Source of the DNA: a virus
Virus record (IMG/VR): IMGVR_UViG_3300050128_000053
Span: 24,866 to 88,865 of that record
Reading direction: 5' to 3' (one strand)
DNA: 64,000 nt
Below are positions 1-64,000 of the stretch, piece by piece. Numbering within the stretch: position 1 is the first letter of the stretch; the number at the start of each line of letters is the position of its first letter. The notes under the pieces were generated by a model that saw only the letters and a program-made list of their open reading frames with translations, searched no databases and was not told where the DNA came from. A program made the translations under genes and the position numbers.

Positions 1-1294
1 TACCAGCTAATGCCTCAGCGGCCGACAAAGCCGATTTAGCCAAAAATGCAGTACCAAATGCCGCCTGAGCCAGAATGGGAGCAAATCCCAACACACCTTT
101 GCTCAAGGTCTGAAAATCGGTAGCCACTGTGTTGATAGCACCTTGCATACCGGCCGTATCAACGAATCCCTGCAGCCCTGTCGCTGTAGTCGCTGTGGAG
201 CGGGCCAGAGCCGAAGAAGCGACGGTGCTCTTCCCAACCGCCTCGGCCTTATTCAAGTTCAATCCAGACGCGGCGTACATTCTGAGCTGTTGAATATCAG
301 CCGTCGAGAGTCCCATCTGTACTTGAGCGTTTTGCGAGATAGCGGCCCATGAGCCAGGATTCTGGGCCCACTGTTTCGCCTGAGACCCACTGAAGTTCTT
401 TGGCATACCTAATGCCTCAAGAACCGTCTTGAAAATGGTGTTCGGATTATTCACTCCTCGAGTGACTGCGTTGTAAAGCCCCCCGCCCGTCGCCATCTGA
501 CCGCGACGCATCATGTAGTTGAGAGCCTGGGGAGAGGTCAGATCACTAGCAAACTGCGTTGCCCCCTGAGCACCCATAAGCGGATTGATCGCTTGAGCGG
601 CGTTGAGAAACGATTTGAGATTCTTGTTCCCCTTCCCACCTTGTAAAGCACTCAAAAACGGATTTGCCTGCGCAGTAGCAAGGGCACTCCCGAGATCAGC
701 ACCCCCGAGATTGGATATACCACTGAACGAAGCCACCATGTTGTTTGTGCCGCCGCCGTAGAGGGCAGAAGCCTGAGCCGCCATGAGCTGGATTGGCATG
801 CCGGTTCCTTGCCAACCAGCCATGGTGGTGTTTATGGCACCCGAAGCCTTGGACGCGACCTCAAGAGCGGCAAGACCAGGTATGGCACCCATCCCAGCAC
901 CCGACGGACCGCCAGACGGACCACCAGACACGGGTGCTGGAGTATTCCGATTGGTCACCCCGCCGGCACCGCCCATTGAAACAGGAGCAACCGTGTTATT
1001 GGATGCAGCAGTAGTGGTGACTCCTCCCGTCCCACCTCTGGTGCCGAAGATCTTTGAGAGTAGACCCCCTGTCGGCCTCAACTTCTGGTTCAAGGTATCA
1101 ATGGCCGAAGAGAGATGCTTGATCTCGGTAGTAATGCTGGCGATGCTCTCACTCAATGCCTTGAACGAAACGCTGTCGGCATTAGCCGAAAACGTGGGAC
1201 TGGCACTCCCGCCGGCAATGGTCGAAGCCGACTGCGAAAAAGAAGCCCGCCCAACTGCCACAGTTCCTTGGAGCCCAAGCCCGGGCAGTGACAT
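1..1294 (-). CDS. Tape-measure-like tail protein, N-terminal part (runs off window)
   Basis: An open frame of at least 431 codons reads leftward from the ATG at 1294 to the window edge. It is rich in Ala, Gly, Ser and Gln, with a Gly/Pro-rich linker near residues 100-150 and hydrophobic helical stretches further on. The ATG overlaps the stop of the shifted chaperone frame (TGATG). Its place directly after a tail chaperone and downstream of the sheath and tube genes is that of the tape measure protein, which sets tail length inside the tube. The plus-strand Pro-rich frame opposite it is a shadow. Assignment is by position and composition. Confirmation needs the missing C-terminal part. Confidence 0.7.
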   Translation of the reverse strand, partial: MSLPGLGLQGTVAVGRASFSQSASTIAGGSASPTFSANADSVSFKALSESIASITTEIKHLSSAIDTLNQKLRPTGGLLSKIFGTRGGTGGVTTTAASNNTVAPVSMGGAGGVTNRNTPAPVSGGPSGGPSGAGMGAIPGLAALEVASKASGAINTTMAGWQGTGMPIQLMAAQASALYGGGTNNMVASFSGISNLGGADLGSALATAQANPFLSALQGGKGNKNLKSFLNAAQAINPLMGAQGATQFASDLTSPQALNYMMRRGQMATGGGLYNAVTRGVNNPNTIFKTVLEALGMPKNFSGSQAKQWAQNPGSWAAISQNAQVQMGLSTADIQQLRMYAASGLNLNKAEAVGKSTVASSALARSTATTATGLQGFVDTAGMQGAINTVATDFQTLSKGVLGFAPILAQAAFGTAFLAKSALSAAEALAG

Positions 1295-1434
1295 CAGTGC
1301 TTCTCAGCCAGGTAGGCCGCCAACCTCGACCAGTAATCCCGCTCCCTAGAAGTCATTTCCTTCACGTCTCTAGGTCTCCAGTTCGGGTATTGGCGCAGAA
1401 GTCGTGCGTAATGCTTGTACCGATCTACTTCGCT
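1294..1434 (-). CDS. Shifted-frame C-terminal extension of the tail chaperone (possible +1 frameshift product)
   Basis: These 46 codons start exactly where the upstream chaperone frame ends. The residues look like real protein (an Arg/Tyr-rich helix, then a DYWSRLAAYLAEKH end). The frame has no ATG, GTG or TTG near the junction. The upstream stop reads CTC TAG C, so a peptidyl tRNA on CTC could slip to TCT and resume at AGC. The segment ends in TGA overlapping the ATG of the tape measure. Tail chaperones upstream of tape measures are often made in two forms by frameshifting, which fits. A sequence error is the alternative. Confidence 0.5.
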   Translation of the reverse strand, partial: SEVDRYKHYARLLRQYPNWRPRDVKEMTSRERDYWSRLAAYLAEKH

Positions 1435-2299
1435 AGAGGCGAAATAAGCTCGGAAGGCCCAGCGAAATCGGGTACTCCTCTCCGCAGGTGGCGCAGTTGA
1501 CAGGGATCTCTTGAAACTTCGGGCCAGGTTGGTGAGCGTTGAGGAAATCGACCAGGATGGCCCGGTCCCCCGACGGCATCGATTGGACGATTTCCTCTCG
1601 ACCGTAGGCGAGCACACCATCGACCTTGATCACGCTCTTGGCCAACATGATGGTGTTGAGTTCAGCGCTCGTCCTGCGCATCATGTTCTCGGACCAGGCC
1701 TCTTGAGCCAGCCCAGTGAGAAGACCGACCTCGGCGATGCGCCCATGACGAAGCTCGACCTCGAAGACCCGCTTCAGTGGGTCTTCGAGTGTATCGACCT
1801 TGACATCGGAGTCCAAGAAAACAGTGATCTTCGATTCCTTGTCACACATGGCGCAGCGAAGGGTGAACTCAACATCATTGCCGTAGGTGGCTTTACGGAT
1901 GCCGAGCATCAGGGCATCGCGGTCCCCGATAAGGAGCCGGCGCATCAGATCCTGATTGACTGTCTCATCACCCAACCGCTCAACCCCGATGGTCAACAGC
2001 TCGGTGACGAAGACCCCCATGTTCTTCTGCGGGTCAAGACGGGACAGCTTCTCTTCGGCGTACCCATCAAGCTCTCGCACCAAGGCGTCTCGGACCAATA
2101 CACCGCCAGCTGTGATATAGCCAACCGGCAGCTCCACCGAACAATCAGGAACATCGCCGATCTCGGGCTCTTTCTCAGTAGCCGCTATCTTGGCCGCCAC
2201 CTCTGCAGCGCTCGGCATCGAGTCGGGGGACGGTGGCGTGGGCAATGGCCGAGCGCCGGGGGTATCGGGCAACATGGGAGGGGAGTTCAAAGCTGTCAT
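1433..2299 (-). CDS. Baseplate/tail assembly chaperone, T4 baseplate family
   Basis: A 288-residue protein. The start MTALNSPP follows AAAGGAG at good spacing, so the longer open frame reaching back into the tube gene is not used. The N-terminus is Pro-rich and disordered, followed by a helical domain. Two Cys pairs, CAMC near residue 150 and CATC near the end, frame the C-terminal half. The tail CATCGEEYP...LFRL resembles the zinc-binding end of T4-type baseplate hub assembly chaperones found in contractile phages. It probably guides tail or baseplate assembly and is not expected to be a major virion component. It overlaps no neighbour except through the shifted frame downstream. Confidence 0.7.
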   Translation of the reverse strand: MTALNSPPMLPDTPGARPLPTPPSPDSMPSAAEVAAKIAATEKEPEIGDVPDCSVELPVGYITAGGVLVRDALVRELDGYAEEKLSRLDPQKNMGVFVTELLTIGVERLGDETVNQDLMRRLLIGDRDALMLGIRKATYGNDVEFTLRCAMCDKESKITVFLDSDVKVDTLEDPLKRVFEVELRHGRIAEVGLLTGLAQEAWSENMMRRTSAELNTIMLAKSVIKVDGVLAYGREEIVQSMPSGDRAILVDFLNAHQPGPKFQEIPVNCATCGEEYPISLGLPSLFRL

Positions 2300-2343
2300 A
2301 TATGGCGCTCCTTTGAGTGAAGTGGGCTGCAGGCGTATTTCTA

Positions 2344-3003
2344 CTACCAGCCAACAGGGTTCGTCACGTACCCATTGACGTTGCCCGGCATCCCACCCCA
2401 CTGCATGTCGAAGCCCTCGTAGTTGATCGTCATCTGTTCGACCGCCACGGCGTTACCGCCGGCATCCATGTCCGAATAGGCCAACGACCCGATCCAAGCC
2501 GAATACAGCTTGAAGCTGATCTGGACGATGCTGGCCTGATTGACGTACGAACTCTCGTACGGAGCGTTCGGACCTGGTGCTGCCGCAGTGTTGTTCGGGT
2601 GCTGGAGCACATTGATGTACATGGTCGTGCGAAAGTCCGGTGCCGGTGTAAGCGTATCGGGGTTAAGCAGATTCACGCCGGCCTGACCCCCGTACATGGC
2701 AGTGAACAGGTTCGTCATCCAGTACCAGTTGTCGTAATCGGTCGGGAAAAGCCCTCTTGAACACGTGATCGGGTTGATGTCCGCTTGTCCGGGCATCTTC
2801 CTCGTAGTCAAGTTGTCACCGCCCTCACGGTACGTCAGCGGCTCGATCGAAACCCCAAGACCGGACACGGACATGAATCCAAACCGCGCTATGCCGCCGG
2901 TTATGCCGTCGCTTTGCGTAGTGAGTGGTATGTATAGGTTGAACTTGAAGGATCGCAGGGGATCAGATGTAATCGACCTGCTCACACCCACTGTAGCAGC
3001 CAT
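2344..3003 (-). CDS. Tail tube protein (T4 gp19-like)
   Basis: A 219-residue protein that polymerises into the inner tube of the contractile tail. The N-terminal DPLRSFKFNLYI, the GFMSVSGLG segment, the TYREGG stretch and the TRKMPGQ...ITCSRGL run are the standard signature of the gp19 tube family. A C-terminal beta-rich half contains YEGFDMQWGG. The start MAATVG follows GAAGGAG-like sequence just after the sheath gene. It lies 17 bases downstream of the sheath gene and directly upstream of the chaperone, the usual order in contractile-tail modules. Confidence 0.93.
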   Translation of the reverse strand: MAATVGVSRSITSDPLRSFKFNLYIPLTTQSDGITGGIARFGFMSVSGLGVSIEPLTYREGGDNLTTRKMPGQADINPITCSRGLFPTDYDNWYWMTNLFTAMYGGQAGVNLLNPDTLTPAPDFRTTMYINVLQHPNNTAAAPGPNAPYESSYVNQASIVQISFKLYSAWIGSLAYSDMDAGGNAVAVEQMTINYEGFDMQWGGMPGNVNGYVTNPVGW

Positions 3004-3020
3004 TTAGAAAGCTCCTTCTC

Positions 3021-4679
3021 TTAGGTCGACGTAGTCGAGACCGACGTTGCTCCGGTGCTCTGGAACTGGGCGATAGTGATCTGGATGAACTCGGAGGGAA
3101 CCGCAAGAGCGACACCGGCCACCACATTGGTGACTCCGCTGGCGATTGTCTGCGGCGTGTTGATCGTGTCATCGCAGATCACGTAATAGGACTGCGCTGG
3201 CGTACCGCCCGGGAAAGCACCTGCGGCGTACATACTTGAGAGCAACGAGTTGCAGGTCGCAATGATCCGTCCCCACAGAGAAGACGAGTTGGGATCAAAG
3301 ACATACTGCTGCATCGAGGCCACCAGAGCGGACTCAATGTAGTTCAAGGTGCGGCGCACCGGTATGTACTTCGATGCGAAACCGATCTCGAGTGTGCGGG
3401 TGCCCCAAATGACCACAGAACCATCGGGCATTGTCCGCAGGGCGTTGACGTTCTGATTGTTGAGGAGGGCCATTTGACCCGGTGTGAGCTGATCCTCGGC
3501 GGCCACCACATTGGCCAAGACCGTGTTCGTCCCTGCAGGAGCTTCCCAAGGTCCCGAACTGTTGTCTGTAGCGGCGATCTGACCGAGGATGAAACCACCC
3601 GGCGGCAGATCAATCACGTTCTGGGGGTTCGATGAGGCCGGATTCGTGGCGTAAACCCATGGGTAATACAAGGCGACATAGGAAGGCGCTGGATTTGCCC
3701 CGAACGACAAACTGGCGAGGAAAGCCGACACTGAGTTCAAACCGCTCACCGGAGCACCTTGGGGAGGGTCGACGACCAAGAAGGTGTACGGGCGGCCGCC
3801 TGATGCGTACGTACCCGCAGCATCGATGACCGCCGTGTTCCCTTCAGCTGGGAGGTTGATGTTCAAGAGACCTTGGACCTTGTCGAAGGGCGATGTCCCC
3901 GCTGTCACTACAACCTCTTTGTCCGCAGGAGCAGGAGGAGAGAGAGGATCGGTCCCACCGCTAAAAGCGAGCCCAGTGGTTATTCCTGGGCAGCTCAATA
4001 CGGGAGAGGGCGCTGAGGTAGCCGGTGTCGACACCACAACCACCCAGGTGGAACCTTGAGAAGGTGAGTTGATGATCGAGGTGACGAACCGGTTACTGAG
4101 CGGATTCATGGATAGGTACGTCCACTGCTCCACCAAAGTGCCGGCAGCCGGCGCACCACCGGCATAGATGTTCATGTTGAAAGACGGGTAACCGGCACTG
4201 TCGCTTGCACCGGTCAGCGAAATGGAAGCCCACAGACCACTTGTTGCCTGGCCGTTGGCCCATTGGCCGGGATTCCCAGCCTTCCCTAAGACACCCGCCT
4301 CAAGAACGATCGCTGTCTGTGGCGTGGCCGTATAGGCGTCAGGAATGTTCAACGTGGCAGTCGCCCCAGGCGATGTCGAGTTCGTAATCCGTGCCACAAA
4401 GGCTGATTGCCCGCCGTTGGCAAAGAACTGATACACCGAATACGGCAGGTACGGGTTGTTCAGAACCGGGACGCTGTTCGGGTTGAAGCCCCCGAAGTAC
4501 CTGACGAAATCGCTCCAGCTGTTGCACAAGATGGCATACCCACTCGGGCCACGGAAATGCTCACCGGCAAACCCAGCCACCGACGGGGATGAGTTGGAAG
4601 GCGAGATGGTGGGCCCGAGCAGTTGTTCTACAGTGCTGACGCCTGGAGGGCCGGTGAGCGAGGGGGTCGTCATGGTCAT
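3021..4679 (-). CDS. Contractile tail sheath protein
   Basis: A 552-residue sheath subunit, forming the outer helical sleeve that contracts on injection. The N-terminal segment PGVSTVEQLLGPTIS and the following VAGFAGEHFRGP...SWSDFVRYFGG match the conserved start of phage sheath proteins. A variable central domain is rich in Ser, Thr and Pro. The C-terminal domain carries RTLNYIESALVASMQQYVFDPN and a late VAGVALAVPSEFIQITI segment, typical of the region that interlocks subunits and docks on the tube. Length is usual for the family. It is followed at once by the tube gene. Confidence 0.95.
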   Translation of the reverse strand: MTMTTPSLTGPPGVSTVEQLLGPTISPSNSSPSVAGFAGEHFRGPSGYAILCNSWSDFVRYFGGFNPNSVPVLNNPYLPYSVYQFFANGGQSAFVARITNSTSPGATATLNIPDAYTATPQTAIVLEAGVLGKAGNPGQWANGQATSGLWASISLTGASDSAGYPSFNMNIYAGGAPAAGTLVEQWTYLSMNPLSNRFVTSIINSPSQGSTWVVVVSTPATSAPSPVLSCPGITTGLAFSGGTDPLSPPAPADKEVVVTAGTSPFDKVQGLLNINLPAEGNTAVIDAAGTYASGGRPYTFLVVDPPQGAPVSGLNSVSAFLASLSFGANPAPSYVALYYPWVYATNPASSNPQNVIDLPPGGFILGQIAATDNSSGPWEAPAGTNTVLANVVAAEDQLTPGQMALLNNQNVNALRTMPDGSVVIWGTRTLEIGFASKYIPVRRTLNYIESALVASMQQYVFDPNSSSLWGRIIATCNSLLSSMYAAGAFPGGTPAQSYYVICDDTINTPQTIASGVTNVVAGVALAVPSEFIQITIAQFQSTGATSVSTTST

Positions 4680-4695
4680 CGCTGTTCTCTACCTT

Positions 4696-5310
4696 TCACG
4701 CCGACACCGGAAATGGCTGGTCGGCATAGGGGATTACGGTCACATTCACTCCGGTCGACTGCTGTATCGCGTAGACCTGGCCCAAGAAGAACTCTGAGGA
4801 AACCGAAACGGTGAAGATGTTCCGGTACAAGCGGTGTTGTGAAGCATCAACCGTGTCTCGTCGAACCACCGACACCAGATCAGCTCGACGAACAGTGCCA
4901 TCGAAGTTCGTCATATCCAGACTGCCGAACTCCTCGGGGAACTGCTGGAAAAGAAGAGAGGTGAGCCATCTGTCATCTCGCGGCAGTCGGGAGTACGCGG
5001 CGAGTTGGTATACGAGATTCCAGGGCAGTGGAAAATCGTATGCGGCCAAGGAGAAACCATTCAATGGGGTCGCTGTCTCAGTGTCGTAATCGAGGATGAA
5101 CTCGTTTGCCACCCTGTGCGCCCGGTCAGGAGCGAAAGTGATTTCAGCCAAATCGATGGCAATGTGGGGAAAAGTCCGCTGGCGTTCTTCGGAATCTGGA
5201 AACCTGAAGTACACCGCTATCGGCTTGGCCCGCCCGTCGGCATAGTTGGTGACAGAGAACCCACTGAGCTTCGCCTTAAGGGCGTCGTCTTCATCGAGGA
5301 GCCAGGGCAT
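4696..5310 (-). CDS. Putative tail terminator or neck protein
   Basis: A 204-residue protein with no motif I can name. It is rich in aromatic residues and has a central YDFPLPWNLVYQLAAYSR segment and a beta-rich C-terminus ending in VIPYADQPFPVSA. It lies between the gp10-like connector and the sheath, where contractile phages encode the tail terminator or sheath stabiliser (T4 gp3/gp15 position). Start is the ATG at 5310, two bases after the stop of the upstream gene. The role is inferred from position only. Confidence 0.6.
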   Translation of the reverse strand: MPWLLDEDDALKAKLSGFSVTNYADGRAKPIAVYFRFPDSEERQRTFPHIAIDLAEITFAPDRAHRVANEFILDYDTETATPLNGFSLAAYDFPLPWNLVYQLAAYSRLPRDDRWLTSLLFQQFPEEFGSLDMTNFDGTVRRADLVSVVRRDTVDASQHRLYRNIFTVSVSSEFFLGQVYAIQQSTGVNVTVIPYADQPFPVSA

Positions 5311-5311
5311 G

Positions 5312-5671
5312 TCAGATCCCCAACTCTCGACGGAGGACCGAGTCGTAGATCACCTGAGCACCTGGACGAGTTGTTGTAGCAGCCGCCCGCAGAACAGGGC
5401 TCGGGGCGCTCTCGGGAGTCCCGTACTCAAAGTCAGCCAGCCGATCACCGTCGGGGGTGTGAGCGATCCCAACGAAGGGAGAACCCTTGTGCTCCGAGAG
5501 GACTACTGCGCCAGGCTCATGACCGGCCTTCTCAGCAGCCTGAGCCATCGCTCCGTGGAGATGTGTGAGAGCCGTCATCTGCGCTCTGCGATGGGCGACA
5601 GGGAGTCGATAGAGTGCACGTTCAAATGACGCCCGACGGGGCGTAATCGCATTGTCAGTGATCCTGAACAT
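5312..5671 (-). CDS. HK97 gp10-like head-tail connector/neck protein
   Basis: A 119-residue protein starting MFRITDNAI after AGGAAGTCGAGCA. An upstream in-frame extension overlaps the previous gene and lacks a ribosome site. An N-terminal helix (ERALYRLPVAHRRAQ...) is followed by a beta strand block and by ADFEYGTPESAPSPVLRAA. An E-(F/Y)-G-T segment followed by a Pro-rich loop and then helix R-A-A is typical of HK97 gp10 neck proteins that join the tail to the connector. The order between the connectors and the terminator-like gene supports this. Confidence 0.65.
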   Translation of the reverse strand: MFRITDNAITPRRASFERALYRLPVAHRRAQMTALTHLHGAMAQAAEKAGHEPGAVVLSEHKGSPFVGIAHTPDGDRLADFEYGTPESAPSPVLRAAATTTRPGAQVIYDSVLRRELGI

Positions 5672-5771
5672 TGCTCGACTTCCTATGGGCTCTTGTCCAT
5701 CGCTGGGTACTGCACGGAGCACGGCGGGTCCGCAACACTGATTCTGCCAGAGGACAGCGACCCCAAAATGG

Positions 5772-6278
5772 TCAACCGTCAGCGCCGGCCGCATAGGGAG
5801 CGAACATCGGGATGGCCGTGTCCTCGTCGAGATCGGACTGGGTCATTGCCAGACAGTCCACCGAGACAGTCAAGAAGTAATCCGCCACACGCCCGCGTGG
5901 CAAAAAAGTGTTGACGCTGAAGAGGCGGCCGTCAAAGCCCACTCGGTCATTCACGTGATCCTGGCCGAAAGGATCAGGATCAGGCATTGTCGTGGAAAAG
6001 AACTGATTAAAGCTGAAGATGAGGTGGAGCCGGTCAAGCTGATATAACCCGTCGTCATCGAAGTTCTGGCCCGCCCTCACATACTCGCCAATCAGAACCG
6101 GGAGAGTAATGGGGGGATACCACGTTCTTTGCGGACCGGTGTCATAAGTAGGATCCATTGTCGTGGCGGCGGCATTAAAGCGGAACCAAGCCGCCCACTG
6201 GCCCACGTTCAGTTGGTAATCATTCTTCATGCCCTCATAGGCCTGTCGAATATCCCGCAATGTCCTACGATCTGACAT
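5772..6278 (-). CDS. Putative head completion/connector protein
   Basis: A 168-residue protein with no recognised catalytic motif. It begins MSDRRTLRDIRQAYEG and contains a beta-rich middle (LYQLDRLHLIFSFNQFFSTT) and an acidic C-terminus. It follows the TIG-domain connector without a gap, and its 3' end lies about 100 bases upstream of the gp10-like start. The position corresponds to the head-closure or stopper component. That role is an inference. Confidence 0.55.
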   Translation of the reverse strand: MSDRRTLRDIRQAYEGMKNDYQLNVGQWAAWFRFNAAATTMDPTYDTGPQRTWYPPITLPVLIGEYVRAGQNFDDDGLYQLDRLHLIFSFNQFFSTTMPDPDPFGQDHVNDRVGFDGRLFSVNTFLPRGRVADYFLTVSVDCLAMTQSDLDEDTAIPMFAPYAAGADG

Positions 6279-7289
6279 TTATAAACCGGGGGGTATCGGT
6301 ATTTCCACAAGAGAAGGGCCGTACATGATAAAGGGCGCAGGCTGACCAACCACGAACTGCGCCGTACTCAACACAACTCCATACGGTGTCGTCACTCCCA
6401 CCTGACCGGTAATCGCACCAACGGGGACCACCGCAACGATCTCCATGTCATTGAGCACCGAGAACTGCGTAGCCGACACACCACCAAAGGTGACCGCTGT
6501 CGCCCCAGTGAAATACATCCCGTTGATGGTGACCTGTGAACCCACAGCAGCAACTGTTGGAGTAAACCCTGAGTAAGGTGTGTTGTACTCCTGCTCTCTG
6601 AAAATCGGGACAAGACGATTGGTGGTATAGCTGACTCGGCGCTGATTGAGGATCTGAATCCGGTAGATACCCAAACCCAATGCAAGCGACAACTGCTTGT
6701 ACTCATTATCAAGGGCAGAGATCTGCTGAATGAGCTGACGCCAGCGCTGAGACCGCGGAATGTGAACACCCTCTGGGGTATTGATGTCGATCGTCTGAGA
6801 GGCATCTGTCGAGCGCATCCACAGCAGCTCTTTGGCCGCCAGAATGGAGACCAAATAGTTTTCAGTCGAACTTATGCCGGTTTGCCCAAGCCCAGGATCA
6901 ATGACAGGAAGCGGGTCTTGATCTTGCACATGAAGGTTAAAACTATCGATTACTGACTGCCAGACCTCGTCATCGTCGAAGAAGTCGTATGTCGTTCCCG
7001 AAACCCCCAAAATGGCTCCAGCAGGCTGAGGAGCAGTGAAGAACTGAATGACTCCGTACTTGTAATCAAAGACATACGTTGGTGTGGCGGCCCCTGAAAT
7101 AATGGCACCACTCAAGACCACCTCAGGCGGATCGGCGTACTGAGAGATCGACTCAACCGGGAGGTCAAATGTGTTCGAAAGGCCATCTACGGTGATATTG
7201 GCGGCAAAGGGCCGTCCAGTATCTTGCACGAGCCTGCGCGTGCGTACCACCAGGTCATACATTGGTGGGTTCAGGGTGGCCAAGGTCAC
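6279..7289 (-). CDS. Connector/adaptor-like protein with C-terminal IPT/TIG domain
   Basis: A 336-residue protein starting at GTG 7289. The first roughly 210 residues carry an alternating beta/helical region with DDDEVWQSVIDSFN and a long helix ending in NEYKQLSLALGLGIYRIQ, like head-tail adaptor proteins. Residues about 230-310 form an immunoglobulin-like IPT/TIG domain: PTVAAVGSQVTINGMYF, then TAVTFGGVSATQF, then GQVGVTTPYGVV, with the usual Gly-Thr spacing. Such Ig-like modules are surface adhesion or decoration domains on phage virions. The attachment to a connector rather than a capsid or tail protein is unusual. Confidence 0.6.
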   Translation of the reverse strand: MTLATLNPPMYDLVVRTRRLVQDTGRPFAANITVDGLSNTFDLPVESISQYADPPEVVLSGAIISGAATPTYVFDYKYGVIQFFTAPQPAGAILGVSGTTYDFFDDDEVWQSVIDSFNLHVQDQDPLPVIDPGLGQTGISSTENYLVSILAAKELLWMRSTDASQTIDINTPEGVHIPRSQRWRQLIQQISALDNEYKQLSLALGLGIYRIQILNQRRVSYTTNRLVPIFREQEYNTPYSGFTPTVAAVGSQVTINGMYFTGATAVTFGGVSATQFSVLNDMEIVAVVPVGAITGQVGVTTPYGVVLSTAQFVVGQPAPFIMYGPSLVEIPIPPGL

Positions 7290-7314
7290 GCACTAAGTGT
7301 ACGAGATCTGCTTC

Positions 7315-7461
7315 CTATCCCAAGGCCGGCTGCACAGTCAGACCCATCGACTGGCGCTGTTCTACCCCCGCTGGCTGAACGCTCAGAAGAACCGATTGAT
7401 GACCGACCGTTACAACCATAAAAGCGACAGGCGCTCCATTCAACCCGAGGCTTGCTGTCAT
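7315..7461 (-). CDS. Small hypothetical protein (48 aa)
   Basis: An ATG-initiated frame of 48 codons, MTASLGLNGAPVAFMVV to VQPALG. Composition is beta-strand-like, with good codon use. It begins six bases downstream of the stop of the next small gene and so may be translationally coupled to it. No strong Shine-Dalgarno is visible. Function unknown. Its place in the head-connector block suggests a minor virion component. Confidence 0.45.
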   Translation of the reverse strand: MTASLGLNGAPVAFMVVTVGHQSVLLSVQPAGVEQRQSMGLTVQPALG

Positions 7462-7466
7462 GGCAC

Positions 7467-7580
7467 TCAAAAGGGGGAATAGCAGTGATTCCTCACCAAT
7501 CGATCTCGGTACAGGTGCTCAAGTTCGGGAAGGCGAAACTGTGCCCGTTGAATACCTGGGAGATAGAGCTTGCTGGCCAT
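7467..7580 (-). CDS. Small hypothetical protein (37 aa)
   Basis: A 37-codon frame, MASKLYLPGIQRAQF to NHCYSPF, preceded by GAGAGGATTCGAT, a good ribosome site. It is basic and Leu/Arg-rich. It lies between two head-block genes that are otherwise packed tightly. No family recognised. Confidence 0.45.
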   Translation of the reverse strand: MASKLYLPGIQRAQFRLPELEHLYRDRLVRNHCYSPF

Positions 7581-7591
7581 ATCGAATCCTC

Positions 7592-7885
7592 TCACCAACT
7601 AACGGTCACGACAGAGGTACCACCGGGAGACACCAACTGCAAAGTCGGAGCAACCATGTGGTCCCCATAAAGGATCGGCTGGAAAACGAGTTCCTCTCCG
7701 AGATTGACCAACGATTTGATGTCACCACTCGACGGTGTGGTACTCGGAATCCCGGGCAGCGACCCATCAATGGTCCCATAGACCGGAGCAGCCCCCGAGA
7801 TCTTCTTCACCTTGACACTGCCCGTCGGCGAAGGGATGGGGATTACTGAGACGGCCGCACCAAGGGTGTACTCAACCGTCGCCAC
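7592..7885 (-). CDS. Hypothetical head-region protein (97 aa)
   Basis: A 97-residue beta-rich protein starting MATVEYTLGAAVSVIPIP. It is rich in Val, Ser, Pro and Gly, has no Cys, and ends TSVVTVSW. Its start lies three bases after the upstream gene. Size, composition and place just downstream of the capsid gene would suit a small capsid decoration or fibre protein, but I see no diagnostic motif. Confidence 0.6.
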   Translation of the reverse strand: MATVEYTLGAAVSVIPIPSPTGSVKVKKISGAAPVYGTIDGSLPGIPSTTPSSGDIKSLVNLGEELVFQPILYGDHMVAPTLQLVSPGGTSVVTVSW

Positions 7886-7888
7886 GTA

Positions 7889-8458
7889 TTACCCCCTGAC
7901 CCACTCTCGGATAAGCCCCCGCTCATCGAGATGCTCAGCCACCTCGTAGGGCAGTTCGTACATGAGCCCTTCACGGAGGTCGTAGTTGTTCGGCTCCTGG
8001 CTCACTGGGTTGATCCCGTACGTCATTTTCTCGATGTCCTGGTCGACACGAATCCGCACAACGGCACTGTGGACCCTCGGAGCACGCGGCCGGCGGCGCT
8101 CCTTGCGAGCCTGCAGGATCGGAGCCAAGGCCGCCTCATCCTCCTTACCAGTGAGGACGGGCTCTCGCTCTTCATCACCGTCGGTCGAGAACCGGTCAGG
8201 GGGGTCGAACTCGTCGATGGCATCGTCCTCATCGTCGTCTTCAACAAAGGCCACTGAGCGCTGATCAATGCGCTCACCGCTCCGCGGGTCGAACACCCCG
8301 TGACGCTCCTCTTCGCTCTGTGCCGCAGTCGCCATGGTGGTCTCGGCCACCCGGTCCTGCTGCTCGAGCTGTTGCTCCCGAGACGCCTTTGCACGCTGTC
8401 GCCCCGTCAAGTCGCCTGAGTTGGGCCGACTCCTCCGTTGTCCTGTGGTGGTTGCCAT
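7889..8458 (-). CDS. Hypothetical acidic head-region protein (189 aa)
   Basis: A 189-residue protein. The N-terminal third is Gln/Arg-rich, the middle is highly acidic (EDDDEDDAIDEFD), and the C-terminal 60 residues look folded (VRIRVDQDIEKMTYG to HLDERGLIREWV). The ATG follows AAAGGAGAAACCACC. It sits directly downstream of the major capsid gene and may be a head-associated or head-tail joining factor. Function is not recognised. Confidence 0.65.
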   Translation of the reverse strand: MATTTGQRRSRPNSGDLTGRQRAKASREQQLEQQDRVAETTMATAAQSEEERHGVFDPRSGERIDQRSVAFVEDDDEDDAIDEFDPPDRFSTDGDEEREPVLTGKEDEAALAPILQARKERRRPRAPRVHSAVVRIRVDQDIEKMTYGINPVSQEPNNYDLREGLMYELPYEVAEHLDERGLIREWVRG

Positions 8459-8684
8459 TGGTGGTTTCTCCTTTGGCGGCTAATGCCGCAGTTCACGCAG
8501 CAGCGACCCCTACTTCTACAAGGGACCGCTTACGCCGCCAGCTTACGCATTGGTTGGGTTCTCAAGATAGTCAGCCGCCGAGCGAAGGCGGTCGGCACTG
8601 TCTCAGAACTTCCCCAGCAACTTTTCCTACAGCTGGTACATAGTTTGGGGGTCTCGATTAGGAGTAAAAGCCTCTGACCTGGAC
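8459..8684 (-). other. Intergenic segment with a broken small reading frame
   Basis: About 225 bases between the capsid gene and the next gene. On the minus strand one frame encodes a plausible helical peptide ending DRLRSAADYLENPTNA near 8545, but two in-frame stops (TAG and TGA) interrupt it just upstream. No clean start is present. It may be a decayed small capsid-region gene. No terminator hairpin is obvious. Confidence 0.3.
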
Positions 8685-9941
8685 CTAGTTGGTGTTTCCG
8701 ATTACCACGCTCCAATCTGTGATAAGTCCGAGGCCCCATATTGCATACCAGGCCAGAGCGTGCTCACGACCGAAGTCGAGGACCCCGCCGTCGCGCAGTT
8801 CCACCGGCAAGGAGATGGCATGCCCGAAGGCGTTGTCACCCAAGAAGATCGCCTGGTAGACGTTCTGTGGCGTGGCGGCCGAGCTGAGGAACGAGTTGAC
8901 CTGTGTGGTCTCGATGAACACGCAGTCGTACAGCCGGCCGATCTCTCCGAGGGCGAAGTTGCCCGGGGCAGCGTACTTGGTCACTTCGATGAACTCAGGA
9001 GTGTCACGCAAGCGACGGCTCTGAGCCGGGGCCACGAACGAGACATAGGTCTCGCCCAGTCGAGGCACGTTCTTCGACGCCAAGGTCAGAACAGCATCCT
9101 TGACCAGCGGCGGCGTGAAGTAGTACTGACCGCTCAAGCCCGTGGTCGAAGTGCCGACGGTGCCCTGATCATACGGCGAGAGCGTCGTACGCGGTGTGTC
9201 GTTGACCGTGGTGTTGTACCCGAAGATCACCGAACTGGCCAACAACAACGTGTTCCGCGCCGAGTAGTCGAGGTACTGGGCCATGTTGCGGCCGAGCAAC
9301 CGAGACGCCGACGCCATGACATCGTCGAAGGACGCATTCAGCAGCAGCTCGGTCACCGAGACGCCGAAGCCTTGCTCTGCCACCGTGATGGAGAACTGGC
9401 TGGCCGTCAGGGCCACGGTCTGCATGCGGACGCCTTCAACGAGCTGTGAGGCATTCGGCAGGTTGTTGTAGCGCATGAAGTTGATGGTGAGCCCAGGCTG
9501 AACACCTAGTTCCGTCTTCTTCACGGCGAACTGCTCGAAGCGCAGAATCGGCATCGCTTGGAACAAGATCTCTTTGGCAAACTGTTACCACCGTTTCCGG
9601 CGGGGTGATCATTTCTGTCACCCTCTGCAGATTTACCATCCCTGCAGATCGGACTGTATCTTCATCTTCAGCACCAGCACACTTCTCACCTAAGTGCTGA
9701 TCCTCTTGAAGATGTCTCCCGTGCAGTCTCTACGGAGTCCCAGGTGTTGGGTTCCCTCGGTATTCCCCTTTGTTGGCGGGGTTCACCGATACAGGGAGAT
9801 CATGATCTCATCGGTCACCCGATGAGACGGCCCTTATGTCGACCAAATTGTCTGGATTGCTTGTCCAAGCGTGCTATTGGCACCGGAATACCCGGTGGGG
9901 GAAGCGGCCAAATAAGGCGTCCCCGTCACGGCTGAGGGCAT
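8685..9941 (-). CDS. Major capsid protein, N4 gp56 family, split by a group I intron
   Basis: Two exons, 9842-9941 and 8685-9577, join into a 330-residue protein. The ATG at 9941 follows AGGAGGTGATTTGC, the strongest ribosome site in the region. Exon 1 encodes MPSAVTGTPYLAASPTG to QAIQTIW. Joined with exon 2, the junction reads ...TIW-S-KEILFQAMPILRF, which keeps the frame and gives the usual N-terminal arm of this capsid family. Exon 2 includes LVEGVRMQTVAL, then QGFGVSVTELLLN, then ARNTLLLASSV, characteristic of gp56-like shells. Without splicing, exon 1 ends at a TAA two codons into the intron. Scaffold and portal lie upstream, connectors downstream. Confidence 0.88.
9578..9841 (-). mobile_element. 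Group I self-splicing intron (264 nt, no ORF)
   Basis: The minus-strand sequence between the capsid exons carries group I landmarks. P7 strands GACTG (9724-9728) and CAGTC (9652-9656) lie within the R-like GACTGCACGGG and S-like AAGATACAGTCC blocks. A 9-bp hairpin with a GTGA tetraloop lies at 9806-9827. The exon ends in GGT, which pairs with an internal GCC to form P1 with a U-G pair at the 5' splice site. The intron ends in G at 9578, and that join restores the capsid frame. It lacks a homing nuclease gene. Exact splice sites are my inference from pairing and frame. Confidence 0.85.
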
Positions 9942-10046
9942 GCAAATCACCTCCTGATGACTGATTGAAACTCTGAGTTGAGAGCTAGTTCATGCTCGCT
10001 CTCGTCAGCAGTCACCAGATTGTTTTCCAGATACGTATTCACAGGC

Positions 10047-10075
10047 CTATAATCAAAGCACTCATTTGCGCTCAA
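10047..10075 (-). promoter_or_regulatory. Candidate promoter upstream of the capsid gene
   Basis: On the minus strand TTGAGC (10070-10075) and TTATAG (10047-10052) are separated by 17 bases, a sigma-70-like arrangement about 105 bases upstream of the capsid start. The roughly 160-base gap between the GNAT-like gene and the capsid gene is otherwise non-coding. A dedicated promoter would suit the high demand for capsid protein. Confidence 0.4.
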
Positions 10076-10102
10076 AACAAGTCAACTCAAAAAAGGTTCT
10101 TC

Positions 10103-10576
10103 TTAGGGGACTCGACCGCCGTATTTCCTTGAAACGCTGCGTGCCCATCTATCACCCTCGGGGGTTCTGACAGCGGAGTGTTGCGGCTTTAGGCGGGCCA
10201 TCGAGCGGCCCATGCCGTAAAGAGCTGATGCCACCCCCTGGCGCTCATGAGAGGGAGCCGTTTCGACCATGGAGATTTCGCCCTTTTTGTAGCCGCTATC
10301 AGGGCCTCCCTCGCTCCATTGCAGCATGGCACCGGGAAAGTGCTCATGAACCAAGGACCCACCTGCGGTCTCGGCCCACCGGTCAGTCGTAACGTGGTGG
10401 GAAGGCTCTGCCGAAAGCTGGTGGTAAGTATTGGCACCAAGCGGAATGGTGTCGGTTCGAAAGTGCCAACCCTGAGACAGCAGTTTGGCGCCGGGGTGAG
10501 CGTGCTCTTCTAGCCCGGGTAGAGCCATCTGATTCGGGTCGGCTCGCCAGAACTGCTGGCGAGAGAGGGAAGCCAC
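10103..10576 (-). CDS. GNAT-like protein with N-terminal QF motif
   Basis: A 157-residue protein starting MASLSRQQFW. After an N-terminal leader with ALPGLEEHAHPGA, the C-terminal half reads GEISMVETAPSHERQGVASALYGMG in pieces that match the acetyl-CoA binding motif A of GNAT enzymes (a strand, then R/H-x-x-G-V-A, then a helix). It lies between scaffold and capsid, an odd place for an enzyme unless it is virion-associated. The N-terminal motif is shared with four other genes in the window. Substrate unknown, and the fold may be degenerate. Confidence 0.6.
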   Translation of the reverse strand: MASLSRQQFWRADPNQMALPGLEEHAHPGAKLLSQGWHFRTDTIPLGANTYHQLSAEPSHHVTTDRWAETAGGSLVHEHFPGAMLQWSEGGPDSGYKKGEISMVETAPSHERQGVASALYGMGRSMARLKPQHSAVRTPEGDRWARSVSRKYGGRVP

Positions 10577-10599
10577 CTTGTGTCAACCCCCAATCAGTT

Positions 10600-11427
10600 T
10601 CACGGGGCGTAGATCCCCGCTTCCTTGGCTCGGGCGCTTACGGCACCGAGCAACTGGGGACGAAGACGGGAGTACTCCTCAGGCGACATGGCAGCCAGTT
10701 CCTCGTTGCTGAAGGTGACCTGCTGCTGATCGACCAAACCAGCCATATCGTAAGGCGGCATCCCAGACATCGGGAGACCAACCCGAGGCTGTTGCTGCTG
10801 CTGGCCAGTGCCACCGGCAGCAGCTTGAAACCCCTCAACGATCTCAGCCGTCTTCTGCGCCATCAAAGCCAAGGATGCTTCGATCTCCTCAGTGGTGTTG
10901 CCACGAACGAGATCATCGAACTGCGGCGCTATCTCGTCACGCATTTCAGCAATGCGCTGAACTCGGTACTGACCGAGCCGGGCCAACTCCTGCTCCTTTT
11001 GGAAGATGATCTGTTCACGCTTGCGCTCATCCTCGAGCTGAGCGAACCGGTGTTCCCAGGTCTGGTTGGAATCTTGAAGGCGCTGCTCGAGATCAAGATT
11101 CTTTAAGCGCTCGGCCTCAGCCTCGGCCTCAAGGCGCTGCTGCTCTTCTTGTTCGGCAGCAAGCCGAGCCTCACGGTCTTGGGCAAGAGTAGTTACCGTG
11201 CCGCGCAACTGCTCGAGTTCGGGATAGAGCTTGTCCTTCTCCTCGGCCCGAACATGACCCATCATCTCTTCGACCTGGGCTCTCGTAAAAACCTCTTCCT
11301 GCTGTTGCTGACTGCCGTTCGCAGCCGGCGGGACTCCTTGACCTTCGCCCCGCTCACCGACATTGATGGTGATCCCGGCCGGCGCACCGGGGATCCCTGA
11401 GGGGGAACCTTCGCCCGTCATTGACAT
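10600..11427 (-). CDS. Capsid scaffold-like protein
   Basis: A 275-residue protein between portal and capsid, the normal position of the scaffold. The start MSMTGEGSP follows GAAGGAGATGCACAA. An in-frame upstream ATG at 11493 would add 22 residues. A Gly/Pro-rich start is followed by a long charged coiled coil (residues about 50-200, rich in Glu, Gln, Arg) and a C-terminus with EELAAMSPEEYSRLRPQ. Scaffolds direct procapsid assembly around the portal and are then lost. Composition and position both fit. Sequence conservation in this class is low. Confidence 0.8.
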   Translation of the reverse strand: MSMTGEGSPSGIPGAPAGITINVGERGEGQGVPPAANGSQQQQEEVFTRAQVEEMMGHVRAEEKDKLYPELEQLRGTVTTLAQDREARLAAEQEEQQRLEAEAEAERLKNLDLEQRLQDSNQTWEHRFAQLEDERKREQIIFQKEQELARLGQYRVQRIAEMRDEIAPQFDDLVRGNTTEEIEASLALMAQKTAEIVEGFQAAAGGTGQQQQQPRVGLPMSGMPPYDMAGLVDQQQVTFSNEELAAMSPEEYSRLRPQLLGAVSARAKEAGIYAP

Positions 11428-11550
11428 TTGTGCATCTCCTTCTTCAGTTTGTCCAAGTAAGGCCACGTTACGTCGCTTGACAACAATCGTCATTACCCAA
11501 TACCTCTCACTCCCAGCAACAGACTGCTGGGCACCATCACCTGATGCTAC

Positions 11551-14500
11551 TCAATCGTCGTCGCCCGATGAAAGCGGATTACGACGCTGCGGGATCTTGG
11601 TGCCGGCGGCAAGGGTGGTGAGCTGATTCATGATCGACTGGACCTCGGGAGTATCGGCAAACTGGGGCGGTGGCGCTTGTACACCGGCCGCTGTATTCAC
11701 GCCCGGGCCACCAGCCGAAGACACTCCCCCAGCGTCACCTCCAGGGGCAGGACCAGTCGACGATGGCGATGGCGGATCGGCACCATCAGGCGGTACCCCG
11801 GTAAGCATTGAAATGAGCACCCGGATCTGGGCATTCTGCAAATCGAGAGCACCTTGTTCAAGGGCATCTTGATGCAGTTCGTCCATAAGTTCCTGCAGCT
11901 TCTCGGCTGGATATTGCTCGCCCATGAGGCGCAGGGCCCCGGTCTTGGATTCAAGACCCATGCCCATTTTGAGCTGCAACTCATTGAGAAGGACCAGCAT
12001 GTCAAGCGGTAGCGGGGACTGGAACTCAACCGTATTGCGGTAAGTAATAGGGTCATTCGGGTCGAGAACCGTGACCTGACCCTCTTCAAGCGGTGGATCG
12101 CGCAACGGATCGATCTCGAGCATCTGGGGCAAATATGTCGCCGCCGTGAGGATCAACAACTCATTGAGCATGGCCAGGCCCGAAGACATCTGGGTCGTCT
12201 TTTGACGGAACTTTTGCATCAGCGGAAGGTATTGCAAAGAGAGCGCCACGCCCGATGTATTGCTGATCTGCTGTTCTTGGCCGAGCAAAGAAATGGGCAC
12301 ACCGACCAACTCGTGCATCTTCTCTTTGAGCAGTTCTAAAAACTTGATCGCCTCACCCAACTCAGCCCCGAGAGCGAGATTCTCAATCTTGGCCTTCTCA
12401 TTGGGGATGGACCATACCTTCTTGGGTCCCCGCTCGAGGCTGTTGGATTTCGCTCCCATGATGACTGTGGTGGGGGAGTTCCCGGTCCAATAGGTGTTCC
12501 CATTACGGCTCGCCATCCAAATGCTGTTTTTAACAGTTGGGCACCAGACGGTCACATCTTCAACATCGACCGTCTTTGCAGACTTCAATGTCGACTCAAC
12601 CTCAATCGATTGGCGGCTGTACTTGTCAATAAAGTTGCCTCGGGTATTGACCCGATCCCCCAACATCGCATTCAACATGCGATAACCCTCTTTACGAGCA
12701 CCGTCCTCCTGATACCACGAGCTTCGCTTTTCTGTAATCCAGTGGCCATCTGCATCAACAAGAATCTTCTGAAGCATTCGAGCTTGGGTGTACGTCAGCG
12801 AGTAAATAAAGGACGGGGAGAGTACCTTCTTAGGAGCGACCTCCTCCAAAGTCTCTTTCACCCCTTTACCCAGATACCAGTTATAACAGCCGTTATCCAT
12901 CGGCTTTGCCGATTCAGTAAAGGTGCCTCCACTGCGTTGCCAATACCGCATCAAACGTCGAATAGACCGCACATGGTCAGGGTTCTTTGTCCAACTCTGA
13001 CTTATGGTGATGGAGTGCCAATCATTCGGCCCGCTGTAGGCGTCACAACCTTCCGTGATATACCAGCCAACAGTCTCGACCAACTCGTCGTCCCACTTCG
13101 GCTGAGCTGCAAAAGCAAACGATGTCCCACCCCCCACCACCAAACGAGCATGAGACTTGAAATCAGCTAAAGCTGGTTCCTCAGCATCCCCAATCAAAGT
13201 TCGACCAATACGTCGAGCATCAAGTGGGTAGATCTGCTTTCTCGTCTTACGTTGCTCTACCAACCAGCGATGATTAGGGGTTACGAGGGCGTCAATGTGG
13301 TTAGACAGGTGAACGAGAGATCCCGTGTACGACTTGGAGAAAAGAGACTCGACCGGCTGCCATTCAATCTCATCAGTAGACGAGTTAAGAGTGAGGATCT
13401 CATCTCCAACAGTCAACTCGTCATGCTTCTTCCAACCCTCCGGAGTCAGAGCCAGGGTGGTCTCATCGACACAGGCGTAGTAATTAGTAATGTCCATCAG
13501 CAGGGTGGCCGTCTCGTTGTACGCCCGATTCAAGTCTGTGATGTCTTGGATGTCTGAAAGACCCCAAGGCGATGACGGCACCTTCTTGTTCGCTATGTGG
13601 ACGAAAGGAATGCGCCCCAAGGGGTTCTCTTGATCCTCCACCAACTCGTCATTGATAAAACTCTGCATCGAACTTTCAGTCCACAACTCGGTAAACGAGT
13701 TCCCTGTCCAATACGTACAGCCATTACGACGCGCAAACCAAGTACCAGACGGGGTCGTAGGACACCAAACTTTTCCTTGATAACCCTCCTCAGAAACATG
13801 AAGTCGCCTTGCCGTAATGTAAGGAGAATGGTAGACCGTTACGTTTGCGCAGTTATTCAAATCTCCACGCTTTTCTTTATGCTGCCTCCACCACTCTGAT
13901 GCATCACTCTTCCACCAATGGGTAAAGCTCCTCCTTCCGAGCATGGCAGTGAGCATTTGGAATCCGTCAATGAGGCCTTGATCTTGATTTATGAAGTTCT
14001 CCGTCTCAACAGTCCGCGTAAACCCATCGTGATTCCGAAGAACAGCGTAATGCCCATCCCCCTCAAGAAGGGTGTGGTAGAGAAGCTCTGCTTGATCCAT
14101 TGTAAGAGCACCAAGAAACTCTGGAGTCAGTGTCTTGTTCGGAGCAACTTGGCGAATAAGGTTGCCAATCCCGCTACCAAAATAGAACTGCCGACACCCT
14201 TCATACTTGGTTCCGTCATTGTAATCAGTATTGAGTTCTGTTGCAGTTGCCCCTTGCGCAGAAAATGCCTTCTGAAGATATCTGATGCGAGCGACCAAGT
14301 TGGGATTACTAGCCTCAGACTGACCAATCGTCACAGCAGTCTTTGCCGGAAACTTCGGGTAATGCCCTTCAGTAACAGCCCAACCAATAAGTTCAACAAA
14401 GTCGTCTGAAAAAGTTGGCCATTCTGCAAAGGAGGACAAATGCCCTCCAGCCGCAGCCCCAATAATCTGCTTGTTTGAGTGACCGGTGCTTAACTCTTCC

Positions 14501-14877
14501 GTTGTCATGAACCGAATGGGCCGATTTAAGTTCGGATAGGAATAACCATCCCGATCTCGGTATTCTACGAGCCACCGGTGATTTGGAGTCGAGAGGGCGT
14601 CCATTCGATCGGTCTGCCATCTGGTAAGTGAACCGTCCCAATCGAACACATTGACGGCTGTGTGCTCTTCCCAACGAACCTCGCGCGTCACAGGATCCAT
14701 CACAAGGAACTTGTCGTCGTCCTCGATGTTGTCCCAACGCTTCCAACCAGAAGACGTCAAAGCTTCAGTAGTTTCGTCCTGGCAAAATACTTGGCGGGTT
14801 CCCTCTAATGCCGTCCCCCAAAATCTGTACTTCATCTTGAACCGGATCACCCGAGTCATGTCGTGCGGGTGGTACAT
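11551..14877 (-). CDS. Portal protein, C-terminal part, containing two inteins
   Basis: An 1108-codon frame. Extein pieces are residues 1-31 (MYHPHDMTRVIRF to GTRQVF), 394-468 (SFTELWTESS to ITNYYA) and 801-1108. The last contains the portal clip/wing region with LLKEKMHELVGVPISLLGQ and NELQLKMGMGLESKTGALRL in segments typical of SPP1-like portals. After splicing, these would continue the N-terminal portal segment encoded just upstream in another frame. The ATG at 14877 lies inside the end of the upstream frame, so it may be a true restart or merely the second half of one frameshifted gene. The C-terminal 60 residues are Pro/Gly-rich and disordered. Confidence 0.85.
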   Translation of the reverse strand: MYHPHDMTRVIRFKMKYRFWGTALEGTRQVFCQDETTEALTSSGWKRWDNIEDDDKFLVMDPVTREVRWEEHTAVNVFDWDGSLTRWQTDRMDALSTPNHRWLVEYRDRDGYSYPNLNRPIRFMTTEELSTGHSNKQIIGAAAGGHLSSFAEWPTFSDDFVELIGWAVTEGHYPKFPAKTAVTIGQSEASNPNLVARIRYLQKAFSAQGATATELNTDYNDGTKYEGCRQFYFGSGIGNLIRQVAPNKTLTPEFLGALTMDQAELLYHTLLEGDGHYAVLRNHDGFTRTVETENFINQDQGLIDGFQMLTAMLGRRSFTHWWKSDASEWWRQHKEKRGDLNNCANVTVYHSPYITARRLHVSEEGYQGKVWCPTTPSGTWFARRNGCTYWTGNSFTELWTESSMQSFINDELVEDQENPLGRIPFVHIANKKVPSSPWGLSDIQDITDLNRAYNETATLLMDITNYYACVDETTLALTPEGWKKHDELTVGDEILTLNSSTDEIEWQPVESLFSKSYTGSLVHLSNHIDALVTPNHRWLVEQRKTRKQIYPLDARRIGRTLIGDAEEPALADFKSHARLVVGGGTSFAFAAQPKWDDELVETVGWYITEGCDAYSGPNDWHSITISQSWTKNPDHVRSIRRLMRYWQRSGGTFTESAKPMDNGCYNWYLGKGVKETLEEVAPKKVLSPSFIYSLTYTQARMLQKILVDADGHWITEKRSSWYQEDGARKEGYRMLNAMLGDRVNTRGNFIDKYSRQSIEVESTLKSAKTVDVEDVTVWCPTVKNSIWMASRNGNTYWTGNSPTTVIMGAKSNSLERGPKKVWSIPNEKAKIENLALGAELGEAIKFLELLKEKMHELVGVPISLLGQEQQISNTSGVALSLQYLPLMQKFRQKTTQMSSGLAMLNELLILTAATYLPQMLEIDPLRDPPLEEGQVTVLDPNDPITYRNTVEFQSPLPLDMLVLLNELQLKMGMGLESKTGALRLMGEQYPAEKLQELMDELHQDALEQGALDLQNAQIRVLISMLTGVPPDGADPPSPSSTGPAPGGDAGGVSSAGGPGVNTAAGVQAPPPQFADTPEVQSIMNQLTTLAAGTKIPQRRNPLSSGDDD
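12478..13473 (-). mobile_element. Intein 3 of the portal (332 aa)
   Basis: Residues 469-800 of the portal frame. It starts CVDETTLALTPEGWKK (block A), has a TPNHRW block B, LAGLIDADG-type dodecapeptides (ELVETVGWYITEG and MLQKILVDADG), and ends NTYWTGN before Ser+1. It is clearly related to the other two portal inteins through TPNHRW, VWCPT and YWTGN. The penultimate residue is Gly rather than the usual His. Splicing joins NYYA to SPTTVIMG in the portal. Confidence 0.88.
13699..14784 (-). mobile_element. Intein 2 of the portal (362 aa)
   Basis: Residues 32-393 of the portal frame. It starts CQDETTEALTSSGWKRW, carries VFDWDG, a TPNHRW block B, two LAGLIDADG-type motifs (ELIGWAVTEG and LLYHTLLEGDG), and ends CTYWTGN before Ser+1. 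The shared VFDWDG and WCPTT segments show that it and portal intein 1 are close relatives. As in its relatives, Gly replaces the penultimate His. Splicing joins GTRQVF to SFTELW. Confidence 0.9.
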
Positions 14878-16268
14878 AACTCGGGGAAACAGTTCCCCGT
14901 AATGTAAACCGTATTACGGAAAATATTTCCCCTATCTGCACCAGCACCGCTTGCAGGAGTCACCTCCTTCCTGCGTGTGACCCATGTTCCTACAGAGGTG
15001 GTTGGGCACCATACTCGCCCTCTGTAGTGACGAACCGAACGATTCATCCATTTCATGTTCGCTGTCCGACTGTGATGCACCCCAACGGTGCCGTCTCGAC
15101 CTCCAAACTTTCCTCTAGGCGTATCAGAGACCTTTGAAATGCTTCGCTTGCCGAGCATCATGGCAAGCATTTGAAAAGAATCAATCAACCCGAGGTTGTT
15201 CTGGTAAAGACGCTCTCGACCGCCAATGCGTGCTGTCTCCCCATCCCCGTCGAGAAGTGTATTGAAAAGCAGTTCCGCTTGTGGGCGGGTGAGGTTTGTG
15301 AGGAAGCCTGAATCGATTTCCTTTTCCTCATGCAAAACGGCTTGGACCTGACGACCGATTGTTACCGGAAAATACCACTGAAGGAATCCGTCTGACCGCT
15401 CGTAAACAGACCCCTGAAAGTGGTGACAGAGCTTGTCAATACGTTCACAAAAGTCGGGATGAACACGAGGACTTTGCCCAACACAAACAGCCGAAGAATC
15501 AAACCAGCCTTCCGCAGCCACCCAACCCACCAGTTCTACAAACTCATCAGAGTGCTCTGGCATAGTCGGGAAATGCTTTAGTTCGCCGCCCGCCAAGACC
15601 AGAGACCCACCAGTCACCTCATGCAGCTCTGCTGTGGATCGCATCCCCCGGGTTCCACGCTCACCTGAGGTGTCATAGATCCATCGGTGGTCGGCCGTCG
15701 TGGCAGCACTGAAGTTCTTGCTACGCCATTCGTATAGGGGGCCGTCCCAGTCAAAAACGTTGATCCGCCCCACCCGAGACCAAACCAGCTCGTCGGTCTC
15801 GTAGTCAAGCACCAGAGCTTCGTCCCCAACTCTTACCTGATCAGCATTGAGCCAACCACGCTTAGTCAGGATTTCGTTCTCGTCGGCCGGCATGCAGAAA
15901 GCGCTGTTGAGCGGCAGGATGCGGATACGCGCCGGATGCTCATAACCCGCCGGATCGACAAATGATTCTTCGAAAGCCACCTTTACGAACGAGTCGCCTG
16001 ATACAGAAGATTGCTGCATAATTTCCCACATGACAGCGTCTTTGCCTTGGGGCTGATGCTCTTCCCAGATGGTACGCAGAAGCTCGGGGACAATGGCCTC
16101 AGTTGCTTTGGGCGATTTGAAGTAAGTGCCGTTGGTGAGGCAGAAGTTGGTCAAGAAGTCGCTAAAGGCAGCCGACCAGTTGAACGTGAGCTGAGGCTCA
16201 CCGATTTCGCGACGGTAGCTCCAATGATGGCCTAAGTAAAAAGCCCAGTTGCTGGCGTAGCGATTCAA
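14856..16268 (-). CDS. Portal protein, N-terminal part, containing one intein
   Basis: A 470-codon frame beginning at TTG 16268, which overlaps the TGA of a 42-residue frame upstream. Residues 1-124 are portal sequence (NRYASNWAFYLGHHW, GEPQLTFNW, RIRILPLNSAF). Residues 125-459 are an intein. After the splice junction only CFPEL and six more residues precede a stop, whereas the shifted frame reads FPRVMYHPHDM straight into the next portal frame. A heptamer TTTCCCC lies exactly at the shift and could serve as a -1 slippery site. One missing C in the run would also explain it. Confidence 0.82.
   Translation of the reverse strand: MNRYASNWAFYLGHHWSYRREIGEPQLTFNWSAAFSDFLTNFCLTNGTYFKSPKATEAIVPELLRTIWEEHQPQGKDAVMWEIMQQSSVSGDSFVKVAFEESFVDPAGYEHPARIRILPLNSAFCMPADENEILTKRGWLNADQVRVGDEALVLDYETDELVWSRVGRINVFDWDGPLYEWRSKNFSAATTADHRWIYDTSGERGTRGMRSTAELHEVTGGSLVLAGGELKHFPTMPEHSDEFVELVGWVAAEGWFDSSAVCVGQSPRVHPDFCERIDKLCHHFQGSVYERSDGFLQWYFPVTIGRQVQAVLHEEKEIDSGFLTNLTRPQAELLFNTLLDGDGETARIGGRERLYQNNLGLIDSFQMLAMMLGKRSISKVSDTPRGKFGGRDGTVGVHHSRTANMKWMNRSVRHYRGRVWCPTTSVGTWVTRRKEVTPASGAGADRGNIFRNTVYITGNCFPELCTTRTT
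14892..15896 (-). mobile_element. Intein 1 of the portal (335 aa)
   Basis: Residues 125-459 of the N-terminal portal frame. It starts CMPADENEILTKRGW, carries VFDWDG, a TTADHRW block B, the dodecapeptide-like ELVGWVAAEG and LLFNTLLDGDG, and ends VYITGN before Cys+1. Compared with its relatives it has an extra stretch of roughly 20 residues before the terminal strand. The penultimate residue is Gly. Splicing joins NSAF to CFP. Confidence 0.88.
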
Positions 16269-16393
16269 GCGAGGTCCATGAACCTCGATCTAAACTCCTC
16301 ATCCGCTAACTCAACCAGGCCCAAGGGGCTGATGGCAATCGTTAGGTCTGAGGAGGCTGCACGGTAACTGGGTGTCACAAAACTAATGGCCAT
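16265..16393 (-). CDS. Probable extreme N-terminus of the portal (42 aa, frame-separated)
   Basis: The ATG at 16393 follows AAGGGGGTGAAAGCACA, a good ribosome site. The frame reads MAISFVTPSYRAA to FRSRFMDLA and stops at TGA overlapping the TTG of the next frame. A portal normally starts with such a segment, and DLA-LNRYASNWAFYL reads smoothly across a -1 shift. Either this is the true portal start separated by one missing base, or a small coupled upstream gene. Confidence 0.55.
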   Translation of the reverse strand: MAISFVTPSYRAASSDLTIAISPLGLVELADEEFRSRFMDLA

Positions 16394-16400
16394 TGTGCTT

Positions 16401-17075
16401 TCACCCCCTTCCCGGCTGAGACACGCTTTGCTTCCTAAGCTCACGCACTTTGTTGGCTATTTCCTTGCGCCGTTCCTCCGTGAACGGCCAACAGTTGCTC
16501 TTTCGGATATTGCACAGATCACACGAAGGCATAAGGTTATCAATCGTATGAGTTCCACCTGCTGTCAAGGGCTGATAGTGGTCCCAGTGGAGGTTGTTCG
16601 TCAGGAGCATCTCACAGATGTGACACCGCCCTCCAAACTCTGCAAGACGAAGGTCGAACTGTTCCGCTGAAATGACCTCAACCAAAGTGCCAGCCTTTAT
16701 GGCACGCCGTCTGCTCTCACATCGCTGCGTTGCCTTTCGGCGCTTCTCAGCGATCTCGGGTATTTTGCCTCGCTCAACATGGCGCTTGTAACGCTCTTCT
16801 CGATTGGCCACATGATGGACTCGAAGCCGCTCTTTCGACCACTCAGGGTGATCAATGTGGTATTGGCGTGCCTTAGTGATTTTGGTCGCCGGATCAGCAG
16901 CATAAATCTCTCGTGCTCGCTGATTACGCTTCTCTCGGCGGTTATCGTCAGTAACCTTCACACACAACTTACAACGGGGACGTCGTCCGTCTCTCGATGC
17001 AGAATCCTTGTGGAAATCAGTGAGTGGCTTGGAGATTCCGCACCCCTTGCAAACTTTCACATCAACTGCTGTCAT
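16401..17075 (-). CDS. Freestanding HNH endonuclease
   Basis: A 224-residue protein starting MTAVDVKVCKGCG. An N-terminal zinc knuckle (CKGCG...CKLC) is followed by a very basic helical region and a C-terminal HNH domain: CHICEMLLTNNLHWDHY, then GGTHTIDNLMPSCDLCN. The Cys pairs and the DH...N...H-like spacing are complete. Such genes are homing nucleases that spread themselves or a nearby intron or intein. It lies immediately upstream of the three-intein portal and downstream of the endolysin. An upstream in-frame start would overlap the endolysin. Confidence 0.88.
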   Translation of the reverse strand: MTAVDVKVCKGCGISKPLTDFHKDSASRDGRRPRCKLCVKVTDDNRREKRNQRAREIYAADPATKITKARQYHIDHPEWSKERLRVHHVANREERYKRHVERGKIPEIAEKRRKATQRCESRRRAIKAGTLVEVISAEQFDLRLAEFGGRCHICEMLLTNNLHWDHYQPLTAGGTHTIDNLMPSCDLCNIRKSNCWPFTEERRKEIANKVRELRKQSVSQPGRG

Positions 17076-17094
17076 GGCGGCGGTCGTCCGCTTT

Positions 17095-17856
17095 TTACGG
17101 CGTGTCCACTCCGACCTTGGTGAATAGGGCGAACTGAGCAGCACTGATCGCTATGTCTGGGATGCCAGCCGAGGCAAACGCCGATAGATCGGCCGGGTCG
17201 GTGACGTGGGTGGCCACACCGCCCGAGACGAGGAACACCTCGTTGCCCTGCGTGGTGAGGAACATGGTCGGAACCTTTCTGTTTGGGACATGGGTGGGCG
17301 GTGGTGTCGGTGAAGTGAGCCCGAAGAGGGCATCGAAATCGGCCTGAGACCCCACCCAGTGCGAGGCGTCGACCTCCACTGGGATCCCCGGCACACTGAG
17401 TGAATCGGTGTACTGCCAGCAGTCCCCGAAGCCGTAGTCCTTGCCGTAGCTCGCCGGCCAGAGCATGGCCCTGATCCCTGACCGAGGCAGTGTCGAGGCG
17501 CTGCCGTAATCCATCTCTTCATCGGCGCTCAAGTTGAGAGCGACAAGGAAGGCGTTCTGCCACCCACTGTTGGTGCTGGTCTCCGAGTCAAGGATGCGAG
17601 CTTTCGATCCGGCGACTGATTTGAAGTAGGCCGCTTCATCTGAAGCACTGGTGAAATCGGCGAAGTGATAGGCCACGTGGGCGATGTTGTGCGATTCAGC
17701 AAGGGCGGCGGAATCGGAGTAATACGGGTTGGTGTAACCCGTCCCCTGTGTGGCCTTGATGATGAGAGCAAGGACGTTCTCAGAGATCAGAACCCAGTCC
17801 CAATCAGCAGGGTCGCCATTGTCAGAACTGATGTCGATGATGTTTGTTGCCGTCAC
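17095..17856 (-). CDS. Endolysin, glycoside hydrolase family 25 muramidase
   Basis: A 253-residue lysozyme that cuts the glycan chain of peptidoglycan at the end of infection. The N-terminal 190 residues form a GH25 barrel: IIDISSDNG at strand 1, LALIIKATQGTGYTN, HVAYHFADF and RILDSETS carrying the acidic catalytic pair region, then AMLWPASYG. A Pro/Thr linker (TSPTPPPTHVP) leads to a small C-terminal module with FLTTQGNEVFLVSGG that may bind wall. It has no signal peptide, so a holin should release it. It is embedded among structural genes. Confidence 0.9.
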   Translation of the reverse strand: MTATNIIDISSDNGDPADWDWVLISENVLALIIKATQGTGYTNPYYSDSAALAESHNIAHVAYHFADFTSASDEAAYFKSVAGSKARILDSETSTNSGWQNAFLVALNLSADEEMDYGSASTLPRSGIRAMLWPASYGKDYGFGDCWQYTDSLSVPGIPVEVDASHWVGSQADFDALFGLTSPTPPPTHVPNRKVPTMFLTTQGNEVFLVSGGVATHVTDPADLSAFASAGIPDIAISAAQFALFTKVGVDTP

Positions 17857-17865
17857 ACTCTCACC

Positions 17866-18153
17866 TCAACGGAGTTCTGATCCCCAAGGGGTTCTCGAAA
17901 GATGACCCCGAAACTCGCTGACCACTTTCGAAGAACGAGCTACGACAGGAGATGAACCAGCCGACATCCAGTCCCAGACCATACCTCGTGACTCGATAAG
18001 CGGTTCGTTACCGGGCGCACGATGAAGAAACGTGGGCTGAGCCCGGTCGACACCATGGAACTGCTTGATGTGCTCGTCCATCCCATCAGGGCCATGCTTG
18101 GACCGTGTCTTCCAGCGGCACACCTCACACCGCTGCAAGCGAACTGCCCGCAC
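17866..18153 (-). CDS. Small C2H2-like zinc finger protein
   Basis: A 95-residue protein starting at GTG 18153, which overlaps the upstream TAG. Residues 9-33 form CEVCRWKTRS...MDEHIKQFH, a C-x2-C ... H-x4-H finger. The rest is basic and unremarkable. It may bind nucleic acid or a virion partner. No named family recognised. Confidence 0.6.
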   Translation of the reverse strand: MRAVRLQRCEVCRWKTRSKHGPDGMDEHIKQFHGVDRAQPTFLHRAPGNEPLIESRGMVWDWMSAGSSPVVARSSKVVSEFRGHLSRTPWGSELR

Positions 18154-18773
18154 TATCGCTTCTGAGCGTAGAGCAGGATCTCAAGATTGGCTGCTGCGCC
18201 AACCGATGCCCCAGTCCCAGCGGCAGCAATCACGAAACTCAAAACGTCCCCAGCATGGACCGACAATGCAGGGACCGCCGTGAAGCCGTTGTAATCGGTA
18301 TAGGTGTTGTCGGGGGCCACCAAAGCGTTCAACGAGAACTTGTACATCTGCGGAGGCGCTGTCACCGGAGCTGTGGTGATCTGAGAAGTGGCCTGAGCCG
18401 TCTCATACCCGACCGTACCCGTGGGGCCAGGCAACGGGTAGTTGAGGGCGTAGGGCACGTTCTCAATGACCTCGAGAGCGTTAGTGGTGGTAAAGCTCTC
18501 CGTTCCCGCCCCCAGAATGGTAGGCACATTGGTCGCCGTCCACAGGTTGTACGCCGACACCGAAGAAAGGGCACCACCCTGCTGCGAGGTCGGGAGGTTA
18601 CTGATGTTGACAGTGATGCCGTCGTTGGTGCCCGGGGCGGTGCCCAACCACAACATCATGCCGATGACGTCAAGGTCACATGGAGCGGGATAACGCTGAG
18701 CAAGAGTTCCTACGGACGGAGCCGAAGCAAAACGCTCAACAAGAATCTGGTCTGGGTAAAGGCCGGAAGACAT
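18153..18773 (-). CDS. Hypothetical virion-type protein (206 aa)
   Basis: A 206-residue beta-rich, Ala/Thr/Gly-rich protein with almost no Cys, starting MSSGLYPDQILVERFAS after AAAGGAGTTTGAAAG. Composition (TGPTGTVGYE, LSVHAGDVLSFVIAAAGTG) resembles head fibre or decoration proteins. It lies upstream of endolysin and portal. The role is an inference. Confidence 0.6.
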   Translation of the reverse strand: MSSGLYPDQILVERFASAPSVGTLAQRYPAPCDLDVIGMMLWLGTAPGTNDGITVNISNLPTSQQGGALSSVSAYNLWTATNVPTILGAGTESFTTTNALEVIENVPYALNYPLPGPTGTVGYETAQATSQITTAPVTAPPQMYKFSLNALVAPDNTYTDYNGFTAVPALSVHAGDVLSFVIAAAGTGASVGAAANLEILLYAQKR

Positions 18774-18859
18774 CTTTCAAACTCCTTTGGGTTCGATCGG
18801 TTTACCCAGCCTCAAGTCCTGGGGGCACATGAAACGGTTTGTCCAAAGATAAGCGTACC

Positions 18860-19255
18860 TCAGTCGCGTACCCGCTCAGGGCTCTCTCTCTCATACCTCC
18901 CACCAGAGCGCTGCACATCGCCAAAGGTAACCGGCGGCTCGGTGACGCCACCGACGAACTCTTGAAGAACGCTCGGGGCATCGACCCAGGAGGCAGAGCC
19001 CGCATGGGCCCGCTCTTGCATCACCTGATCAGCGTGCTTGTACTGCGAATCCGGATTGTTGTGATTCGGCGATCCCGGCCCCGTCTGATAGCCGTCGCCC
19101 ATGCCCTGTTGGAAATCATCGGGCACGTCGGTGTCGGTCGCAAGACCTTCTTCAAATCGCAGTGGCCCTTTGTTTCCGGCCATGTTCGGACCCATGGTGC
19201 GCTGATACGACTGCGGCGAGCGTTCTGGCGGCACATTGGTTGGGGCAATCGTCAT
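18860..19255 (-). CDS. Hypothetical protein (131 aa)
   Basis: Starts MTIAPTNVPPERSP after GAGGAGTGCTCA. Hydrophilic and low-complexity, rich in Gly, Pro, Asn and Gln, with the ending SWVDAPSVLQEFVGGVTEP followed by a basic tail. Similar small, disordered, proline-rich proteins recur at 56-62 kb, so this may be one of a group of virion assembly accessory proteins. Function unknown. Confidence 0.6.
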   Translation of the reverse strand: MTIAPTNVPPERSPQSYQRTMGPNMAGNKGPLRFEEGLATDTDVPDDFQQGMGDGYQTGPGSPNHNNPDSQYKHADQVMQERAHAGSASWVDAPSVLQEFVGGVTEPPVTFGDVQRSGGRYERESPERVRD

Positions 19256-19310
19256 TGAGCACTCCTCGATTAGACCTTTAGGCAGTAGCATAGCCCTAAG
19301 GCCGAGTCGT

Positions 19311-19997
19311 CTAGTGCTCAGCCACCAGAGCCGCCATGAGGGGCTTGTTCCCTACTGCGCAACGGTATCGGTTACACAACCGACGGTTGTCCTCAAAATG
19401 CGGCTGTTCAAAGCGAACAGACTCGTCAGCTGGGTGCCAGAGATGGTAAAGCGGTCCTTGGATGCGGGTCCAATGCGGAGCCAGCGTCTCGAGCGCCATG
19501 TAAAAGGCCCGGTCCTCCTCGCCCCAGCCGATGAAGCGCTCGTCATAACCATGCACGACCTCAAAGGCCACTCGAGATACCACGATCCCACCCCCGACCG
19601 CCGGCTCGGGCGTCTCAACAGAAGGAAAACAATGCTCATACTCAGCAGGAGTGTCCCCGAGCATGTGCGCCTTCGTGCCCCCCTCGGTCAATGAGTAATA
19701 GCGGTCATAGGGCAACACCCACTGAGCCCCCACCTTGCCGAGAAGATCGAAAGCAATTTTCATCTGGCGCAGCGGCACACAGGAGTCGGCATCAACAAAG
19801 ACCAGTACATCTCCTTGCGCTTTCTTCGCTGCGGCGTTACGCGCTGCGGAACGATTGAAGTTCTCGGTCGGAGAATCCTCGATAAGAACCTCGATCTCGC
19901 CTGGCTCCCACCCTTGGAGGAGCTGTCCCCGCACATAATCCAAAGAAGTCGAGCGATAGGCATTCTCTGCCCGGTACGGGATGAGGAACGAAATCAC
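19311..19997 (-). CDS. Glycosyltransferase (GT-A, galactosyltransferase-like)
   Basis: A 228-residue enzyme starting at GTG 19997, whose GTGA overlaps the upstream stop, with GAGAGG before it. VISFLIPYRAEN begins the nucleotide-binding fold. VLVFVDADSCVP contains the metal-binding D-x-D. Later GYDERFIGWGEEDRAF is the acceptor-site motif of galactosyltransferase-type GT2/GT27 proteins (GW-G-x-E-D). It probably transfers a sugar from a nucleotide donor to a virion or host-surface acceptor. It is the last gene of a four-gene glycosyltransferase run. Confidence 0.88.
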   Translation of the reverse strand: MISFLIPYRAENAYRSTSLDYVRGQLLQGWEPGEIEVLIEDSPTENFNRSAARNAAAKKAQGDVLVFVDADSCVPLRQMKIAFDLLGKVGAQWVLPYDRYYSLTEGGTKAHMLGDTPAEYEHCFPSVETPEPAVGGGIVVSRVAFEVVHGYDERFIGWGEEDRAFYMALETLAPHWTRIQGPLYHLWHPADESVRFEQPHFEDNRRLCNRYRCAVGNKPLMAALVAEH

Positions 19998-20602
19998 TTG
20001 AGTCCTCTCACAAACCAAGCCGCTGAGTGTTCGTCTTGAATCTGCTGAAAAACCCTGGCGTGCAAGCCAACGTCTTGATTACGACTGTTCGGACGCACGT
20101 GCACTCGATAGACGGCCTTCGGGCACTGGCCGACCGTGGCCCCGGCCAAACGAAGACGAATCCACAGGTCCCAGTCTTCAAGGACTGGCAAGTCCCTAAA
20201 CCCTCCAGCGGCAATAAAGAGATCTCGCCGAACCATACAACCGATGATGAGATGGTTCTTGGCCATGAAGTTCGGTCCCGGCGGAATAAGGACTGGGTAA
20301 TCGTCTTCAACACCATTGATCACACCAAGTGTTGAAGGCTGTCTGATGTCCCCTTCCCCAGCAAGCATCTCCTCGACGTAGCGGGGATCAAGCTCATCAT
20401 CGGCATCAAGGAAAATAAGCCAGTCAGCCCCAACATGAAGCGCTCCAATGTTACGTGCTTGAGAAACTGTAGGTCCCATTCTCGGAGTAACAAGTACGGC
20501 GTGCGCCGTCTGACTCTTTACAGAGTTCACAGCTCTCGCTTCTAGTGGATCCCAAACAGCCCTATCGCCGAAAGATGGAATGATTACTGCGGCAGATTCC
20601 AT
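19994..20602 (-). CDS. Glycosyltransferase family 2
   Basis: A 202-residue GT-A enzyme. SAAVIIPSFGDR starts the fold, QARNIGALHVGADWLIFLDADDELDP holds the D-x-D metal site in DADD, and PVLEDWDLWIRL is the usual ED motif of the acceptor side. It is compact, with no transmembrane segment. It overlaps its neighbours by a few bases on both sides, suggesting one transcript. Confidence 0.9.
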   Translation of the reverse strand: MESAAVIIPSFGDRAVWDPLEARAVNSVKSQTAHAVLVTPRMGPTVSQARNIGALHVGADWLIFLDADDELDPRYVEEMLAGEGDIRQPSTLGVINGVEDDYPVLIPPGPNFMAKNHLIIGCMVRRDLFIAAGGFRDLPVLEDWDLWIRLRLAGATVGQCPKAVYRVHVRPNSRNQDVGLHARVFQQIQDEHSAAWFVRGLK

Positions 20603-21333
20603 GTCCGCATCTCATCAACGTAGGGGTAAGGCCAGCGCTCGAGGATTTTGTCGGCCGCAAGGATCGACTGCACGTGCTCATTTGAATGACCGAGCCGCCC
20701 AGTGTACCGATTGAACTTTGCTTGTTGGTCCTTCTCGGCCGCATAGCCGTAATGCATGAGGGCCAACAGAGTGGTCGACCCCCAGGACCGCCCCATGACG
20801 TAACTTGGCACCGCCGGCACACCGAAGCCGTGTGAAGGGTACCGGGCACCACTCTCGTACCGAAAGAGGCGAGGAGCGTGAATGGTGCCCCAAAGCCGGT
20901 CCACCCGAACTAAGGGCTGACCTATTTCACTGAACCCAAAAACTTCAGGGATATTAAGATCAATGGCCGATTCAGTAGCCACCTCAATAGCAGATTTCAG
21001 AGCAAGCCGCTGGGATTTGTAATCGATCCCTACAAGCACTTCATCACAATCAATGACGAGCACCCAGTCATTTTGCGGACGAGGGAAAAAGGTCGACTCA
21101 AACATTTTCCACGCCCCTCCTCGAAATAAGCCCTCATTCTCAAGGAAGCTAGGAGTCTGATCATCTCGCTGGAAGACGTTGCACCCGGCATCGTGTGCCA
21201 CCACGGCAGTGTCGTCTTCAGAGCAATCGTCGTAAAAGAACACAGCATCGACCGTCGACACCAAGGCCTCAAGCATCGGCCTCAAGTACCGCTGGGTCTC
21301 ATTACGCCCGACTACGAGCCCGAAAACACTCAC
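20584..21333 (-). CDS. Glycosyltransferase family 2-like
   Basis: A 249-residue protein. The start MSVFGLVVGRNE, the FFYDDCSEDDTAVVA segment and the late WVLVIDCDEVLV (D-x-D) are those of the GT2 subgroup that begins with a short V-x-R-NE motif. The C-terminal third carries HYGYAAEKDQQAKFNRYT, seen in this subgroup after the catalytic core. The 3' end overlaps the next gene by 19 bases. Confidence 0.85.
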   Translation of the reverse strand: MSVFGLVVGRNETQRYLRPMLEALVSTVDAVFFYDDCSEDDTAVVAHDAGCNVFQRDDQTPSFLENEGLFRGGAWKMFESTFFPRPQNDWVLVIDCDEVLVGIDYKSQRLALKSAIEVATESAIDLNIPEVFGFSEIGQPLVRVDRLWGTIHAPRLFRYESGARYPSHGFGVPAVPSYVMGRSWGSTTLLALMHYGYAAEKDQQAKFNRYTGRLGHSNEHVQSILAADKILERWPYPYVDEMRTWNLPQ

Positions 21334-22103
21334 TCGGACTCAATCCCATGATGAGCACACATACGACGGTGCATTTCTTGAGACCGAGCAAAGTGCTGAT
21401 CCGCAAACCCACCGTGAGGCGAAGCCTTGTGCCAGAGATGAGTCATTACGACTGGTCCGTAATAGACACACTTGTAGCCGTGCGCCCGAGCATGGAGTGA
21501 GCACCACATCTCTTCGAAGTAGTGCTGCGTCTCAAGAAACGCTCCGACTGAGTCGGGCTGCATATCCTGAAACAACTCGCACGTCGTCAACTCGCCCCAG
21601 ACCTTGCGCTTGATGAAGTAGAGCGCTCCCGAGACGGAAATGACGTCGTCACGGACAGTTTTCAACTCAGGGCTGTTGCCTGAGTGCTGCCAACCCCGCT
21701 GACTTGGGCTGCGGTCTGGGCCCATGATGCCACCGGCTGTAATGAGCCCATCAGCGTCCACCTGGCGCGGACCGAGAACGCCCCAATGATCGATACCGGC
21801 GAGGGCGTCATAGCAATCTCGGAACCCGGCCGAAAGACGGGTATCGGCATTTGCGAGGAGAATGACGTCGTTCACTCCTCCTGCGGCACCTTCATTACAG
21901 GCTCGCCCGTAACCGACATTGTCGGCAAAAGAAATGAACTCGGCATCGTAGCGCTCAGCTGTCTGTCCCGGGTAGGGCGAATCGAGTGTGACATCGACCA
22001 CGGTCAACGTGCAGCCTTCGAACTTGTGGGATTCGTATGAAGCGCAGAAGTCATCAAGCAAATCCGGTGTCTTGTAATTGACCACAACGACGTCACAAGC
22101 CAT
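21330..22103 (-). CDS. Glycosyltransferase family 2 (rhamnosyltransferase-like)
   Basis: A 257-residue protein. DVVVVNYKTPDLL begins the nucleotide-binding fold, FADNVGYGRACNEG is the G-x-x-x-N motif, VILLANADTRLS holds the D-x-D-like site and SGALYFIKRKVW is the usual acceptor helix. This layout is common in rhamnosyl- and O-antigen-type transferases. It is the first gene of the four-gene run, all with overlapping ends. Confidence 0.88.
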   Translation of the reverse strand: MACDVVVVNYKTPDLLDDFCASYESHKFEGCTLTVVDVTLDSPYPGQTAERYDAEFISFADNVGYGRACNEGAAGGVNDVILLANADTRLSAGFRDCYDALAGIDHWGVLGPRQVDADGLITAGGIMGPDRSPSQRGWQHSGNSPELKTVRDDVISVSGALYFIKRKVWGELTTCELFQDMQPDSVGAFLETQHYFEEMWCSLHARAHGYKCVYYGPVVMTHLWHKASPHGGFADQHFARSQEMHRRMCAHHGIESE

Positions 22104-22385
22104 CTAATAACGTCCTTTCACTTGACGAGACGGCTTAACAGGGTCTGGTGGGGTTCCCACTCTTCGATCGTAAAGCACCTTGGCCATTGTGTACACCGCT
22201 TCAGCAGTGAGCATCATCTCATTCAATAAGTCGAGATTGCGCATGCGCCGGTACTCGCCGGTGAACTTGTTCAAAGCGCTGACATAGAGATCCTGTGCTT
22301 CGATCAGCTCTTCCTCGCTCAGCCGGCGGGCCCTAACCTCGAGCTGGTCAAGATTCCTAAACCTCTTGGGTCTGCGGACTGCCAT
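22104..22385 (-). CDS. Hypothetical helical protein (93 aa)
   Basis: Starts MAVRRPKRFRNL after GAGGTAGGCGAAG. It is a mostly helical, charged protein with LSEEELIEAQDLYVSALNKF and a basic tail. It overlaps the preceding gene's end by 29 bases. No family recognised. Confidence 0.6.
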   Translation of the reverse strand: MAVRRPKRFRNLDQLEVRARRLSEEELIEAQDLYVSALNKFTGEYRRMRNLDLLNEMMLTAEAVYTMAKVLYDRRVGTPPDPVKPSRQVKGRY

Positions 22386-22803
22386 CTTCGCCTACCTCTA
22401 GAATCAAGTGTTCGAGAAAACTAGCACCAGGAACCGAGGCCCCGCCAAGACCTTGTGGACTCTCAAAGACAGCGATGTCGTCCTCATCGTCACTACTGGG
22501 GTCAAGACTCTCCCAATCCTGCATTTGAGAAGGAGTAAAAGCAAGAAGGTGTGGGCCAATCCAAGCCTCACTGCGTGCTTCAGGTGATAGTTTGTGGAGC
22601 TGGCGGCGACGTCGTGGACCCACCCACCACAGACCGACGAGACACGCCCGAAGAGGCTTGTGCAAACGAATCAAAAGTGCCCTACCGCAACGCCAAGGTT
22701 CGTACTCCTCGATGACCTTGGCCGTACTGAGTAGTGGAGCGTCCTTTGTTACCTCAACAACCGCTCCGTAGAACCAGAGCCAGGAGTGTTCGTTAACGGG
22801 CAT
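22357..22803 (-). CDS. Hypothetical protein (148 aa)
   Basis: Starts MPVNEHSWLWFYG. A basic Arg-rich middle (LVGLWWVGPRRRRQLHKL) is followed by an acidic C-terminus (DPSSDDEDDIAVFE). Both ends overlap neighbouring frames. Function is not recognised. Position next to other small genes upstream of the glycosyltransferases gives no firm clue. Confidence 0.55.
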   Translation of the reverse strand: MPVNEHSWLWFYGAVVEVTKDAPLLSTAKVIEEYEPWRCGRALLIRLHKPLRACLVGLWWVGPRRRRQLHKLSPEARSEAWIGPHLLAFTPSQMQDWESLDPSSDDEDDIAVFESPQGLGGASVPGASFLEHLILEVGEDGSPQTQEV

Positions 22804-22907
22804 TTCGCTCTGCCTTCTTCGTCAAGGGCGTCGTCAATGAGGTGGTCCAGGTCTTCGATCTCATGAAGAAGGTGCTCCCGTTCCTCCTTCGGCGAGAGCT
22901 TCTTCAA
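22749..22907 (-). CDS. Small acidic helical protein (52 aa)
   Basis: A TTG at 22907 overlaps the TGA of the KTSC gene (TTGA), with a continuous 52-codon frame beginning KKLSPKEEREHLLHEIEDL and reaching a stop within the next gene. The first 35 residues are a convincing acidic amphipathic helix. The last 17 overlap the following gene and look less coding, so a frame break is possible. Confidence 0.4.
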   Translation of the reverse strand: MKKLSPKEEREHLLHEIEDLDHLIDDALDEEGRAKCPLTNTPGSGSTERLLR

Positions 22908-23293
22908 GTCCAAACGCCTCGATGATTCTGATACTGATTCAGGCGGCGGTTCACGAACTTCCCTTTCGATTTCACCCGCTGAAAATCACGCCACACATTT
23001 GATGGAACGCCCTCATAAACCCACGGCGTGCCGCCGGCATCAACTGGCTTGACGAAGCGCATGTAAAGGCGTCGAGATCCAGCGTCATACCCAGCTTCAA
23101 CGACGCGTGAGGATTGTGGAGTAAAGACAAAGTTGCCCGGTACGGTCTCATCCTCGTCGGGGAGGTCGACATCGACGGCAGCAGGACTCTGCGCCTCAGA
23201 GATCGGGCGGGCAGACACTCGGGCAGCATCGTGTGCAACCGCCTCTTGTACTGCTCTTTGGCCTAACGGTCCTAATCCACCTCGACGTGGCAT
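22904..23293 (-). CDS. KTSC domain protein
   Basis: A 129-residue protein. After a 60-residue acidic, disordered start, residues about 62-122 form a KTSC domain: SSRVVEAGYDAGSRRLYMRF, then WVYEGVPSNVWRDFQ and FVNRRLNQY. KTSC domains are small folds found alone or with RNA/DNA-related proteins. Their function is not established. The gene precedes the small helical frame and follows the deoxyribosyltransferase-like gene. Confidence 0.72.
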   Translation of the reverse strand: MPRRGGLGPLGQRAVQEAVAHDAARVSARPISEAQSPAAVDVDLPDEDETVPGNFVFTPQSSRVVEAGYDAGSRRLYMRFVKPVDAGGTPWVYEGVPSNVWRDFQRVKSKGKFVNRRLNQYQNHRGVWT

Positions 23294-23315
23294 TCAACCA
23301 AGTGTACCGAATACA

Positions 23316-24044
23316 TCATCCCCTTTCCAAGTAGTCGATGGGCTTGCCGAGAGCCGTGGCGTAGTCGATTTCGCTGTGCGTGCTCTCCCCGATGTACCGG
23401 CCCACGTTGAGTACCAGCACCCGGTCAGCCAAGTCGATCTTGCGCTTGTGAAGCTCGTCCAGGGCCTCTTTCTGTTCGACGGTGATCCCCAGCCCTTCGT
23501 CGGACTTGGTATCGCACCCGATGGTCAGGACGATCTCACCGGCCAACGTCAGGTCGTACCGTGCCTTCGCCCACGCCTCGGGGAATCGGGTTGAGCCACA
23601 CAGGACCACGATGGTCGGACGAGGCGTGGCGAAGTTGCCGTTCAGGCAGGCGGCGTACCCGTTGCTGTGCCGCCATGCCACCGGGTCGTCGCCGGGGTCG
23701 TAGTCAGGCTCCCAACCGCCCATCTGTGCATAGGTGGCACTCACGATCACCTTTGAGCACCAGCGGCAGTAGACCGGGCAATCTTCCTCAATCATCGGGT
23801 CGTCAGCCATGTGAGTCCTCCGTCGTTGCCGTCCATGCAGCCACAGTCCCACCACGACCGGGCCGGCCGAGACCTTCGGAAGCAGATCGTGGTACTGCGT
23901 GCGCCAACGCTTTGCAGCGTCCTGCCATTCGGGGGTTGCCTTCTCCCAATCGCCCTCGTTGGCGTTGGCGATGATCCCCCAGGCGAACTCAGCCAAGTCC
24001 AGCAGGGCGCGATGACCCTCGGATATCTCTTTGTCAGAACCCAT
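23316..24044 (-). CDS. DUF4406/nucleoside deoxyribosyltransferase-like protein with N-terminal extension
   Basis: The ATG at 24044 follows GGGAGGGACCGCT and gives 242 residues. A second strong site, GGAGGACTCAC, precedes an in-frame ATG at 23810 that would give 164 residues, so two products are possible. Residues about 145-242 form a Rossmann-like fold: TIVVLCGSTRFPEAW, then LAGEIVLTIGC, then DLADRVLVLNVGRYIGESTHSEI and an end with ALGKPIDYLE. This is the DUF4406-type nucleotide-binding fold. A CRWC...C pair precedes it. The substrate is unknown. Confidence 0.65.
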   Translation of the reverse strand: MGSDKEISEGHRALLDLAEFAWGIIANANEGDWEKATPEWQDAAKRWRTQYHDLLPKVSAGPVVVGLWLHGRQRRRTHMADDPMIEEDCPVYCRWCSKVIVSATYAQMGGWEPDYDPGDDPVAWRHSNGYAACLNGNFATPRPTIVVLCGSTRFPEAWAKARYDLTLAGEIVLTIGCDTKSDEGLGITVEQKEALDELHKRKIDLADRVLVLNVGRYIGESTHSEIDYATALGKPIDYLERG

Positions 24045-24321
24045 AGCGGTCCCTCCCGTGGTCTTGGGGCGAGCAGTTGTAACCGGCAAAGCCGCCCTCC
24101 CCATCTGAGCGTTGACCTCCGAAACACACGTAGTTGGAGCGTGGCGAGCCGCAGCACGGGCAGTGCGTTATCCGATTGCGGTGGTCCTGCGGCTTTACAG
24201 CGGCGAGGTAGGCCGTAATGGCGACACGGGCCATCGGGTCACGAAAGTCGTGGGTCCAAGCCGCTAGTGCCTTGATCGCCGCTCCCACTCCTACTCCGTC
24301 CAGTTCTTTCTCGTCAGGCAT
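24034..24321 (-). CDS. Small zinc-ribbon-like protein (95 aa)
   Basis: Starts MPDEKELDGVG after GAGAGGACCGCA. An N-terminal helix is followed by HCPCCGSPRSNYVCFGG...GYNC, a Cys cluster consistent with one zinc site. It overlaps the next gene by 11 bases. No named family. Confidence 0.6.
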   Translation of the reverse strand: MPDEKELDGVGVGAAIKALAAWTHDFRDPMARVAITAYLAAVKPQDHRNRITHCPCCGSPRSNYVCFGGQRSDGEGGFAGYNCSPQDHGRDRYGF

Positions 24322-24496
24322 TGCGGTCCTCTCGTTTGCTCAGAATCTTCGCCACGGCAACATGGCTCATGCTGGCTGCTTTGGCTATCTCTCGCAGGGC
24401 TGCGCCCTCTGCTCGCATCTCAGCCATTGCCCGGTCCCTGGCCTCTATCGCCTTCGGGATAGCTGCACAACGCTTGCGGACCTTCTCGGCGGTCAT
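24314..24496 (-). CDS. Small helix-turn-helix protein (60 aa)
   Basis: Starts MTAEKVRKRCAAI with GGAGATCAACTCG before it. Residues about 25-55 read AEMRAEGAALREIAKAA followed by SMSHVAVAKILSKR, a canonical helix-turn-helix of the kind in resolvases and small repressors. It may be a phage regulator binding as a dimer. It overlaps the next gene by eight bases. Confidence 0.65.
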   Translation of the reverse strand: MTAEKVRKRCAAIPKAIEARDRAMAEMRAEGAALREIAKAASMSHVAVAKILSKREDRNA

Positions 24497-24617
24497 CGAG
24501 TTGATCTCCAGTTGGCACGCGGCCTTGGAAGACGAAATCGACTTGGCTGGTAGTCGGTACTCCGTCCTTCACCACGATTCGTATCACGCCAACTTTCCAC
24601 CTTGAAGAACCGCCCAT
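24420..24617 (-). CDS. Hypothetical protein (65 aa)
   Basis: An ATG at 24617 follows GGAGAGACG. The first 40 residues (MGGSSRWKVGVIRIVV to DQLDDR) are beta-rich and plausible. The C-terminal 25 overlap the helix-turn-helix gene in another frame and may be non-native if a frame break occurred. Function unknown. Confidence 0.4.
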   Translation of the reverse strand: MGGSSRWKVGVIRIVVKDGVPTTSQVDFVFQGRVPTGDQLDDRREGPQALCSYPEGDRGQGPGNG

Positions 24618-24667
24618 CGTCTCTCCGCTCGTCAAAACCGAGGAGTATTTCAAAGCGCTTTGGCCCG

Positions 24668-25450
24668 CTACGGACGACCAGGCTCCGGCTTAACCCACAG
24701 TACTTCCACTCGATAGGCGCCCTTTTCTGTCTTCGGGGCCTTCATCACAACTCGGTTCCAAGAACCCAGCACGTCGTCGTAAAGCTCGTTTGCATATCCA
24801 CTAATGACCACGGGTCCAGGATGCGCTCTCAGCACCTTGAGCATAAGGATGTGATCCTCATCTGACATCTCGTCGCTGTACATGTGTTGTGTTCTCACTG
24901 AGTGAGGGTACGGCGGGTCCGCATAGATCAGGCAATCCGTCCCGCCGTGGCGCTCGATGACCTCCAAGGCACCACGGTTCTCAATCTCTGCATCTTTTAG
25001 ACGCAGCGCAAGTACACGCAATTGTTCGGGAACCTTGTTCCAACGATGCGACATGCCCTGCGCCCGCTGGCTTGGCCCTCTGTTCTTCCATCCTGTCTTC
25101 TTTGCGAGATCACTGGCGTGCGCCTGCCAACACCTCACGACAAAGCGGCGGGCTGATTCAAGCGGGTCTTCTGCGAGTTCATCGCAGCGGTTGTACTCGT
25201 CCCGTGACCACGGAGTCGTCTCAATCGCCCAGCAAAGATCGTCGCTCCGATCCCGCAACATCGTGAATAAGTTCGACACAAGACTGTTTCGGTCGTTGAT
25301 GATCTCGTGAGGAACGGGGGGCTTTGAGAAAAACACTGCACCGGAGCCAAAGAACGGCTCTACATAGTGGAAGTGTGGCTGGAACTGCTCCACGATCCTT
25401 TCTGCGAGCGTCCATTTCGCCCCCGGGTACCTAATTACCGCCGGATTCAT
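24668..25450 (-). CDS. D12-class DNA adenine N6-methyltransferase
   Basis: A 260-residue Dam-like enzyme that methylates adenine in a short DNA site using SAM. RYPGAKWTLAERI at the start, YVEPFFGSGAVFF (residues 29-41, SAM binding) and DPPY (177-180, catalytic) are complete and in the alpha order. The C-terminus VMKAPKTEKGAYRVEVLWVKP is also typical. No restriction partner is next to it, so it probably protects phage DNA or marks it. It is co-transcribed with an overlapping zinc ribbon. Confidence 0.93.
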   Translation of the reverse strand: MNPAVIRYPGAKWTLAERIVEQFQPHFHYVEPFFGSGAVFFSKPPVPHEIINDRNSLVSNLFTMLRDRSDDLCWAIETTPWSRDEYNRCDELAEDPLESARRFVVRCWQAHASDLAKKTGWKNRGPSQRAQGMSHRWNKVPEQLRVLALRLKDAEIENRGALEVIERHGGTDCLIYADPPYPHSVRTQHMYSDEMSDEDHILMLKVLRAHPGPVVISGYANELYDDVLGSWNRVVMKAPKTEKGAYRVEVLWVKPEPGRP

Positions 25451-25601
25451 TCGACCCCTTCCCGTCCTCTCGTTTCCGAGGGGTATCCCAGTAGGCCGAC
25501 TTGCACCTAGGGCAGACTTTGGGCTGTTGACCCTTCTCCCGTGGCACCCATTCGTGAGAACACCGCTCGCACCGAAATCCTGAAATCTGAACTATCGGCA
25601 C
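25431..25601 (-). CDS. Zinc ribbon protein (56 aa)
   Basis: A GTG at 25601 opens a 56-codon frame with CERCSHEW and CPRCKSAYW, two C-x2-C knuckles 15 residues apart. This is a minimal zinc ribbon, common in phage genomes and probably a nucleic-acid-binding or partner-binding module. It overlaps the start of the methylase gene by 20 bases, so the two are likely coupled. Confidence 0.65.
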   Translation of the reverse strand: MPIVQISGFRCERCSHEWVPREKGQQPKVCPRCKSAYWDTPRKREDGKGSNESGGN

Positions 25602-25639
25602 CCTTCCAGTGTGTCACTTCTGGTGGGCACCTAAAAGGG

Positions 25640-25668
25640 ACACTACAGCTGAAGGGGGACGGTGTCAA
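25640..25668 (-). promoter_or_regulatory. Candidate promoter for the zinc ribbon-methylase pair
   Basis: On the minus strand TTGACA (25663-25668) and TAGTGT (25640-25645) are 17 bases apart, about 40 bases before the GTG at 25601. A palindrome CACCTATTAGGTG lies just upstream at 25681-25693, and a related half CACCTAAAAGG lies at 25628-25638. These may be operator halves. Confidence 0.5.
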
Positions 25669-25697
25669 CCTATTAGTGGCCACCTATTAGGTGCCGA

Positions 25698-25907
25698 CTA
25701 TAAGGGCGGCATCCACGTGTTAGAGGCTGTCGATCTCAAGAATGCCAGCGCACTCAGTTCGGCCGAGTGGGCATAACCCGCTGCTGGCTGAATGCCCAAT
25801 GGCTCGCACGGTTCGCCGCAGACGCCGCAATGACGGACGCGGTCGAACACAGGACCGTTGATCGCCTCGTGATCGAAGTCGGGCATTTCAGGAGTGTCAC
25901 CTGGCAT
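25698..25907 (-). CDS. Small Cys-rich protein (69 aa)
   Basis: Starts MPGDTPEMPDF after AGAAGGAATCGAGCG. It holds RHCGVCGEPC in its middle, a single Cys cluster, and ends in a hydrophobic stretch SALAFLRSTASN. No family recognised. It ends just before the promoter-like region at 25.65 kb. Confidence 0.5.
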   Translation of the reverse strand: MPGDTPEMPDFDHEAINGPVFDRVRHCGVCGEPCEPLGIQPAAGYAHSAELSALAFLRSTASNTWMPPL

Positions 25908-25954
25908 CGCTCGATTCCTTCTTTCTCTCGGTGTCGTGGTCGGATTCCATTGAA

Positions 25955-26293
25955 TCAAAGATTTCCGTGATGCCCCATCAGGTACAGAGCCCCGAGAGCG
26001 ATCCCTGAGTTCACCAAAGCCTGATTATGGCGGCTGGTCAGCATTTGATGGACGGCCGCTACTTCTTCGATGGTAGCGGGCCGGCCCCATTCGGCCTGCA
26101 GCTGGGCTGAGATCTGCGCTGGGCTCGGGATAGGGGCAGAGGCTACTCGCATCTCCCTGCCCGCCGCTGCGAAATACCGCCCCACCGAGCGCACCAAGAG
26201 GAAGAGGACGTAAGCAACCGGGGCCAGGATGCAACACAAGGCGAACCAGTTCACTGGGACGTTTCCGTTGGCGGCGGTAATCAACTCGATCAT
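25955..26293 (-). CDS. Single-pass membrane protein (112 aa)
   Basis: The start MIELITAANGN follows AAAGGAGCTGACGAA. Residues about 14-36 (WFALCCILAPVAYVLFLLV) form a transmembrane segment. The C-terminal half has the helix IEEVAAVHQMLTSRHN and a last hydrophobic stretch SGIALGALYLM. Could be a holin or superinfection-type membrane protein, but nothing decides between them. Confidence 0.65.
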   Translation of the reverse strand: MIELITAANGNVPVNWFALCCILAPVAYVLFLLVRSVGRYFAAAGREMRVASAPIPSPAQISAQLQAEWGRPATIEEVAAVHQMLTSRHNQALVNSGIALGALYLMGHHGNL

Positions 26294-26771
26294 TTCGTCA
26301 GCTCCTTTTTCCGCCTCAAGAATAGCATGCAAATGCCCTGCCTGTCCATTACCCTGATTTGAAATGATTTGAAATCGATTAGAGCGGGGCGCCCGTTATA
26401 TCGCACCCTTCGGGGTGAGGCGGCCAGGAAAAACGATGGGTGACCTGGTGTTTTGCTAGCGGTTTGACACGGAGGCTGAAGCTGATTAGGGTGGCGCGCA
26501 AGCGCCGGGTCATGGCGCTACCACTGGGTCTTTGGATAGGGGTAGAGGATCCCTTGAGAGAAGAGATTTTGAGAAGAGATTCTAGAGACTTGAGATTAGA
26601 TTCTTTGATTAGATTCTTTCTTCTAATCTTTTCTATCTTCTAATCAACTCTTGTAGCACAATTATATTGTAGCCGGGGTGCACAACTGTGCACCCAAGTA
26701 ATGCGCAGATTTGTATCTCAAAAGCATTTGATTTGAGCTGATTACTTCTGCTGCTCACCAAATGACAGGGA
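26294..26771. other. Non-coding region with hairpins and AT-rich repeats
   Basis: No convincing gene in about 480 bases. A short CACCC-TTCG-GGGTG hairpin lies at 26404-26418. AT-rich GATTAGATTCTT-like repeats run from about 26590 to 26645. A perfect inverted repeat of 9 bp with a 2-base centre, GGGTGCACA/TGTGCACCC, lies at about 26678-26697. The last could be an operator or terminator stem. Confidence 0.5.
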
Positions 26772-26989
26772 TTAAGCGTGTGCCTTGCCTTCGCAACTGT
26801 GCCGAAATACAGCCATTTGTGGGTCATAGGAGTACCAGCGCACCAACTCGTTGGCCGGCATGGCATGACTCTGCTCGAGAGTGATCCCGCTGGTCTTGCC
26901 GCAGTGCCGGCACCGCCCGCCGTCTATCACCTCCTCAACCAGCCTGTAGAGGGCCTCTAGGGGGGGTTGGGGCCACTGCTGCGAACCAA
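26772..26989 (-). pseudogene. Small Cys/His protein, frame broken at a C7 run
   Basis: The minus-strand frame ALYRLVEEVIDGGRCRHCG to AVFRHSCEGKAHA is clearly protein-like (C-x2-C, H, C). It resembles a small conserved actinophage protein with an L-E-E-V-I-G-G-x-C start. It has no start codon of its own. A TTG at 26989 with GAGAGG upstream would enter the same frame if the run of seven C at 26960-26966 were eight. One missing base is the simplest explanation. Confidence 0.45.
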
Positions 26990-27016
26990 TATGCCTCTCA
27001 GGGGCGTTAGGGGGTT

Positions 27017-27121
27017 CTAGAGGGCCAGGGCGAGCCGTACCGCGGGCTCTTCGTCCTCTGAGTAGCGGAGCTGGAGCGAAGTAGCACCGGAACGCCCTAT
27101 GACATCGCTAATGGCTTTGAT
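27017..27121 (-). pseudogene. Fragment of a small protein lacking a start codon
   Basis: A 34-codon frame ending SLQLRYSEDEEPAVRLALAL with strong coding character but no ATG, GTG or TTG at its 5' end, where the previous gene stops. It resembles the C-terminus of a small actinophage protein with the motif F/L-Q-L-R-Y-S-D/E. It is likely a frame-broken or truncated gene. Confidence 0.35.
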
Positions 27122-27140
27122 TCATCGCCGGCTAGGGGGT

Positions 27141-27467
27141 TCAGTCATTTTCAAATCTCACTAGGTGATGAGGCGGGCGTAGGGGTTCGCCCAGGCGCTC
27201 TGACTCACAGATCCCATGGCCACAGGCCCAGTCCCTCTCCTCGTCGCCTGAGACGGGAGTCCAGCAGGACCAGCACGACACGTTGCCCTTGAGTGCGATG
27301 AATCCGCACCGCCAGACGATGTCGCCAGGGAGCCCAGTACTGCAATCGTAGGTAATGGTCATGTATCCAGTGACGGGGTCAAGGTCTTGAAATACTCGAG
27401 CACCGGGATACCCGGCCTCGGATAGTGCCGTCGCGATTCTGTGTTCGATCTCGGTGCGGGTGGTCAT
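27141..27467 (-). CDS. Hypothetical Cys-rich protein (108 aa)
   Basis: Start MTTRTEIEHRIATAL at 27467. An upstream GTG at 27503 would add 12 residues, and neither has a good ribosome site. A helical N-terminus is followed by a beta region (GYMTITYDCS) and the Cys-rich VSCWSCWTP...WACGHGIC, a probable zinc site. It is the first gene of the long minus-strand block. Function unknown. Confidence 0.6.
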   Translation of the reverse strand: MTTRTEIEHRIATALSEAGYPGARVFQDLDPVTGYMTITYDCSTGLPGDIVWRCGFIALKGNVSCWSCWTPVSGDEERDWACGHGICESERLGEPLRPPHHLVRFEND

Positions 27468-27554
27468 GGGTGAGAGTGTAGTGGAACGGCCGTAATCCCG
27501 CACAAATACGTAATCGGCTCCCTGATTACATTCACCTCTTGCAAATAGTGCGAT

Positions 27555-27614
27555 TTGTGGGTTATCTGACTTGTGGGTTATCTAATCCGTTTGAGATGTG
27601 TTTGTGGGTTATCT
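27555..27614 (+). repeat. Three direct repeats of TTGTGGGTTATCT
   Basis: Exact 13-base copies start at 27555, 27571 and 27602. Copies 2 and 3 continue with AATC. They lie just upstream of the minus-strand block, where operator or iteron sites would be expected. Confidence 0.7.
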
Positions 27615-27894
27615 AATCGTCATCGTGTGTGGATCTATGGGTAGGCTGCCCACCCCCCTTTCGCTGTCAAATCGCTTGATGATGGGGGGTCTAATAGTCA
27701 AATGGTGCTGCGCCATTACAGCAAATGAAGACAGTAATGCACGTTCATTTGGCTAATGGTGTTGTGCTATTTGGGTAATGCGCAGGTCCATTTACCTAAA
27801 TGGGGAGGGATTACACGGTCTATTTGGTGTTATGGAGTGTGGATGCGGTGGGGATGGGGGGCTGGGGCGGCAGCCATCCCCTCATAATCCAGAC

Positions 27895-28111
27895 AGTAAT
27901 AGCGTGCTACAAGCCAGCATACCCTCATTACTTGGATAGTAATAGAGTGCTACACGCACATGCCGTAACCTCAGAGAGCAGATCACAACAATCAAATGAG
28001 TGGTGTAGCTACTGACAGCACTATTGTCCCTTAAGTAGGTATTACGATGCCCCCTAATCAACAGCACATGCCATATACACACATAACCTGGGCAGTAATA
28101 GAGTGCTACAA
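27895..28111 (+). repeat. Three near-identical repeats of AGTAATAGAGTGCTACA
   Basis: Copies at 27895, 27938 and 28094, the first with one mismatch. Each is preceded by a similar CAT-AA-C segment, so the full unit is about 32 bases. Read on the minus strand each contains TTGTAGCAC followed 17 bases later by an AT-rich hexamer, so they might be promoters instead of iterons. Confidence 0.6.
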
Positions 28112-28226
28112 CCTCTTCCCACATGGGATGTATTTGTTAAGGCGGCGGATTTAGGGAGAGCCTCATTATTAGGGACTGACCTGGGCTGATGTACATTGAA
28201 CCAGCAATCAGATAACGTACCGACCC

Positions 28227-28529
28227 ATGGTCTCGTTCACTAGTAGTAATCACACTCACATTGATTGGTGCGCCTCTCCTTGGACTCACGATTACCGCAG
28301 AGGTCCTACTCAGTTCGATGGTACTGACTTTCCAACAGCATTGATCTGCGATTTGATATGTCTTCGATGCGGCGGATGTCTCATGGTCGCTACCGCAGAT
28401 GGTCGCTACGTCCCGCCCTACGACCCCTCAAGCGACTGGAGCGAGGGTCTGGAGGCCAAGCTGCACCGCCTCGATGCAAGAGATCCTGTGTATCCCTACG
28501 ACCGGTGGAACTCCGAGGTCGACATTTGA
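28227..28529 (+). CDS. Hypothetical protein (100 aa)
   Basis: Starts MVSFTSSNHTHIDWC. An ICLRCGGC Cys cluster lies in the middle, with His/Cys earlier (H-x-D-W-C), so a zinc site is possible. The C-terminus is YPYDRWNSEVDI. It is the first plus-strand gene after the divergence region. No family recognised. Confidence 0.55.
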   Translation: MVSFTSSNHTHIDWCASPWTHDYRRGPTQFDGTDFPTALICDLICLRCGGCLMVATADGRYVPPYDPSSDWSEGLEAKLHRLDARDPVYPYDRWNSEVDI

Positions 28530-28586
28530 TTTGGCGGCTGGTACGCTGCAGCCATTAGAGTGGCGGCTCACAAAGGAAGAGATCGA

Positions 28587-28853
28587 ATGGCGATTAACAT
28601 CAACACGGCATTACGTGACTTGCCAAAGGGAGATCTGAAGCTGCTGGTCTCGCCGGCCATTTTTAGGTTACGTCGTGACTTCGGTCAAAAGCCCACCGTC
28701 ATTCATTTGTGGCACAACGCACACCCTGATTACTGGATTGGCTGCGGCAACGTGATGGACGATTACATTGAGGTGCACCCGAGTTGGTTCTTAGAGCCGG
28801 TGTGCTGTCGTAACTGCCTCAAGGGCGTCACCACGAGAAGGATTAAGCAATGA
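28587..28853 (+). CDS. Hypothetical protein (88 aa)
   Basis: Starts MAININTALRDLP after AAAGGAAGAGATCGA. It contains HPDYWIGCGN and ends with EPVCCRNCLKG, a Cys-rich tail. It overlaps the next gene by four bases (ATGA). Function unknown. Confidence 0.6.
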   Translation: MAININTALRDLPKGDLKLLVSPAIFRLRRDFGQKPTVIHLWHNAHPDYWIGCGNVMDDYIEVHPSWFLEPVCCRNCLKGVTTRRIKQ

Positions 28854-29089
28854 CACTCAACGAGACGCTTAAGGCGTGTAAGGCATTGCTCGAGGTCTCA
28901 CCTGAGGCTGGTGATTTGCCGGTCACGATTATGTTCCGCGATGACATTGTCGATGGCGGCGGTAATCGATGGGCCGAACTCACCGATGTACTTGCGCCAC
29001 CCGTTGTGCTCGAGCAGGGGACCTTGACCACTGTGCTCTTTGGTGCGTCGAGCCCAGTGATTTGCCGGTCAATACGAATCGAGGAATGA
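28850..29089 (+). CDS. Hypothetical protein (79 aa)
   Basis: Starts MTLNETLKACKALLE. The middle segment LPVTIMFRDDIVDGGGN and the ending IRIEE are beta-rich. Both ends overlap neighbours by a few bases, showing a tightly coupled plus-strand operon. No family recognised. Confidence 0.55.
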   Translation: MTLNETLKACKALLEVSPEAGDLPVTIMFRDDIVDGGGNRWAELTDVLAPPVVLEQGTLTTVLFGASSPVICRSIRIEE

Positions 29090-29091
29090 TT

Positions 29092-29475
29092 ATGACGAAC
29101 TACGCCGATTACTCCATTGTCAATCGCGAGACGATGGCATGGCGATGCGATCGTTGTGGTGAAGTCGTCCCATCGCCAGTCGAACACGACGTGGTGTGTG
29201 GCAAAAAGCTTGACACGGGTCACATTTACGGCACGCTTCTGCTTGGTAATGGGGAAATCACCAACAGCGTTCAAGAGGTGCCGCCATTACCGATACTATT
29301 GCCTCCACTCAACTTCGATAACTTTGTAGCTATGGGGTGGGATTGGAATGGCATCTTCAGATTCTTTCGGGATTACGAGCCGGCTGAGGGCTACCACATT
29401 GTGACCGCCGCAGACGGTAATCAATGGATCGAGAAAGACGTCAACACAGTCGACGAGCAGGTCGATGCATCGTGA
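29092..29475 (+). CDS. Hypothetical Cys-containing protein (127 aa)
   Basis: Start MTNYADYSIVNRE with GAGGAATGATT before it. A slightly earlier ATG at 29086 overlaps the previous stop. CDRCGEVV and VVCGKKL suggest a zinc site near residues 20-45. The C-terminal half is aromatic-rich (AMGWDWNGIFRFFRDYEPAEGYH). Function unknown. Confidence 0.6.
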   Translation: MTNYADYSIVNRETMAWRCDRCGEVVPSPVEHDVVCGKKLDTGHIYGTLLLGNGEITNSVQEVPPLPILLPPLNFDNFVAMGWDWNGIFRFFRDYEPAEGYHIVTAADGNQWIEKDVNTVDEQVDAS

Positions 29476-29864
29476 GGCGACCGCCTGGGCATGCCTCAAA
29501 CTGTTTTTGTGAACATTGCATGGCGCTGTGTAGAGCTGATCGTTTGTCGAGAGAAGATTTGCGGGCGGCGGCGGCGGCGGCGGCGGATTCTCCCCCTCGG
29601 TATTTGAGCCGGCCCTTTGCGCAGCGTCAGCCCAGCCCTCGTCGGGAGTGTTCGGTGTGCCACCGGTTGATCTCTGAGGACCCCAGCGGGAGGCTGCGCT
29701 CCCATGGGGCCAACCTGGCTTGCCCGGGGCGTTCTGAAGCCGCTGAAGAGGTCATGGAGGGCATTGGTGAGAGCGTTGGACCACTTGGCGAAGACTTCGT
29801 GCTCTCTGAGAATGCCCAGCGCTTCAGGGAATGGCTGAGGTCCATGAGAGAGTCACAACGGTGA
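29472..29864 (+). CDS. Small Cys-rich protein with Ala tract (130 aa)
   Basis: The GTG at 29472 overlaps the previous TGA (GTGA). CFCEHC near residue 12 and CSVCHRLI later form two Cys pairs. Between them a GCG trinucleotide run encodes seven or more Ala, likely a variable-length tract. The C-terminus is acidic and helical. Function unknown. Confidence 0.5.
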   Translation: MRRPPGHASNCFCEHCMALCRADRLSREDLRAAAAAAADSPPRYLSRPFAQRQPSPRRECSVCHRLISEDPSGRLRSHGANLACPGRSEAAEEVMEGIGESVGPLGEDFVLSENAQRFREWLRSMRESQR

Positions 29865-29936
29865 ACCTCAACAGGCGCAGTGGCTGCACTGCTGAAGAAC
29901 TTCAATAAAATCCATAAAGCAAGGGAAGGGGCAATA

Positions 29937-30107
29937 ATGGAGATAATCGTTAGACCTCGAGTAAGCGGGAAATCGCAGGTCATTGCTGAAGCTCTCGCTC
30001 GAGATCCTGAAGCCGTTTGTGTCGTACCGTTTGCGATAATGCGCAGCTCCCTCGTCGAGGGTCGGGTACTTCGAGAAACCCGATTCGCCGTGTCTGCGAG
30101 GTCGTGA
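29937..30107 (+). CDS. Short P-loop-like protein (56 aa), probably a remnant
   Basis: Starts MEIIVRPRVSGKSQ after AAGGGAAGGGGCAATA. The segment PRVSGKSQVIAEALARD resembles a Walker A loop and its helix, but the rest of an ATPase is missing, and the frame ends as the methylase begins (TGATG). It is likely the N-terminal remnant of a larger nucleoside triphosphatase, or a minimal protein of unknown role. Confidence 0.4.
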   Translation: MEIIVRPRVSGKSQVIAEALARDPEAVCVVPFAIMRSSLVEGRVLRETRFAVSARS

Positions 30108-31732
30108 TGACTCGGAGAGCAGAGAGGCGAGGCGCCCCTGACGCTCTCGACTCCCTCGGTGCGGTCATCAGCGCTGCCATTCAACTCGGCGCTGAATCTG
30201 TCGATGGCTGGTCGAAGGAAGAGCGGGCACTCGTGCGAACACTTCTCAGACGAACTGATCCCGTCAAGGTTCCCGTGACGGAGCTGCGGGAGCAGATTGC
30301 AAGCGGAGCTGACCCGCTGGGGGATGCGTACTGCCGCATCCGAAACAGTGAGGCACGCCGTGATCTTGGTCAGACGTATACGCCGTCCACCATCATCTCC
30401 TCGATGCTGGAGTGGTCAGCAAACGAGGTTGCACCGTCACGAGTGGTCGATCCCGGTTCAGGATCGGGACGATTCACGGTCGCTGCCGGGCGAAAGTTTC
30501 CCAAGGCGCAATTGCTCGCATCAGACGTTGACCCCATCGCAACGCTCATGACCCGTGGGAGCATCGCTGCGGCTGGCTTTGCCAAACGATCCACGGTCGT
30601 GCTTCGTGACTACCGAGGGATGGACCACGGCCCTGCAGATGGCCCAACGCTCTTTATTGGCAACCCGCCATACGTTCGGCACCACCAGATCGACCAAGAG
30701 TGGAAACGCTGGTTACTGCAAACGGCAGCAAGGCGTGGACATGTAGCAAGCGGCCTTGCCGGTTTGCATGTCCATTTCTTCCTCGCAACGGTCGAACACG
30801 GTACGCCTGGAGATGTTGGAACGTTCATCACGTCTGCCGAATGGCTTGACGTGAACTACGGAAGCCTCGTGCGACAGTTGCTGCTTGATGGGCTTGGTGG
30901 GCTTGGCGTTCACGTTCTCGATCCCGATGCTGCGCCGTTTACCGATGTGGCAACGACTGGCGTTATCACGACGTTCCGACTCGGGAGCCACCCCAAGTCC
31001 ATCAAACTCCGGCGTGTCAAAACCGTAAGCGCTCTTGGAGCATTAGAGGGTGGGCGTCCCGTTTCTCGTGAGCAACTTGCAGAAGCGAAACGGTGGACGC
31101 CGCTTATTCGTGTTACTCCCAAGTTGCCTGAGGGATGGATCGAACTTGGAGAGCTGTGCAGAGTGCACCGAGGGGCAGTCACCGGAGCCAACTACATGTG
31201 GGTGACCAAAGCAGATGAAACCGACCTCCCACCAGAAGTGTTGTTCCCGTCAGTCACTCGTGCCCGTGAGCTTTTTGCAGCGGGCGCTTCGTTGGGGGAT
31301 GCGGACCACTTGCGTCGTGTCATTGATCTTCCGGCAGACCTTGATATGTTCGACGCTGGGACACGCAAGACAGTGGACAAGTTCCTGCGACGTGCCAAGA
31401 AGGAGGGCGTTGCAGATGGCTATATCGCTCGCTCTCGGCGTGCATGGTGGAAGGTAGGACTGCGACAACCTGCGCCCATCTTGGCGACGTACATGGCACG
31501 ACGACCACCCGCATTTGTGCGCAACCTGGCAGACGCTCGTCACATCAACATTGCCCACGGTCTCTACCCCCGGCAACCCCTCAGTGACGAAGTGCTCGAC
31601 AAGCTGGCCCTAGCGCTAAGGTCATCCGTCGTTGTCGGCCAGGGACGAACGTACGCTGGTGGCTTGACCAAGTTCGAGCCAAAGGAAATGGAGCGAGTGC
31701 CAGTCCCCAGCCTGGAATTGCTGGGTGCATGA
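30107..31732 (+). CDS. TaqI/Eco57I-type adenine N6-methyltransferase
   Basis: A 541-residue gamma-type DNA methylase. RRDLGQTYTPSTIISSMLEW precedes SAM-binding motif I VVDPGSGSGR (residues 113-122). LASDVDP is motif II, and GNPPYVRHHQ (NPPY 186-189) is the catalytic motif IV of N6-adenine enzymes. The C-terminal 250 residues form the DNA-recognition part, as in M.TaqI. The ATG at 30107 shares its A with the preceding stop. The next gene resembles part of a restriction endonuclease, so this may be a decayed restriction-modification pair captured for self-protection. Confidence 0.85.
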   Translation: MTRRAERRGAPDALDSLGAVISAAIQLGAESVDGWSKEERALVRTLLRRTDPVKVPVTELREQIASGADPLGDAYCRIRNSEARRDLGQTYTPSTIISSMLEWSANEVAPSRVVDPGSGSGRFTVAAGRKFPKAQLLASDVDPIATLMTRGSIAAAGFAKRSTVVLRDYRGMDHGPADGPTLFIGNPPYVRHHQIDQEWKRWLLQTAARRGHVASGLAGLHVHFFLATVEHGTPGDVGTFITSAEWLDVNYGSLVRQLLLDGLGGLGVHVLDPDAAPFTDVATTGVITTFRLGSHPKSIKLRRVKTVSALGALEGGRPVSREQLAEAKRWTPLIRVTPKLPEGWIELGELCRVHRGAVTGANYMWVTKADETDLPPEVLFPSVTRARELFAAGASLGDADHLRRVIDLPADLDMFDAGTRKTVDKFLRRAKKEGVADGYIARSRRAWWKVGLRQPAPILATYMARRPPAFVRNLADARHINIAHGLYPRQPLSDEVLDKLALALRSSVVVGQGRTYAGGLTKFEPKEMERVPVPSLELLGA

Positions 31733-31995
31733 CACCTGTTCCGCCCCCACAGTGGACGGATGAGGAATTCGAGAACGATCGTCGACAGTCAATTCACATT
31801 TTCCGTGAACGGCGCATGCAGGAACCGTTGGAGCAATACCTCGAAGCATTCGAGGTTAGCCGGGATGCAATCGACACGCTTCTTGAAAGCAGTCGATTAC
31901 GCAACATTTACCGGGCACAAGGTATCGAAGACCTCAAAAAAGCGGCGTGGTACGTCAACCGAGAGATTGAGCGCCAGGAGAAAGACCACTCATGA
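31729..31995 (+). CDS. Possible truncated XamI-like restriction endonuclease
   Basis: An 88-residue protein whose ATGA overlaps the methylase stop. QWTDEEFENDRRQSIHIFRE and MQEPLEQYLEAFEVSR resemble my recollection of the N-terminus of XamI-type endonucleases, which sit beside TaqI-like methylases. Real enzymes of that kind are about 250-300 residues, so the catalytic part would be missing. Without a database search the identity is uncertain. It could instead be a small helper. Confidence 0.45.
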   Translation: MTPVPPPQWTDEEFENDRRQSIHIFRERRMQEPLEQYLEAFEVSRDAIDTLLESSRLRNIYRAQGIEDLKKAAWYVNREIERQEKDHS

Positions 31996-32597
31996 TTGGC
32001 CCAACGGCTTCAGAAGTCGTCTGGTTAAAAACCAGCTGGTCTCGTACTGCTCACAGATTAAACGACCGCACCAACTTTGGTAAAGCCCCGTGCGGGTTGC
32101 TGATTTACACCATGGGTTTGGGTCCTATAGGAGGGGAGAGAATCCGCTGGGACAGTCTTGATCAACAACGAGTTGAGCTATGCAAGATTTGTTGGAAGGG
32201 CTATACACCTGTTGACTCTCGCACCATCAATGAGTTGAAATGGTGGGCTGCTCAACACGAGCGAATCTCTCAGATCTTTGCTGAGGCGTGGACAGTGATC
32301 TCTGTACCCACGCACTTAGAAGAGTTCATCGTTGAAGGTCCAGGCGGCAACGTGGTGCACAGCAGGACCCTGCTCAACTACCAGACCCTCAAGGCCATGC
32401 TCAAGATCATGCTCGAAGAGGAGACGTATCGAAAGGTGTCTCGGGAACGCATGGGCCGTCTCATGGGCGCATTACGCACATGGGAATCGGCACACCCTTA
32501 CGGTGAGCCGCTGATTGACGATCCCGAGATTGTTGAAGAGGGCGAGATCGTTGACGAACTGGTGCCCGAAAAGAAAGAGCTACTCTCAGGCTACTAG
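31992..32597 (+). CDS. Hypothetical protein (201 aa)
   Basis: Overlaps the previous gene by four bases. The N-terminal 75 residues are compact and contain CGLLIYTMG and LCKICWKGY, a possible zinc site. The rest is helical, with EEFIVEGPGGNVVHSRTLL and an acidic tail. Its ending overlaps a minus-strand gene. Function unknown. Confidence 0.6.
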   Translation: MIGPTASEVVWLKTSWSRTAHRLNDRTNFGKAPCGLLIYTMGLGPIGGERIRWDSLDQQRVELCKICWKGYTPVDSRTINELKWWAAQHERISQIFAEAWTVISVPTHLEEFIVEGPGGNVVHSRTLLNYQTLKAMLKIMLEEETYRKVSRERMGRLMGALRTWESAHPYGEPLIDDPEIVEEGEIVDELVPEKKELLSGY

Positions 32598-32801
32598 CCG
32601 AGCGTAATACGGGTCGACCGAGCGCAGGATCTCGTCGAGGTCGTCGCCCGTGATGCCGGCGCAGTGCTCACGCAGCCGCATCTCGTAGAGACGAGGATCG
32701 TACACCCAGCCGCACCCGGTACAGAGCCCTGAGTCCTGTCCCTTCACCATCCGTGGAGAAGGGATGTCGCACGAGCATTTGTATGAGGTGTGAAGTGCCA
32801 T
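32586..32801 (-). CDS. Small zinc-ribbon protein, paralogue A (71 aa)
   Basis: Starts MALHTSYKCSCDI. CSC and GLCTGCGWVYDP are the metal ligands, and the end GDDLDEILRSVDPYYARLVA is almost identical to that of the gene at 34537-34752. The two form a clear duplicated pair. It is convergent with the upstream plus-strand gene. Confidence 0.65.
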   Translation of the reverse strand: MALHTSYKCSCDIPSPRMVKGQDSGLCTGCGWVYDPRLYEMRLREHCAGITGDDLDEILRSVDPYYARLVA

Positions 32802-32852
32802 GGGAGCAAGCCTACTCGCCCTACGGAACTCGGGCGCCCTCAAGAGGAGATC

Positions 32853-33137
32853 CTACTTCTGATTCGGCTCTGCGCATGGCCGACGTGCCCTCAGCGAGAA
32901 GGTTGAAGACGCCAGGCTCGGCATTTCCAAAGGCCCCTTTATTGAGCCGGCGGTGGCGGCTCGCTGGACTCGAGAGACGTGTTGAAGACGAATGGATCTA
33001 CGAGTCTCCTCAACCTCGAGCCACCGACGACCCGGTACCCACAGAGACCGGTTCGATGGGCACAAGTGCCCTTCCACCCGCCCAAGACACGTCACCTTGA
33101 TCAGGCATTTGGGGCACTCGTACGTCTTCAAACCCAT
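32853..33137 (-). CDS. Small Cys/His protein (94 aa)
   Basis: Starts MGLKTYECPKCLIK. Residues 8-27 form ECPKC...GHLC, a plausible zinc site, followed by WVPGRRWLEVEETRR. The last 40 residues are less protein-like, and the true end may be earlier if a frame break exists. Function unknown. Confidence 0.5.
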   Translation of the reverse strand: MGLKTYECPKCLIKVTCLGRVEGHLCPSNRSLWVPGRRWLEVEETRRSIRLQHVSRVQRAATAGSIKGPLEMPSLASSTFSLRARRPCAEPNQK

Positions 33138-33361
33138 TCAAGTAGCTTGACACGATTTGGGCCGGAATGAGAAACTCATCACCGGACGAAAGAGTTGCAG
33201 AAGACTCCACCTCGGTGCGGATTCCGCCCCTCCCGAGGATTGTGAGACCCCCACTGCTCTCTTTCGTCCGCTATTCTCTTTTGAAGGGGGCCGCTTGCTC
33301 GTAAGGTCAGTCGCCCCCTCATTACTCTTCAACTCACACACCACACAGGAGGAAAACGAAA

Positions 33362-33865
33362 ATGGCCACTCCAGTCCGTAAAAAAGTGACCCTCAAGGCT
33401 CCCACGCGGTTCAAGACTCCAGCGCAGTTGATGGATGAACTGACATCGATTCAGAACGCTTGTGACGAACTCGAACACATCAACAGCGAGCTGCGCAAGC
33501 AAATCGACGATCGTAATGCTCTAGTCGATACACAAAGGACCGAACTCCAGATGTATCTGAGTCGGGTCAACACTTTCAACGAGATCTTGCGCAAGGTCGA
33601 ACGGGCGGCTAATGGGGCAGCAATAATCACTCTCCCCGTCAACCCAACAAGCGGCAGTTGGGTCACCAACTTAACAAGCGCTACCGCGTACGCCGGATTA
33701 GCTTCACCGCCCCAATCTCGTTCTGAGCGCCAGGAGAACGAGATCCGCCGTCTTCACGAGTTCAACACTCAACTTGAACGTCAATTGGAGGCGGTTCGTG
33801 TTGTTGCGCAAATGGCCCAAGAGCACAAAGCATCATGCCTGACGAGAAAGAACTGGACGGAGTAG
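33362..33865 (+). CDS. Coiled-coil protein (167 aa)
   Basis: Starts MATPVRKKVTLKAP after a perfect AGGAGG. Residues about 25-80 and 120-160 form coiled coils (LEHINSELRKQIDDR, RLHEFNTQLERQLEA) separated by a Ser/Thr-rich linker. It may oligomerise. No family recognised. It is the first gene of a short plus-strand set. Confidence 0.65.
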   Translation: MATPVRKKVTLKAPTRFKTPAQLMDELTSIQNACDELEHINSELRKQIDDRNALVDTQRTELQMYLSRVNTFNEILRKVERAANGAAIITLPVNPTSGSWVTNLTSATAYAGLASPPQSRSERQENEIRRLHEFNTQLERQLEAVRVVAQMAQEHKASCLTRKNWTE

Positions 33866-33906
33866 GAGTGGAGGTCACAAATGCCGGATGATTTGGACGG
33901 TTTGCG

Positions 33907-34053
33907 ATGAGTTGGGACGCCGCGCTGTACGACGACCGAGGCCACGTCGAGGGTGCCTGGAACTACACCCACAACACAAGCTGCATGTTCTACGACGTGC
34001 TCAACGTGGATTTCGTCTTGAAAGGAAGTGTGCGAGTAAATGGGTCCAAGTAA
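33907..34053 (+). CDS. Small conserved-looking protein (48 aa), probably truncated
   Basis: Starts MSWDAALYDDRGHVEG and continues WNYTHNTSCM. This D-D-R-G-H...WNYTHN start resembles a longer conserved actinophage protein of roughly 90-100 residues, so this version appears C-terminally shortened or frame-broken after FYDVLNVDFVL. Function unknown. Confidence 0.45.
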   Translation: MSWDAALYDDRGHVEGAWNYTHNTSCMFYDVLNVDFVLKGSVRVNGSK

Positions 34054-34066
34054 GAGCGAACTGTAA

Positions 34067-34315
34067 ATGGATCCAAATACCCACACCCACACCCGAGAGG
34101 GCGAGCCGGATTACACCCACGATCACGCTGACCCTGGCTGCACGCACACCTGGAAAACGTGCCCGGTCCATGGCAAGCTCGATGGGGAGATGCCGAAGTT
34201 CCGTGTCGCCATGACGTGCATCTACGGCGGGGCTGAGTTGAAGGGTGGTGGCACCTGGGACCAGGACACGTCCAACGAGGTTGTCGAGAAGATCACCACA
34301 AGTTGGGGTAGGTAA
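34067..34315 (+). CDS. His/Cys-rich small protein (82 aa)
   Basis: Starts MDPNTHTHTREGEP. His residues are abundant, with DPGCTHTWKTCPVH in the middle, consistent with metal binding. It is followed without a gap by the next gene. No family recognised. Confidence 0.5.
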   Translation: MDPNTHTHTREGEPDYTHDHADPGCTHTWKTCPVHGKLDGEMPKFRVAMTCIYGGAELKGGGTWDQDTSNEVVEKITTSWGR

Positions 34316-34552
34316 ATGTCCACATGGAGTGCCCACATGGAGTGCCCGTTCCGTCCCGAGTGCGACTGGGGCAGCGTGTCTTGGACCGACAATGCGGGCC
34401 GGGAGTTGGCAGCAGAGCAATGGCGTGTTCACAAGGCCATGCACACACGGTTCGGTCCCGTGTTCGTGAGGGAGCGGTGCGTAGTTGGAGCCCTTCAGGG
34501 CTACAGCGTACACGCCGGATTAGCTGAGGTACCGCATCAAGCAACGAGCTGA
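34316..34552 (+). CDS. Zinc-finger-like protein (78 aa)
   Basis: Starts MSTWSAHMECPF. CPFRPEC...EQWRVHKAMH is a C2H2-like arrangement. It directly follows the His-rich gene and runs convergently into the duplicated zinc ribbon on the other strand, overlapping it by 16 bases. Confidence 0.5.
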   Translation: MSTWSAHMECPFRPECDWGSVSWTDNAGRELAAEQWRVHKAMHTRFGPVFVRERCVVGALQGYSVHAGLAEVPHQATS

Positions 34553-34752
34553 GCGTAGTTCGGATCAACTGCTCGCAAGATCTCGTCGAGGTCATCACCC
34601 ACGATCCCATCGCAGTGCTGACGCAGCCGCCGCTCGTAAAGACTGGCGTCATAGACCCCGTTACAACCGTGACAAAGTCCGGTGTCCTCTCCCAAGTGCA
34701 TCAAAGGAGTGGGGATAGAGCACCTGCATTCGTAGCTGGGGTGAAGTTTCAT
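34537..34752 (-). CDS. Small zinc-ribbon protein, paralogue B (71 aa)
   Basis: Starts MKLHPSYECRCSI. It has the same length and the same GDDLDEILR(A/S)VDP(N/Y)YA(Q/R)LVA end as the gene at 32586-32801, with CRC and GLCHGCNG as ligands. The pair is a recent duplication. Function unknown. Confidence 0.65.
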   Translation of the reverse strand: MKLHPSYECRCSIPTPLMHLGEDTGLCHGCNGVYDASLYERRLRQHCDGIVGDDLDEILRAVDPNYAQLVA

Positions 34753-34793
34753 GAAGAGGGACTATAGCTGCTGCTCACCCTCTTCTCGATTCA

Positions 34794-35006
34794 TTACGAA
34801 ACAGGATTGCCGGCGGCGTCACGGCCCCACGCACCATTGGCGTAACCCCAACCACCGAAGATCATGTCGGCGAGGAAAGCCAAGAACGCTGCGGAAATCC
34901 ACAAGTTCCACGGCGAGCCCAGGCACAGAGCATTGTCGGCGGCACTGGCGATGACGGCAAATACGGTCAGAACAACCGCTGCCACGAGAAAGATGCGCAA
35001 TCTCAT
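34794..35006 (-). CDS. Two-pass membrane protein (70 aa)
   Basis: The ATG at 35006 follows AAAGGAGCTTCAA. Segments at about 4-22 (RIFLVAAVVLTVFAVIA) and 34-52 (LWISAAFLAFLADMIFGGW) are hydrophobic, with a short hydrophilic tail GAWGRDAAGNPVS. Small two-pass phage membrane proteins are often holins. Distance from the endolysin leaves that open. Confidence 0.65.
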   Translation of the reverse strand: MRLRIFLVAAVVLTVFAVIASAADNALCLGSPWNLWISAAFLAFLADMIFGGWGYANGAWGRDAAGNPVS

Positions 35007-35032
35007 TTGAAGCTCCTTTGTCTCAAGAGCCT

Positions 35033-35188
35033 TTACCCTACTTCAAAGGTGCGCTTGATTTGGGGTGAGCGGCCAGTGCGCTGAACGGGCTTGCGCTCGA
35101 CCACCTTTTCAGGTGCTTTCTTCTTGGTCGGAAAGCCCATTGTCAGAGTTTCCTTGCGGGGAGCCTTCTTTGGTTTCTTTGCAGCCAC
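35033..35188 (-). CDS. Small Lys-rich basic protein (51 aa)
   Basis: The GTG at 35188 follows GAGGAGTTGAGG. The sequence MAAKKPKKAPRKETLT to RSPQIKRTFEVG is strongly basic and disordered, like a DNA- or RNA-binding tail. It ends just upstream of the membrane protein gene. Confidence 0.55.
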   Translation of the reverse strand: MAAKKPKKAPRKETLTMGFPTKKKAPEKVVERKPVQRTGRSPQIKRTFEVG

Positions 35189-35190
35189 CC

Positions 35191-35499
35191 TCAACTCCTC
35201 ACGTATTCGCCAAGATGGATCATCTCAGCAAGGAAAATGCCTTCAATCTCGTTTCCCCACGCATCCCATCCGTCACGCTTGCGCCTTGCGAACATCTCCA
35301 ACCTGTGCGCGTCAGGATACATGGAGTCTATGCGATCTTGAACCTCGTCGGGCTTGCGACTGTGGTCCTGTTTCGGAGCGTAGACTTCTTCACCAATCAC
35401 GTCTTCACCCACAAACACCGTTTGACGGATTGACTCGTCAGCCAGTGGCAACGGACGCCCGGTTTCTTCCGTGGACCCCACCAGCACGAATTCGGTTCG
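35191..35499 (-). pseudogene. Truncated MT-A70-family adenine methyltransferase
   Basis: The frame RTEFVLVGSTEE to LAEMIHLGEYVRS contains DHSRKPDEVQDRID and LEMFARRKRDGWDAWGNE, the C-terminal signature of MT-A70 DNA methylases. A stop codon lies directly before RTEF, and the catalytic DPPW and SAM parts are missing, since the next gene begins only 75 bases away. A GTG at 35487 could start a 98-residue product, but it would not be an active methylase. Confidence 0.6.
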
Positions 35500-35576
35500 T
35501 CATGCGCCGTTCCGGGCCAAGAGCAGCGCATGGGCAGCATAAACCGGGAAAAGTATGGCCGATTGCAGGGATATTT

Positions 35577-36962
35577 TCAAGCATGATCGATTACTTCGGC
35601 CTCTCCCCAACCTTCTTCGTCGTCGTAGAACTCCTCTTCGTCTTCTTCGTCGTCACGTTCACCTCTCGTCATGCCTACGCCCACAGTAGCGCCAGGAGTA
35701 AGACCCATTGCGTCTAATGCCTGGCTGATAGCGCCTTGTGGTGGGCCCTCGGGATCGATGCGCTCGAGTTCCTTGACGTCCTTGAGCATTTTGAACCAGC
35801 GGTCATACTCTTGACCCACACGTGGCTGAATGTCACCGCCGTCGATTTGCTCAGCGAACGTGCTAAATGCGGCTCGGCCGAACTGCCACTCAAGAAGGGT
35901 CTGCCCCGCCGCCTCCCAATCAGCGCGTCCTTTGATCTCGACTGGGATCGAGTAAGCGCAGAGCTGGCCGGGAGTGTGTTTCGGGCATGATCCTGAAAGA
36001 TTGCAACTGTCGCATTGGCGCACTGACGTGGGTTTTGAGCCCACGCGCTCTTTATCAAGCTGGGCTTTCATCCCGATGATGGGCAAGATCTCATGACGTT
36101 CGTCATCATCCCTTGTCGGTACGAGTTCGGCCATTGGATCAGGTGTTTCTGTTGAAATAACCACCGAATCGGATTGTGGCATTTCAGTAGAGACAACTGC
36201 TATACGGTCACGAAGGCGCTCGGTCATCCTTTCAGCGGCCACGTACATCGATTTGATGGCCAGTTCAGTGAGCGCATCGCGGTCATTTGCAGCGCAACGG
36301 TCAGGGTCGACCCCGAGCGCCTCGATGTTGGCCCGATTGACTTGAACCGCCCGAATAAGACGATCAGCTGAATAGTGCTTCAGTTTGCCGGCGGCATAGA
36401 CCCACAGCTCTCCGTAACGCCTCGGAGAGAGCCATGCCATGGTCGTGGTGGCCACGAACTTGCCCGTGCGCAGGGTCTGCAGATCGAGCACATTGGATCC
36501 GTAGAGCGTAGCTGGGATGCGTCTCATGGCATTGGCCGGCAACGACTTGGCCAGATTGGCGTTCACTCCCAGGCGCTCATATTCAGCAGCCAGTTGTTGC
36601 AGTTCTTCATCTTCAGTGGGGAAGACCACCACATTAGGTAGGATGGTCAGGTGATTTCTCACCTCTCGGCGGATTTTGCTCGGGCATGCCGGCGCATCGA
36701 GATCGAAGATCAGGCATTGATCGGCATTGCGCTCAGCGAAATCGAGATAGCTCTTGGAGAAATCAGCAAAATCGAAGGAGTCCTTCTTCGAGACTCCGGG
36801 CATGATGATGACCGACACCCCACGCGGCACGATCTTGAAGATGTCGTCGATACTGTGGCGGCGGGCCCATTCGTAAAATGAGATAGCGACGTGCGTGATG
36901 CCTTGGGCAAGGAGTGCCTCAAGGTAGATCGGTTGTTCAGCCGAAGAGAAATACAGGTCCAT
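35577..36962 (-). CDS. Hypothetical protein with Cys cluster (461 aa)
   Basis: Starts MDLYFSSAEQPIYLEALLAQG. The N-terminal 190 residues look like an alpha/beta barrel-type domain (THVAISFYEW, VSVIIMPGVSK, QCLIFDLDAP). A Cys-rich segment, RQCDSCNLSGSCPKHTPGQLC, follows near residue 320, then a helical part with LLEWQFGRAAFSTFAEQIDGG and an acidic tail. The C-terminal region is compatible with a packaging-related or terminase-associated role, but that is speculative. No enzyme motif is complete. Confidence 0.6.
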   Translation of the reverse strand: MDLYFSSAEQPIYLEALLAQGITHVAISFYEWARRHSIDDIFKIVPRGVSVIIMPGVSKKDSFDFADFSKSYLDFAERNADQCLIFDLDAPACPSKIRREVRNHLTILPNVVVFPTEDEELQQLAAEYERLGVNANLAKSLPANAMRRIPATLYGSNVLDLQTLRTGKFVATTTMAWLSPRRYGELWVYAAGKLKHYSADRLIRAVQVNRANIEALGVDPDRCAANDRDALTELAIKSMYVAAERMTERLRDRIAVVSTEMPQSDSVVISTETPDPMAELVPTRDDDERHEILPIIGMKAQLDKERVGSKPTSVRQCDSCNLSGSCPKHTPGQLCAYSIPVEIKGRADWEAAGQTLLEWQFGRAAFSTFAEQIDGGDIQPRVGQEYDRWFKMLKDVKELERIDPEGPPQGAISQALDAMGLTPGATVGVGMTRGERDDEEDEEEFYDDEEGWGEAEVIDHA

Positions 36963-36965
36963 GCT

Positions 36966-37259
36966 TTACCCGGGAGGATAGACCTTCGACGTCCTCACGC
37001 GCCCTGATTTGTGCACCGCTACTCGGACAGAGCGGCCGAACTTCATTGCCCCCGATGGGTGCTTCTCGCCTGTCACCTCGAAAGCCCAGACCTGATTAGG
37101 ACGACCCGCTACCCCCCGCGTGGTCACCCCTTCATGCCCAAATGCCTTTGCCCCCGCTAATGCGCCGGCACGATGAGTAGCTTCAGATGCTGTAGGCGCA
37201 TACCAACTGTCTGGGTAAGGGCCGCTGAACTGTTCACTGAGATGTTCATCGGCGGCCAT
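36966..37259 (-). CDS. Small protein with N-terminal QF motif (97 aa)
   Basis: Starts MAADEHLSEQFSG, sharing the L-x-x-QF start with four other genes here. The remainder (WYAPTASEATHRAG, WAFEVTGEKHPSG, VRVAVHKSGRV) is a compact beta-rich domain that might be an ADP-ribosyltransferase-like or MuF-like fold, though I cannot name it. Confidence 0.55.
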   Translation of the reverse strand: MAADEHLSEQFSGPYPDSWYAPTASEATHRAGALAGAKAFGHEGVTTRGVAGRPNQVWAFEVTGEKHPSGAMKFGRSVRVAVHKSGRVRTSKVYPPG

Positions 37260-37267
37260 GGTTCTCC

Positions 37268-37507
37268 TCAGCCATAAGGCGTGCTGTGATCTCGGTCCAT
37301 TTCAGCGTCGGGTTCCGCCCGTGGGATCTGATTCTGCGCCCTGCTAATCGACCATTGCTGGTTCTGAAGGCGGTTGGCAATGGCACCGGGTCCTTCGATC
37401 GAGCTATCGGCCAACTGCCGGTGGATATCAGCCTCGGTACTCGACGGGCTCAGTTTGAAGATCGGCTGGGTAGGGGACTGTGAGTCATCCCTCTTGAAAC
37501 GATTCAT
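37268..37507 (-). CDS. Hypothetical protein (79 aa)
   Basis: Starts MNRFKRDDSQSPTQ. Hydrophilic, Gln/Ser-rich and probably disordered, ending DRDHSTPYG. It overlaps the next upstream frame by 23 bases. No function visible. Confidence 0.5.
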   Translation of the reverse strand: MNRFKRDDSQSPTQPIFKLSPSSTEADIHRQLADSSIEGPGAIANRLQNQQWSISRAQNQIPRAEPDAEMDRDHSTPYG

Positions 37508-37967
37508 TGATACCGGCCTCTCGTGCGCTCTTCACCGCATCCTGCAGCTCATCCCACGACTTGGTGGAATCGAGTGTCCCCACTGTACCTCTTCGACCAA
37601 AGAGGATGACCGCCTGACGGGTGGCCAGACACTGCTCGTAAATCGATTTGTAACCTGTAATGACCAAGTTGATTGGGCCTCTGGCCCGCTCACGAGAAAG
37701 AGCATTCCATTGGGAATCGTCGTACGTCTCGCATCGATCTTCGGGCGGCTCAATGACGACCTGGGCCTTGGGTAACCCATTCATTTTGCAGAAGTACGTG
37801 AGGTCTCGCTCTGAGTCAGTGGCAGCGAACACTACAAGCCGAGTGACATCGTGCATTAATGCGGTGACCAGCTCGAGGCCCTCTGTGATCGGGATGGCGT
37901 CAGCAATGATCTTCCGATTAGGGCGAAGGATGATGCCCTCGGCCCCGACGAAGAGGGGACCTGGCAC
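37485..37967 (-). CDS. Hypothetical alpha/beta protein (160 aa)
   Basis: Starts MPGPLFVGAEGII. RKIIADAIPITEGLELVTAL and TRLVVFAATDSERDLTYF suggest an alternating alpha/beta fold like HAD-type or nucleotide-binding domains, but the key acidic motif is not clear. VILFGRRGTVGTLD lies near the C-terminus. Neighbouring genes share its strand and nearly touch. Confidence 0.5.
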   Translation of the reverse strand: MPGPLFVGAEGIILRPNRKIIADAIPITEGLELVTALMHDVTRLVVFAATDSERDLTYFCKMNGLPKAQVVIEPPEDRCETYDDSQWNALSRERARGPINLVITGYKSIYEQCLATRQAVILFGRRGTVGTLDSTKSWDELQDAVKSAREAGINESFQEG

Positions 37968-38506
37968 TACCGGCCCGGGTGTCGACGCTGCTGACGATTC
38001 GGAAGTGTGGAGAGGTCGACAGCACCAGCGGGAGTGATCCCCCGACGAGCCATCTCCTGGGCCACATTTTGACTCTGCATAGCTTGAGCCATTGCAGCGG
38101 CGGCGGCCTGTTGAGCGGCCACGGTGCGATTCGCAATCTCAAAAGCAGTGACGTCTTTTTGGATGGTGGCCGCAGCTATGAAGAAATCGTTGTGATTGGC
38201 TTCTCGGCCCACAATCAATGGCCGGTTGATCAGCGTGGAATCGGCAGTCCAATGTCCTGTGTGATCGGGGTACACGACAAACGCTGTCTCAAGCGTCAGG
38301 GGCGGCATGTCCTCAGGTGCAGAGACCGCAGGTTGTCCTTTCTCTTCTTCCTCCACCTCATCACTGGGAACAACTTCTGCCTCGTCGAACTCCTGGGCTG
38401 AAAATCCTCCATGGAACTCGGTATCGTCGATAGCACCTTCGTCAACTACATCGGTCTGGGCGCTAGGCAAGCCAGACAGGTCGGCAGCGCCGCTTTCATT
38501 GGACAT
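37967..38506 (-). CDS. Hypothetical acidic protein (179 aa)
   Basis: Start MSNESGAADLSG follows GGAGGATCCCG. The N-terminal half is acidic and disordered (EVVPSDEVEEEEKG). Residues about 70-130 are folded (ETAFVVYPDHTGHW, LIVGREANHNDFFIAAATI). The end is an Ala/Gln-rich helix. It is divergent from the plus-strand gene that follows. Confidence 0.6.
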   Translation of the reverse strand: MSNESGAADLSGLPSAQTDVVDEGAIDDTEFHGGFSAQEFDEAEVVPSDEVEEEEKGQPAVSAPEDMPPLTLETAFVVYPDHTGHWTADSTLINRPLIVGREANHNDFFIAAATIQKDVTAFEIANRTVAAQQAAAAAMAQAMQSQNVAQEMARRGITPAGAVDLSTLPNRQQRRHPGR

Positions 38507-38605
38507 CGGGATCCTCCAAAGGGTGATGAGTATGAAAGCCCATACCCTAGCCATTTGGGAGTACGGTGTCGACCCATGGGTGTAAGAGAGGTAAGCGGAA
38601 CAGCA

Positions 38606-39139
38606 ATGACATCAGGGGACAGAGTTGAAGCTCTTTTCTGCTCATTTTGTAAGACCCTTGAGGAGATCCCCGATTCTGATTACGACGGGCCCCGTGGTGA
38701 GAATCCCATAGTGGCCGAGCTATTGATGCGTCACAACCAACGAGACCCTCAAGGGCACGGGTGGGGCGACGGAGTCGCACCGTTCGCACTCTTCGATTTC
38801 GATCCGGACGAGTGGGCGAATCAGCGCGAGCGCTGCATCAAGATCGTCAACGAGCGACTGAAGAAGTCAGGGAACAACGCCTGGGTGGCCGAGGCCATGA
38901 ACACGTTCGGCGACGATGCTCTCAAGTGCTACCGCCAACACGGTCGCCCAACGGGTGGGTGCACTGATTACTGGTCAGACTCAAAGCGCATCGGCCGGCC
39001 CACCAGTGAAGGCAAGACAGTTCTCAAGCAGGCGCCCAAGCTTGGTGCAAAGGACCCCCACCTCTGCCAGTGGTGTCCAGTTCACACCTACGTCACAACG
39101 GAGCGCAGAGCGAAAGCGGGAATGTACAAAGAGCGCTAG
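38606..39139 (+). CDS. Conserved hypothetical Cys-rich protein (177 aa)
   Basis: Starts MTSGDRVEALFCSFC. The Cys pair FCSFC, the central HGWGDGVAPFALFDFDPDEW, then NTFGDDALKCYRQHGRP and LCQWCPVH look like a complete small protein, similar to one conserved in actinophages. Four Cys pairs suggest zinc binding. It overlaps the minus-strand gene after it by four bases (convergent). Confidence 0.65.
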   Translation: MTSGDRVEALFCSFCKTLEEIPDSDYDGPRGENPIVAELLMRHNQRDPQGHGWGDGVAPFALFDFDPDEWANQRERCIKIVNERLKKSGNNAWVAEAMNTFGDDALKCYRQHGRPTGGCTDYWSDSKRIGRPTSEGKTVLKQAPKLGAKDPHLCQWCPVHTYVTTERRAKAGMYKER

Positions 39140-39477
39140 AGCGGCTCGCATTCTTCAGCGATTGGATCGTCAGCGGTGCCGTGAGGTTCCCCATCGTGAT
39201 CCGGCGTCCTTGTGCATCGGAACGCCTCTTTGCCAACGAAGAACAACTCGCCACAAATAATCTTCTCTCCGGTTTGATTCTCATGCCAGACAACCGGCCC
39301 CGACACGTCTTTGCTCCCGCCACCACCGATGCGGAGCGTCCCGTGCGAGTGTGATTCCGTACCGTCATGGTCTTCGATTACCTGACCGCCAATGGTGAAG
39401 CCGGCGGCAAAGTGTCGATGCTTACGGCCGTCTGCGTGGCGGTGCAAGACGCCTCGCTCGTCGTCAAAAGTGGTCAT
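39136..39477 (-). CDS. His-rich small protein (113 aa)
   Basis: Start MTTFDDERGVLHRH follows AAGGAGGCAAATCG. Many His residues (GRKHRHFAAG, HDGTESHSHG) and late Cys (IICGELFF, FRCTRTPDHDG) suggest metal binding. It overlaps the upstream gene by four bases (ATGA). Function unknown. Confidence 0.55.
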   Translation of the reverse strand: MTTFDDERGVLHRHADGRKHRHFAAGFTIGGQVIEDHDGTESHSHGTLRIGGGGSKDVSGPVVWHENQTGEKIICGELFFVGKEAFRCTRTPDHDGEPHGTADDPIAEECEPL

Positions 39478-40316
39478 CGATTTGCCTCCTTGTTGGCTGC
39501 CTTCGTCCATTTGGCGATCAGTGGGGCGACATCGATGTCCCGACGGGCTAGGGCGGCAGAGAGAACCTGAATGCCGTTCGTGCGCTCTTCCTCTTCGCCG
39601 TAGTAGATGTTGCGCTCGACGAAGCTCTTCAGCTCTTGCTTAGCGCTGTAGATGGTCGTGATCGTCCACCGTCCGAGACGCACGGGCTCGACGAGATTCT
39701 TGGCTGCCTTCAGGGCGTCCTTCTCAGCCTTCTCAGCGGCGCGTGCCTCTTTCTCGGCAGTGCTGAAGCGAGCAATGGCCGACGTCCCGTCACCAAATCC
39801 CTTGAAGGTCGGGGCCGAAGGAAAACACACCGTGCAGGCCAGCTCGCCGTACTCGGCCACGAGGGCCTCTTCGCTGGCGTCGGCCAGCTCGACGATCCAA
39901 CCGTAAACGGTGGTGGAGTAGCAGGTCGAGCAGTTGCGCTCACGGTGCACGTGGCCATTTGAGTTGCGCACGATGAAGTAACGATTCCACGGGCGCCGGG
40001 TGTACTCAGCCTCGTAGGGGATCGCCTCTTCGGTCAGCATCTCCAGGCAAATGGTGCCCTCGACGACCTCCTCGACGCCCGCAACGAACTGGTTGCCGGC
40101 GTAACCGGAGACCTGAGCGATTTCACTGCATCGGTCGATGGCTTCGGTGAGCGTGCCGTTCCACAGCTTGGTGCGACGGTCCTGCTTTTGGCCGGCGATC
40201 CGACGCACTGCACTCTTCGCCCAGGCCAGCTTTCGATTGGCCTTGGCCTGCTCCTCCCAGTTGGCAGCAAGGAAGGTGTCGATCTCGACTGGAGTGGCGC
40301 TGGTCAGTTCGGGCAT
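39474..40316 (-). CDS. Conserved hypothetical zinc-binding protein (280 aa)
   Basis: Starts MPELTSATPVEIDTFL. The middle contains YFIVRNSNGHVHRERNCSTC and later ELACTVCFPSAP, a His/Cys set that is repeated in related actinophage proteins of this size. The C-terminal third is helical and Lys/Ala-rich. It is read from the minus promoter at about 40.35 kb. Confidence 0.7.
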   Translation of the reverse strand: MPELTSATPVEIDTFLAANWEEQAKANRKLAWAKSAVRRIAGQKQDRRTKLWNGTLTEAIDRCSEIAQVSGYAGNQFVAGVEEVVEGTICLEMLTEEAIPYEAEYTRRPWNRYFIVRNSNGHVHRERNCSTCYSTTVYGWIVELADASEEALVAEYGELACTVCFPSAPTFKGFGDGTSAIARFSTAEKEARAAEKAEKDALKAAKNLVEPVRLGRWTITTIYSAKQELKSFVERNIYYGEEEERTNGIQVLSAALARRDIDVAPLIAKWTKAANKEANR

Positions 40317-40322
40317 GTAGAT

Positions 40323-40351
40323 AGAGTAATCGATTTCCTCATTACTGTCAA
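40323..40351 (-). promoter_or_regulatory. Minus-strand promoter
   Basis: TTGACA (40346-40351) and TACTCT (40323-40328) with a 17-base spacer point left into the 280-residue gene starting at 40316. It mirrors the plus-strand promoter on the other side of the same gap. Confidence 0.6.
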
Positions 40352-40369
40352 GAAAAAGGAAAAAATGGA

Positions 40370-40410
40370 GTAATCTGAAAAGATTACCTCTGATCAGGGA
40401 TTATATAATC
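40370..40410. promoter_or_regulatory. Candidate operators between divergent promoters
   Basis: An inverted repeat GTAATC-TGAAAA-GATTAC spans 40370-40387, and a perfect 12-base palindrome GATTATATAATC spans 40399-40410. Both lie between the two promoters, where one repressor could control both sides. Confidence 0.45.
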
Positions 40411-40419
40411 AGGTTTTCC

Positions 40420-40448
40420 TTGACAGAAAAAAGTTTTTCCATTACTCT
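40420..40448 (+). promoter_or_regulatory. Plus-strand promoter
   Basis: TTGACA (40420-40425) and TACTCT (40443-40448) with a 17-base spacer lead into the zinc-ribbon gene at 40478. The hexamers and spacing are identical to the divergent minus promoter, suggesting a shared control. Confidence 0.6.
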
Positions 40449-40477
40449 TTACCCATGCCCAACTTTGGGGTGGTGTA

Positions 40478-40636
40478 ATGACGAAGACGTGTTACGCACC
40501 GTGTCGGGCATGCGCCGCCACCAAAGTGACCCGCACCGTCGCACCTCGGGGCAAGAAGAAGGAACGGGTCATCATCAACTGTGCCAGCTGTGGGCAACAG
40601 CGGGCCGATTACACCAGGAAGAGGAACAATGACTAA
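40478..40636 (+). CDS. Zinc ribbon protein (52 aa)
   Basis: MTKTCYAPCRACAATK to CASCGQQRADYTRKRNND, with C-x2-C pairs at each end separated by a basic loop. It is the first gene of a plus-strand operon. It overlaps the next gene by eight bases. Confidence 0.65.
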   Translation: MTKTCYAPCRACAATKVTRTVAPRGKKKERVIINCASCGQQRADYTRKRNND

Positions 40637-40904
40637 TTTGCGAGGCGATTACATCGACACGCCTAACGTGGTGGGCTACGACTGGATCTCGGAATACGAG
40701 ACCGACGACAAGGTCTATCACCACCAGCTTGTGTGGCCACGGCCGCAGGAGGACCCGGGTTGGGTGGAGTACGCCACCAGCGTCGATGGCCGGCCATGGG
40801 TGACCACACGTATCGTCAACCCCGAGCGCCTCGGGTTTGACAACACCAGAGAGGGGTTCGTTCGACTTGTCGAGCAGTTCCTCGCCGACGCAACTTCAGA
40901 GTGA
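40629..40904 (+). CDS. Hypothetical protein (91 aa)
   Basis: Start MTNLRGDYIDTPN follows AGGAAGAGGAACA. A folded-looking protein rich in Trp, Tyr and Asp (DWISEYETDDK, HHQLVWPRPQED) with a C-terminal helix. No family recognised. Confidence 0.6.
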   Translation: MTNLRGDYIDTPNVVGYDWISEYETDDKVYHHQLVWPRPQEDPGWVEYATSVDGRPWVTTRIVNPERLGFDNTREGFVRLVEQFLADATSE

Positions 40905-40970
40905 GGAGGAGTAACCGTCAAGAGTGGCCTAATCGATTCTGCAACCGTCTATTACTGAAGGGAGTGTCAA

Positions 40971-41384
40971 ATGTCCGCTTGGTTCGTTACTGAAAAACAC
41001 ATCAACGTCATCGTCACCGCAGCGATTGCGCTCGACGTCATTGACGAAGGTCTCGCTCAAGAGACCGGCCGAGAACTGTGGGGCGAGAACGCCAAGAGCC
41101 TGATCTTCAGGTACGGGACGGACTCTAAACTCGCCGACGCCGTGGGCGATTACCAGTTCAAGCCCGAGCCAACTGAGGATCTCATCTTCATCTACAAACA
41201 GGTCCGCTGCTTCAACTACCAGGCTTGTGAAGACCCGGGCTACGAGACAAGCCCATCGTCCGCACTGGTTGAGAAACTATGTGCTCGAATCCTCGAAGTG
41301 ACCGGCCTCACCCACGCCCCCTCATTACTCCACACCGACATCAGCCTCCGTCAAGATTACAACAGTGCCCCTTGGGGCGTCTAA
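40971..41384 (+). CDS. Conserved hypothetical protein (137 aa)
   Basis: Starts MSAWFVTEKHINVIVTAA after GAAGGGAGTGTCAA. The RELWGENAKSLIFRYG and YKQVRCFNYQACE segments resemble a widespread small actinophage protein of unknown role. Part of the plus-strand operon. Confidence 0.65.
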   Translation: MSAWFVTEKHINVIVTAAIALDVIDEGLAQETGRELWGENAKSLIFRYGTDSKLADAVGDYQFKPEPTEDLIFIYKQVRCFNYQACEDPGYETSPSSALVEKLCARILEVTGLTHAPSLLHTDISLRQDYNSAPWGV

Positions 41385-41413
41385 TCCATCCAACTGAAAA
41401 GGGAGGCTTTACA

Positions 41414-41725
41414 ATGCCCATCACGTCGTCACTGTTCGGAAACGCCGTCACTGCAGCTGTGACCAAGACCAACGAGAAGCTGGCCACCCTCGAGCCCGAT
41501 GCCATTGCCCGGCTCGAAGAGACGGCAACCCTCGAGTTCAGGGACTGGTACGAGCTAGGAGAGCTGGCGTCCCGTGCTCTGCTGGCCGGCCACGTCGACG
41601 CCGATACGGCACAGACCATCTACGTCATCCACACCCGCTTCAACAGCGGCGCCAGCTTGGCCGAGCGGCTCGTGTTCTTGCAGGTAGCCGAAGAGCTTCT
41701 CTCAGCCCGTCTAGCTTGGAAGTGA
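41414..41725 (+). CDS. Hypothetical protein (103 aa)
   Basis: Start MPITSSLFGNAVTA follows AAAAGGGAGGCTTTACA. An upstream in-frame extension overlaps the previous gene. Mostly helical, rich in Ala, Leu and Glu, ending LQVAEELLSARLAWK. Function unknown. Confidence 0.6.
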   Translation: MPITSSLFGNAVTAAVTKTNEKLATLEPDAIARLEETATLEFRDWYELGELASRALLAGHVDADTAQTIYVIHTRFNSGASLAERLVFLQVAEELLSARLAWK

Positions 41726-41754
41726 GCGATTACGCAAAAGTAATCCGTAATCGC
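41726..41754. promoter_or_regulatory. Inverted repeat upstream of the DUF932 gene
   Basis: GCGATTAC (41726-41733) and GTAATCGC (41747-41754) are perfect inverted 8-mers about 50 bases before the DUF932 start. They share GATTAC/GTAATC with the operator at 40.37 kb. A stem or an operator is possible. Confidence 0.4.
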
Positions 41755-41804
41755 TGATTACCTGCTACACTCCCATTAAATCAAATCACTCGAAAGGAAC
41801 AAAA

Positions 41805-42875
41805 ATGTCGAAGGAATCCATCACTTGGCTCAACCAGAACATTTTGATCGGCCGCACCGATCAGAGAGGGCACGCTTGGCATTACAAGGCGGCGGCACAG
41901 GGCGATGAGTCCAATCATTACCCAGGCTTCATCCCAGTCCCTGACGTCGAGCGCCGGCTCTTCGCCTTTGACCCTGTCGAGCGGCCTGCCGCTACCCTGC
42001 GGCCCTATGTGGTGGGGGAAGGGAACCCCCTCGCCCTCGTAGAGATCGAAGGCGTGCGCTACGAGGTCATCATCGACTCCGAGCACAAGGCGATCTGTGA
42101 CCCCGATCACGGTGTGGTGTTCAACTACCCCACCAGTGATTACCAGATTCACAACTACCGCCAGTGGCTGCTCAATAATGTTGCCACCATTCTCGACGCC
42201 GATTTGGGAATCAGCTCTGCTGGTCTCTTGCGCCGTCGGGCTCAAGCCTGGGTCGAGGTCTCAGTACCCGAGAACATCGAGACCCCCGAGGGTGTCACCT
42301 TCCGGCCCAACCTGCTGGTGTTCACGTCGCTCGACGCCACTTTGGCCACGACGTACAAGCGCACCATTGGCGAGGTCGTGTGCGATAACACGCTACAAGC
42401 TCGCATTGGAGAAGAAGGCGAGACCTTCCGCATCCGCCACACGGCGAACTCGTTGGGGCGGGTGACCGAAGCCCGTCAAGCACTGAACATCATCTACAGC
42501 GCTGCGGACGATTTCGCTGCCGAGGTAGCAGAACTGTGTCGGGTCGAGGTGACCGAGAAGGAGTGGCAGAGCGTGCTGAGCGCTCTAGTGCCGACTGAGG
42601 GCAAGGAGCCGGGGCGCTCACTCACCATCGCTGAGAACAAGAAGGGCAAGCTGAATCAGCTCTACCACTTCGATCCCCGCTGTGCACCCTGGGAGGGCAC
42701 CAAGTTCGGTGTGATCCAAACCGCCAACACCTACAACCTCCATGAGGCCACAGTGCGCAACACCCACGGCGGTGGGCGCGTGGAGCGCAATCAGCTCAAG
42801 ATCATCTCGGGCCAAGCCGCTCGAGTAGACAACTACGTGGCCGAGGTCGTTGACCTTGTGCTCGCTGCTTCCTGA
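41805..42875 (+). CDS. DUF932 family protein
   Basis: A 356-residue protein starting MSKESITWLNQNILIG after CGAAAGGAACAAAA. The core (DYQIHNYRQWLLNNVATILD, RRRAQAWVEVSVPE, PNLLVFTSLDATLATTYKR, VVCDNTLQAR) matches the DUF932 family, found in phages and plasmids near SSB and recombination genes. A DNA-metabolism role is likely but unproven. It is followed directly by ssb. Confidence 0.82.
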   Translation: MSKESITWLNQNILIGRTDQRGHAWHYKAAAQGDESNHYPGFIPVPDVERRLFAFDPVERPAATLRPYVVGEGNPLALVEIEGVRYEVIIDSEHKAICDPDHGVVFNYPTSDYQIHNYRQWLLNNVATILDADLGISSAGLLRRRAQAWVEVSVPENIETPEGVTFRPNLLVFTSLDATLATTYKRTIGEVVCDNTLQARIGEEGETFRIRHTANSLGRVTEARQALNIIYSAADDFAAEVAELCRVEVTEKEWQSVLSALVPTEGKEPGRSLTIAENKKGKLNQLYHFDPRCAPWEGTKFGVIQTANTYNLHEATVRNTHGGGRVERNQLKIISGQAARVDNYVAEVVDLVLAAS

Positions 42876-42925
42876 ATCACCCACCACACATCAAATCAAA
42901 TCAATCACGCACAAGGAGCAACACC

Positions 42926-43309
42926 ATGAGCAACACAACCACCATCACAGGCAACCTGACCAGGGAGCCGGAGATCCGTTACACCAAGGAGGGTCAGGCC
43001 ACGGCGCAATTGGGCGTAGCGGTCAACCGGCGCTGGTTGGATCGGACCACCCAGGATTGGCAGGAGTCCGTCTCCTTCTTCGAGGTCGTGTGCTGGAGGG
43101 ATCTGGCCGAGAACGTGGCCCTCTCCCTCTCCAAAGGTATGCGGGTTGTCGTCACTGGCCGCCTGGAGCAGCGCAGCTGGGAGACCGAGGAAGGAGAGCA
43201 CCGCTCCAAGGTGGAGATCACGGCCGATGAAATCGGGCCATCGCTCCGCTTCGCCACCGCCGACGTACAGCGCACCGAGCGCCGAACCAGCGAGGAGGAG
43301 ACCAGGTGA
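42926..43309 (+). CDS. ssb: Single-stranded DNA-binding protein
   Basis: A 127-residue SSB starting MSNTTTITGNLTREPEI after AAGGAGCAACACC. The OB fold is evident: TGNLTREPEIRYTKEG, then AQLGVAVNRRW, then FEVVCWRDLAENVALSL and GMRVVVTGRLEQRSWET. It coats phage single-stranded DNA in replication and recombination. The C-terminal tail is short and acidic/basic mixed, without the usual DDDIPF. Confidence 0.92.
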   Translation: MSNTTTITGNLTREPEIRYTKEGQATAQLGVAVNRRWLDRTTQDWQESVSFFEVVCWRDLAENVALSLSKGMRVVVTGRLEQRSWETEEGEHRSKVEITADEIGPSLRFATADVQRTERRTSEEETR

Positions 43310-43764
43310 GTACTCGATCCATCATTGCTGTTCCCCATGGCGACTCGTGGAGAGGGCGCTACGTCCATTCGGACGGCTACCCGACCTGGCGAGCCCGCAA
43401 CCTCTGGGTCCTCGTTAAGCGAGGGGGCCTCGAGCAAACCCGCAAAGTGTTGACCGAAGACCATTTCGGTTGGTCCCAGGTCGATGACAATCAGCCGGCA
43501 GGAGAAGGGCGAGCTGACGGCAGGTGGGTGATCGTCCCCGGGTGGGGAGAGGCCTACACGCCCGAAGAGCATCCATCTGACCGGTGGTATACCCCTGAAG
43601 ATTACGGCGACACCGAATGGACTTACATCCTCGGTGATGACGGGTTACGGGTGCTCAAGCAAGGGGCGTTTGGTTCGGCCACTTCTGTCCTCATTGGCAC
43701 CTACCGCTGGGACGAAGACGAGCCCAACTGGGAAGCAGTCGAAAAGGAGGGATACGCCCAATGA
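43306..43764 (+). CDS. Conserved hypothetical protein (152 aa)
   Basis: Starts MSTRSIIAVPHGDSWRGRYVH and overlaps the ssb stop (GTGA). The segment HSDGYPTWRARNLWVLVKR and the WTYILGDDGLRVL region resemble a small conserved phage protein. No catalytic motif recognised. Confidence 0.65.
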   Translation: MSTRSIIAVPHGDSWRGRYVHSDGYPTWRARNLWVLVKRGGLEQTRKVLTEDHFGWSQVDDNQPAGEGRADGRWVIVPGWGEAYTPEEHPSDRWYTPEDYGDTEWTYILGDDGLRVLKQGAFGSATSVLIGTYRWDEDEPNWEAVEKEGYAQ

Positions 43765-43961
43765 CCATCCACGATTACAGCACGGGCGACCTGCCCACTC
43801 AAGAAGCCCCGCAGTGGAGCACTGAAGAACTGCAACGGGACTTTGATGTGCTCGGTTTCCAAGCACCGTTCGTTGTTGTGCGGCGGCGCAGCGACGGCGT
43901 CAAAGGTTCACTGCAGTTCAACCACAATCCCCGTGTCTATTTCGGATTTCAGGAGGTGTGA
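43761..43961 (+). CDS. Hypothetical protein (66 aa)
   Basis: Starts MTIHDYSTGDLPTQ and overlaps the previous stop (ATGA). The C-terminal half (DVLGFQAPFVVVRRRSDG, then SLQFNHNPRVYFGF) looks like a small complete domain. Its stop overlaps the next ATG (TGATG). Confidence 0.6.
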   Translation: MTIHDYSTGDLPTQEAPQWSTEELQRDFDVLGFQAPFVVVRRRSDGVKGSLQFNHNPRVYFGFQEV

Positions 43962-44115
43962 TGAAGAAGAACTACGAACTGCTCGATGCTGTGGTCAAAA
44001 AGATTGAAACCGATCCTGCGAGACCCAAGACGAGGCAGCGGCCAATGTCGCTGATCGCAACAAGCGGGCCGAAGAGCTGGGCATCGTAGCCCGCTACGAA
44101 GCCTTCGCCAAGTAG
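43961..44115 (+). pseudogene. Small helical protein with a frame break
   Basis: The ATG at 43961 follows AGGAGGTGTG. The first 20 codons (MKKNYELLDAVVKKIETDPA) are good. A shift of -1 near 44022-44026 would continue as ETQDEAAANVADRNKR to ARYEAFAK and end at TAG 44113. In the given frame it ends after 42 codons with poor composition. One missing G in GCGAG restores a 50-residue protein. Confidence 0.5.
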
Positions 44116-44142
44116 TCCAACATCAAATCAAAAGGAGCAAAA

Positions 44143-44418
44143 ATGGCGTATAGTCAAATCATTCCACTGAGCAATCGACCATCGATTCTTGTCTCGGTTC
44201 AACCCGGACCAGGGCATGAGGTCATCTGGATCGAACAGGCAACAAGTGCAGTGATCGAACACCAAACCAATGCCCTGGTGTTCTCGATCGACGATCTCGA
44301 CAAGGTAGCCTCTGTCTTGACAGAACTGCGCGACTTCCTCAAGCCAAAGAGCCTCACCTCTCACCAAAGGCAACAGAAGAACAGGCTGGAATCAGAACTT
44401 GGGAGACTGCGCAGATAG
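44143..44418 (+). CDS. Hypothetical protein (91 aa)
   Basis: Starts MAYSQIIPLSNRPS after AAAAGGAGCAAAA. A beta-rich start (ILVSVQPGPGHEVIWIEQ) is followed by a helix, FSIDDLDKVASVLTELRDFL, and a basic tail. Function unknown. Confidence 0.6.
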   Translation: MAYSQIIPLSNRPSILVSVQPGPGHEVIWIEQATSAVIEHQTNALVFSIDDLDKVASVLTELRDFLKPKSLTSHQRQQKNRLESELGRLRR

Positions 44419-44713
44419 GGACTCTTTTGAGACGAGGTGCGCTTTGCTTGGCGATTTTGAAGAGCCGTGTTCAATCCCTGAAGCATTTACGAGACGGCGA
44501 ATCCTCATCGGCGAGATCCAAGAGATACAAGCTCAACTCGGAGACTGGACCAAGCGTGAGAAGGTGCGCCATAACCGGAGGGCCTATCAAGACTACGCCC
44601 ACTGGAGAACCAGTGCCGTTTGGGCCATGACGTCTCGACTGGAAGAACTTCGCTACATCAAAAGTTGGATCTTTGAGCGCCAAACCTTTGAGGAAGATCG
44701 AGTGAGCGCTTGA
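44399..44713 (+). CDS. Hypothetical helical protein (104 aa)
   Basis: Opens at TTG 44399 within the end of the previous gene. A later TTG near 44440 is an alternative. ILIGEIQEIQAQLGDW and the YAHWRTSAVWAMTSRLEEL region form an alpha-helical protein rich in Arg and Trp. No family named. Confidence 0.5.
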   Translation: MGDCADRDSFETRCALLGDFEEPCSIPEAFTRRRILIGEIQEIQAQLGDWTKREKVRHNRRAYQDYAHWRTSAVWAMTSRLEELRYIKSWIFERQTFEEDRVSA

Positions 44714-44750
44714 GGTCTACCCATCTTCGAGCAGTTTGAGGAGTTTCAAG

Positions 44751-44942
44751 ATGATTGAGGAAGATTTCACCAAGGCTGGCAGCATCACTCGGCGGTGTCG
44801 CCCCCTATGGATGGCCCCGTTCCTTGCTGCCCGCTATGCGGTCAAGCGTCGTCGGCTGCGGGCGTTCCATAGATACCTCCACGGCTGGTGGCTTGTCCAT
44901 GAGTACGACCGGCAACATCGGGCGGTGGAGGGGGCACGATGA
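44751..44942 (+). CDS. Small basic protein (63 aa)
   Basis: Start MIEEDFTKAGSITRR follows GAGGAGTTTCAAG. Rich in Arg, His and Trp, with FLAARYAVKRRRLRAFHRYL. Possibly nucleic-acid-binding or membrane-surface-binding. Its stop overlaps the next ATG (ATGA). Confidence 0.5.
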   Translation: MIEEDFTKAGSITRRCRPLWMAPFLAARYAVKRRRLRAFHRYLHGWWLVHEYDRQHRAVEGAR

Positions 44943-45112
44943 GCGTCGGCAAGATCATCTCAGTCCATTGTGACTCCTGCGGCCAATGGGCGGATCGTCC
45001 GACTGGTGGTACGGCCACTCAGATGCGAGCGGCCCTACATCGTGGCGGCTGGCGCACGCTGCCGGGCGGGAAGGACATCTGCAATGAATGTCGAGCCAAG
45101 GATGGAGCGTGA
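44939..45112 (+). CDS. Zinc ribbon protein (57 aa)
   Basis: Frame MSVGKIISVHCDSCGQW to ICNECRAKDGA. C-x2-C pairs at both ends around a loop with GWRTLPGGKD make a typical small phage zinc ribbon. It overlaps both neighbours by four bases. Confidence 0.7.
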   Translation: MSVGKIISVHCDSCGQWADRPTGGTATQMRAALHRGGWRTLPGGKDICNECRAKDGA

Positions 45113-45405
45113 GCGAGAAGACCGACCGTTTCAGGTGGTGCCCACACGGAGAGCCGTTCTGGACTCCTGAGAACCAAGTGGCTCATCCGGCGTATTCCTG
45201 TGTGGTCTGTAGTCGGCCAGTTCATCACCCAACCTCTAGCCCGTGTGGCTGTGCCGCGGAGCGGAAGGAAACGGGAATGGGCTTCTACTGCACGGCGTGT
45301 CGAGATGCCCTTGATGTGTTGGAGGCCGATACGCACGTCGGGAAGGTGCATCGCATCCTTGTTCGCAAGGCCAATATGGCTGGGAGGCCGTGTAGTGACG
45401 ACTGA
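45109..45405 (+). CDS. Cys/His-rich protein (98 aa)
   Basis: GTG at 45109 overlaps the previous TGA. FRWCPHGEPFW, SCVVCSRPVH, PCGCA and FYCTACRDAL give enough Cys/His for two zinc sites. A probable nucleic-acid- or protein-binding module of unknown role. Confidence 0.6.
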   Translation: MSEKTDRFRWCPHGEPFWTPENQVAHPAYSCVVCSRPVHHPTSSPCGCAAERKETGMGFYCTACRDALDVLEADTHVGKVHRILVRKANMAGRPCSDD

Positions 45406-45438
45406 AAAACCATTCCCATTTGAAAGGGTGTTTGCCTG

Positions 45439-45669
45439 ATGACTCAGCCGATTTTGATCGCTCCTGTGACAAGGGTCATTGCTCGCGTACTTGATGCCTG
45501 GTTATATGACCTTAGGGACGGAGACGTTTGGGGCGAACTTACCGATGAAGAAATCAGCGACGTCGCTTGCGACATCGCCGACTCTTTGAACCCGAGACCG
45601 GATCCCGATGATCCCTGCAAATGGTGGATTACGCTTCCCTCAGCTGACGGGACTCTTCCTCAAAGCTAG
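45439..45669 (+). CDS. Hypothetical protein (76 aa)
   Basis: Starts MTQPILIAPVTRVIARV. Helical and acidic, with TDEEISDVACDIADSLNP. It is the last plus-strand gene of the block and overlaps the convergent QF-motif gene by about 40 bases. Confidence 0.5.
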   Translation: MTQPILIAPVTRVIARVLDAWLYDLRDGDVWGELTDEEISDVACDIADSLNPRPDPDDPCKWWITLPSADGTLPQS

Positions 45670-46189
45670 GCTTCCCCATCTTTTTCCGCAGCCCTTCTGT
45701 GTAGAGGTCCATGGCATGCCCCAGTGCGTGCTCATGGAGTCTTTGGCCCTCAGGGGTGAGACCCGCAATGTGCGCTCCTGATCCAGGCTTGCCTGCATTA
45801 CCTGGGTGAATCGAGTTGTAGATGTCCTTACCAGAAGAGACGTGATACATAGCCCGTTGCTTATTCATAAGCATCTCTTCTGTAGCTCGGCGGTGTTCAC
45901 GCTCAGGGAACCTTCGAGACACGTCAGCATCCCCTTCAGGTCCATTATCCTCATGCCAGAAGCCGAAATGAGCACCGGGCCCGTGCAAGGCACCATGAAA
46001 CGTCTTGGTGTAGTCCTCAAGGGCTTCGGCAGTTGTGGGGATACTCACCTTGCGCTCGGACCCGGGTTGAGAGACCATGATGCCCGTTGTGGGCTCTTCG
46101 CCTGTCTTCACCTTGACCGAGAACCCACTACTCGGAGCGTTCGCCCGCTCAGCTAAGGCGCTGAACTGTTCGCGTCGAAGCGGTGGCAC
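45629..46189 (-). CDS. Small protein with N-terminal QF motif (186 aa)
   Basis: Starts MPPLRREQFSALAERA, a member of the L-x-x-x-QF or L-x-x-QF set in this window. It continues with a conserved-looking FSVKVKTGEEPTTGIMV, a His/Gly-rich middle (FHGALHGPGAHFGFWHE) and a helical C-terminus. It resembles proteins encoded near portal/MuF genes in actinophages. Catalytic function is not recognised. Confidence 0.55.
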   Translation of the reverse strand: MPPLRREQFSALAERANAPSSGFSVKVKTGEEPTTGIMVSQPGSERKVSIPTTAEALEDYTKTFHGALHGPGAHFGFWHEDNGPEGDADVSRRFPEREHRRATEEMLMNKQRAMYHVSSGKDIYNSIHPGNAGKPGSGAHIAGLTPEGQRLHEHALGHAMDLYTEGLRKKMGKPSFEEESRQLREA

Positions 46190-46199
46190 GAACTAGAGG

Positions 46200-46676
46200 C
46201 TAGTACTCGAGATCATCGCCGGCTGATCCACCCACGTCGTACGCTGGCACATTCGGATTGGGCGGTACGCCCATGGCACCGTCAAAGAACGCTTCCCCAA
46301 TTGGTGCCTGATTGAGCGCCGTGTAAGGAGCCGCCACAACAGCTGGGTTCATATCGTATGCACCAGCACCAACAGGATTGGCGTCTGCAGTCCAATCGGG
46401 AGTGAAACCTGTGTCTTGAGCCGTATACGGCGGGAATGCCGCTCCCGTGTCCTTCTGCGCCGTCCAGCCAATGGTGGCCGGATTACCCGTCCCAAGGCGC
46501 TCATAACACTGCGGAACCGAACCTGCGGTCTCAGCGCACAAGATATTGGCTTGAGCAGCAGCCTCTTGAAGGGCTGCTCGAGAGACTGGGTCAGAGTTCC
46601 CGCCGTCAGGCTGGCCAAAGATTCCACCCTGGATCTGTTGATAATAGCCAATGTCACTCACACTTGAGATTACCAT
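46200..46676 (-). CDS. Hypothetical Pro/Ala-rich protein (158 aa)
   Basis: Start taken as ATG 46676 (MVISSVSDIGYYQQ), with no good ribosome site. A longer frame to 46760 overlaps the divergent gene. Low-complexity Pro/Ala/Gly composition, with two Cys (ANILCAET, VPQCYERLG). Probably a virion accessory protein of the disordered kind seen at 56-62 kb. Confidence 0.5.
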   Translation of the reverse strand: MVISSVSDIGYYQQIQGGIFGQPDGGNSDPVSRAALQEAAAQANILCAETAGSVPQCYERLGTGNPATIGWTAQKDTGAAFPPYTAQDTGFTPDWTADANPVGAGAYDMNPAVVAAPYTALNQAPIGEAFFDGAMGVPPNPNVPAYDVGGSAGDDLEY

Positions 46677-46682
46677 CAGGAC

Positions 46683-47354
46683 ATGAAGATTTTGATTGGG
46701 TGCCCGATCAAGGACCGCGGCTGGTGCCTTCCTTCTTGGTACGAGGGCATTGAAGACCAAGGCCTTGAGGTCGAGGTGATCACGATTTTGAGCCCTTCAG
46801 CTGACAATACCGAACTGCTGCTCAAAGAACGAAATATCGAAATCCTCTACGATGATGATCCAGGCCGACCACCACAAGAGATAGACGGGCATGTCTGGCA
46901 CGCTGTCCAATACGCCTATATGGCGCGACTCAGGAACCAGTTACTCGACTGGGCTACCGCAGCTGAAGCTGATTACTTTCTCTCTTTGGATTCGGACATC
47001 GTCTTGTCAGCGAATGCGCTCTCGGCACTCATTGCCTTCAATCAGAGCCACCCGGGCGTTGTGGCCCCCGCCGTCAATATGTCAAGCGGCAACTCAGTGG
47101 CGTGGAACACCATGAACTGGACAAACCCGAATGCTCCCCGTCTTGCCACACGTGGATCTCCACCGACAAGCGGGAAAGTGGACGTCATCATGGCGGCCAT
47201 GCTTTTCGACCGCCGATCGATAGCGCAGTGCCGCTGGCAAGACAACAACCAGGGCGAGGACGTCGGGTTTTGCCTCGATGCCGAAGCAAGGGGGATCAAT
47301 CGGTATTGGCTTTCTGAAATCCGCTGCGCTCACCGAGTTCGCAAGATGACCTAA
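46683..47354 (+). CDS. Glycosyltransferase (GT-A fold)
   Basis: A 223-residue enzyme, the only plus-strand member of the sugar island. MKILIGCPIKDRGWCL begins the fold, YFLSLDSDIVLS carries the D-x-D site, and DVIMAAMLFDRRS then NQGEDVGFCLDAEARG is the E-D acceptor motif. The ATG follows AGGAC. It is convergent with the next gene, overlapping by four bases. Confidence 0.85.
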   Translation: MKILIGCPIKDRGWCLPSWYEGIEDQGLEVEVITILSPSADNTELLLKERNIEILYDDDPGRPPQEIDGHVWHAVQYAYMARLRNQLLDWATAAEADYFLSLDSDIVLSANALSALIAFNQSHPGVVAPAVNMSSGNSVAWNTMNWTNPNAPRLATRGSPPTSGKVDVIMAAMLFDRRSIAQCRWQDNNQGEDVGFCLDAEARGINRYWLSEIRCAHRVRKMT

Positions 47355-48115
47355 GGCAACGGCGCAAGCGGTGGCCGGTGTAAGAGGTCCTGAACCCCTG
47401 TATGCGTAGCGGCTGGGTGCGTGATGTTGTCAGCCAGAGGATTGGCATGGTTGTAGAGACACAGGACTTCTTCAAGGCAGCGGTAACGCCCAGCGGCCAG
47501 CTCGAGCCCCGCCGTCATGAAGGCGTAATCAGTTCCATTCTCCAGCCAACGGTTCGAGTTCTGCCATTTGAACTGGTGCTCGGGGATGGCCTTGAAGACC
47601 TTCCCTTTCATCGTTCGGAGATGATTGAAACAACTGCCCGCACCCGAAAGGATGTACTGGCGGTACGAAGAATCCCTCACCACTTCGTCTGGAAAAGGAA
47701 CTGCCGGCGGGCAGGTATCAACCCATGGGACAGGACGGTAGTTGCCGTAAGTCAAAAGGACATCAGGATCGGCATAGCAGTCAGCTAACTGTTGCAACAC
47801 TTCGGAGTGGGCCAGCTGATCACCATCGAGATCGAGGAAGACGATTACGTCCTCGTCTTCCACTTCAAGGGCGATTAGACCGTCGTACTGATTACGCACT
47901 GCGAAGCGCTGATCAGGATTGATCTGATACCCAAAGTGGTCGCAGAAGTCAGGAGAGTTGCACCATTCTTCGATTACTCTATCCCCACGATCAGAACAAG
48001 CATCGTAAACGATCATCGATTCCCAGTCGTCACGAGTTTGGCGTTTGATTGAGCACAGTGTCTGCTCAATGAAACCCTCACAGCTCCAACCAACAGAGAT
48101 GATCTTAAATGTCAT
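47351..48115 (-). CDS. Glycosyltransferase family 2
   Basis: A 254-residue enzyme. KIISVGWSCEGFIEQTLCSI begins the nucleotide fold, and DVIVFLDLDGDQLAH holds the D-x-D-like site. The later RWLENGTDYAFMTAG region matches the acceptor side. It overlaps the methyltransferase gene upstream by four bases (ATGA), so they are translated together. Confidence 0.88.
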   Translation of the reverse strand: MTFKIISVGWSCEGFIEQTLCSIKRQTRDDWESMIVYDACSDRGDRVIEEWCNSPDFCDHFGYQINPDQRFAVRNQYDGLIALEVEDEDVIVFLDLDGDQLAHSEVLQQLADCYADPDVLLTYGNYRPVPWVDTCPPAVPFPDEVVRDSSYRQYILSGAGSCFNHLRTMKGKVFKAIPEHQFKWQNSNRWLENGTDYAFMTAGLELAAGRYRCLEEVLCLYNHANPLADNITHPAATHTGVQDLLHRPPLAPLP

Positions 48116-48651
48116 ACTGGAACCAGACGTATGATGTCGTCCTCAAGTTTGTAATGGAAGCCGTTGTCCTGCGCGAAGGTTCGCACCCACGAAAGCGGTG
48201 GATAATCCTTGAACTCTTCGGTGTGCTCAGGACCCTCGCCAAAAAGACGAGCGTCATCGATGAGGATGACCGATCCCTTAGGAGCAGTTACCGCAACCGA
48301 CAACTCGGAGACAATCGGTGTGTCGATCTCTCCGCGTACGGGTCCACCGGACCAATGTCCGTCAAGCCAGAAGAGGACTGGAGTTGAAAAGTAGGCCACC
48401 AAGCCCGCTAAGTAGTCTCCACTATCTCCGCAGTAGCAGTTGACCTTCTCTATTCCAGAGAAACGATCTTTCGCCCGGTAATAAAGATCACGGTCAAGTT
48501 CGATGGTATTCAACACGTCAAAGTCGTCGAGCAAAGCGGCAACTGTGTCACCAACACTGGTGCCAGTCTCTATGAAGACCTTGGTTTCAAATGCTCGAGC
48601 GTAAGTGCGGATGATCTCGACACGCTCTGCAGCCGGCAGATAAAGAGGCAT
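48112..48651 (-). CDS. SAM-dependent methyltransferase (class I)
   Basis: A 179-residue protein starting MPLYLPAAERVEII at 48651. An upstream in-frame ATG would overlap the neighbour. FIETGTSVGDTVAAL is the SAM-binding motif I, NTIELD motif II, and VLFWLDGHWSGG the characteristic L-D-G-H loop of small sugar/aglycone methyltransferases. Likely decorates a sugar or peptide substrate of the island. Confidence 0.85.
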   Translation of the reverse strand: MPLYLPAAERVEIIRTYARAFETKVFIETGTSVGDTVAALLDDFDVLNTIELDRDLYYRAKDRFSGIEKVNCYCGDSGDYLAGLVAYFSTPVLFWLDGHWSGGPVRGEIDTPIVSELSVAVTAPKGSVILIDDARLFGEGPEHTEEFKDYPPLSWVRTFAQDNGFHYKLEDDIIRLVPV

Positions 48652-49247
48652 CAGCAGTAAACCACCCCCATACCTGGGTACTGACCTTCGAAGTCCCAAT
48701 CCTCCAAACTGTGCGCTTTGCAGAACTCCAACATTGCAGTACGCACTGGGAAAGGCGGCTGTGGAGTCACAGCATTCCCTGTCACTTCAAGTGCCGTGTC
48801 GTGCAAGAGGATGCGCCCACCATTTCGTACTTTTCCGTAATACAGACTTAACTCCCTCAGCGTCTGTTCGTATGTGTGCTGTGTATCGATGAAGACGATG
48901 TCGACTACTCCAGGTAGCGCATCCAAGATCATGCTGTCAGTGTCGTTACCAAGAAGAAAGGTCCAGTAATCAACACACCCGAGCGGACCTTGCGAGTTGA
49001 GTAGTTCTATTCCGGTCTCGGGATCAACCACTGGGAACGAACAGTCAACAGACCAGAGCTGGCCTCTTGTCTGTTGAAGGGCATAAAGCCAAGCGATGGT
49101 CGAGGCCCCATAACGAACCCCGAGTTCGATTACCTTCGTGGCATCGATGGCATCAACCGTGGACAAGATGTAGTGCATGAAGGGACCCATGTCGGAGTTC
49201 TTCTCGCACAGAAGATCGAACCGCTCTTTGAGTACAACAGGATCCAT
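48651..49247 (-). CDS. SAM-dependent methyltransferase (Methyltransf_24-like)
   Basis: A 198-residue protein starting MDPVVLKERFDLL. VIELGVRYGASTIAWL is motif I, LWSVDCS motif II, VDIVFIDTQHTYEQ the acidic loop with D-x-x-H-x-Y, and RILLHDTA motif V. Similar proteins methylate sugars or act beside glycosyltransferases in O-antigen-like clusters. Its stop overlaps the next ATG. Confidence 0.85.
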   Translation of the reverse strand: MDPVVLKERFDLLCEKNSDMGPFMHYILSTVDAIDATKVIELGVRYGASTIAWLYALQQTRGQLWSVDCSFPVVDPETGIELLNSQGPLGCVDYWTFLLGNDTDSMILDALPGVVDIVFIDTQHTYEQTLRELSLYYGKVRNGGRILLHDTALEVTGNAVTPQPPFPVRTAMLEFCKAHSLEDWDFEGQYPGMGVVYC

Positions 49248-49257
49248 GCTTGCGTCC

Positions 49258-50016
49258 CTACCAGTTGAGGTAGCTTGAGTGTTCGTTACCACCCAGCTCA
49301 AAATCGAGTGATTCGATTTTCTGCCCGCGGTACCAGCCGACCATGTCGGGCGTCCTGCTGTCTCCGTAGACCGGAGGTTTACCTGACCCTTGCTCTCGAT
49401 GCACCAAGTAGGAGCCGTATTGGCTGAGCACTCCACAGCGAGCCCCCGTACGGGTAATGGCACAGACCTGGTCATCGAGTCCGTAGTACCAGGGGAAGTC
49501 GGTGCTCATGTCACGCCAGACTGAGCGTCGGTACATGATGCACCAGCCCTCAGGGCGCACGAAACCGCTCTCGAGGGTTCCGTCGTGCGACCAGCCAATA
49601 GAGACGATGTCGAGTGGCCCAGGCTCGGGCTGGGCCGGCTGAAGGCCCCACACGCTAGGCCAGTGCTCAATGGTCCCCTCCATCCAAGCCAGTTGCTTTA
49701 CGAGCCAATCAGGGCGCAGGAAAGCCACATCAGAGTTGAGCAGCAAAACGTATTCCGACTCCTGATTCGATCTTGCCACTCCGATGTTGTTGCCTTGACT
49801 GTAGAGCCAGTTCCGGTCTTCTTCGATCAACGTGGTCATGAGACCGGTATCGCGAAGCTTGCGCAACACCTCAACGGTCTCGGGGGTGCTGGCATTGTCG
49901 ACCACTACCACTTCGTAATCGACAAACTGAGTGATTGCCAACGTGTTCAGGCAGATGGTGATCAACTCGGGGTGGTTGTAGTTGACGATTATGATGCTGA
50001 CCTTCGGAGCACTCAT
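49258..50016 (-). CDS. Glycosyltransferase family 2
   Basis: A 252-residue enzyme. VSIIIVNYNHPELITICLNT opens the fold, VVVVDNAST and NNIGVARSNQESEYVLLLNSD contain the nucleotide and D-x-D-like sites, and DFPWYYGLDDQVC is the acceptor motif. Starts MSAPKVSII, overlapping the upstream gene by four bases. Confidence 0.9.
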   Translation of the reverse strand: MSAPKVSIIIVNYNHPELITICLNTLAITQFVDYEVVVVDNASTPETVEVLRKLRDTGLMTTLIEEDRNWLYSQGNNIGVARSNQESEYVLLLNSDVAFLRPDWLVKQLAWMEGTIEHWPSVWGLQPAQPEPGPLDIVSIGWSHDGTLESGFVRPEGWCIMYRRSVWRDMSTDFPWYYGLDDQVCAITRTGARCGVLSQYGSYLVHREQGSGKPPVYGDSRTPDMVGWYRGQKIESLDFELGGNEHSSYLNW

Positions 50017-50675
50017 ATGTCACGTCTACAGTAAAAGGCATCGCCCCATCCCTGGTCTCCTACCCAGTGGGTCTCCATGCGCATGAACCCAGCACCGAGG
50101 AGAAAATCATCGATGTCCCAAATCTTTGAGCAGCCGACGTACACCTCGTCCTTGTTGACCTCGGTCATTATGAAGTCGACACTTTGCAAAAAGATCTGAG
50201 CGCCGTGGAGCACTTCCAGCTCGACACCTTGGAGATCCATGACCAGCATATTGGCGTAAAGAATCGAGGCGTAGTAAGGAATCGAGGCGTACCTATGCCC
50301 GAGAAGCGTGTCGAGAGTTTCGGTCTCTACTGTGAGTTGTGACTCGAATACCGTGTCAGGGGAGAACTCAGGATGAGTACCGAACTCGAGCAGAGAAGAT
50401 GACATGCCGGCATAGTTTGTGATGTTGAACTTGCGCTCTTCATGGTCCTTACCGCCGAGCACGCATTGCTGGTAATGCTGATTCGGGTAGGACGCTAGAG
50501 CTTGTGCGATCAGCGGCAGGACTGCAGGGTTCCCCTCAATCCACCAGACCTCTATCCCCGTTCCGAATACCCGATTGTAATCGGAAGCCTCCTCACAAAG
50601 GTGGGCTCCTGCATGAACAATGCCCATCACGCTTTCCCGCAGGTTGTACTTGTCGGCCAGATTGTCAAGATTCAT
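50013..50675 (-). CDS. FkbM-family methyltransferase
   Basis: A 220-residue protein starting MNLDNLADKYN, whose ATG overlaps the upstream TGA (TGATG). GIVHAGAHLCEEASDYNRV and VWWIEGNPAVLPLI form motifs I and II. VETETLDTLL, then MLVMDLQGVELEVLHGA is the conserved FkbM core (T-L-D...D-x-Q-G-x-E-x-x-x-L-x-G). Such enzymes O-methylate sugars. Confidence 0.87.
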   Translation of the reverse strand: MNLDNLADKYNLRESVMGIVHAGAHLCEEASDYNRVFGTGIEVWWIEGNPAVLPLIAQALASYPNQHYQQCVLGGKDHEERKFNITNYAGMSSSLLEFGTHPEFSPDTVFESQLTVETETLDTLLGHRYASIPYYASILYANMLVMDLQGVELEVLHGAQIFLQSVDFIMTEVNKDEVYVGCSKIWDIDDFLLGAGFMRMETHWVGDQGWGDAFYCRRDI

Positions 50676-51478
50676 CAACACGCAGCGATGCCCCATTCAA
50701 GAAGGAAGAGAAGGTCCGCATCAATGTAGTCCAAAAACGGGCCATACACCTTGGATGGTCGCACCACATTCTGCGGCGGCACGTCTGCGAGAAGAGCGGC
50801 CCAGATACCGAAGGTAGACCCAGTGACCGAGAACTGGTCACATCTGGACATCAAGAACAAGTCGATCCAGTCAGTCGGCTCGTAGGTCCCAAACGAGGGC
50901 TCATGTTCTTTGGCGTAGGGTGCGCCCACGCTGTAAAAGCATGCAGGAGGAAGGTTGGACCGGCACCAGGGAACGTCATCAGAGAAGATGGCCAGATCAC
51001 GATGCTGAGGCAGGACAGTGAGAGAGTGCCTGTAGTACTCCGCTGGGTATTGCAAGTGGTAATCATTCTTGTTCGCCACACCGGGGTCGAACACATTGTC
51101 ACCGCGGCGTACGTGCAAAGCAGCTATCGGCCCATCGATGACCGGCCACGCAATGGTGTCGAGTGTCTGCTGAGCGAACTCACTGGGCTGAAAGTAATCA
51201 CGGATCAAATCGATGTAGGGCCAGAACAGGTTGATGTCTTGAAGGTAATCACGACACCTGGCATCAAGATGGGCACAGAAGTTCTGAGCGTCGGGGACAT
51301 AGGGTGGGATCTCGTCAGCGAAGAACTCATCTGGCACGCTGAAGTAAGGCCGGTGCAGCCAGTTGGCTGGGAAGACCGGCTCCTCTCCAAGGTCAAGAGC
51401 GATGCCGACGGTCGCCGCCAGCTCGTAAAGGGCGTTCCCAAGACGCCCTCTTTGCCCCAGTGCACGGTAAGCAATCAT
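50675..51478 (-). CDS. Alpha-1,2-fucosyltransferase-like enzyme (GT11)
   Basis: A 267-residue protein. GQRGRLGNALYELAATVGIAL is the N-terminal GT11 motif, AALHVRRGDNV carries the donor-binding H-x-R-R-G-D, AIFSDDVPWC motif II, and QFSVTGSTFGIWAALL the acceptor-side motif. All three GT11 blocks are present in order. It probably transfers fucose or a similar deoxysugar from GDP to a glycan. Confidence 0.9.
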   Translation of the reverse strand: MIAYRALGQRGRLGNALYELAATVGIALDLGEEPVFPANWLHRPYFSVPDEFFADEIPPYVPDAQNFCAHLDARCRDYLQDINLFWPYIDLIRDYFQPSEFAQQTLDTIAWPVIDGPIAALHVRRGDNVFDPGVANKNDYHLQYPAEYYRHSLTVLPQHRDLAIFSDDVPWCRSNLPPACFYSVGAPYAKEHEPSFGTYEPTDWIDLFLMSRCDQFSVTGSTFGIWAALLADVPPQNVVRPSKVYGPFLDYIDADLLFLLEWGIAAC

Positions 51479-51822
51479 TGGTGGTCGGGATGAATGTCGT
51501 GTAGGACCAGCTTGTCGTTAGGAAGAGAGATGCACTTCTTACAAAGTCGGTGCCCATTCTTCGTGGTGTGGTGTGCTGGCCAATGACATGGTTCGTTATG
51601 GCATTCGTGAGATCGGTAAAAACTGAACACGCTTGCCAACACAGCAGTGATTAGCGTGACTTCTCCCAAATCACTTCCAAATCCCGACCAGAACCCGTAA
51701 TAGGGTCCAGCCTCGTTGACGGTTCCGGTATGAACTTCAACCCAGTGCCACCCAGCATGGATGAGGAGAAATACGAGAATGACAACCAGTCCCGCACAAA
51801 CGGATAAGAGAACTCGTCTCAT
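51475..51822 (-). CDS. Membrane protein with C-terminal Cys/His domain (115 aa)
   Basis: Start MRRVLLSVCAG follows GGAGGTAGCT. Two hydrophobic segments (residues about 3-22, and 50-66 with EVTLITAVLASVFSF) flank a loop with YYGFWSGFGSDLGE. The cytoplasmic tail HECHNEPCHWPAHHTTKNGHRLCKKC looks like a zinc site. The W-S-G-F-G-S-D loop is common in a small actinophage membrane protein family of unknown role. Confidence 0.65.
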   Translation of the reverse strand: MRRVLLSVCAGLVVILVFLLIHAGWHWVEVHTGTVNEAGPYYGFWSGFGSDLGEVTLITAVLASVFSFYRSHECHNEPCHWPAHHTTKNGHRLCKKCISLPNDKLVLHDIHPDHQ

Positions 51823-51824
51823 AG

Positions 51825-52964
51825 CTACCTCCAAAGATAGACAGAACTACGCTCGGGTTCAACAAGGTGCTCATACTCACGCAGTGTGACCACTAAAACT
51901 TCGCATTTGACGACGTCTTTGAGATCATCGCCTGATGGGATCGCCTCGTCGTAAACCCGGACATGGATTTCACGATCTAGCATTTGCTTCAGCAACCACA
52001 TACCCGGCGAAGCTTCTGTGACATCAGTCCCGTACTTGTAGGCCAGCCCAAGAATCCCCACTGAGGCCGGGGAGTCCTTGAGCACTTTCGAGAGGATGTG
52101 ATTGAGCAAATGGGCATTCACGTCGTCGACAGCCTCAGTAATCGGAAGAGTCATCCCCTGGTGGTATGCCGCCGCTTGAAGGGCCCGCCCATCCCGAGGC
52201 AAGCAGGGCCCACTCAGAGGTGACCCAGGAGTCCAGTAACCAGTCCCAAGACGTTGGTCTTCCCCCAGGATTTCAACTGCCTTAGGGTCGACGCCGTAGG
52301 CCTCAAAGAGCCGACCCAGCTGATTAGCCAGAGAGATCTTGGTCCCGAGCGCTGCGTTGACCGAAAGCTTGAGCAGTTCGATTTCCTCGAACTCAGCAAT
52401 GTGCCGTGGGGCATCACAGATCTTTGACTGCACCTCGATGACCTTCTCCATCACTGGGCTGTAAACCACTGGACTTCCGATGTCGAGACCACCGAGCAAC
52501 AAAAAGTGTGGGTGACTCAGGTCATGGATAACGGATCCAAGGGCGATGAAGCTGGGCGTATAGACGATGGGACCGTACTGGCAAGCCAACCGAGAACAAG
52601 TCCCAGGAGAGACAGTTGAGACAATAGCCACATCGGACTTGCGCCGCACCTTTGCAATATCGCTTAGTGCCTGCTCAACGTAAAGACTGCTGAAACTGCC
52701 GTCAGCCGCCGAAGGAGTAGGCACCACAATGAAGCTGAGATCGGCAACTGTCGGCTCATCAGTAAAGGACAAACCATCTGAAGAGATGTCGACATCGGGC
52801 TCAAGAAACAGGTTGGTTGCCCCACTGCGGGCGTGAGCCTGAAGGGTCCTCAACTCGTTCACTCGCTCAGTGTCGTTGTCTATGCCGGTCACGGTGTAGT
52901 GCCGCGACAAGAGGGATGCCAACGGCACCCCTAATCGACCCATACCGTAAACCGCTATTTCCAC
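51825..52964 (-). CDS. UDP-glucose/GDP-mannose dehydrogenase-like enzyme
   Basis: A 379-residue NAD-dependent sugar-nucleotide dehydrogenase, somewhat shorter than the usual 400-440. EIAVYGMGRLGVPLASLLS is the Rossmann NAD site, LSFIVVPTPSAADG and VAIVSTVSPGTC follow it, and the active-site segment is GSPLSGPCLPRDGRAL (catalytic Cys). VGILGLAYKYGTDVTEASPG begins the C-terminal UDP-binding domain. It likely supplies an activated uronic acid for the adjacent glycosyltransferases. Confidence 0.9.
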   Translation of the reverse strand: MEIAVYGMGRLGVPLASLLSRHYTVTGIDNDTERVNELRTLQAHARSGATNLFLEPDVDISSDGLSFTDEPTVADLSFIVVPTPSAADGSFSSLYVEQALSDIAKVRRKSDVAIVSTVSPGTCSRLACQYGPIVYTPSFIALGSVIHDLSHPHFLLLGGLDIGSPVVYSPVMEKVIEVQSKICDAPRHIAEFEEIELLKLSVNAALGTKISLANQLGRLFEAYGVDPKAVEILGEDQRLGTGYWTPGSPLSGPCLPRDGRALQAAAYHQGMTLPITEAVDDVNAHLLNHILSKVLKDSPASVGILGLAYKYGTDVTEASPGMWLLKQMLDREIHVRVYDEAIPSGDDLKDVVKCEVLVVTLREYEHLVEPERSSVYLWR

Positions 52965-52965
52965 A

Positions 52966-54621
52966 TTAACCTGCCCTTAATGGATGTCCCTGGACAAATG
53001 GGTTGACCGACCACTCTTCTACCTCGAGATTCTGTCCGAAGTCTTTGGTCAACGAGGCGGCCAGAGCGAGCGAATCGATGAAATCGTCATGGGCGTTCTT
53101 CTCGTTCTTCGGAGCGCTGACAAGAAGATACTTGCCTCGGTACTCCTTTTCAACCTCGCTCATCTGATGACAGAAGCGCTTGTACACCTGTAGGCGGCGG
53201 GTGCGCGGATGCGCCGGCCAGCCAATGAAACCCTTCTGGATCAACTGCATCAAATGGGTCCAGCGCTCTGACTGGTCGATCGGGTTCATCGCCATAGGGA
53301 CCACTTCGATATTCGGCAACAACACACCGAGTCGTTCGGCTACCGGATCACCCATACCTTGGGAGTCGACACCGATCCGCGCCACGTAATAGCGATCAGC
53401 AAAATCACAGATCTCCCGATACTGACTCTCCCAGTTCTCACCACGCAACTCGAGCCACGCCAAGATTCGGTGGTTGTAGAACCCGAAGTTGTCGGGGTGC
53501 TCCCAATCGACCCAAAGCGCTGTGCACACAGTTGAGTCGTGTTTCTTAGCCACATCGATGCCGATCACAATGGGCGAGTCGTTCCAATAGGGCACGATCT
53601 CCATTGTTTTGTCGCCAAGTTCTTCTATGCGCTCTTCGGTGATGAACATGCCTCGTTCAAGCAACCAAACGCAGCAGTAACTCGTGCGAAATTCGTCGCT
53701 GTCTTCACCAAGGCGCTGCTTCTCTTTCTCGATGGCTTGGGCATAGTACGGGTTCTCTCGAGCGGCCCGCTTCCAATCGAAGCAGAAGTGGTTCCGTTTC
53801 CCGTTTACCGGCCTGCGGTGCCGGTTACGTTGACATGCTTCGTAGTAATCGCTTTTAGAATAGCCAGGAGTGCCTACCTTGAGAATCGATCCAGCGGTGG
53901 CCGTCATCATTGGGTGAATCGATCTCCGAACCTTGGTTGAATCGGCATCTTGGGCCTCGTCGATGATGGCCAAATGATAGGTCTTTGATTCGATTTTGGC
54001 CTTGGCGTGCGCTGTCTGACGTCGGCAGATCGAACCGGAGTCTGTTTTGATCTCACTGCCGCTTTTTATGACAATCGTATTGATCTCGGGGTCGGCCAAG
54101 AAGAGCTGCGCTGCCCTTGAGGTCAGTCGTGTCTCAACACGGCCGAAGATCGTGTCGGCCTGATCGTCAATGGGAGCGAAACAACCGATTTCAATGCCGT
54201 TCTTGAACTTCTTGAGCACTGGATCGTCGGGGTAAAGAGCAGCGAGCTTGGGGAAAATCACCATGGAAGTTGCTGCAACATCGGCAAGTGTTTCGCTTTT
54301 GCCGGCCTGTCTTGCGCACTCGATTGTTATCTCTTCGGAGTCGCCGATCAACAAAGAGAAGAGGATCCGGTCAGCCATTTCAGTCTGATACGTGTAGAGA
54401 TCGATATCGCAGAGCTGCACCAAGAGAACAAGGCACAGATCAGTCAAGGTTTGGATGAAACGAATACGATCCCTATCCACTGAACTGGATCGTAGTCCGA
54501 ATGACCTTGATTTCCACAGGCGGTTTGCTAGGCCGGTCAAAAACCGAATAGAATGCTCCATCCTTTTGAAAGGGGATGCCAGACGCCCGAGTTCCTCATC
54601 GGACACAGCAACCCGTTGCAC
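52966..54621 (-). CDS. Terminase large subunit
   Basis: A 551-residue DNA-packaging motor ATPase/nuclease. Walker A ECARQAGKSE (residues 101-110), Walker B HLAIIDEAQD (215-224) and the coupling LKVGTPG are intact. The RNase H-like nuclease has IVIGIDVAKKHDST, ARIGVDSQGMGD and NAHDDFIDSLALA, holding the acidic metal ligands. The start is GTG 54621, and internal starts are possible. It loads phage DNA into the procapsid through the portal, which lies 36 kb away on the same strand. Confidence 0.93.
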   Translation of the reverse strand: MQRVAVSDEELGRLASPFKRMEHSIRFLTGLANRLWKSRSFGLRSSSVDRDRIRFIQTLTDLCLVLLVQLCDIDLYTYQTEMADRILFSLLIGDSEEITIECARQAGKSETLADVAATSMVIFPKLAALYPDDPVLKKFKNGIEIGCFAPIDDQADTIFGRVETRLTSRAAQLFLADPEINTIVIKSGSEIKTDSGSICRRQTAHAKAKIESKTYHLAIIDEAQDADSTKVRRSIHPMMTATAGSILKVGTPGYSKSDYYEACQRNRHRRPVNGKRNHFCFDWKRAARENPYYAQAIEKEKQRLGEDSDEFRTSYCCVWLLERGMFITEERIEELGDKTMEIVPYWNDSPIVIGIDVAKKHDSTVCTALWVDWEHPDNFGFYNHRILAWLELRGENWESQYREICDFADRYYVARIGVDSQGMGDPVAERLGVLLPNIEVVPMAMNPIDQSERWTHLMQLIQKGFIGWPAHPRTRRLQVYKRFCHQMSEVEKEYRGKYLLVSAPKNEKNAHDDFIDSLALAASLTKDFGQNLEVEEWSVNPFVQGHPLRAG

Positions 54622-54768
54622 ACCCTGTCACTGAAGAAGTGAGGTCGTAGACGCCCTTCCCGGCCCTCGACCGGGGCCTCGCATGTGCTGGCTTAGCGGG
54701 AGTCCGCAAGAAACACCGAACCGAAAGAGAAGCACTGTCGGAAGTGCTCGACCCGAAGGGAGGTGTCA

Positions 54769-55326
54769 ATGCGAATACCCCGCATGGCACTCATTACCGT
54801 TGTTCTAATGGCGGCTATTGCCGTCCTCACTCCGTCACTTGTCGCTGCCCACAATCATCGAGAGGTTCCCGCATCATGGAAATGGTCGTTATCGCCAACC
54901 CAGCGTTCCCAGAGCGAGTTGTTGACCACAGCGAATCTCGGACCTCTGTGGACCGAGTTCGCAGCAATCAACGCTGCTGCAGCAGCGAAAAGGTCTGCAG
55001 TTGTGGCAACGAAACCGATCATCGCCGCCTCGTCACCATCCTCCACGACGACGACATCGCCACCATCCTTAGCGAGTGGTAATGATGCAACGTCTACTGG
55101 CACACCGGACTGGATATGTATCAAGGACCATGAGAGCGGGGATAACTACAGCGAGCCAGGGGGCGGGGCTTTTCAGTTTGAAGATGGGACGTGGCAGTCA
55201 ATCACCGGCCTAAGCGGTTCTGCACAGGATTACCCACCGGCGGTGCAGGACGCAGCGGCCCTGAAGCTCTACAGCGAGAGAGGTTTCGAGCCCTGGACGA
55301 CGCGTTGGGTGTGCGGCTTGGGGTAA
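54769..55326 (+). CDS. Secreted Rpf-like transglycosylase
   Basis: A 185-residue protein starting MRIPRMALITVVLMAA after GGGAGGTGTCA. A hydrophobic N-terminal segment (residues about 6-26) is a signal peptide or anchor, followed by a Ser/Thr/Pro linker. The C-terminal 75 residues, WICIKDHESGDNYSEPGGGAF, GTWQSITGL and AALKLYSERGFEPWTTRWVC, form the lysozyme-like fold of resuscitation-promoting factors, with the catalytic Glu in HESG. It probably cuts peptidoglycan outside the membrane. It is alone on the plus strand, next to the terminase. Confidence 0.88.
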   Translation: MRIPRMALITVVLMAAIAVLTPSLVAAHNHREVPASWKWSLSPTQRSQSELLTTANLGPLWTEFAAINAAAAAKRSAVVATKPIIAASSPSSTTTTSPPSLASGNDATSTGTPDWICIKDHESGDNYSEPGGGAFQFEDGTWQSITGLSGSAQDYPPAVQDAAALKLYSERGFEPWTTRWVCGLG

Positions 55327-55339
55327 AGGAAGGTTTTGG

Positions 55340-55372
55340 GAAGGGGCGAGGCCACTCCTACCTCGCCCCTTC
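55340..55372. terminator. Strong bidirectional terminator hairpin
   Basis: A perfect 12-bp stem, GAAGGGGCGAGG (55340-55351) and CCTCGCCCCTTC (55361-55372), with a 9-base loop. It lies 14 bases after the Rpf-like gene and ahead of convergent minus-strand genes. No long U tract follows, but stem stability and position between convergent genes support the call. Confidence 0.75.
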
Positions 55373-55422
55373 ACACTCGAGAGCTGCACTCCAACGGGCC
55401 CGCAGCGACCCGTGGGTCAACC

Positions 55423-55647
55423 TCACGATCCTTTGACGTACCCCCGGGTGTAGCGGCGGGGTTCATTGTCGCCCTCGCTCCAGTCGAAACCACCCTCAAC
55501 GTGCGAGAGCAAGGATCGCGCTGAATCGGTGGCATCTTGGATGCGGTTCGACCAGTTTGGGGCGGCCTTCTTGAGTGCTCCATCCGTTGAGCCCTCAAGC
55601 AGCTCCTCGGTGAGGTTTCTTCGGATCCTTCCAAATGGATCAGGCAA
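55423..55647 (-). CDS. Hypothetical protein (74 aa)
   Basis: The TTG at 55647 lies after CCGGAGGTGGCCCTG and overlaps the stop of the upstream gene. The frame MPDPFGRIRRNLTEELLEG to YTRGYVKGS is charged and partly helical. The longer upstream open frame is a shadow of the Pro/Thr-rich neighbour. Function unknown. Confidence 0.55.
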   Translation of the reverse strand: MPDPFGRIRRNLTEELLEGSTDGALKKAAPNWSNRIQDATDSARSLLSHVEGGFDWSEGDNEPRRYTRGYVKGS

Positions 55648-56011
55648 CAGGGCCACCTCCAGGCGGAACCGGAGCAGGAGCTTCTGTCGTCGTCGGCTCG
55701 GTCTCGACCGGTGCCGCAGTCGTGGTGGGCTCGGGTGTCGTCTCTCCTGGGCCAGGAGGCGGCGCTGGAGCGGCCGTGGTGGTCGTGGCAGTCTCTTGTG
55801 GGCCAGGATCGCTGACAGCCAGGGTCTTGAGGCCTGAGGCCACAGAGGTGATGTTGGCGACAGCGGCCTCAATGGCAGCAGAATCGCCCGCCGCAGCGGC
55901 ATTGGTCAGATTGGTCACCTCAGCCAGGAGGTCGTCGACTGTGGAGGCCACAGCCGTCTCCTCGGCCTGCAGGCTTGCTACAGCTGCGTTCAGATCGTCA
56001 ATAGCTGCCAT
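55640..56011 (-). CDS. Coiled-coil protein with Pro/Thr-rich tail (123 aa)
   Basis: Start MAAIDDLNAAVASL follows GATGGAGATTTCTG. Residues about 3-60 form a coiled coil (LQAEETAVASTVDDLLAEV). The C-terminal 50 residues are a TTTTAAPAP-type linker ending PVPPGGGPVA. The build recalls small tail-fibre or spike accessory proteins, which trimerise through such helices. Confidence 0.6.
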   Translation of the reverse strand: MAAIDDLNAAVASLQAEETAVASTVDDLLAEVTNLTNAAAAGDSAAIEAAVANITSVASGLKTLAVSDPGPQETATTTTAAPAPPPGPGETTPEPTTTAAPVETEPTTTEAPAPVPPGGGPVA

Positions 56012-56091
56012 CAGAAATCTCCATCTCTCGTGGTCTTGTCCGTCCCCGACATTAAAGCGCAAATCGAAGGCAAACAAGAGATCACCCAACA

Positions 56092-56364
56092 TCACTCGTC
56101 CTCAGGCTCGACGTCGGCTGAGAAAGTAGCCAGAGATTTGGCATGGCCACCCCCGTTTTGCGCTCCAGAAAGAGGAGGGTTCGAGAACTGGGCACTGGGG
56201 TCGACCACGGTGCGCCGACCTATACCGAGTTGTGCCCCCCGAGCCACTGTGTCCATTGACAACCTCTGGAACTGCAAGCCGGCAGCGGAACGATCGATGC
56301 CCTCTTGGGCATTGCCGAGCTGACCGGCGGTCGAGGATCGAGCTGGCTCGCTGGGTTCAATCAT
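56092..56364 (-). CDS. Hypothetical disordered virion-type protein (90 aa)
   Basis: Start MIEPSEPARSSTA at 56364 overlaps the end of the upstream gene. Rich in Ser, Gly, Gln and Asn. It contains LQFQRLSMDTVARGAQLG and ends ATFSADVEPEDE. Similar in style to several genes up to 62 kb. Function unknown. Confidence 0.55.
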   Translation of the reverse strand: MIEPSEPARSSTAGQLGNAQEGIDRSAAGLQFQRLSMDTVARGAQLGIGRRTVVDPSAQFSNPPLSGAQNGGGHAKSLATFSADVEPEDE

Positions 56365-56620
56365 CCCCACTCCCCACCACGCTATTGGCCGAGTTCATGA
56401 TGGCCGAAGCCAGGCCTTGAGCATCAAATCCACCTGCTGTACCCCGAGCAGCGTGTTTGAACGTGTTGATCCGGCGCAGGTTCCCGAGCGCCTTATCCGC
56501 CGGGTGCTCAGTGCCCCAGGCCGATGAGGTCGGCCCTTCCCACTGGTGGCCCAGGAAACTGCCCCACTGGCGACCGCCGAGCATGGAGTGTTCTGGGGAA
56601 AGAGCCTCTTCTTCAGCCAT
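56357..56620 (-). CDS. Hypothetical protein (87 aa)
   Basis: Starts MAEEEALSPEHSML. Gly/Ser/Ala-rich with FLGHQWEGPTSSAWG and a C-terminal helix. It overlaps the next gene by eight bases. Function unknown. Confidence 0.5.
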   Translation of the reverse strand: MAEEEALSPEHSMLGGRQWGSFLGHQWEGPTSSAWGTEHPADKALGNLRRINTFKHAARGTAGGFDAQGLASAIMNSANSVVGSGDD

Positions 56621-56657
56621 CGGTCAAATGTTACTTGGCATTTGAGCTGCTCCTCGG

Positions 56658-56987
56658 TCACTGGTGGGGTGCCTCGTGCGGCTTTAGCAACTGCTCGACG
56701 CGCCCCATGAACTCAAGCAGGCCGCCGGTGACGACCGGGCTCCCGTCGAGGTTCCGCCTGAACGGGTCGGGGCTGCCCTCGATGAACACGATCACCTTGC
56801 GCAGCGCTATGTCCACCTCGGTGTACTTGGCCTGCAAGTCGGCCACCGCCGACGTCAACACAGCGAGGCTGGCGATGCGGTTCGCCTTGCGCTTGTCGCG
56901 CCACTCGCGGAGCGGGCGGCGGCCGACGATGGCGGTGACTACCGTGCTCCCTGCGCCGGCAAACACGATCGCCCATATCGGACTCAC
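56658..56987 (-). CDS. Membrane-anchored coiled-coil protein (109 aa)
   Basis: The GTG at 56987 overlaps the upstream TGA (GTGA). Residues 2-20 (SPIWAIVFAGAGSTVVTAI) form one membrane segment, followed by a basic then helical part (VADLQAKYTEVDIALRKVI). A small anchored protein of the kind found near phage lysis genes. Function unproven. Confidence 0.55.
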   Translation of the reverse strand: MSPIWAIVFAGAGSTVVTAIVGRRPLREWRDKRKANRIASLAVLTSAVADLQAKYTEVDIALRKVIVFIEGSPDPFRRNLDGSPVVTGGLLEFMGRVEQLLKPHEAPHQ

Positions 56988-57343
56988 CGCAGCTTCGCAC
57001 AGTCCCTCGGGGCAAAAATGGTGTGGACCTGCACCGCTATCGCCGTCGTCTCGGCGCTCGTTGGGAACCGGGCCAGCACGAAGGACCACAGCTTGATCTG
57101 CGCCGCTCGCACCGTGTCGCCATTGACGCACTGCGCATACTGCCCGGCTTGCACCGCTGCAGCCTTGTTCCTAGCGCCGTTGACTTGGGTGAGCCCGATC
57201 ACCAATCCGATCGTCAGCAGAATGTCGAAGATGACGACGCCGATAATGACTCGCATCCGGGTCCGATGTGAGGCGAGCGTTTCGGTCAGATGATCCACTG
57301 CGTCGGTGAGGTCTTGCGCTGTTTTCAGAATCCGCTCAGGCAT
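56984..57343 (-). CDS. Single-pass membrane protein, paralogue A (119 aa)
   Basis: Starts MPERILKTAQDLTD. A helical cytoplasmic start, a transmembrane segment RVIIGVVIFDILLTIGLVIG and an outside domain ending TIFAPRDCAKLR. The DILLTIG and TxFAPR-(D/N)-CA elements are shared with the gene at 57469-57966. The single late Cys could form a disulfide between the two. Confidence 0.65.
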   Translation of the reverse strand: MPERILKTAQDLTDAVDHLTETLASHRTRMRVIIGVVIFDILLTIGLVIGLTQVNGARNKAAAVQAGQYAQCVNGDTVRAAQIKLWSFVLARFPTSAETTAIAVQVHTIFAPRDCAKLR

Positions 57344-57443
57344 CGACCCCCTCCTCGATCGGTTCTACAAACGTCCTCAGCAACTCGGCCAGAGCAACGG
57401 CAGAAGCGCGCAAGTCGGGCACCATCTCGGCCACCTCGCGCAT
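57336..57443 (-). CDS. Very small helical protein (35 aa)
   Basis: ATG at 57443 opens MREVAEMVPDLRASAVALAE to PIEEGVDA, stopping inside the start of the next gene. A single amphipathic helix. An in-frame extension upstream lacks a start. Could be a leader or a remnant of the neighbouring membrane protein. Confidence 0.4.
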   Translation of the reverse strand: MREVAEMVPDLRASAVALAELLRTFVEPIEEGVDA

Positions 57444-57468
57444 TTCGTGACGCTCGTCCGCCCACTGG

Positions 57469-57966
57469 TCACTTCGTAGTGAACGCAGCACAGTTCCTCG
57501 GTGCGAATGTCGTGTCGACCTGGGTCAGGAAACGTGTCACGGCAGCACGGATCGCCGCATTGGGCGATCCACCCAGCTGCTCGATGCCGATGATCTCGGT
57601 GTGCCACAGCCCCTTGTCATCGGAGCGGCTGACGTTATCAGCGTGGCACTGCGCGAGCAGCACTTGATGATTCGTCTGCGTCGCCGCCTTCGCTTGACTG
57701 GCGGCGACGTTCGACTGGACCGACACGTGGATGAATCCGATCGTCAGCAGAATGTCGAGCACCAAGACGGCGGCCGTCACGATGAGCCGGTTGCGATTGC
57801 GCCGCTCGCTCTCTTTCACTAGGTCGATGCGCTCCGTCAGGTCATCGAAGGACCCGGCGAGGACGCGCGCCGCTTCGAGGACGCGCGCCGCTTCATCGGC
57901 TGCCGTGTGCACCACGCGATCCGCTTGCGCAGCGGCAACCGACAGCCTCTCACTCTCCTCGCTCAC
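57469..57966 (-). CDS. Single-pass membrane protein, paralogue B (165 aa)
   Basis: GTG at 57966 overlaps the upstream stop. A long Ala/Arg-rich helix precedes the membrane segment RLIVTAAVLVLDILLTIGFI, and the outer domain ends DTTFAPRNCAAFTTK. Same layout and same two signature segments as the 119-residue neighbour, so the pair probably works together at the membrane. Confidence 0.65.
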   Translation of the reverse strand: MSEESERLSVAAAQADRVVHTAADEAARVLEAARVLAGSFDDLTERIDLVKESERRNRNRLIVTAAVLVLDILLTIGFIHVSVQSNVAASQAKAATQTNHQVLLAQCHADNVSRSDDKGLWHTEIIGIEQLGGSPNAAIRAAVTRFLTQVDTTFAPRNCAAFTTK

Positions 57967-58151
57967 GGTGCCCCTCTCTCATCGATCACCCTATTGAGCC
58001 GCTTCATGACGATCTGCGCCTGATTCACCAGCACGGTCGCCTTGGCGATCAGTTCCTTGGAGTCCATCGTCGCAAGTGGTTTGTCCAAATCGGTCACTGT
58101 CCTCGGTCTGCGCCAACGCATCAAGCCAGAATAGCGATAAAGAAACTCCAC
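57963..58151 (-). CDS. Hypothetical helical protein (62 aa)
   Basis: GTG at 58151 with GGGGGAG upstream. A basic N-terminus (MEFLYRYSGLMRWRRPR) precedes a long helix, DSKELIAKATVLVNQAQIVMK. It overlaps the membrane protein start. Function unknown. Confidence 0.5.
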   Translation of the reverse strand: MEFLYRYSGLMRWRRPRTVTDLDKPLATMDSKELIAKATVLVNQAQIVMKRLNRVIDERGAP

Positions 58152-58166
58152 GCATTTACTCCCCCG

Positions 58167-58520
58167 TCACCACGAGACACCTCCAAGTCCTAATGGGTCA
58201 CCTGCATTGGTGTTGCGGTCGGATCCTTGGTAATGACCTTGTGACCTTGAGTAGTCGACTCGATCCTCTCCGTGCATCTGGGGGATACCAGGGATGCGCC
58301 CAGACGGCATGCGGGTGATCCCGAACACCTGCATGACCGACCACTGACGTTGTGCGTATGTCGGGTAACCGAATCGTGGCGGCAGGTATCGGATCTGTGG
58401 CAGCGGGGGGCGAAGGGCTCGCAGTTGATCGTCCGACATCGACGTGGCCGCATTGAAAGCGTCGTCGGCCTGTCGGGCGTAGTTGTTGATCCAGGGGTGT
58501 GGTGGGATCTGGACCTGCAC
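58167..58520 (-). CDS. Conserved-looking small protein (117 aa)
   Basis: Starts MQVQIPPHPWINNYARQA. The PHPWINNYA start, SDDQLRALRPPLP, YAQRQWSVMQVFGITRMPSGR and the Gly/Ser-rich end resemble a small actinophage protein encoded near structural genes. Function unknown. Confidence 0.6.
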   Translation of the reverse strand: MQVQIPPHPWINNYARQADDAFNAATSMSDDQLRALRPPLPQIRYLPPRFGYPTYAQRQWSVMQVFGITRMPSGRIPGIPQMHGEDRVDYSRSQGHYQGSDRNTNAGDPLGLGGVSW

Positions 58521-58529
58521 AAGGCAAGA

Positions 58530-58701
58530 CTACCGCCTGGACTCCAGTGCTCTTCGGGCAAGCGATGCTGCCTTGGGAGAAGCAAGAAGACCCGCTATCT
58601 GCAAAAGAGTAGCTCGGTACCGATCTCGTTCCTTCTCGGCGTGATCAGCTCTGCGCTTAGCACAGTCGAGATCAGCTTTTAATGTCTCAGTAGTTCGCCA
58701 T
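58530..58701 (-). pseudogene. Small helical protein with a frame break at its start
   Basis: The frame RTTETLKADLDCAKRRADHA to AASLARRALESRR is clearly protein-like but starts right after a stop and has no start codon. An ATG at 58701 is out of phase by one base (MANY then stop). An extra G or two missing bases near 58696 would join them. Likely a sequence lesion. Confidence 0.5.
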
Positions 58702-58709
58702 AATCAGGT

Positions 58710-58715
58710 ATAATA
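58710..58715 (+). promoter_or_regulatory. Possible -10 element for the lone plus gene
   Basis: A TATAAT hexamer, preceded by CAGG, lies just before the GTG of the 69-residue plus-strand gene. No clear -35 hexamer is seen at 17 bases. Confidence 0.35.
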
Positions 58716-58720
58716 GAAGA

Positions 58721-58930
58721 GTGCCTGTGACGTTCAGCGACGACGAGTTCGACTTCGTCTACGACGTCTTTGAACTGCTCATGTCGCCGTTTGCCAATAA
58801 CGAACGCCTGGCCGACGCACTCCGTGGCGAAAACGACGTCTGGAAGATCCTCAAGGAGAAGCAGGAAGCTAGACGTACGGCTGGCGCTTGCGGGGAACGC
58901 CCTGAACTCGAGGGTTCCCAGATACCGTAG
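58721..58930 (+). CDS. Small acidic protein (69 aa)
   Basis: Starts at GTG 58721, or GTG 58727 with AGAAGAG at better spacing. The sequence TFSDDEFDFVYDVFELL to NDVWKILKEKQEARR is acidic and helical. It is the only plus gene in this stretch and overlaps the 3' end of the convergent gene by 62 bases. Confidence 0.5.
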   Translation: MPVTFSDDEFDFVYDVFELLMSPFANNERLADALRGENDVWKILKEKQEARRTAGACGERPELEGSQIP

Positions 58931-59840
58931 GAGCCGATCGCTCTATGCGCTTGCCGGTAATCCAGGTGCGGGCTTGCACCACATTACGGTGGACACCTAG
59001 AGCGTTTCCGGCTTCGCTGTAGCCATTCGAGAACTGCTCGTATCGAGAAGGTTTACCAAAGTAAGCGGCAGGTTCGCCGTTCTTCTTGAGCTTCCTCGAA
59101 GCCGGAAGATCAGCACTACTGATCCCACGACCTGTGTACTCCCACGGCCACTGCTCGTTCTGAGCGATATCGTGAGCCCGCTTGTCGATGGTTGCGAGTG
59201 CAGGACGGACTCTTCCCTCCCGAGTCGTAATCGTGTCCGCTTCTGGGTCGTCAATAGCGTGTGTGAAAGAGTTCGTCTTCGGGTTCGACTGCGGCGGCAT
59301 TACGTCGTCCGGATGCTCGCCCCGGCGGATCCGATAGGCCTTGAGCAGTCCACTGTCGGTCGCTGTCGAAAGGGACATCCCTTTCAGAAGAGCCGATGCC
59401 TCAGGAGTGCGCTTGTGCATCGGACCGGCCGGAGTGGCCGTTGCCGAGTGGACGAGAACGTCCCAGTCCTTTTGACGCAGTTTTCCTATTTCGTGGAAAG
59501 CATCGATGTTGTTGCGCTCCCAGTCCATGCTCGGGCTCACCGCGGCAATTTCACCGGCTGCGTGAAGGGGAGAGATTCTGAGAAGGCGGGCACCTTTCGC
59601 AGCGGCCTCGTGGACTTTGGGATACCAAATCCTTCCCTCTTCGTGTTCTTCAGGAGTACCGAAATCGTGCACATTGAGTACGTGACGAACGGACAAGCGG
59701 AACTGGCTCGGGTTCATGAGATCGTGCTTTGGGAAGTCAGCAGCACGGTACTTCACTGCCCGAGGAACGTCCTCACCACCCGCTTGACCTTCATAGTCGT
59801 CACCAAAGACGTCGTAATCACCTGACGGTCTAGCCGCCAT
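58869..59840 (-). CDS. DUF7178-like protein (323 aa)
   Basis: Start MAARPSGDYDVFG follows a perfect GGAGGTCTTCAG. LSVRHVLNVHDFGTPEEHEEGRIWYPKVHEAA, in parts, then RLLRISPLHAAGEIAAVSPSMDWERNN resembles the N-terminal fold of the DUF7178 family of actinophages. The C-terminal third (QWPWEYTGRGISSADLPASR, HRNVVQARTW) is basic. Likely DNA-related or virion-associated. The true function is unknown. Confidence 0.65.
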   Translation of the reverse strand: MAARPSGDYDVFGDDYEGQAGGEDVPRAVKYRAADFPKHDLMNPSQFRLSVRHVLNVHDFGTPEEHEEGRIWYPKVHEAAAKGARLLRISPLHAAGEIAAVSPSMDWERNNIDAFHEIGKLRQKDWDVLVHSATATPAGPMHKRTPEASALLKGMSLSTATDSGLLKAYRIRRGEHPDDVMPPQSNPKTNSFTHAIDDPEADTITTREGRVRPALATIDKRAHDIAQNEQWPWEYTGRGISSADLPASRKLKKNGEPAAYFGKPSRYEQFSNGYSEAGNALGVHRNVVQARTWITGKRIERSAPTVSGNPRVQGVPRKRQPYV

Positions 59841-60063
59841 CTGAAGACCTCCGGTCGTTGAAGAGAGAGCTGATGCGGTACTGCACCGGCCCCTTCTTCT
59901 GCGGATTAGCACCGAGAACGTGTTGGGGAGCAAGGGTGAGAAGGCCGCTTCTCCGCAGCTCTTGGTCGTACCGAGGCTCATCACCACTGGGGAAGTGCGT
60001 GAGGTACCCAGGATTATCACTGAGGTCTTTGGCGTACGAGTCTGGCTTCGGGACGTCAACCAT
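59830..60063 (-). CDS. Hypothetical protein (77 aa)
   Basis: Start MVDVPKPDSYAKDL at 60063, after GGAGCGACCA. Pro/Asp-rich, containing LTHFPSGDEPRYDQELRR and VLGANPQKKGPVQY. Overlaps the next gene by 11 bases. Function unknown. Confidence 0.5.
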   Translation of the reverse strand: MVDVPKPDSYAKDLSDNPGYLTHFPSGDEPRYDQELRRSGLLTLAPQHVLGANPQKKGPVQYRISSLFNDRRSSDGG

Positions 60064-61150
60064 TGGTCGCTCCACTCACGAAAGTCGACAACTTGTGGCC
60101 ACAGACGCCCTTCCCGTATTTACGGAGAGCACCGTTAGCCATCGTATCAGTCCCCTCGACCTGGAACATCTTCTTTGAGTTGTGCACAACAAATCCATTA
60201 GCCAAGAAGTTATGAGGCTCCGTAACCACCTCGATGTCATAAGTCATTTCAAATCCAAAATGAACAATCGAAAGTATTTTCTCACTGGTTACTTTGGCGA
60301 TTACCCTTGAAGGGTTTTCAAGACCATGTATGCGCCCGTGTTCCCGGTGCGTAATGACTTTTAGATTCGCAGGCTCATTGTTCGTGTGGTCTTCATCGAG
60401 GTGGTGCACGGTCCAAACGCTCGGGTCAATAAACCGCAGATTATCGGTCTCACCAATACGAATCATTTGAATAAAATCTTCGTAATCAAGACCATTTAGT
60501 GTAGCTTCTGCCACCAAACGATGTTGGTTAACCACAAACTTCTCACCTGTAGCCTTATTTGGCTTCCAGTAGTTGGCATAAGGGTGGTTTTTCATACCAA
60601 ATACTCTCTTGTATCGCAGATTGGGTTTCCACGGGGTTCCCGTTGCCTTCTCGCCCTGGACATGCACATGCCGACCGGCATCTAGATTGCCCAATACTGT
60701 CCAGCCAGAAGGGGTGGAAAATGGATGATCTGTTGTTGCACGAATAGAGCGCCCAGTCTCGGTAGTGATCACAAATGTCTCTTTGCGTCCACTCGACCAA
60801 GCACTACTCAGTTCGACAAGTCGAACAGCACCATCCCGAGCCTGTTGAACAAATGTAGGGATGTCCAAGTCCCAGGAACGCCCACTGCGACCATTGTTGA
60901 GGCCGTTGAAACGATGTACAACATCTCGAAGTTTCATTGGACTGCTCTTACCGCCCCGATTTACAATAATCAGGGCATCGCCCTGAAGACACTGACAACC
61001 GTGACAGTGTGCCTCGAGCAGCTCAACGGGGCCAGGGCCACTTCCAGCGCCCCCCAGCGTCGGCACAGCAGCCAGAGGCCCCGACGCCGCCGGATTGATC
61101 TTGATGGCCGCCAGGCCAAGTTGGTGCACCGCTGAGACCCCATCAGCCAT
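60056..61150 (-). CDS. Small Cys-containing protein interrupted by an intein
   Basis: Start MADGVSAVHQLGLAAI at 61150. The extein halves are MADGV...EAHCHGCQ (53 residues) and SKKMFQVEG...SGATNG (40 residues), giving a 93-residue protein with Cys at the junction (HCHGC) and a later CGH. That pattern is a zinc site split by the intein, so splicing is needed to form it. The remaining 271 residues are the intein. Position and size suggest a small virion accessory protein. Confidence 0.75.
   Translation of the reverse strand: MADGVSAVHQLGLAAIKINPAASGPLAAVPTLGGAGSGPGPVELLEAHCHGCQCLQGDALIIVNRGGKSSPMKLRDVVHRFNGLNNGRSGRSWDLDIPTFVQQARDGAVRLVELSSAWSSGRKETFVITTETGRSIRATTDHPFSTPSGWTVLGNLDAGRHVHVQGEKATGTPWKPNLRYKRVFGMKNHPYANYWKPNKATGEKFVVNQHRLVAEATLNGLDYEDFIQMIRIGETDNLRFIDPSVWTVHHLDEDHTNNEPANLKVITHREHGRIHGLENPSRVIAKVTSEKILSIVHFGFEMTYDIEVVTEPHNFLANGFVVHNSKKMFQVEGTDTMANGALRKYGKGVCGHKLSTFVSGATNG
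60179..60991 (-). mobile_element. Intein with HNH domain in a small protein (271 aa)
   Basis: Starts CLQGDALIIVNRGGKS (block A, Cys1) and has a TTDHPFST block B (TxxH). The homing domain HHLDEDHTNN...ANLKVITHREHGRIH is an HNH nuclease. The end is HNFLANGFVVHN before Ser+1, with canonical penultimate His. It differs in both nuclease class and C-terminal motif from the portal inteins. Confidence 0.88.
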
Positions 61151-61185
61151 GTCATTGGCCGTGTAGAGCCGCTTCGGTTTCCGTC

Positions 61186-61572
61186 TCACGGCGCAGGAGG
61201 GGGATTGACCGATCCATCGTGAGCACCGCTTGTCCAAGCAGCCAGGGGTTCGGTGTCGCGCATCTCTCGCATCATGGCATTCCAGTGCGATGCACGGCCC
61301 GTCGGCTTGCCCGAGCCCGTCCCGTGGCCACCACTGGGGCTGTCGCCAGGGGTCGACCCGTCGATGAGTTGATCGGACTCGTTCTGTGGAGCAGCATTGC
61401 TGCCGCCCATAGCACGATCTCCACCGTCGAGCGCACTGGTGACATCGGTCTGATCAGCCCATAGGCACTGACGAGCCTCGGCAATGAGCCCGTCAGGGCC
61501 CTGCTGCCAAACAGCAGGCGTCCACGGCGTCTGTGGGACAGCATCGCCTGAGTACTGCTCAGTAGGAAGCAT
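61186..61572 (-). CDS. Hypothetical disordered protein (128 aa)
   Basis: Start MLPTEQYSGDAVPQ at 61572, overlapping the upstream zinc-ribbon stop (TAATG), after GGAGAAGGTA. Rich in Gly, Ser, Pro and Asp, ending SGAHDGSVNPPPAP, with a helix near residue 105. Similar style to other genes here. Function unknown. Confidence 0.5.
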   Translation of the reverse strand: MLPTEQYSGDAVPQTPWTPAVWQQGPDGLIAEARQCLWADQTDVTSALDGGDRAMGGSNAAPQNESDQLIDGSTPGDSPSGGHGTGSGKPTGRASHWNAMMREMRDTEPLAAWTSGAHDGSVNPPPAP

Positions 61573-61730
61573 TACCTTCTCCGATCGTTGATCGGCTCGT
61601 GGTCGTGGAAATCGATCCCACAGTTGCGGCAGCGGTAATGATTTACTTGACCGAGAGTCCCAAGTGTTTGACCCCAGCCACCACATGCTGGACAATCTTC
61701 GCCGAGATCATCGGGATCGTAAGCCGTCAC
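61572..61730 (-). CDS. Zinc ribbon protein (52 aa)
   Basis: GTG at 61730 opens MTAYDPDDLGEDCPACGG to CRNCGIDFHDHE. Two C-x2-C knuckles frame a loop. Its stop overlaps the next ATG. A small metal-binding module coupled to its neighbours. Confidence 0.65.
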   Translation of the reverse strand: MTAYDPDDLGEDCPACGGWGQTLGTLGQVNHYRCRNCGIDFHDHEPINDRRR

Positions 61731-61948
61731 GTATCACGTTCCCACTCTTGGATCGGAGGATTGTCGTGCTTGCCGGCGGCCGCCGCCGCTGAAGCAAAAG
61801 CAGCATTGTTGAGCATCCGAGCCTCCTCTTGAAGCTGCTCGGGACTTTTGGTCCAGCACTGAGGACGCCAGGGTCCACCAGTCCCTTCGAAGGGGTAGTG
61901 CATGGCTCCTTCGCCCTGATCGATGTCTTCGTTGGGCATCATGGTCAT
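61727..61948 (-). CDS. Hypothetical protein (73 aa)
   Basis: Starts MTMMPNEDIDQGEG after GAGGAGACAGTC. A Trp/Pro-rich middle (GTGGPWRPQCWTKSP) and an Ala-rich helix. Both ends overlap neighbours by four bases. Function unknown. Confidence 0.5.
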   Translation of the reverse strand: MTMMPNEDIDQGEGAMHYPFEGTGGPWRPQCWTKSPEQLQEEARMLNNAAFASAAAAAGKHDNPPIQEWERDT

Positions 61949-62100
61949 GACTGTCTCCTCGATCCCTCGTCGAAGTGCTCTCGACGCGTCTTTGGTCCAT
62001 CGTAGTCTGTGAACGAGCGATTACAGCCGTCACTGTCTCGAGGCGGCTCGTCGTACCCGGGTTCCTGCCAGTTAACAGACCCACCAGTACCATCGGCCAT
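61945..62100 (-). CDS. Hypothetical hydrophilic protein (51 aa)
   Basis: ATG at 62100 overlaps the upstream TAA (TAATG). The frame MADGTGGSVNWQEPGYDEP to DEGSRRQS is Asp/Gly-rich and disordered. Function unknown. Confidence 0.45.
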   Translation of the reverse strand: MADGTGGSVNWQEPGYDEPPRDSDGCNRSFTDYDGPKTRREHFDEGSRRQS

Positions 62101-62467
62101 TAGCCCTGCACCGACATCTTGCGACGGGGCGGCATTCCATACGTGGGCCGCAAAAGAGCAAGTTGTGACGCCCTGTGTTGATCTATTGTCAGGACGGAAG
62201 TAGAACCGCGTGGGGCGAGCTTGCCCTCAACCGTCGGCGTCGGCTGGAAGAACTGCAAAGACGGTGCTGCACGAAGTCCGGTAGTCGCTTCGGCGACCAA
62301 ACCACGCAAGGGGTTCTGCTGTTCAGGCCAGAGGTAGTCCCCCGGGTCAATCCTCTCGCCGAGGTGTACTCCTCTTTGGTAACCACGCTGGTTGATACGG
62401 GACTTGAGGGAATCGAAGAGGCGGTCCCCGCGTCGACTTGTAATTGTCCCGGGTCAAAGGTAGCCAT
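62100..62467 (-). pseudogene. Virion-type protein with a frame break
   Basis: ATG at 62467 starts MATFDPG. A shift at CCCGGG near 62450 would continue TITSRRGDRLFDSLKSRINQ, then LGERIDPGDYLWPEQQNPL and down to MSVQG at 62100. In the given bases the first frame runs on with poor composition and the second has no start. One missing C or G would restore a protein of about 122 residues. Confidence 0.5.
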
Positions 62468-62642
62468 CGGGATAGCTGGCTTCTGGTGTCCTGTTGTACA
62501 TCATCCGCCGGGCATCCAACACTGATCTAACCCACGGTTGGGGAGGCATTGATCCAACAGTTGCGCTTGGATTCATTGCTCCTGGGGAACCAGGAACATA
62601 GGTCTGTGAAAACCCAACACCTCCAGTGTTACTTCCGGCCAC
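62454..62642 (-). CDS. Hypothetical protein (62 aa)
   Basis: GTG at 62642 follows AAGGAGGTGATGCCAA, an excellent site. Gly/Ser/Pro-rich with QPWVRSVLDARRMMYNRTP and the end SYPDGYL. Overlaps the HNH gene upstream and the next gene downstream. Function unknown. Confidence 0.55.
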   Translation of the reverse strand: MAGSNTGGVGFSQTYVPGSPGAMNPSATVGSMPPQPWVRSVLDARRMMYNRTPEASYPDGYL

Positions 62643-63183
62643 TTGGCATCACCTCCTTCCGATTCCTCTCGACAGTGCGAACTCGGTGGCAGTTTGCACA
62701 AACCACATCGCACTTCATGATCTCTTCCAACAATGCAACCCAACCAAATGAGGCACCTGATCGGATGTCAGCAACCTTCAGCGTACCGGGCAAGTGGTCA
62801 AAGTCCAAAGCGGCCCAGTGCTCGTTGTATCCACAGTCGGCACAGCCCTTTTCTATTTTGTAGGCCCGAACCCAGGCTTTGCGCTGGGCTCCTGATTTCC
62901 CAGGAGTAGATGAAGCTCGACCCTGGACATGCGGCGTGCCATATTTGCGATTCAACTTGTAATGTCGTGAACAGAAGCCGCCTCTGGCTTCTCGCAATGG
63001 GCACTCTTCTACACCACATTTACGGTCACCAGGCTCCGCTACAACGGGCCGCTGTCGATCAGCTACGCACTCTTTGCACCAACTGGCATAACGGTTGGTC
63101 TTGTTGATCCAGGCGAAATCGTTCAACATTTTCAGCTCGCCACACTTGGTGCACTTCTTGCGCACTTTCACGATGATGGTCAT
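62629..63183 (-). CDS. Freestanding HNH endonuclease with zinc knuckle
   Basis: A 184-residue protein. CTKCGELKMLNDFAW and CKECVADR form an N-terminal zinc knuckle, and a CGVEECPLREARGGFCSRHYK cluster follows. The nuclease core is GCADCGYNEHWAALDFDHLPG (D-H) and CDVVCANCHRVRT, a complete HNH. Likely a homing nuclease. It lies close to the intein-bearing gene at 60 kb. Confidence 0.88.
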   Translation of the reverse strand: MTIIVKVRKKCTKCGELKMLNDFAWINKTNRYASWCKECVADRQRPVVAEPGDRKCGVEECPLREARGGFCSRHYKLNRKYGTPHVQGRASSTPGKSGAQRKAWVRAYKIEKGCADCGYNEHWAALDFDHLPGTLKVADIRSGASFGWVALLEEIMKCDVVCANCHRVRTVERNRKEVMPSGRK

Positions 63184-63533
63184 TCTTCAGTCCATTTATG
63201 CTTGCCGATTACACGGGCGCTCGTCGTTCGATAAGAGTGTTGTGCTGGATTGTCTCCAGAGACAAACGCCCTGTTGTAAAGGGCGTACTCCTGGTCTCTC
63301 TTCACCGGGCCAAGAGGTTGAACAGCATAATCGTGCTTACCGAACTGCTCAATGTGCGCTGGGTCTACATCAGGATGGCTGATATAGACGTGCTTCGGGT
63401 TATAGGTGCCAGGGTTATCAGGCCAACGATCCTTAATCCCTAACTCCGCTGCTGACTTAACGATGTCGCCAGGCCTCAGTTTTGCGTCGGTCGTATGGAT
63501 GAACTGTTGACCCAGGTGATCGCCGGCCGTCAC
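63180..63533 (-). CDS. Arr-like ADP-ribosyltransferase with N-terminal QF motif
   Basis: A 117-residue protein starting MTAGDHLGQQF. The body follows the Arr (rifampicin ADP-ribosyltransferase) layout: FIHTTDAKLRPGDIV, then PKHVYISHPDV, then DYAVQPLGPVKRDQ and the end YNRAFVSGDNPAQHSYRT, then ARVIGKHKW. The usual H-G-T is H-T-T here. Such enzymes transfer ADP-ribose from NAD to a protein or small molecule. The QF motif suggests delivery with the virion. Target unknown. Confidence 0.75.
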   Translation of the reverse strand: MTAGDHLGQQFIHTTDAKLRPGDIVKSAAELGIKDRWPDNPGTYNPKHVYISHPDVDPAHIEQFGKHDYAVQPLGPVKRDQEYALYNRAFVSGDNPAQHSYRTTSARVIGKHKWTEE

Positions 63534-63916
63534 AACTCACCACGCCTGCGCTGATGGCCCTCCACGAAGGCCTTTCCATCTTCGCTCAACGCTTCAGAGT
63601 GCTGCAGCGGTTTGCCGTACCGGGCCTGAGCGTGCTGATCTGCAAAATCAAACATGGCTGACGCCACGCCTTTTCGACGGTGTGGCGGCTTTACGAAGGC
63701 CTTGTAAACGGTTGGTTGATCGGGACTTCGGGCGGCGCCAATGTTGGTGTCGAAATAGCTGAGACTGGCGACAGGCGCTTTACTCAACTCACCACCGGGC
63801 TTCACCACGTGAGCGTGAATCAGGTTCCAACCTTCAGGTGGTTTGCGGATTTGGTACTGCTTACCGGTCGGTGCCGTGTAGAACTGCTCATTGGAGAGGT
63901 GGTCGGAAGCAGTCAT
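63530..63916 (-). CDS. GNAT-like protein with N-terminal QF motif
   Basis: A 128-residue protein starting MTASDHLSNEQF. The body has APVASLSYFDTNIG, then a strand TVYKAFVKPPHRRKGVAS and the helix AMFDFADQHAQA, matching the acetyl-CoA motif of GNAT enzymes (R-R-x-G-V-A-S). It overlaps the Arr-like gene by four bases, so the two are co-translated. Confidence 0.65.
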   Translation of the reverse strand: MTASDHLSNEQFYTAPTGKQYQIRKPPEGWNLIHAHVVKPGGELSKAPVASLSYFDTNIGAARSPDQPTVYKAFVKPPHRRKGVASAMFDFADQHAQARYGKPLQHSEALSEDGKAFVEGHQRRRGEL

Positions 63917-64000
63917 GTGTACATCCGCCGTTGAGATTTTCGCGCTAACGAGACACGGTCAGGGCTCACATCGTGCGGTGTGTAATGGAATCCCCATTCA
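63913..64000 (-). CDS. C-terminal end of a gene running off the window
   Basis: The minus-strand frame entering from the right edge reads EWGFHYTPHDVSPDRVSL to QRRMYT and stops at TGA, overlapping the ATG at 63916 (ATGA). Clearly coding. The rest lies beyond the window. Confidence 0.6.
   Translation of the reverse strand, partial: EWGFHYTPHDVSPDRVSLARKSQRRMYT

Follow-up and report, generated by a model that had tools for sequence, protein, structure and literature searches.

Short frame-breaking inserts beside HNH endonuclease genes in phage portal genes: a candidate homing-linked form of translational bypass in a gene with three inteins

Introduction

Programmed bypassing in phages so far rests essentially on gene 60 of T4: in the gene 60/mobA system a non-coding insert is linked to an HNH-type homing endonuclease, a UAG directly follows the take-off codon, and the insert may have shielded the gene from the nuclease (PMC5009743). 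This single hop spans 50 nt and requires a perfect GGA/GGA codon pair, the nascent peptide and stem-loops. In the mitochondria of Magnusiomyces capitatus, many short inserts (81 in 12 genes) are combined with an unused A-site codon and an imperfect match of take-off and landing codons (PMC5009743), and in synthetic E. coli "stop-hops" matched codons flank a stop within a few nucleotides. According to a review of 2016, no natural in-frame stop-hop was known and shorter natural counterparts were to be expected (PMC5009743). As regards inteins, a W-C-T triplet defines class 3, whose members are devoid of a position-1 nucleophile (PMC5050341, PMC3196547), and G-N ends are already known among mycobacteriophage inteins (PMC5050341).

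The DNA analyzed here, termed the window, comprises 64,000 nt of an 88.9-kb linear virus record; the virus infects soil bacteria, and genes for tail sheath, capsid and endolysin are located near its portal gene. The portal genes of this virus and of its relatives contain non-coding inserts that resemble the T4 insert in their position beside HNH-type genes and, in most cases though not in the window, in a stop straight after the take-off codon; in contrast to the latter, they are only 4–10 nt long, numerous, found at several positions and with several endonuclease types, and often only near-cognate in their codon match. With the Magnusiomyces inserts they share the shortness, the number and the imperfect match, but they reside in one phage gene beside an endonuclease and have a stop, UUA or AGA as the A-site codon. 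The arrangement of matched codons around a nearby stop corresponds to that of the stop-hops, which are, however, engineered constructs.

Results

Portal gene and inteins of the window

The host protein of the inteins is a portal, as identified by PHROG and Pfam matches (Table 1). Translation bore out the initial annotation in that inteins of 335, 362 and 332 aa are present at three sites with the junctions as claimed, account for more than half of the product (1029 of 1610 aa, 64%) and all terminate in G-N, more exactly T-G-N. Its description of one portal gene was correct in so far as the three inteins belong to one portal, but the reading frame is not continuous: two 5-nt inserts divide it into three segments (16393-16292, 16286-14880 and 14874-11551, minus strand). 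It is the first of these breaks that creates the semblance of a TTG start at 16268; counted from the ATG at 16393, the exteins total 581 aa versus approximately 585 aa in the intact portal L007. Neither the frame breaks nor the adjoining HNH gene had been noticed in the initial annotation.

Table 1. Features of the portal locus, listed in the direction of transcription.
Feature	Position	Strand	Remarks
HNH endonuclease gene, directly upstream of portal start	16401..17144	-	Pfam HNH 7e-6; PHROG endonuclease VII 3e-28
Portal extein a, MAISF..ELADEEF	16292..16393	-	True start ATG 16393; collinear with intact portals L007, L011, L012
Insert 1, AGATC (take-off UUU, next codon AGA, landing AUC)	16287..16291	-	Missing from intact relatives
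Portal extein b, EVHGP..NSAF	15897..16286	-	82% identity to L007
Intein 1, 335 aa, extended C-terminal region	14892..15896	-	Cys1 and W-C-T; junction NSAF/C..N/CFP
AAGGAGGTGA, Shine-Dalgarno-like decamer within intein 1	14960..14969	-	
Portal extein CFPE	14880..14891	-	Kept in relatives
Insert 2, TTATG (take-off GAG, next codon UUA, landing AUG; weak match)	14875..14879	-	
Portal extein c, YHPHD..TRQVF	14785..14874	-	
Intein 2, 362 aa	13699..14784	-	Junction TRQVF/C..N/SFTE; AlphaFold and PDB fold matches
Portal extein d, SFTEL..NYYA	13474..13698	-	
Intein 3, 332 aa	12478..13473	-	Junction NYYA/C..N/SPTT; same-site allele in L035
Portal extein e, through stop	11551..12477	-	phrog_64 portal 3e-14 (PHROG); SPP1_portal 5e-7 (Pfam)

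Judged from their block residues (C1, a TADH/TPNH block B, a C-terminal N and C, S and S, respectively, at +1), all three are Hint plus LAGLIDADG inteins. In the suggested check by Hint HMMs, the sole Pfam match on the window inteins was a sub-threshold Hint_2, whereas the fold modeled for intein 2 by AlphaFold (pLDDT 87, pTM 0.88) was matched by Foldseek to intein structures (TliVMA, E 4e-13; PI-SceI inteins) and to I-DmoI. Intein-free homologues exist: none of the three sites is occupied in L005, L007, L012, L013 and further relatives. In other portals an intein occupies one of sites 1 to 3 or a fourth one, KYRFWG. The presence of three inteins in one portal is an unusual combination of parts that are themselves known.

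A tree of 68 rows separated one clade of 16 inteins, of which 15 are from portals, from 52 others (support 98/100). Within this clade the grouping followed the insertion site (site 1, 100/99; site 3, 100/96; KYRFWG, 98/91), the site-2 clade consisting of window intein 2, L045 and L044. The window inteins share 53-60% identity with same-site alleles elsewhere (intein 3 versus L035: 52-53%) and 32-39%, far above chance, with each other. Because each of them is nearest to the same-site intein of other phages, the tree supports an old spread across the portal sites. The previous interpretation as paralogues that spread within one gene therefore stands for an old spread among portal sites and falls for a recent one inside the window gene; recent triplication of one intein within this portal is ruled out by the site-wise tree. 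The shared W, WC and T-G-N motifs, formerly taken as signs of paralogy, are the W-C-T positions of class 3 and common to many phage inteins.

Indeed, Trp B:12, Cys F:4 and Thr G:5 occur together with Cys1 in all three window inteins. Among 24 aligned inteins, T66, H69, W71, C341 and T360 are invariant and Cys1 is universal, the Trp at B:12 being enriched by design since relatives were searched with an HRW pattern. The triplet is shared with class 3, and the nearest PDB sequence, AceL NrdHF-1-1, bears class 3 in its title; an assignment to this class was not adopted, as Cys1 is present in all three window inteins and class 3 inteins have no position-1 nucleophile. The inteins of mycobacteriophages and Gordonia phages (in portal, TerL and methylase) are homologous, several are located in portals and some have T-G-N ends (PMC5050341), but identity to them is only 24-31%, and none of those compared has three inteins in one portal. 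The window inteins offer a test case for Cys1 alongside the class-3 triplet.

The decamer AAGGAGGTGA lies in the C-terminal coding part of the extended site-1 inteins, approximately 50-80 nt ahead of the insert; its sequence is the same in four extended inteins at site 1, which share 48-60% aa identity, and is missing from four plain ones. Translation initiation at this decamer was rejected, there being no conserved start codon at a suitable distance.

Frame-breaking inserts of the window

At the place of insert 1, relatives read ELADEEFEVHGPRLNRY, the window carries AGATC between TTT and GAG, and L118 has an insert of its own, TTC[TGAATC]GAG. Insert 2 interrupts the context CFPE-TTATG-YHPHD; the motif CFPE[YWF]HPHD is uninterrupted in every empty-site relative with DNA read there. 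Three other extended site-1 inteins (L049/L110, L052/L117 and L020) are followed by inserts at this place, namely [TAGCCCGTA], [TAGCTG] and [TTACCT], and neither empty sites nor plain inteins have one. The neighbor of insert 2 is an intein and not an HNH gene. Take-off and landing codons agree at two of three positions for insert 1 and at one of three for insert 2. The inserts of the window itself are weaker examples than those of its relatives, with AGA and UUA instead of stops, and its case for hopping consequently rests on the relatives. Alternatively, insert 2 could be explained by slippage of -1 at CCCC or be erroneous; a direct search found no near-identical strain across insert 2, so that the exact bases of the window at this point have no confirmation from a second contig.

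Inserts in related portals

Portals interrupted in a like manner were found in L005, L045, L110, L114, L117 and L118. A pattern scan that barred the intact spacing yielded 25 contigs; three were unrelated, one was an ordinary in-frame indel, one was L005 again, and the remaining ones were further interrupted portals. With break positions set by split alignment to intact relatives, 29 inserts were verified in their sequence context, of which 25 differ from one another and span 3 nt or more (range 4-10 nt), in addition to one single T, TTT[T]GAA. Examples are TAT[TAGGTAC]CTA, TAT[TGAATAC]CTA, GCT[TGAATAAGCT]TTC, GAA[TAGCCCGAA]GTT, TTC[TGACGATTT]GAA, CTT[TGACTC]GCA and TCT[TAGCGTCC]GAC. In every case of an insert at the MY/LGHHW position a stop is present, which is UAG, UAA or UGA depending on the phage.

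Two features characterize the 25 inserts. Firstly, the last native codon is followed by a stop in 19 cases, by UUA in four and by AGA in two; shuffling of the insert letters gave 1.8 expected stops in 24 compared with 18 observed, with a maximum of 9 in 100,000 simulations. In the codon usage of the window phage, UUA is the rarest sense codon (2.7 per thousand) and AGA the fourth rarest (4.4 per thousand). Secondly, the codon that ends the insert resembles the last native codon: in a wobble-aware comparison, eight inserts showed a full match, 15 a match at two of three positions, with the mismatch confined to one codon position, and two (window insert 2 and L005) mismatches at two positions, a similarity reached in none of 200,000 permutations (p<5e-6). 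Examples of the cognate pairs are UAU[UAG G UAC], UAU[UGA A UAC], GCU[UGA AUAA GCU], GAA[UAG CCC GAA], UUC[UGA CGA UUU] and UCU[UAG CG UCC]. A short tandem duplication could produce part of this similarity of take-off and landing codons. Past the insert, the native frame resumes.

All interrupted portals originate from metagenome assemblies and none from a cultured phage; for BRock and GiJojo, two cultured Streptomyces phages, the annotation shows one undivided portal gene and no endonuclease upstream of it. In GTDB genomes, a search for prophage relatives and the pattern scan returned chance matches only.

Association with HNH endonuclease genes

An HNH-type gene is located 0-62 nt upstream of 22 of the 26 interrupted portals and of none of the 94 intact ones (Fisher p 2e-20), counts that do not represent population frequencies, since the intact controls were mostly top tblastn matches and the interrupted genes partly pattern-found. 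After near-copies had been collapsed by hand, the association held in 11 of 14 interrupted portals (p 1e-12); the four interrupted portals devoid of an upstream HNH gene are three independent cases (L045, L117 and L201/L221). In the sequences, the endonuclease type also corresponds to the position of the insert: RPDGR-type HNH genes accompany inserts at MY/LGHHW (9 of 9), window-type HNH genes inserts at EEF/EVHG (3 of 3), endonuclease-VII type genes inserts from NR/YA to WA/FY (four, one exception), and another HNH type inserts in the GHH region (2 of 2). The HNH gene of the window, the sole one in the 88.9-kb record, is of the same type as those of L118 and L219, and the inserts of the latter two are at the same place as insert 1. 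The upstream HNH proteins are presumably homing endonucleases. A parallel case of differing arrangement, the Corndog-type tape-measure gene with an HNH gene inserted at its start codon, was set aside.

Discussion

We consider it likely, with good confidence, that the upstream genes and the inserts constitute HNH homing cassettes whose inserts protect from cleavage and are bypassed by ribosome hopping. The portal gene would thus be the target of two kinds of homing elements, LAGLIDADG inteins and HNH cassettes. The three inteins would leave the portal protein through splicing, whereas a cassette would consist of the upstream HNH gene and a short insert placed where the encoded enzyme presumably cuts the portal gene; this insert would render the portal uncuttable and be co-converted during homing. 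During translation, the ribosome would stall once the stop or one of the rare codons UUA and AGA occupies its A site; the tRNA in the P site would then release the last native codon and re-pair with the cognate or near-cognate codon that ends the insert, and translation would continue in the native frame to give an unaltered portal protein. Hopping is preferred because this single rule fits nearly all inserts, the landing-codon match included. Only slightly less firmly, we regard the inserts as very short natural hops (up to 10 nt) that recur in an essential gene of phages; they may have arisen as the resistance half of homing cassettes and been gained many times independently.

A portal built as two or more polypeptides, with termination at the break, internal restart and assembly of the pieces, would do without any hop, and in the window an ATG at 14877 indeed overlaps insert 2 and a TTG is found 7 codons past insert 1. 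In the relatives, however, stretches of conserved residues precede the first ATG, GTG or TTG (69 aa in L118, 52 in L217, 35 in L005, 33 in L201 and 29 in L199), and re-initiation predicts no match between landing and take-off codons, which makes this explanation improbable.

The inserts are located where an endonuclease might plausibly cut and some have the appearance of small duplications, as would be expected of end-joining scars in pseudogenes of dead or minority phage genomes. In contrast, the dN/dS ratio beyond the break is 0.03-0.08 (divergent pairs, up to 526 codons) with synonymous sites near saturation, so that, by the measure of codon substitution, purifying selection acts downstream of the break. 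Moreover, one insert recurs in several contigs (L198, L207, L214 and L220), the identity of the stop changes while a stop as such is kept, and the remainder of the gene is without decay; gene death is accordingly a very unlikely cause.

To the same low degree we credit a combination of stop read-through and -1/+1 frameshifting with a device differing from gene to gene, or excision of the insert at the mRNA level. In L110, L117, L118 and L219 the insert is a multiple of three with an in-frame stop, TTT[T]GAA looks like a typical site of +1 frameshifting, and CCCC in the window could slip by -1; but the insert lengths cover all three phases, and the one rule that embraces all of them and the landing match is hopping. 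No tRNA gene, and hence no suppressor tRNA, was found in the window or in the six loci scanned, and on the contigs of L110 and L117 further genes are terminated by UAG. Reassignment of UAG was ruled out by this termination and by the interchange of UAG, UAA and UGA.

Assembly or sequencing errors, to which the purely metagenomic origin of the interrupted cases might point, are the least probable cause, given that breaks of this kind are almost confined to the portal (scan of 249 gene families in approximately 130 loci), recur in independent contigs, have a non-random codon phase and are associated with endonuclease genes.

Endonuclease-linked hops in portal genes were not encountered in the literature, of which most subscription papers were out of reach. 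The insert family is a larger finding than the inteins and may represent a new form of homing-endonuclease-linked translational bypass. As gene callers truncate interrupted portals, more of them may lie hidden in viral databases. With 25 distinct candidates and matched intact controls, the rules for the A-site codon, the size of the gap and the match of the codons become readable from evolution, and the tie between the proposed hopping and homing endonucleases is now statistical and no longer a single anecdote. If the proposed reading is true, hopping would be a common way of evading invasion by endonucleases and not a curiosity of T4.

Intervening sequences in the capsid and portal genes

The major capsid gene, which is continuous in relatives, is split in the window by approximately 258 nt that fit a candidate group I intron: the model RF00028 was matched over its full length with 40 bits (E 1e-7), a score below the Rfam gathering score of 50. 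In the related locus L010, the capsid gene undergoes a frame change near position 11254, close to the position of the window's intron site, and lacks 11 residues that are present in that of L009, perhaps as the result of a deletion.

Coordinates of the features
Feature	Locus	Position	Strand	Remarks
Capsid interruption	window	9582-9839	-
RF00028 match	window	9625-9848	-
AAGGAGGTGA	window	14960-14969	-	C-terminal coding part of site-1 intein; same in L049, L052, L020
Intein	L044	1684-2610		host junction SWDVQY/THFTQS

In the portal gene, all four extended site-1 inteins (those with a longer C-terminal region) carry the identical decamer, followed by an insert after CFP(E). The portal of L035 has two inteins, one at KYRFWG, a fourth intein site, and one at site 3; that of L049 likewise has two, at KYRFWG and at site 1. 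Two homologous inteins or intein fragments also occur on the phage contigs L104, L067 and L017. The L044 intein is nested within the portal site-2 clade and may have jumped from one gene to another.
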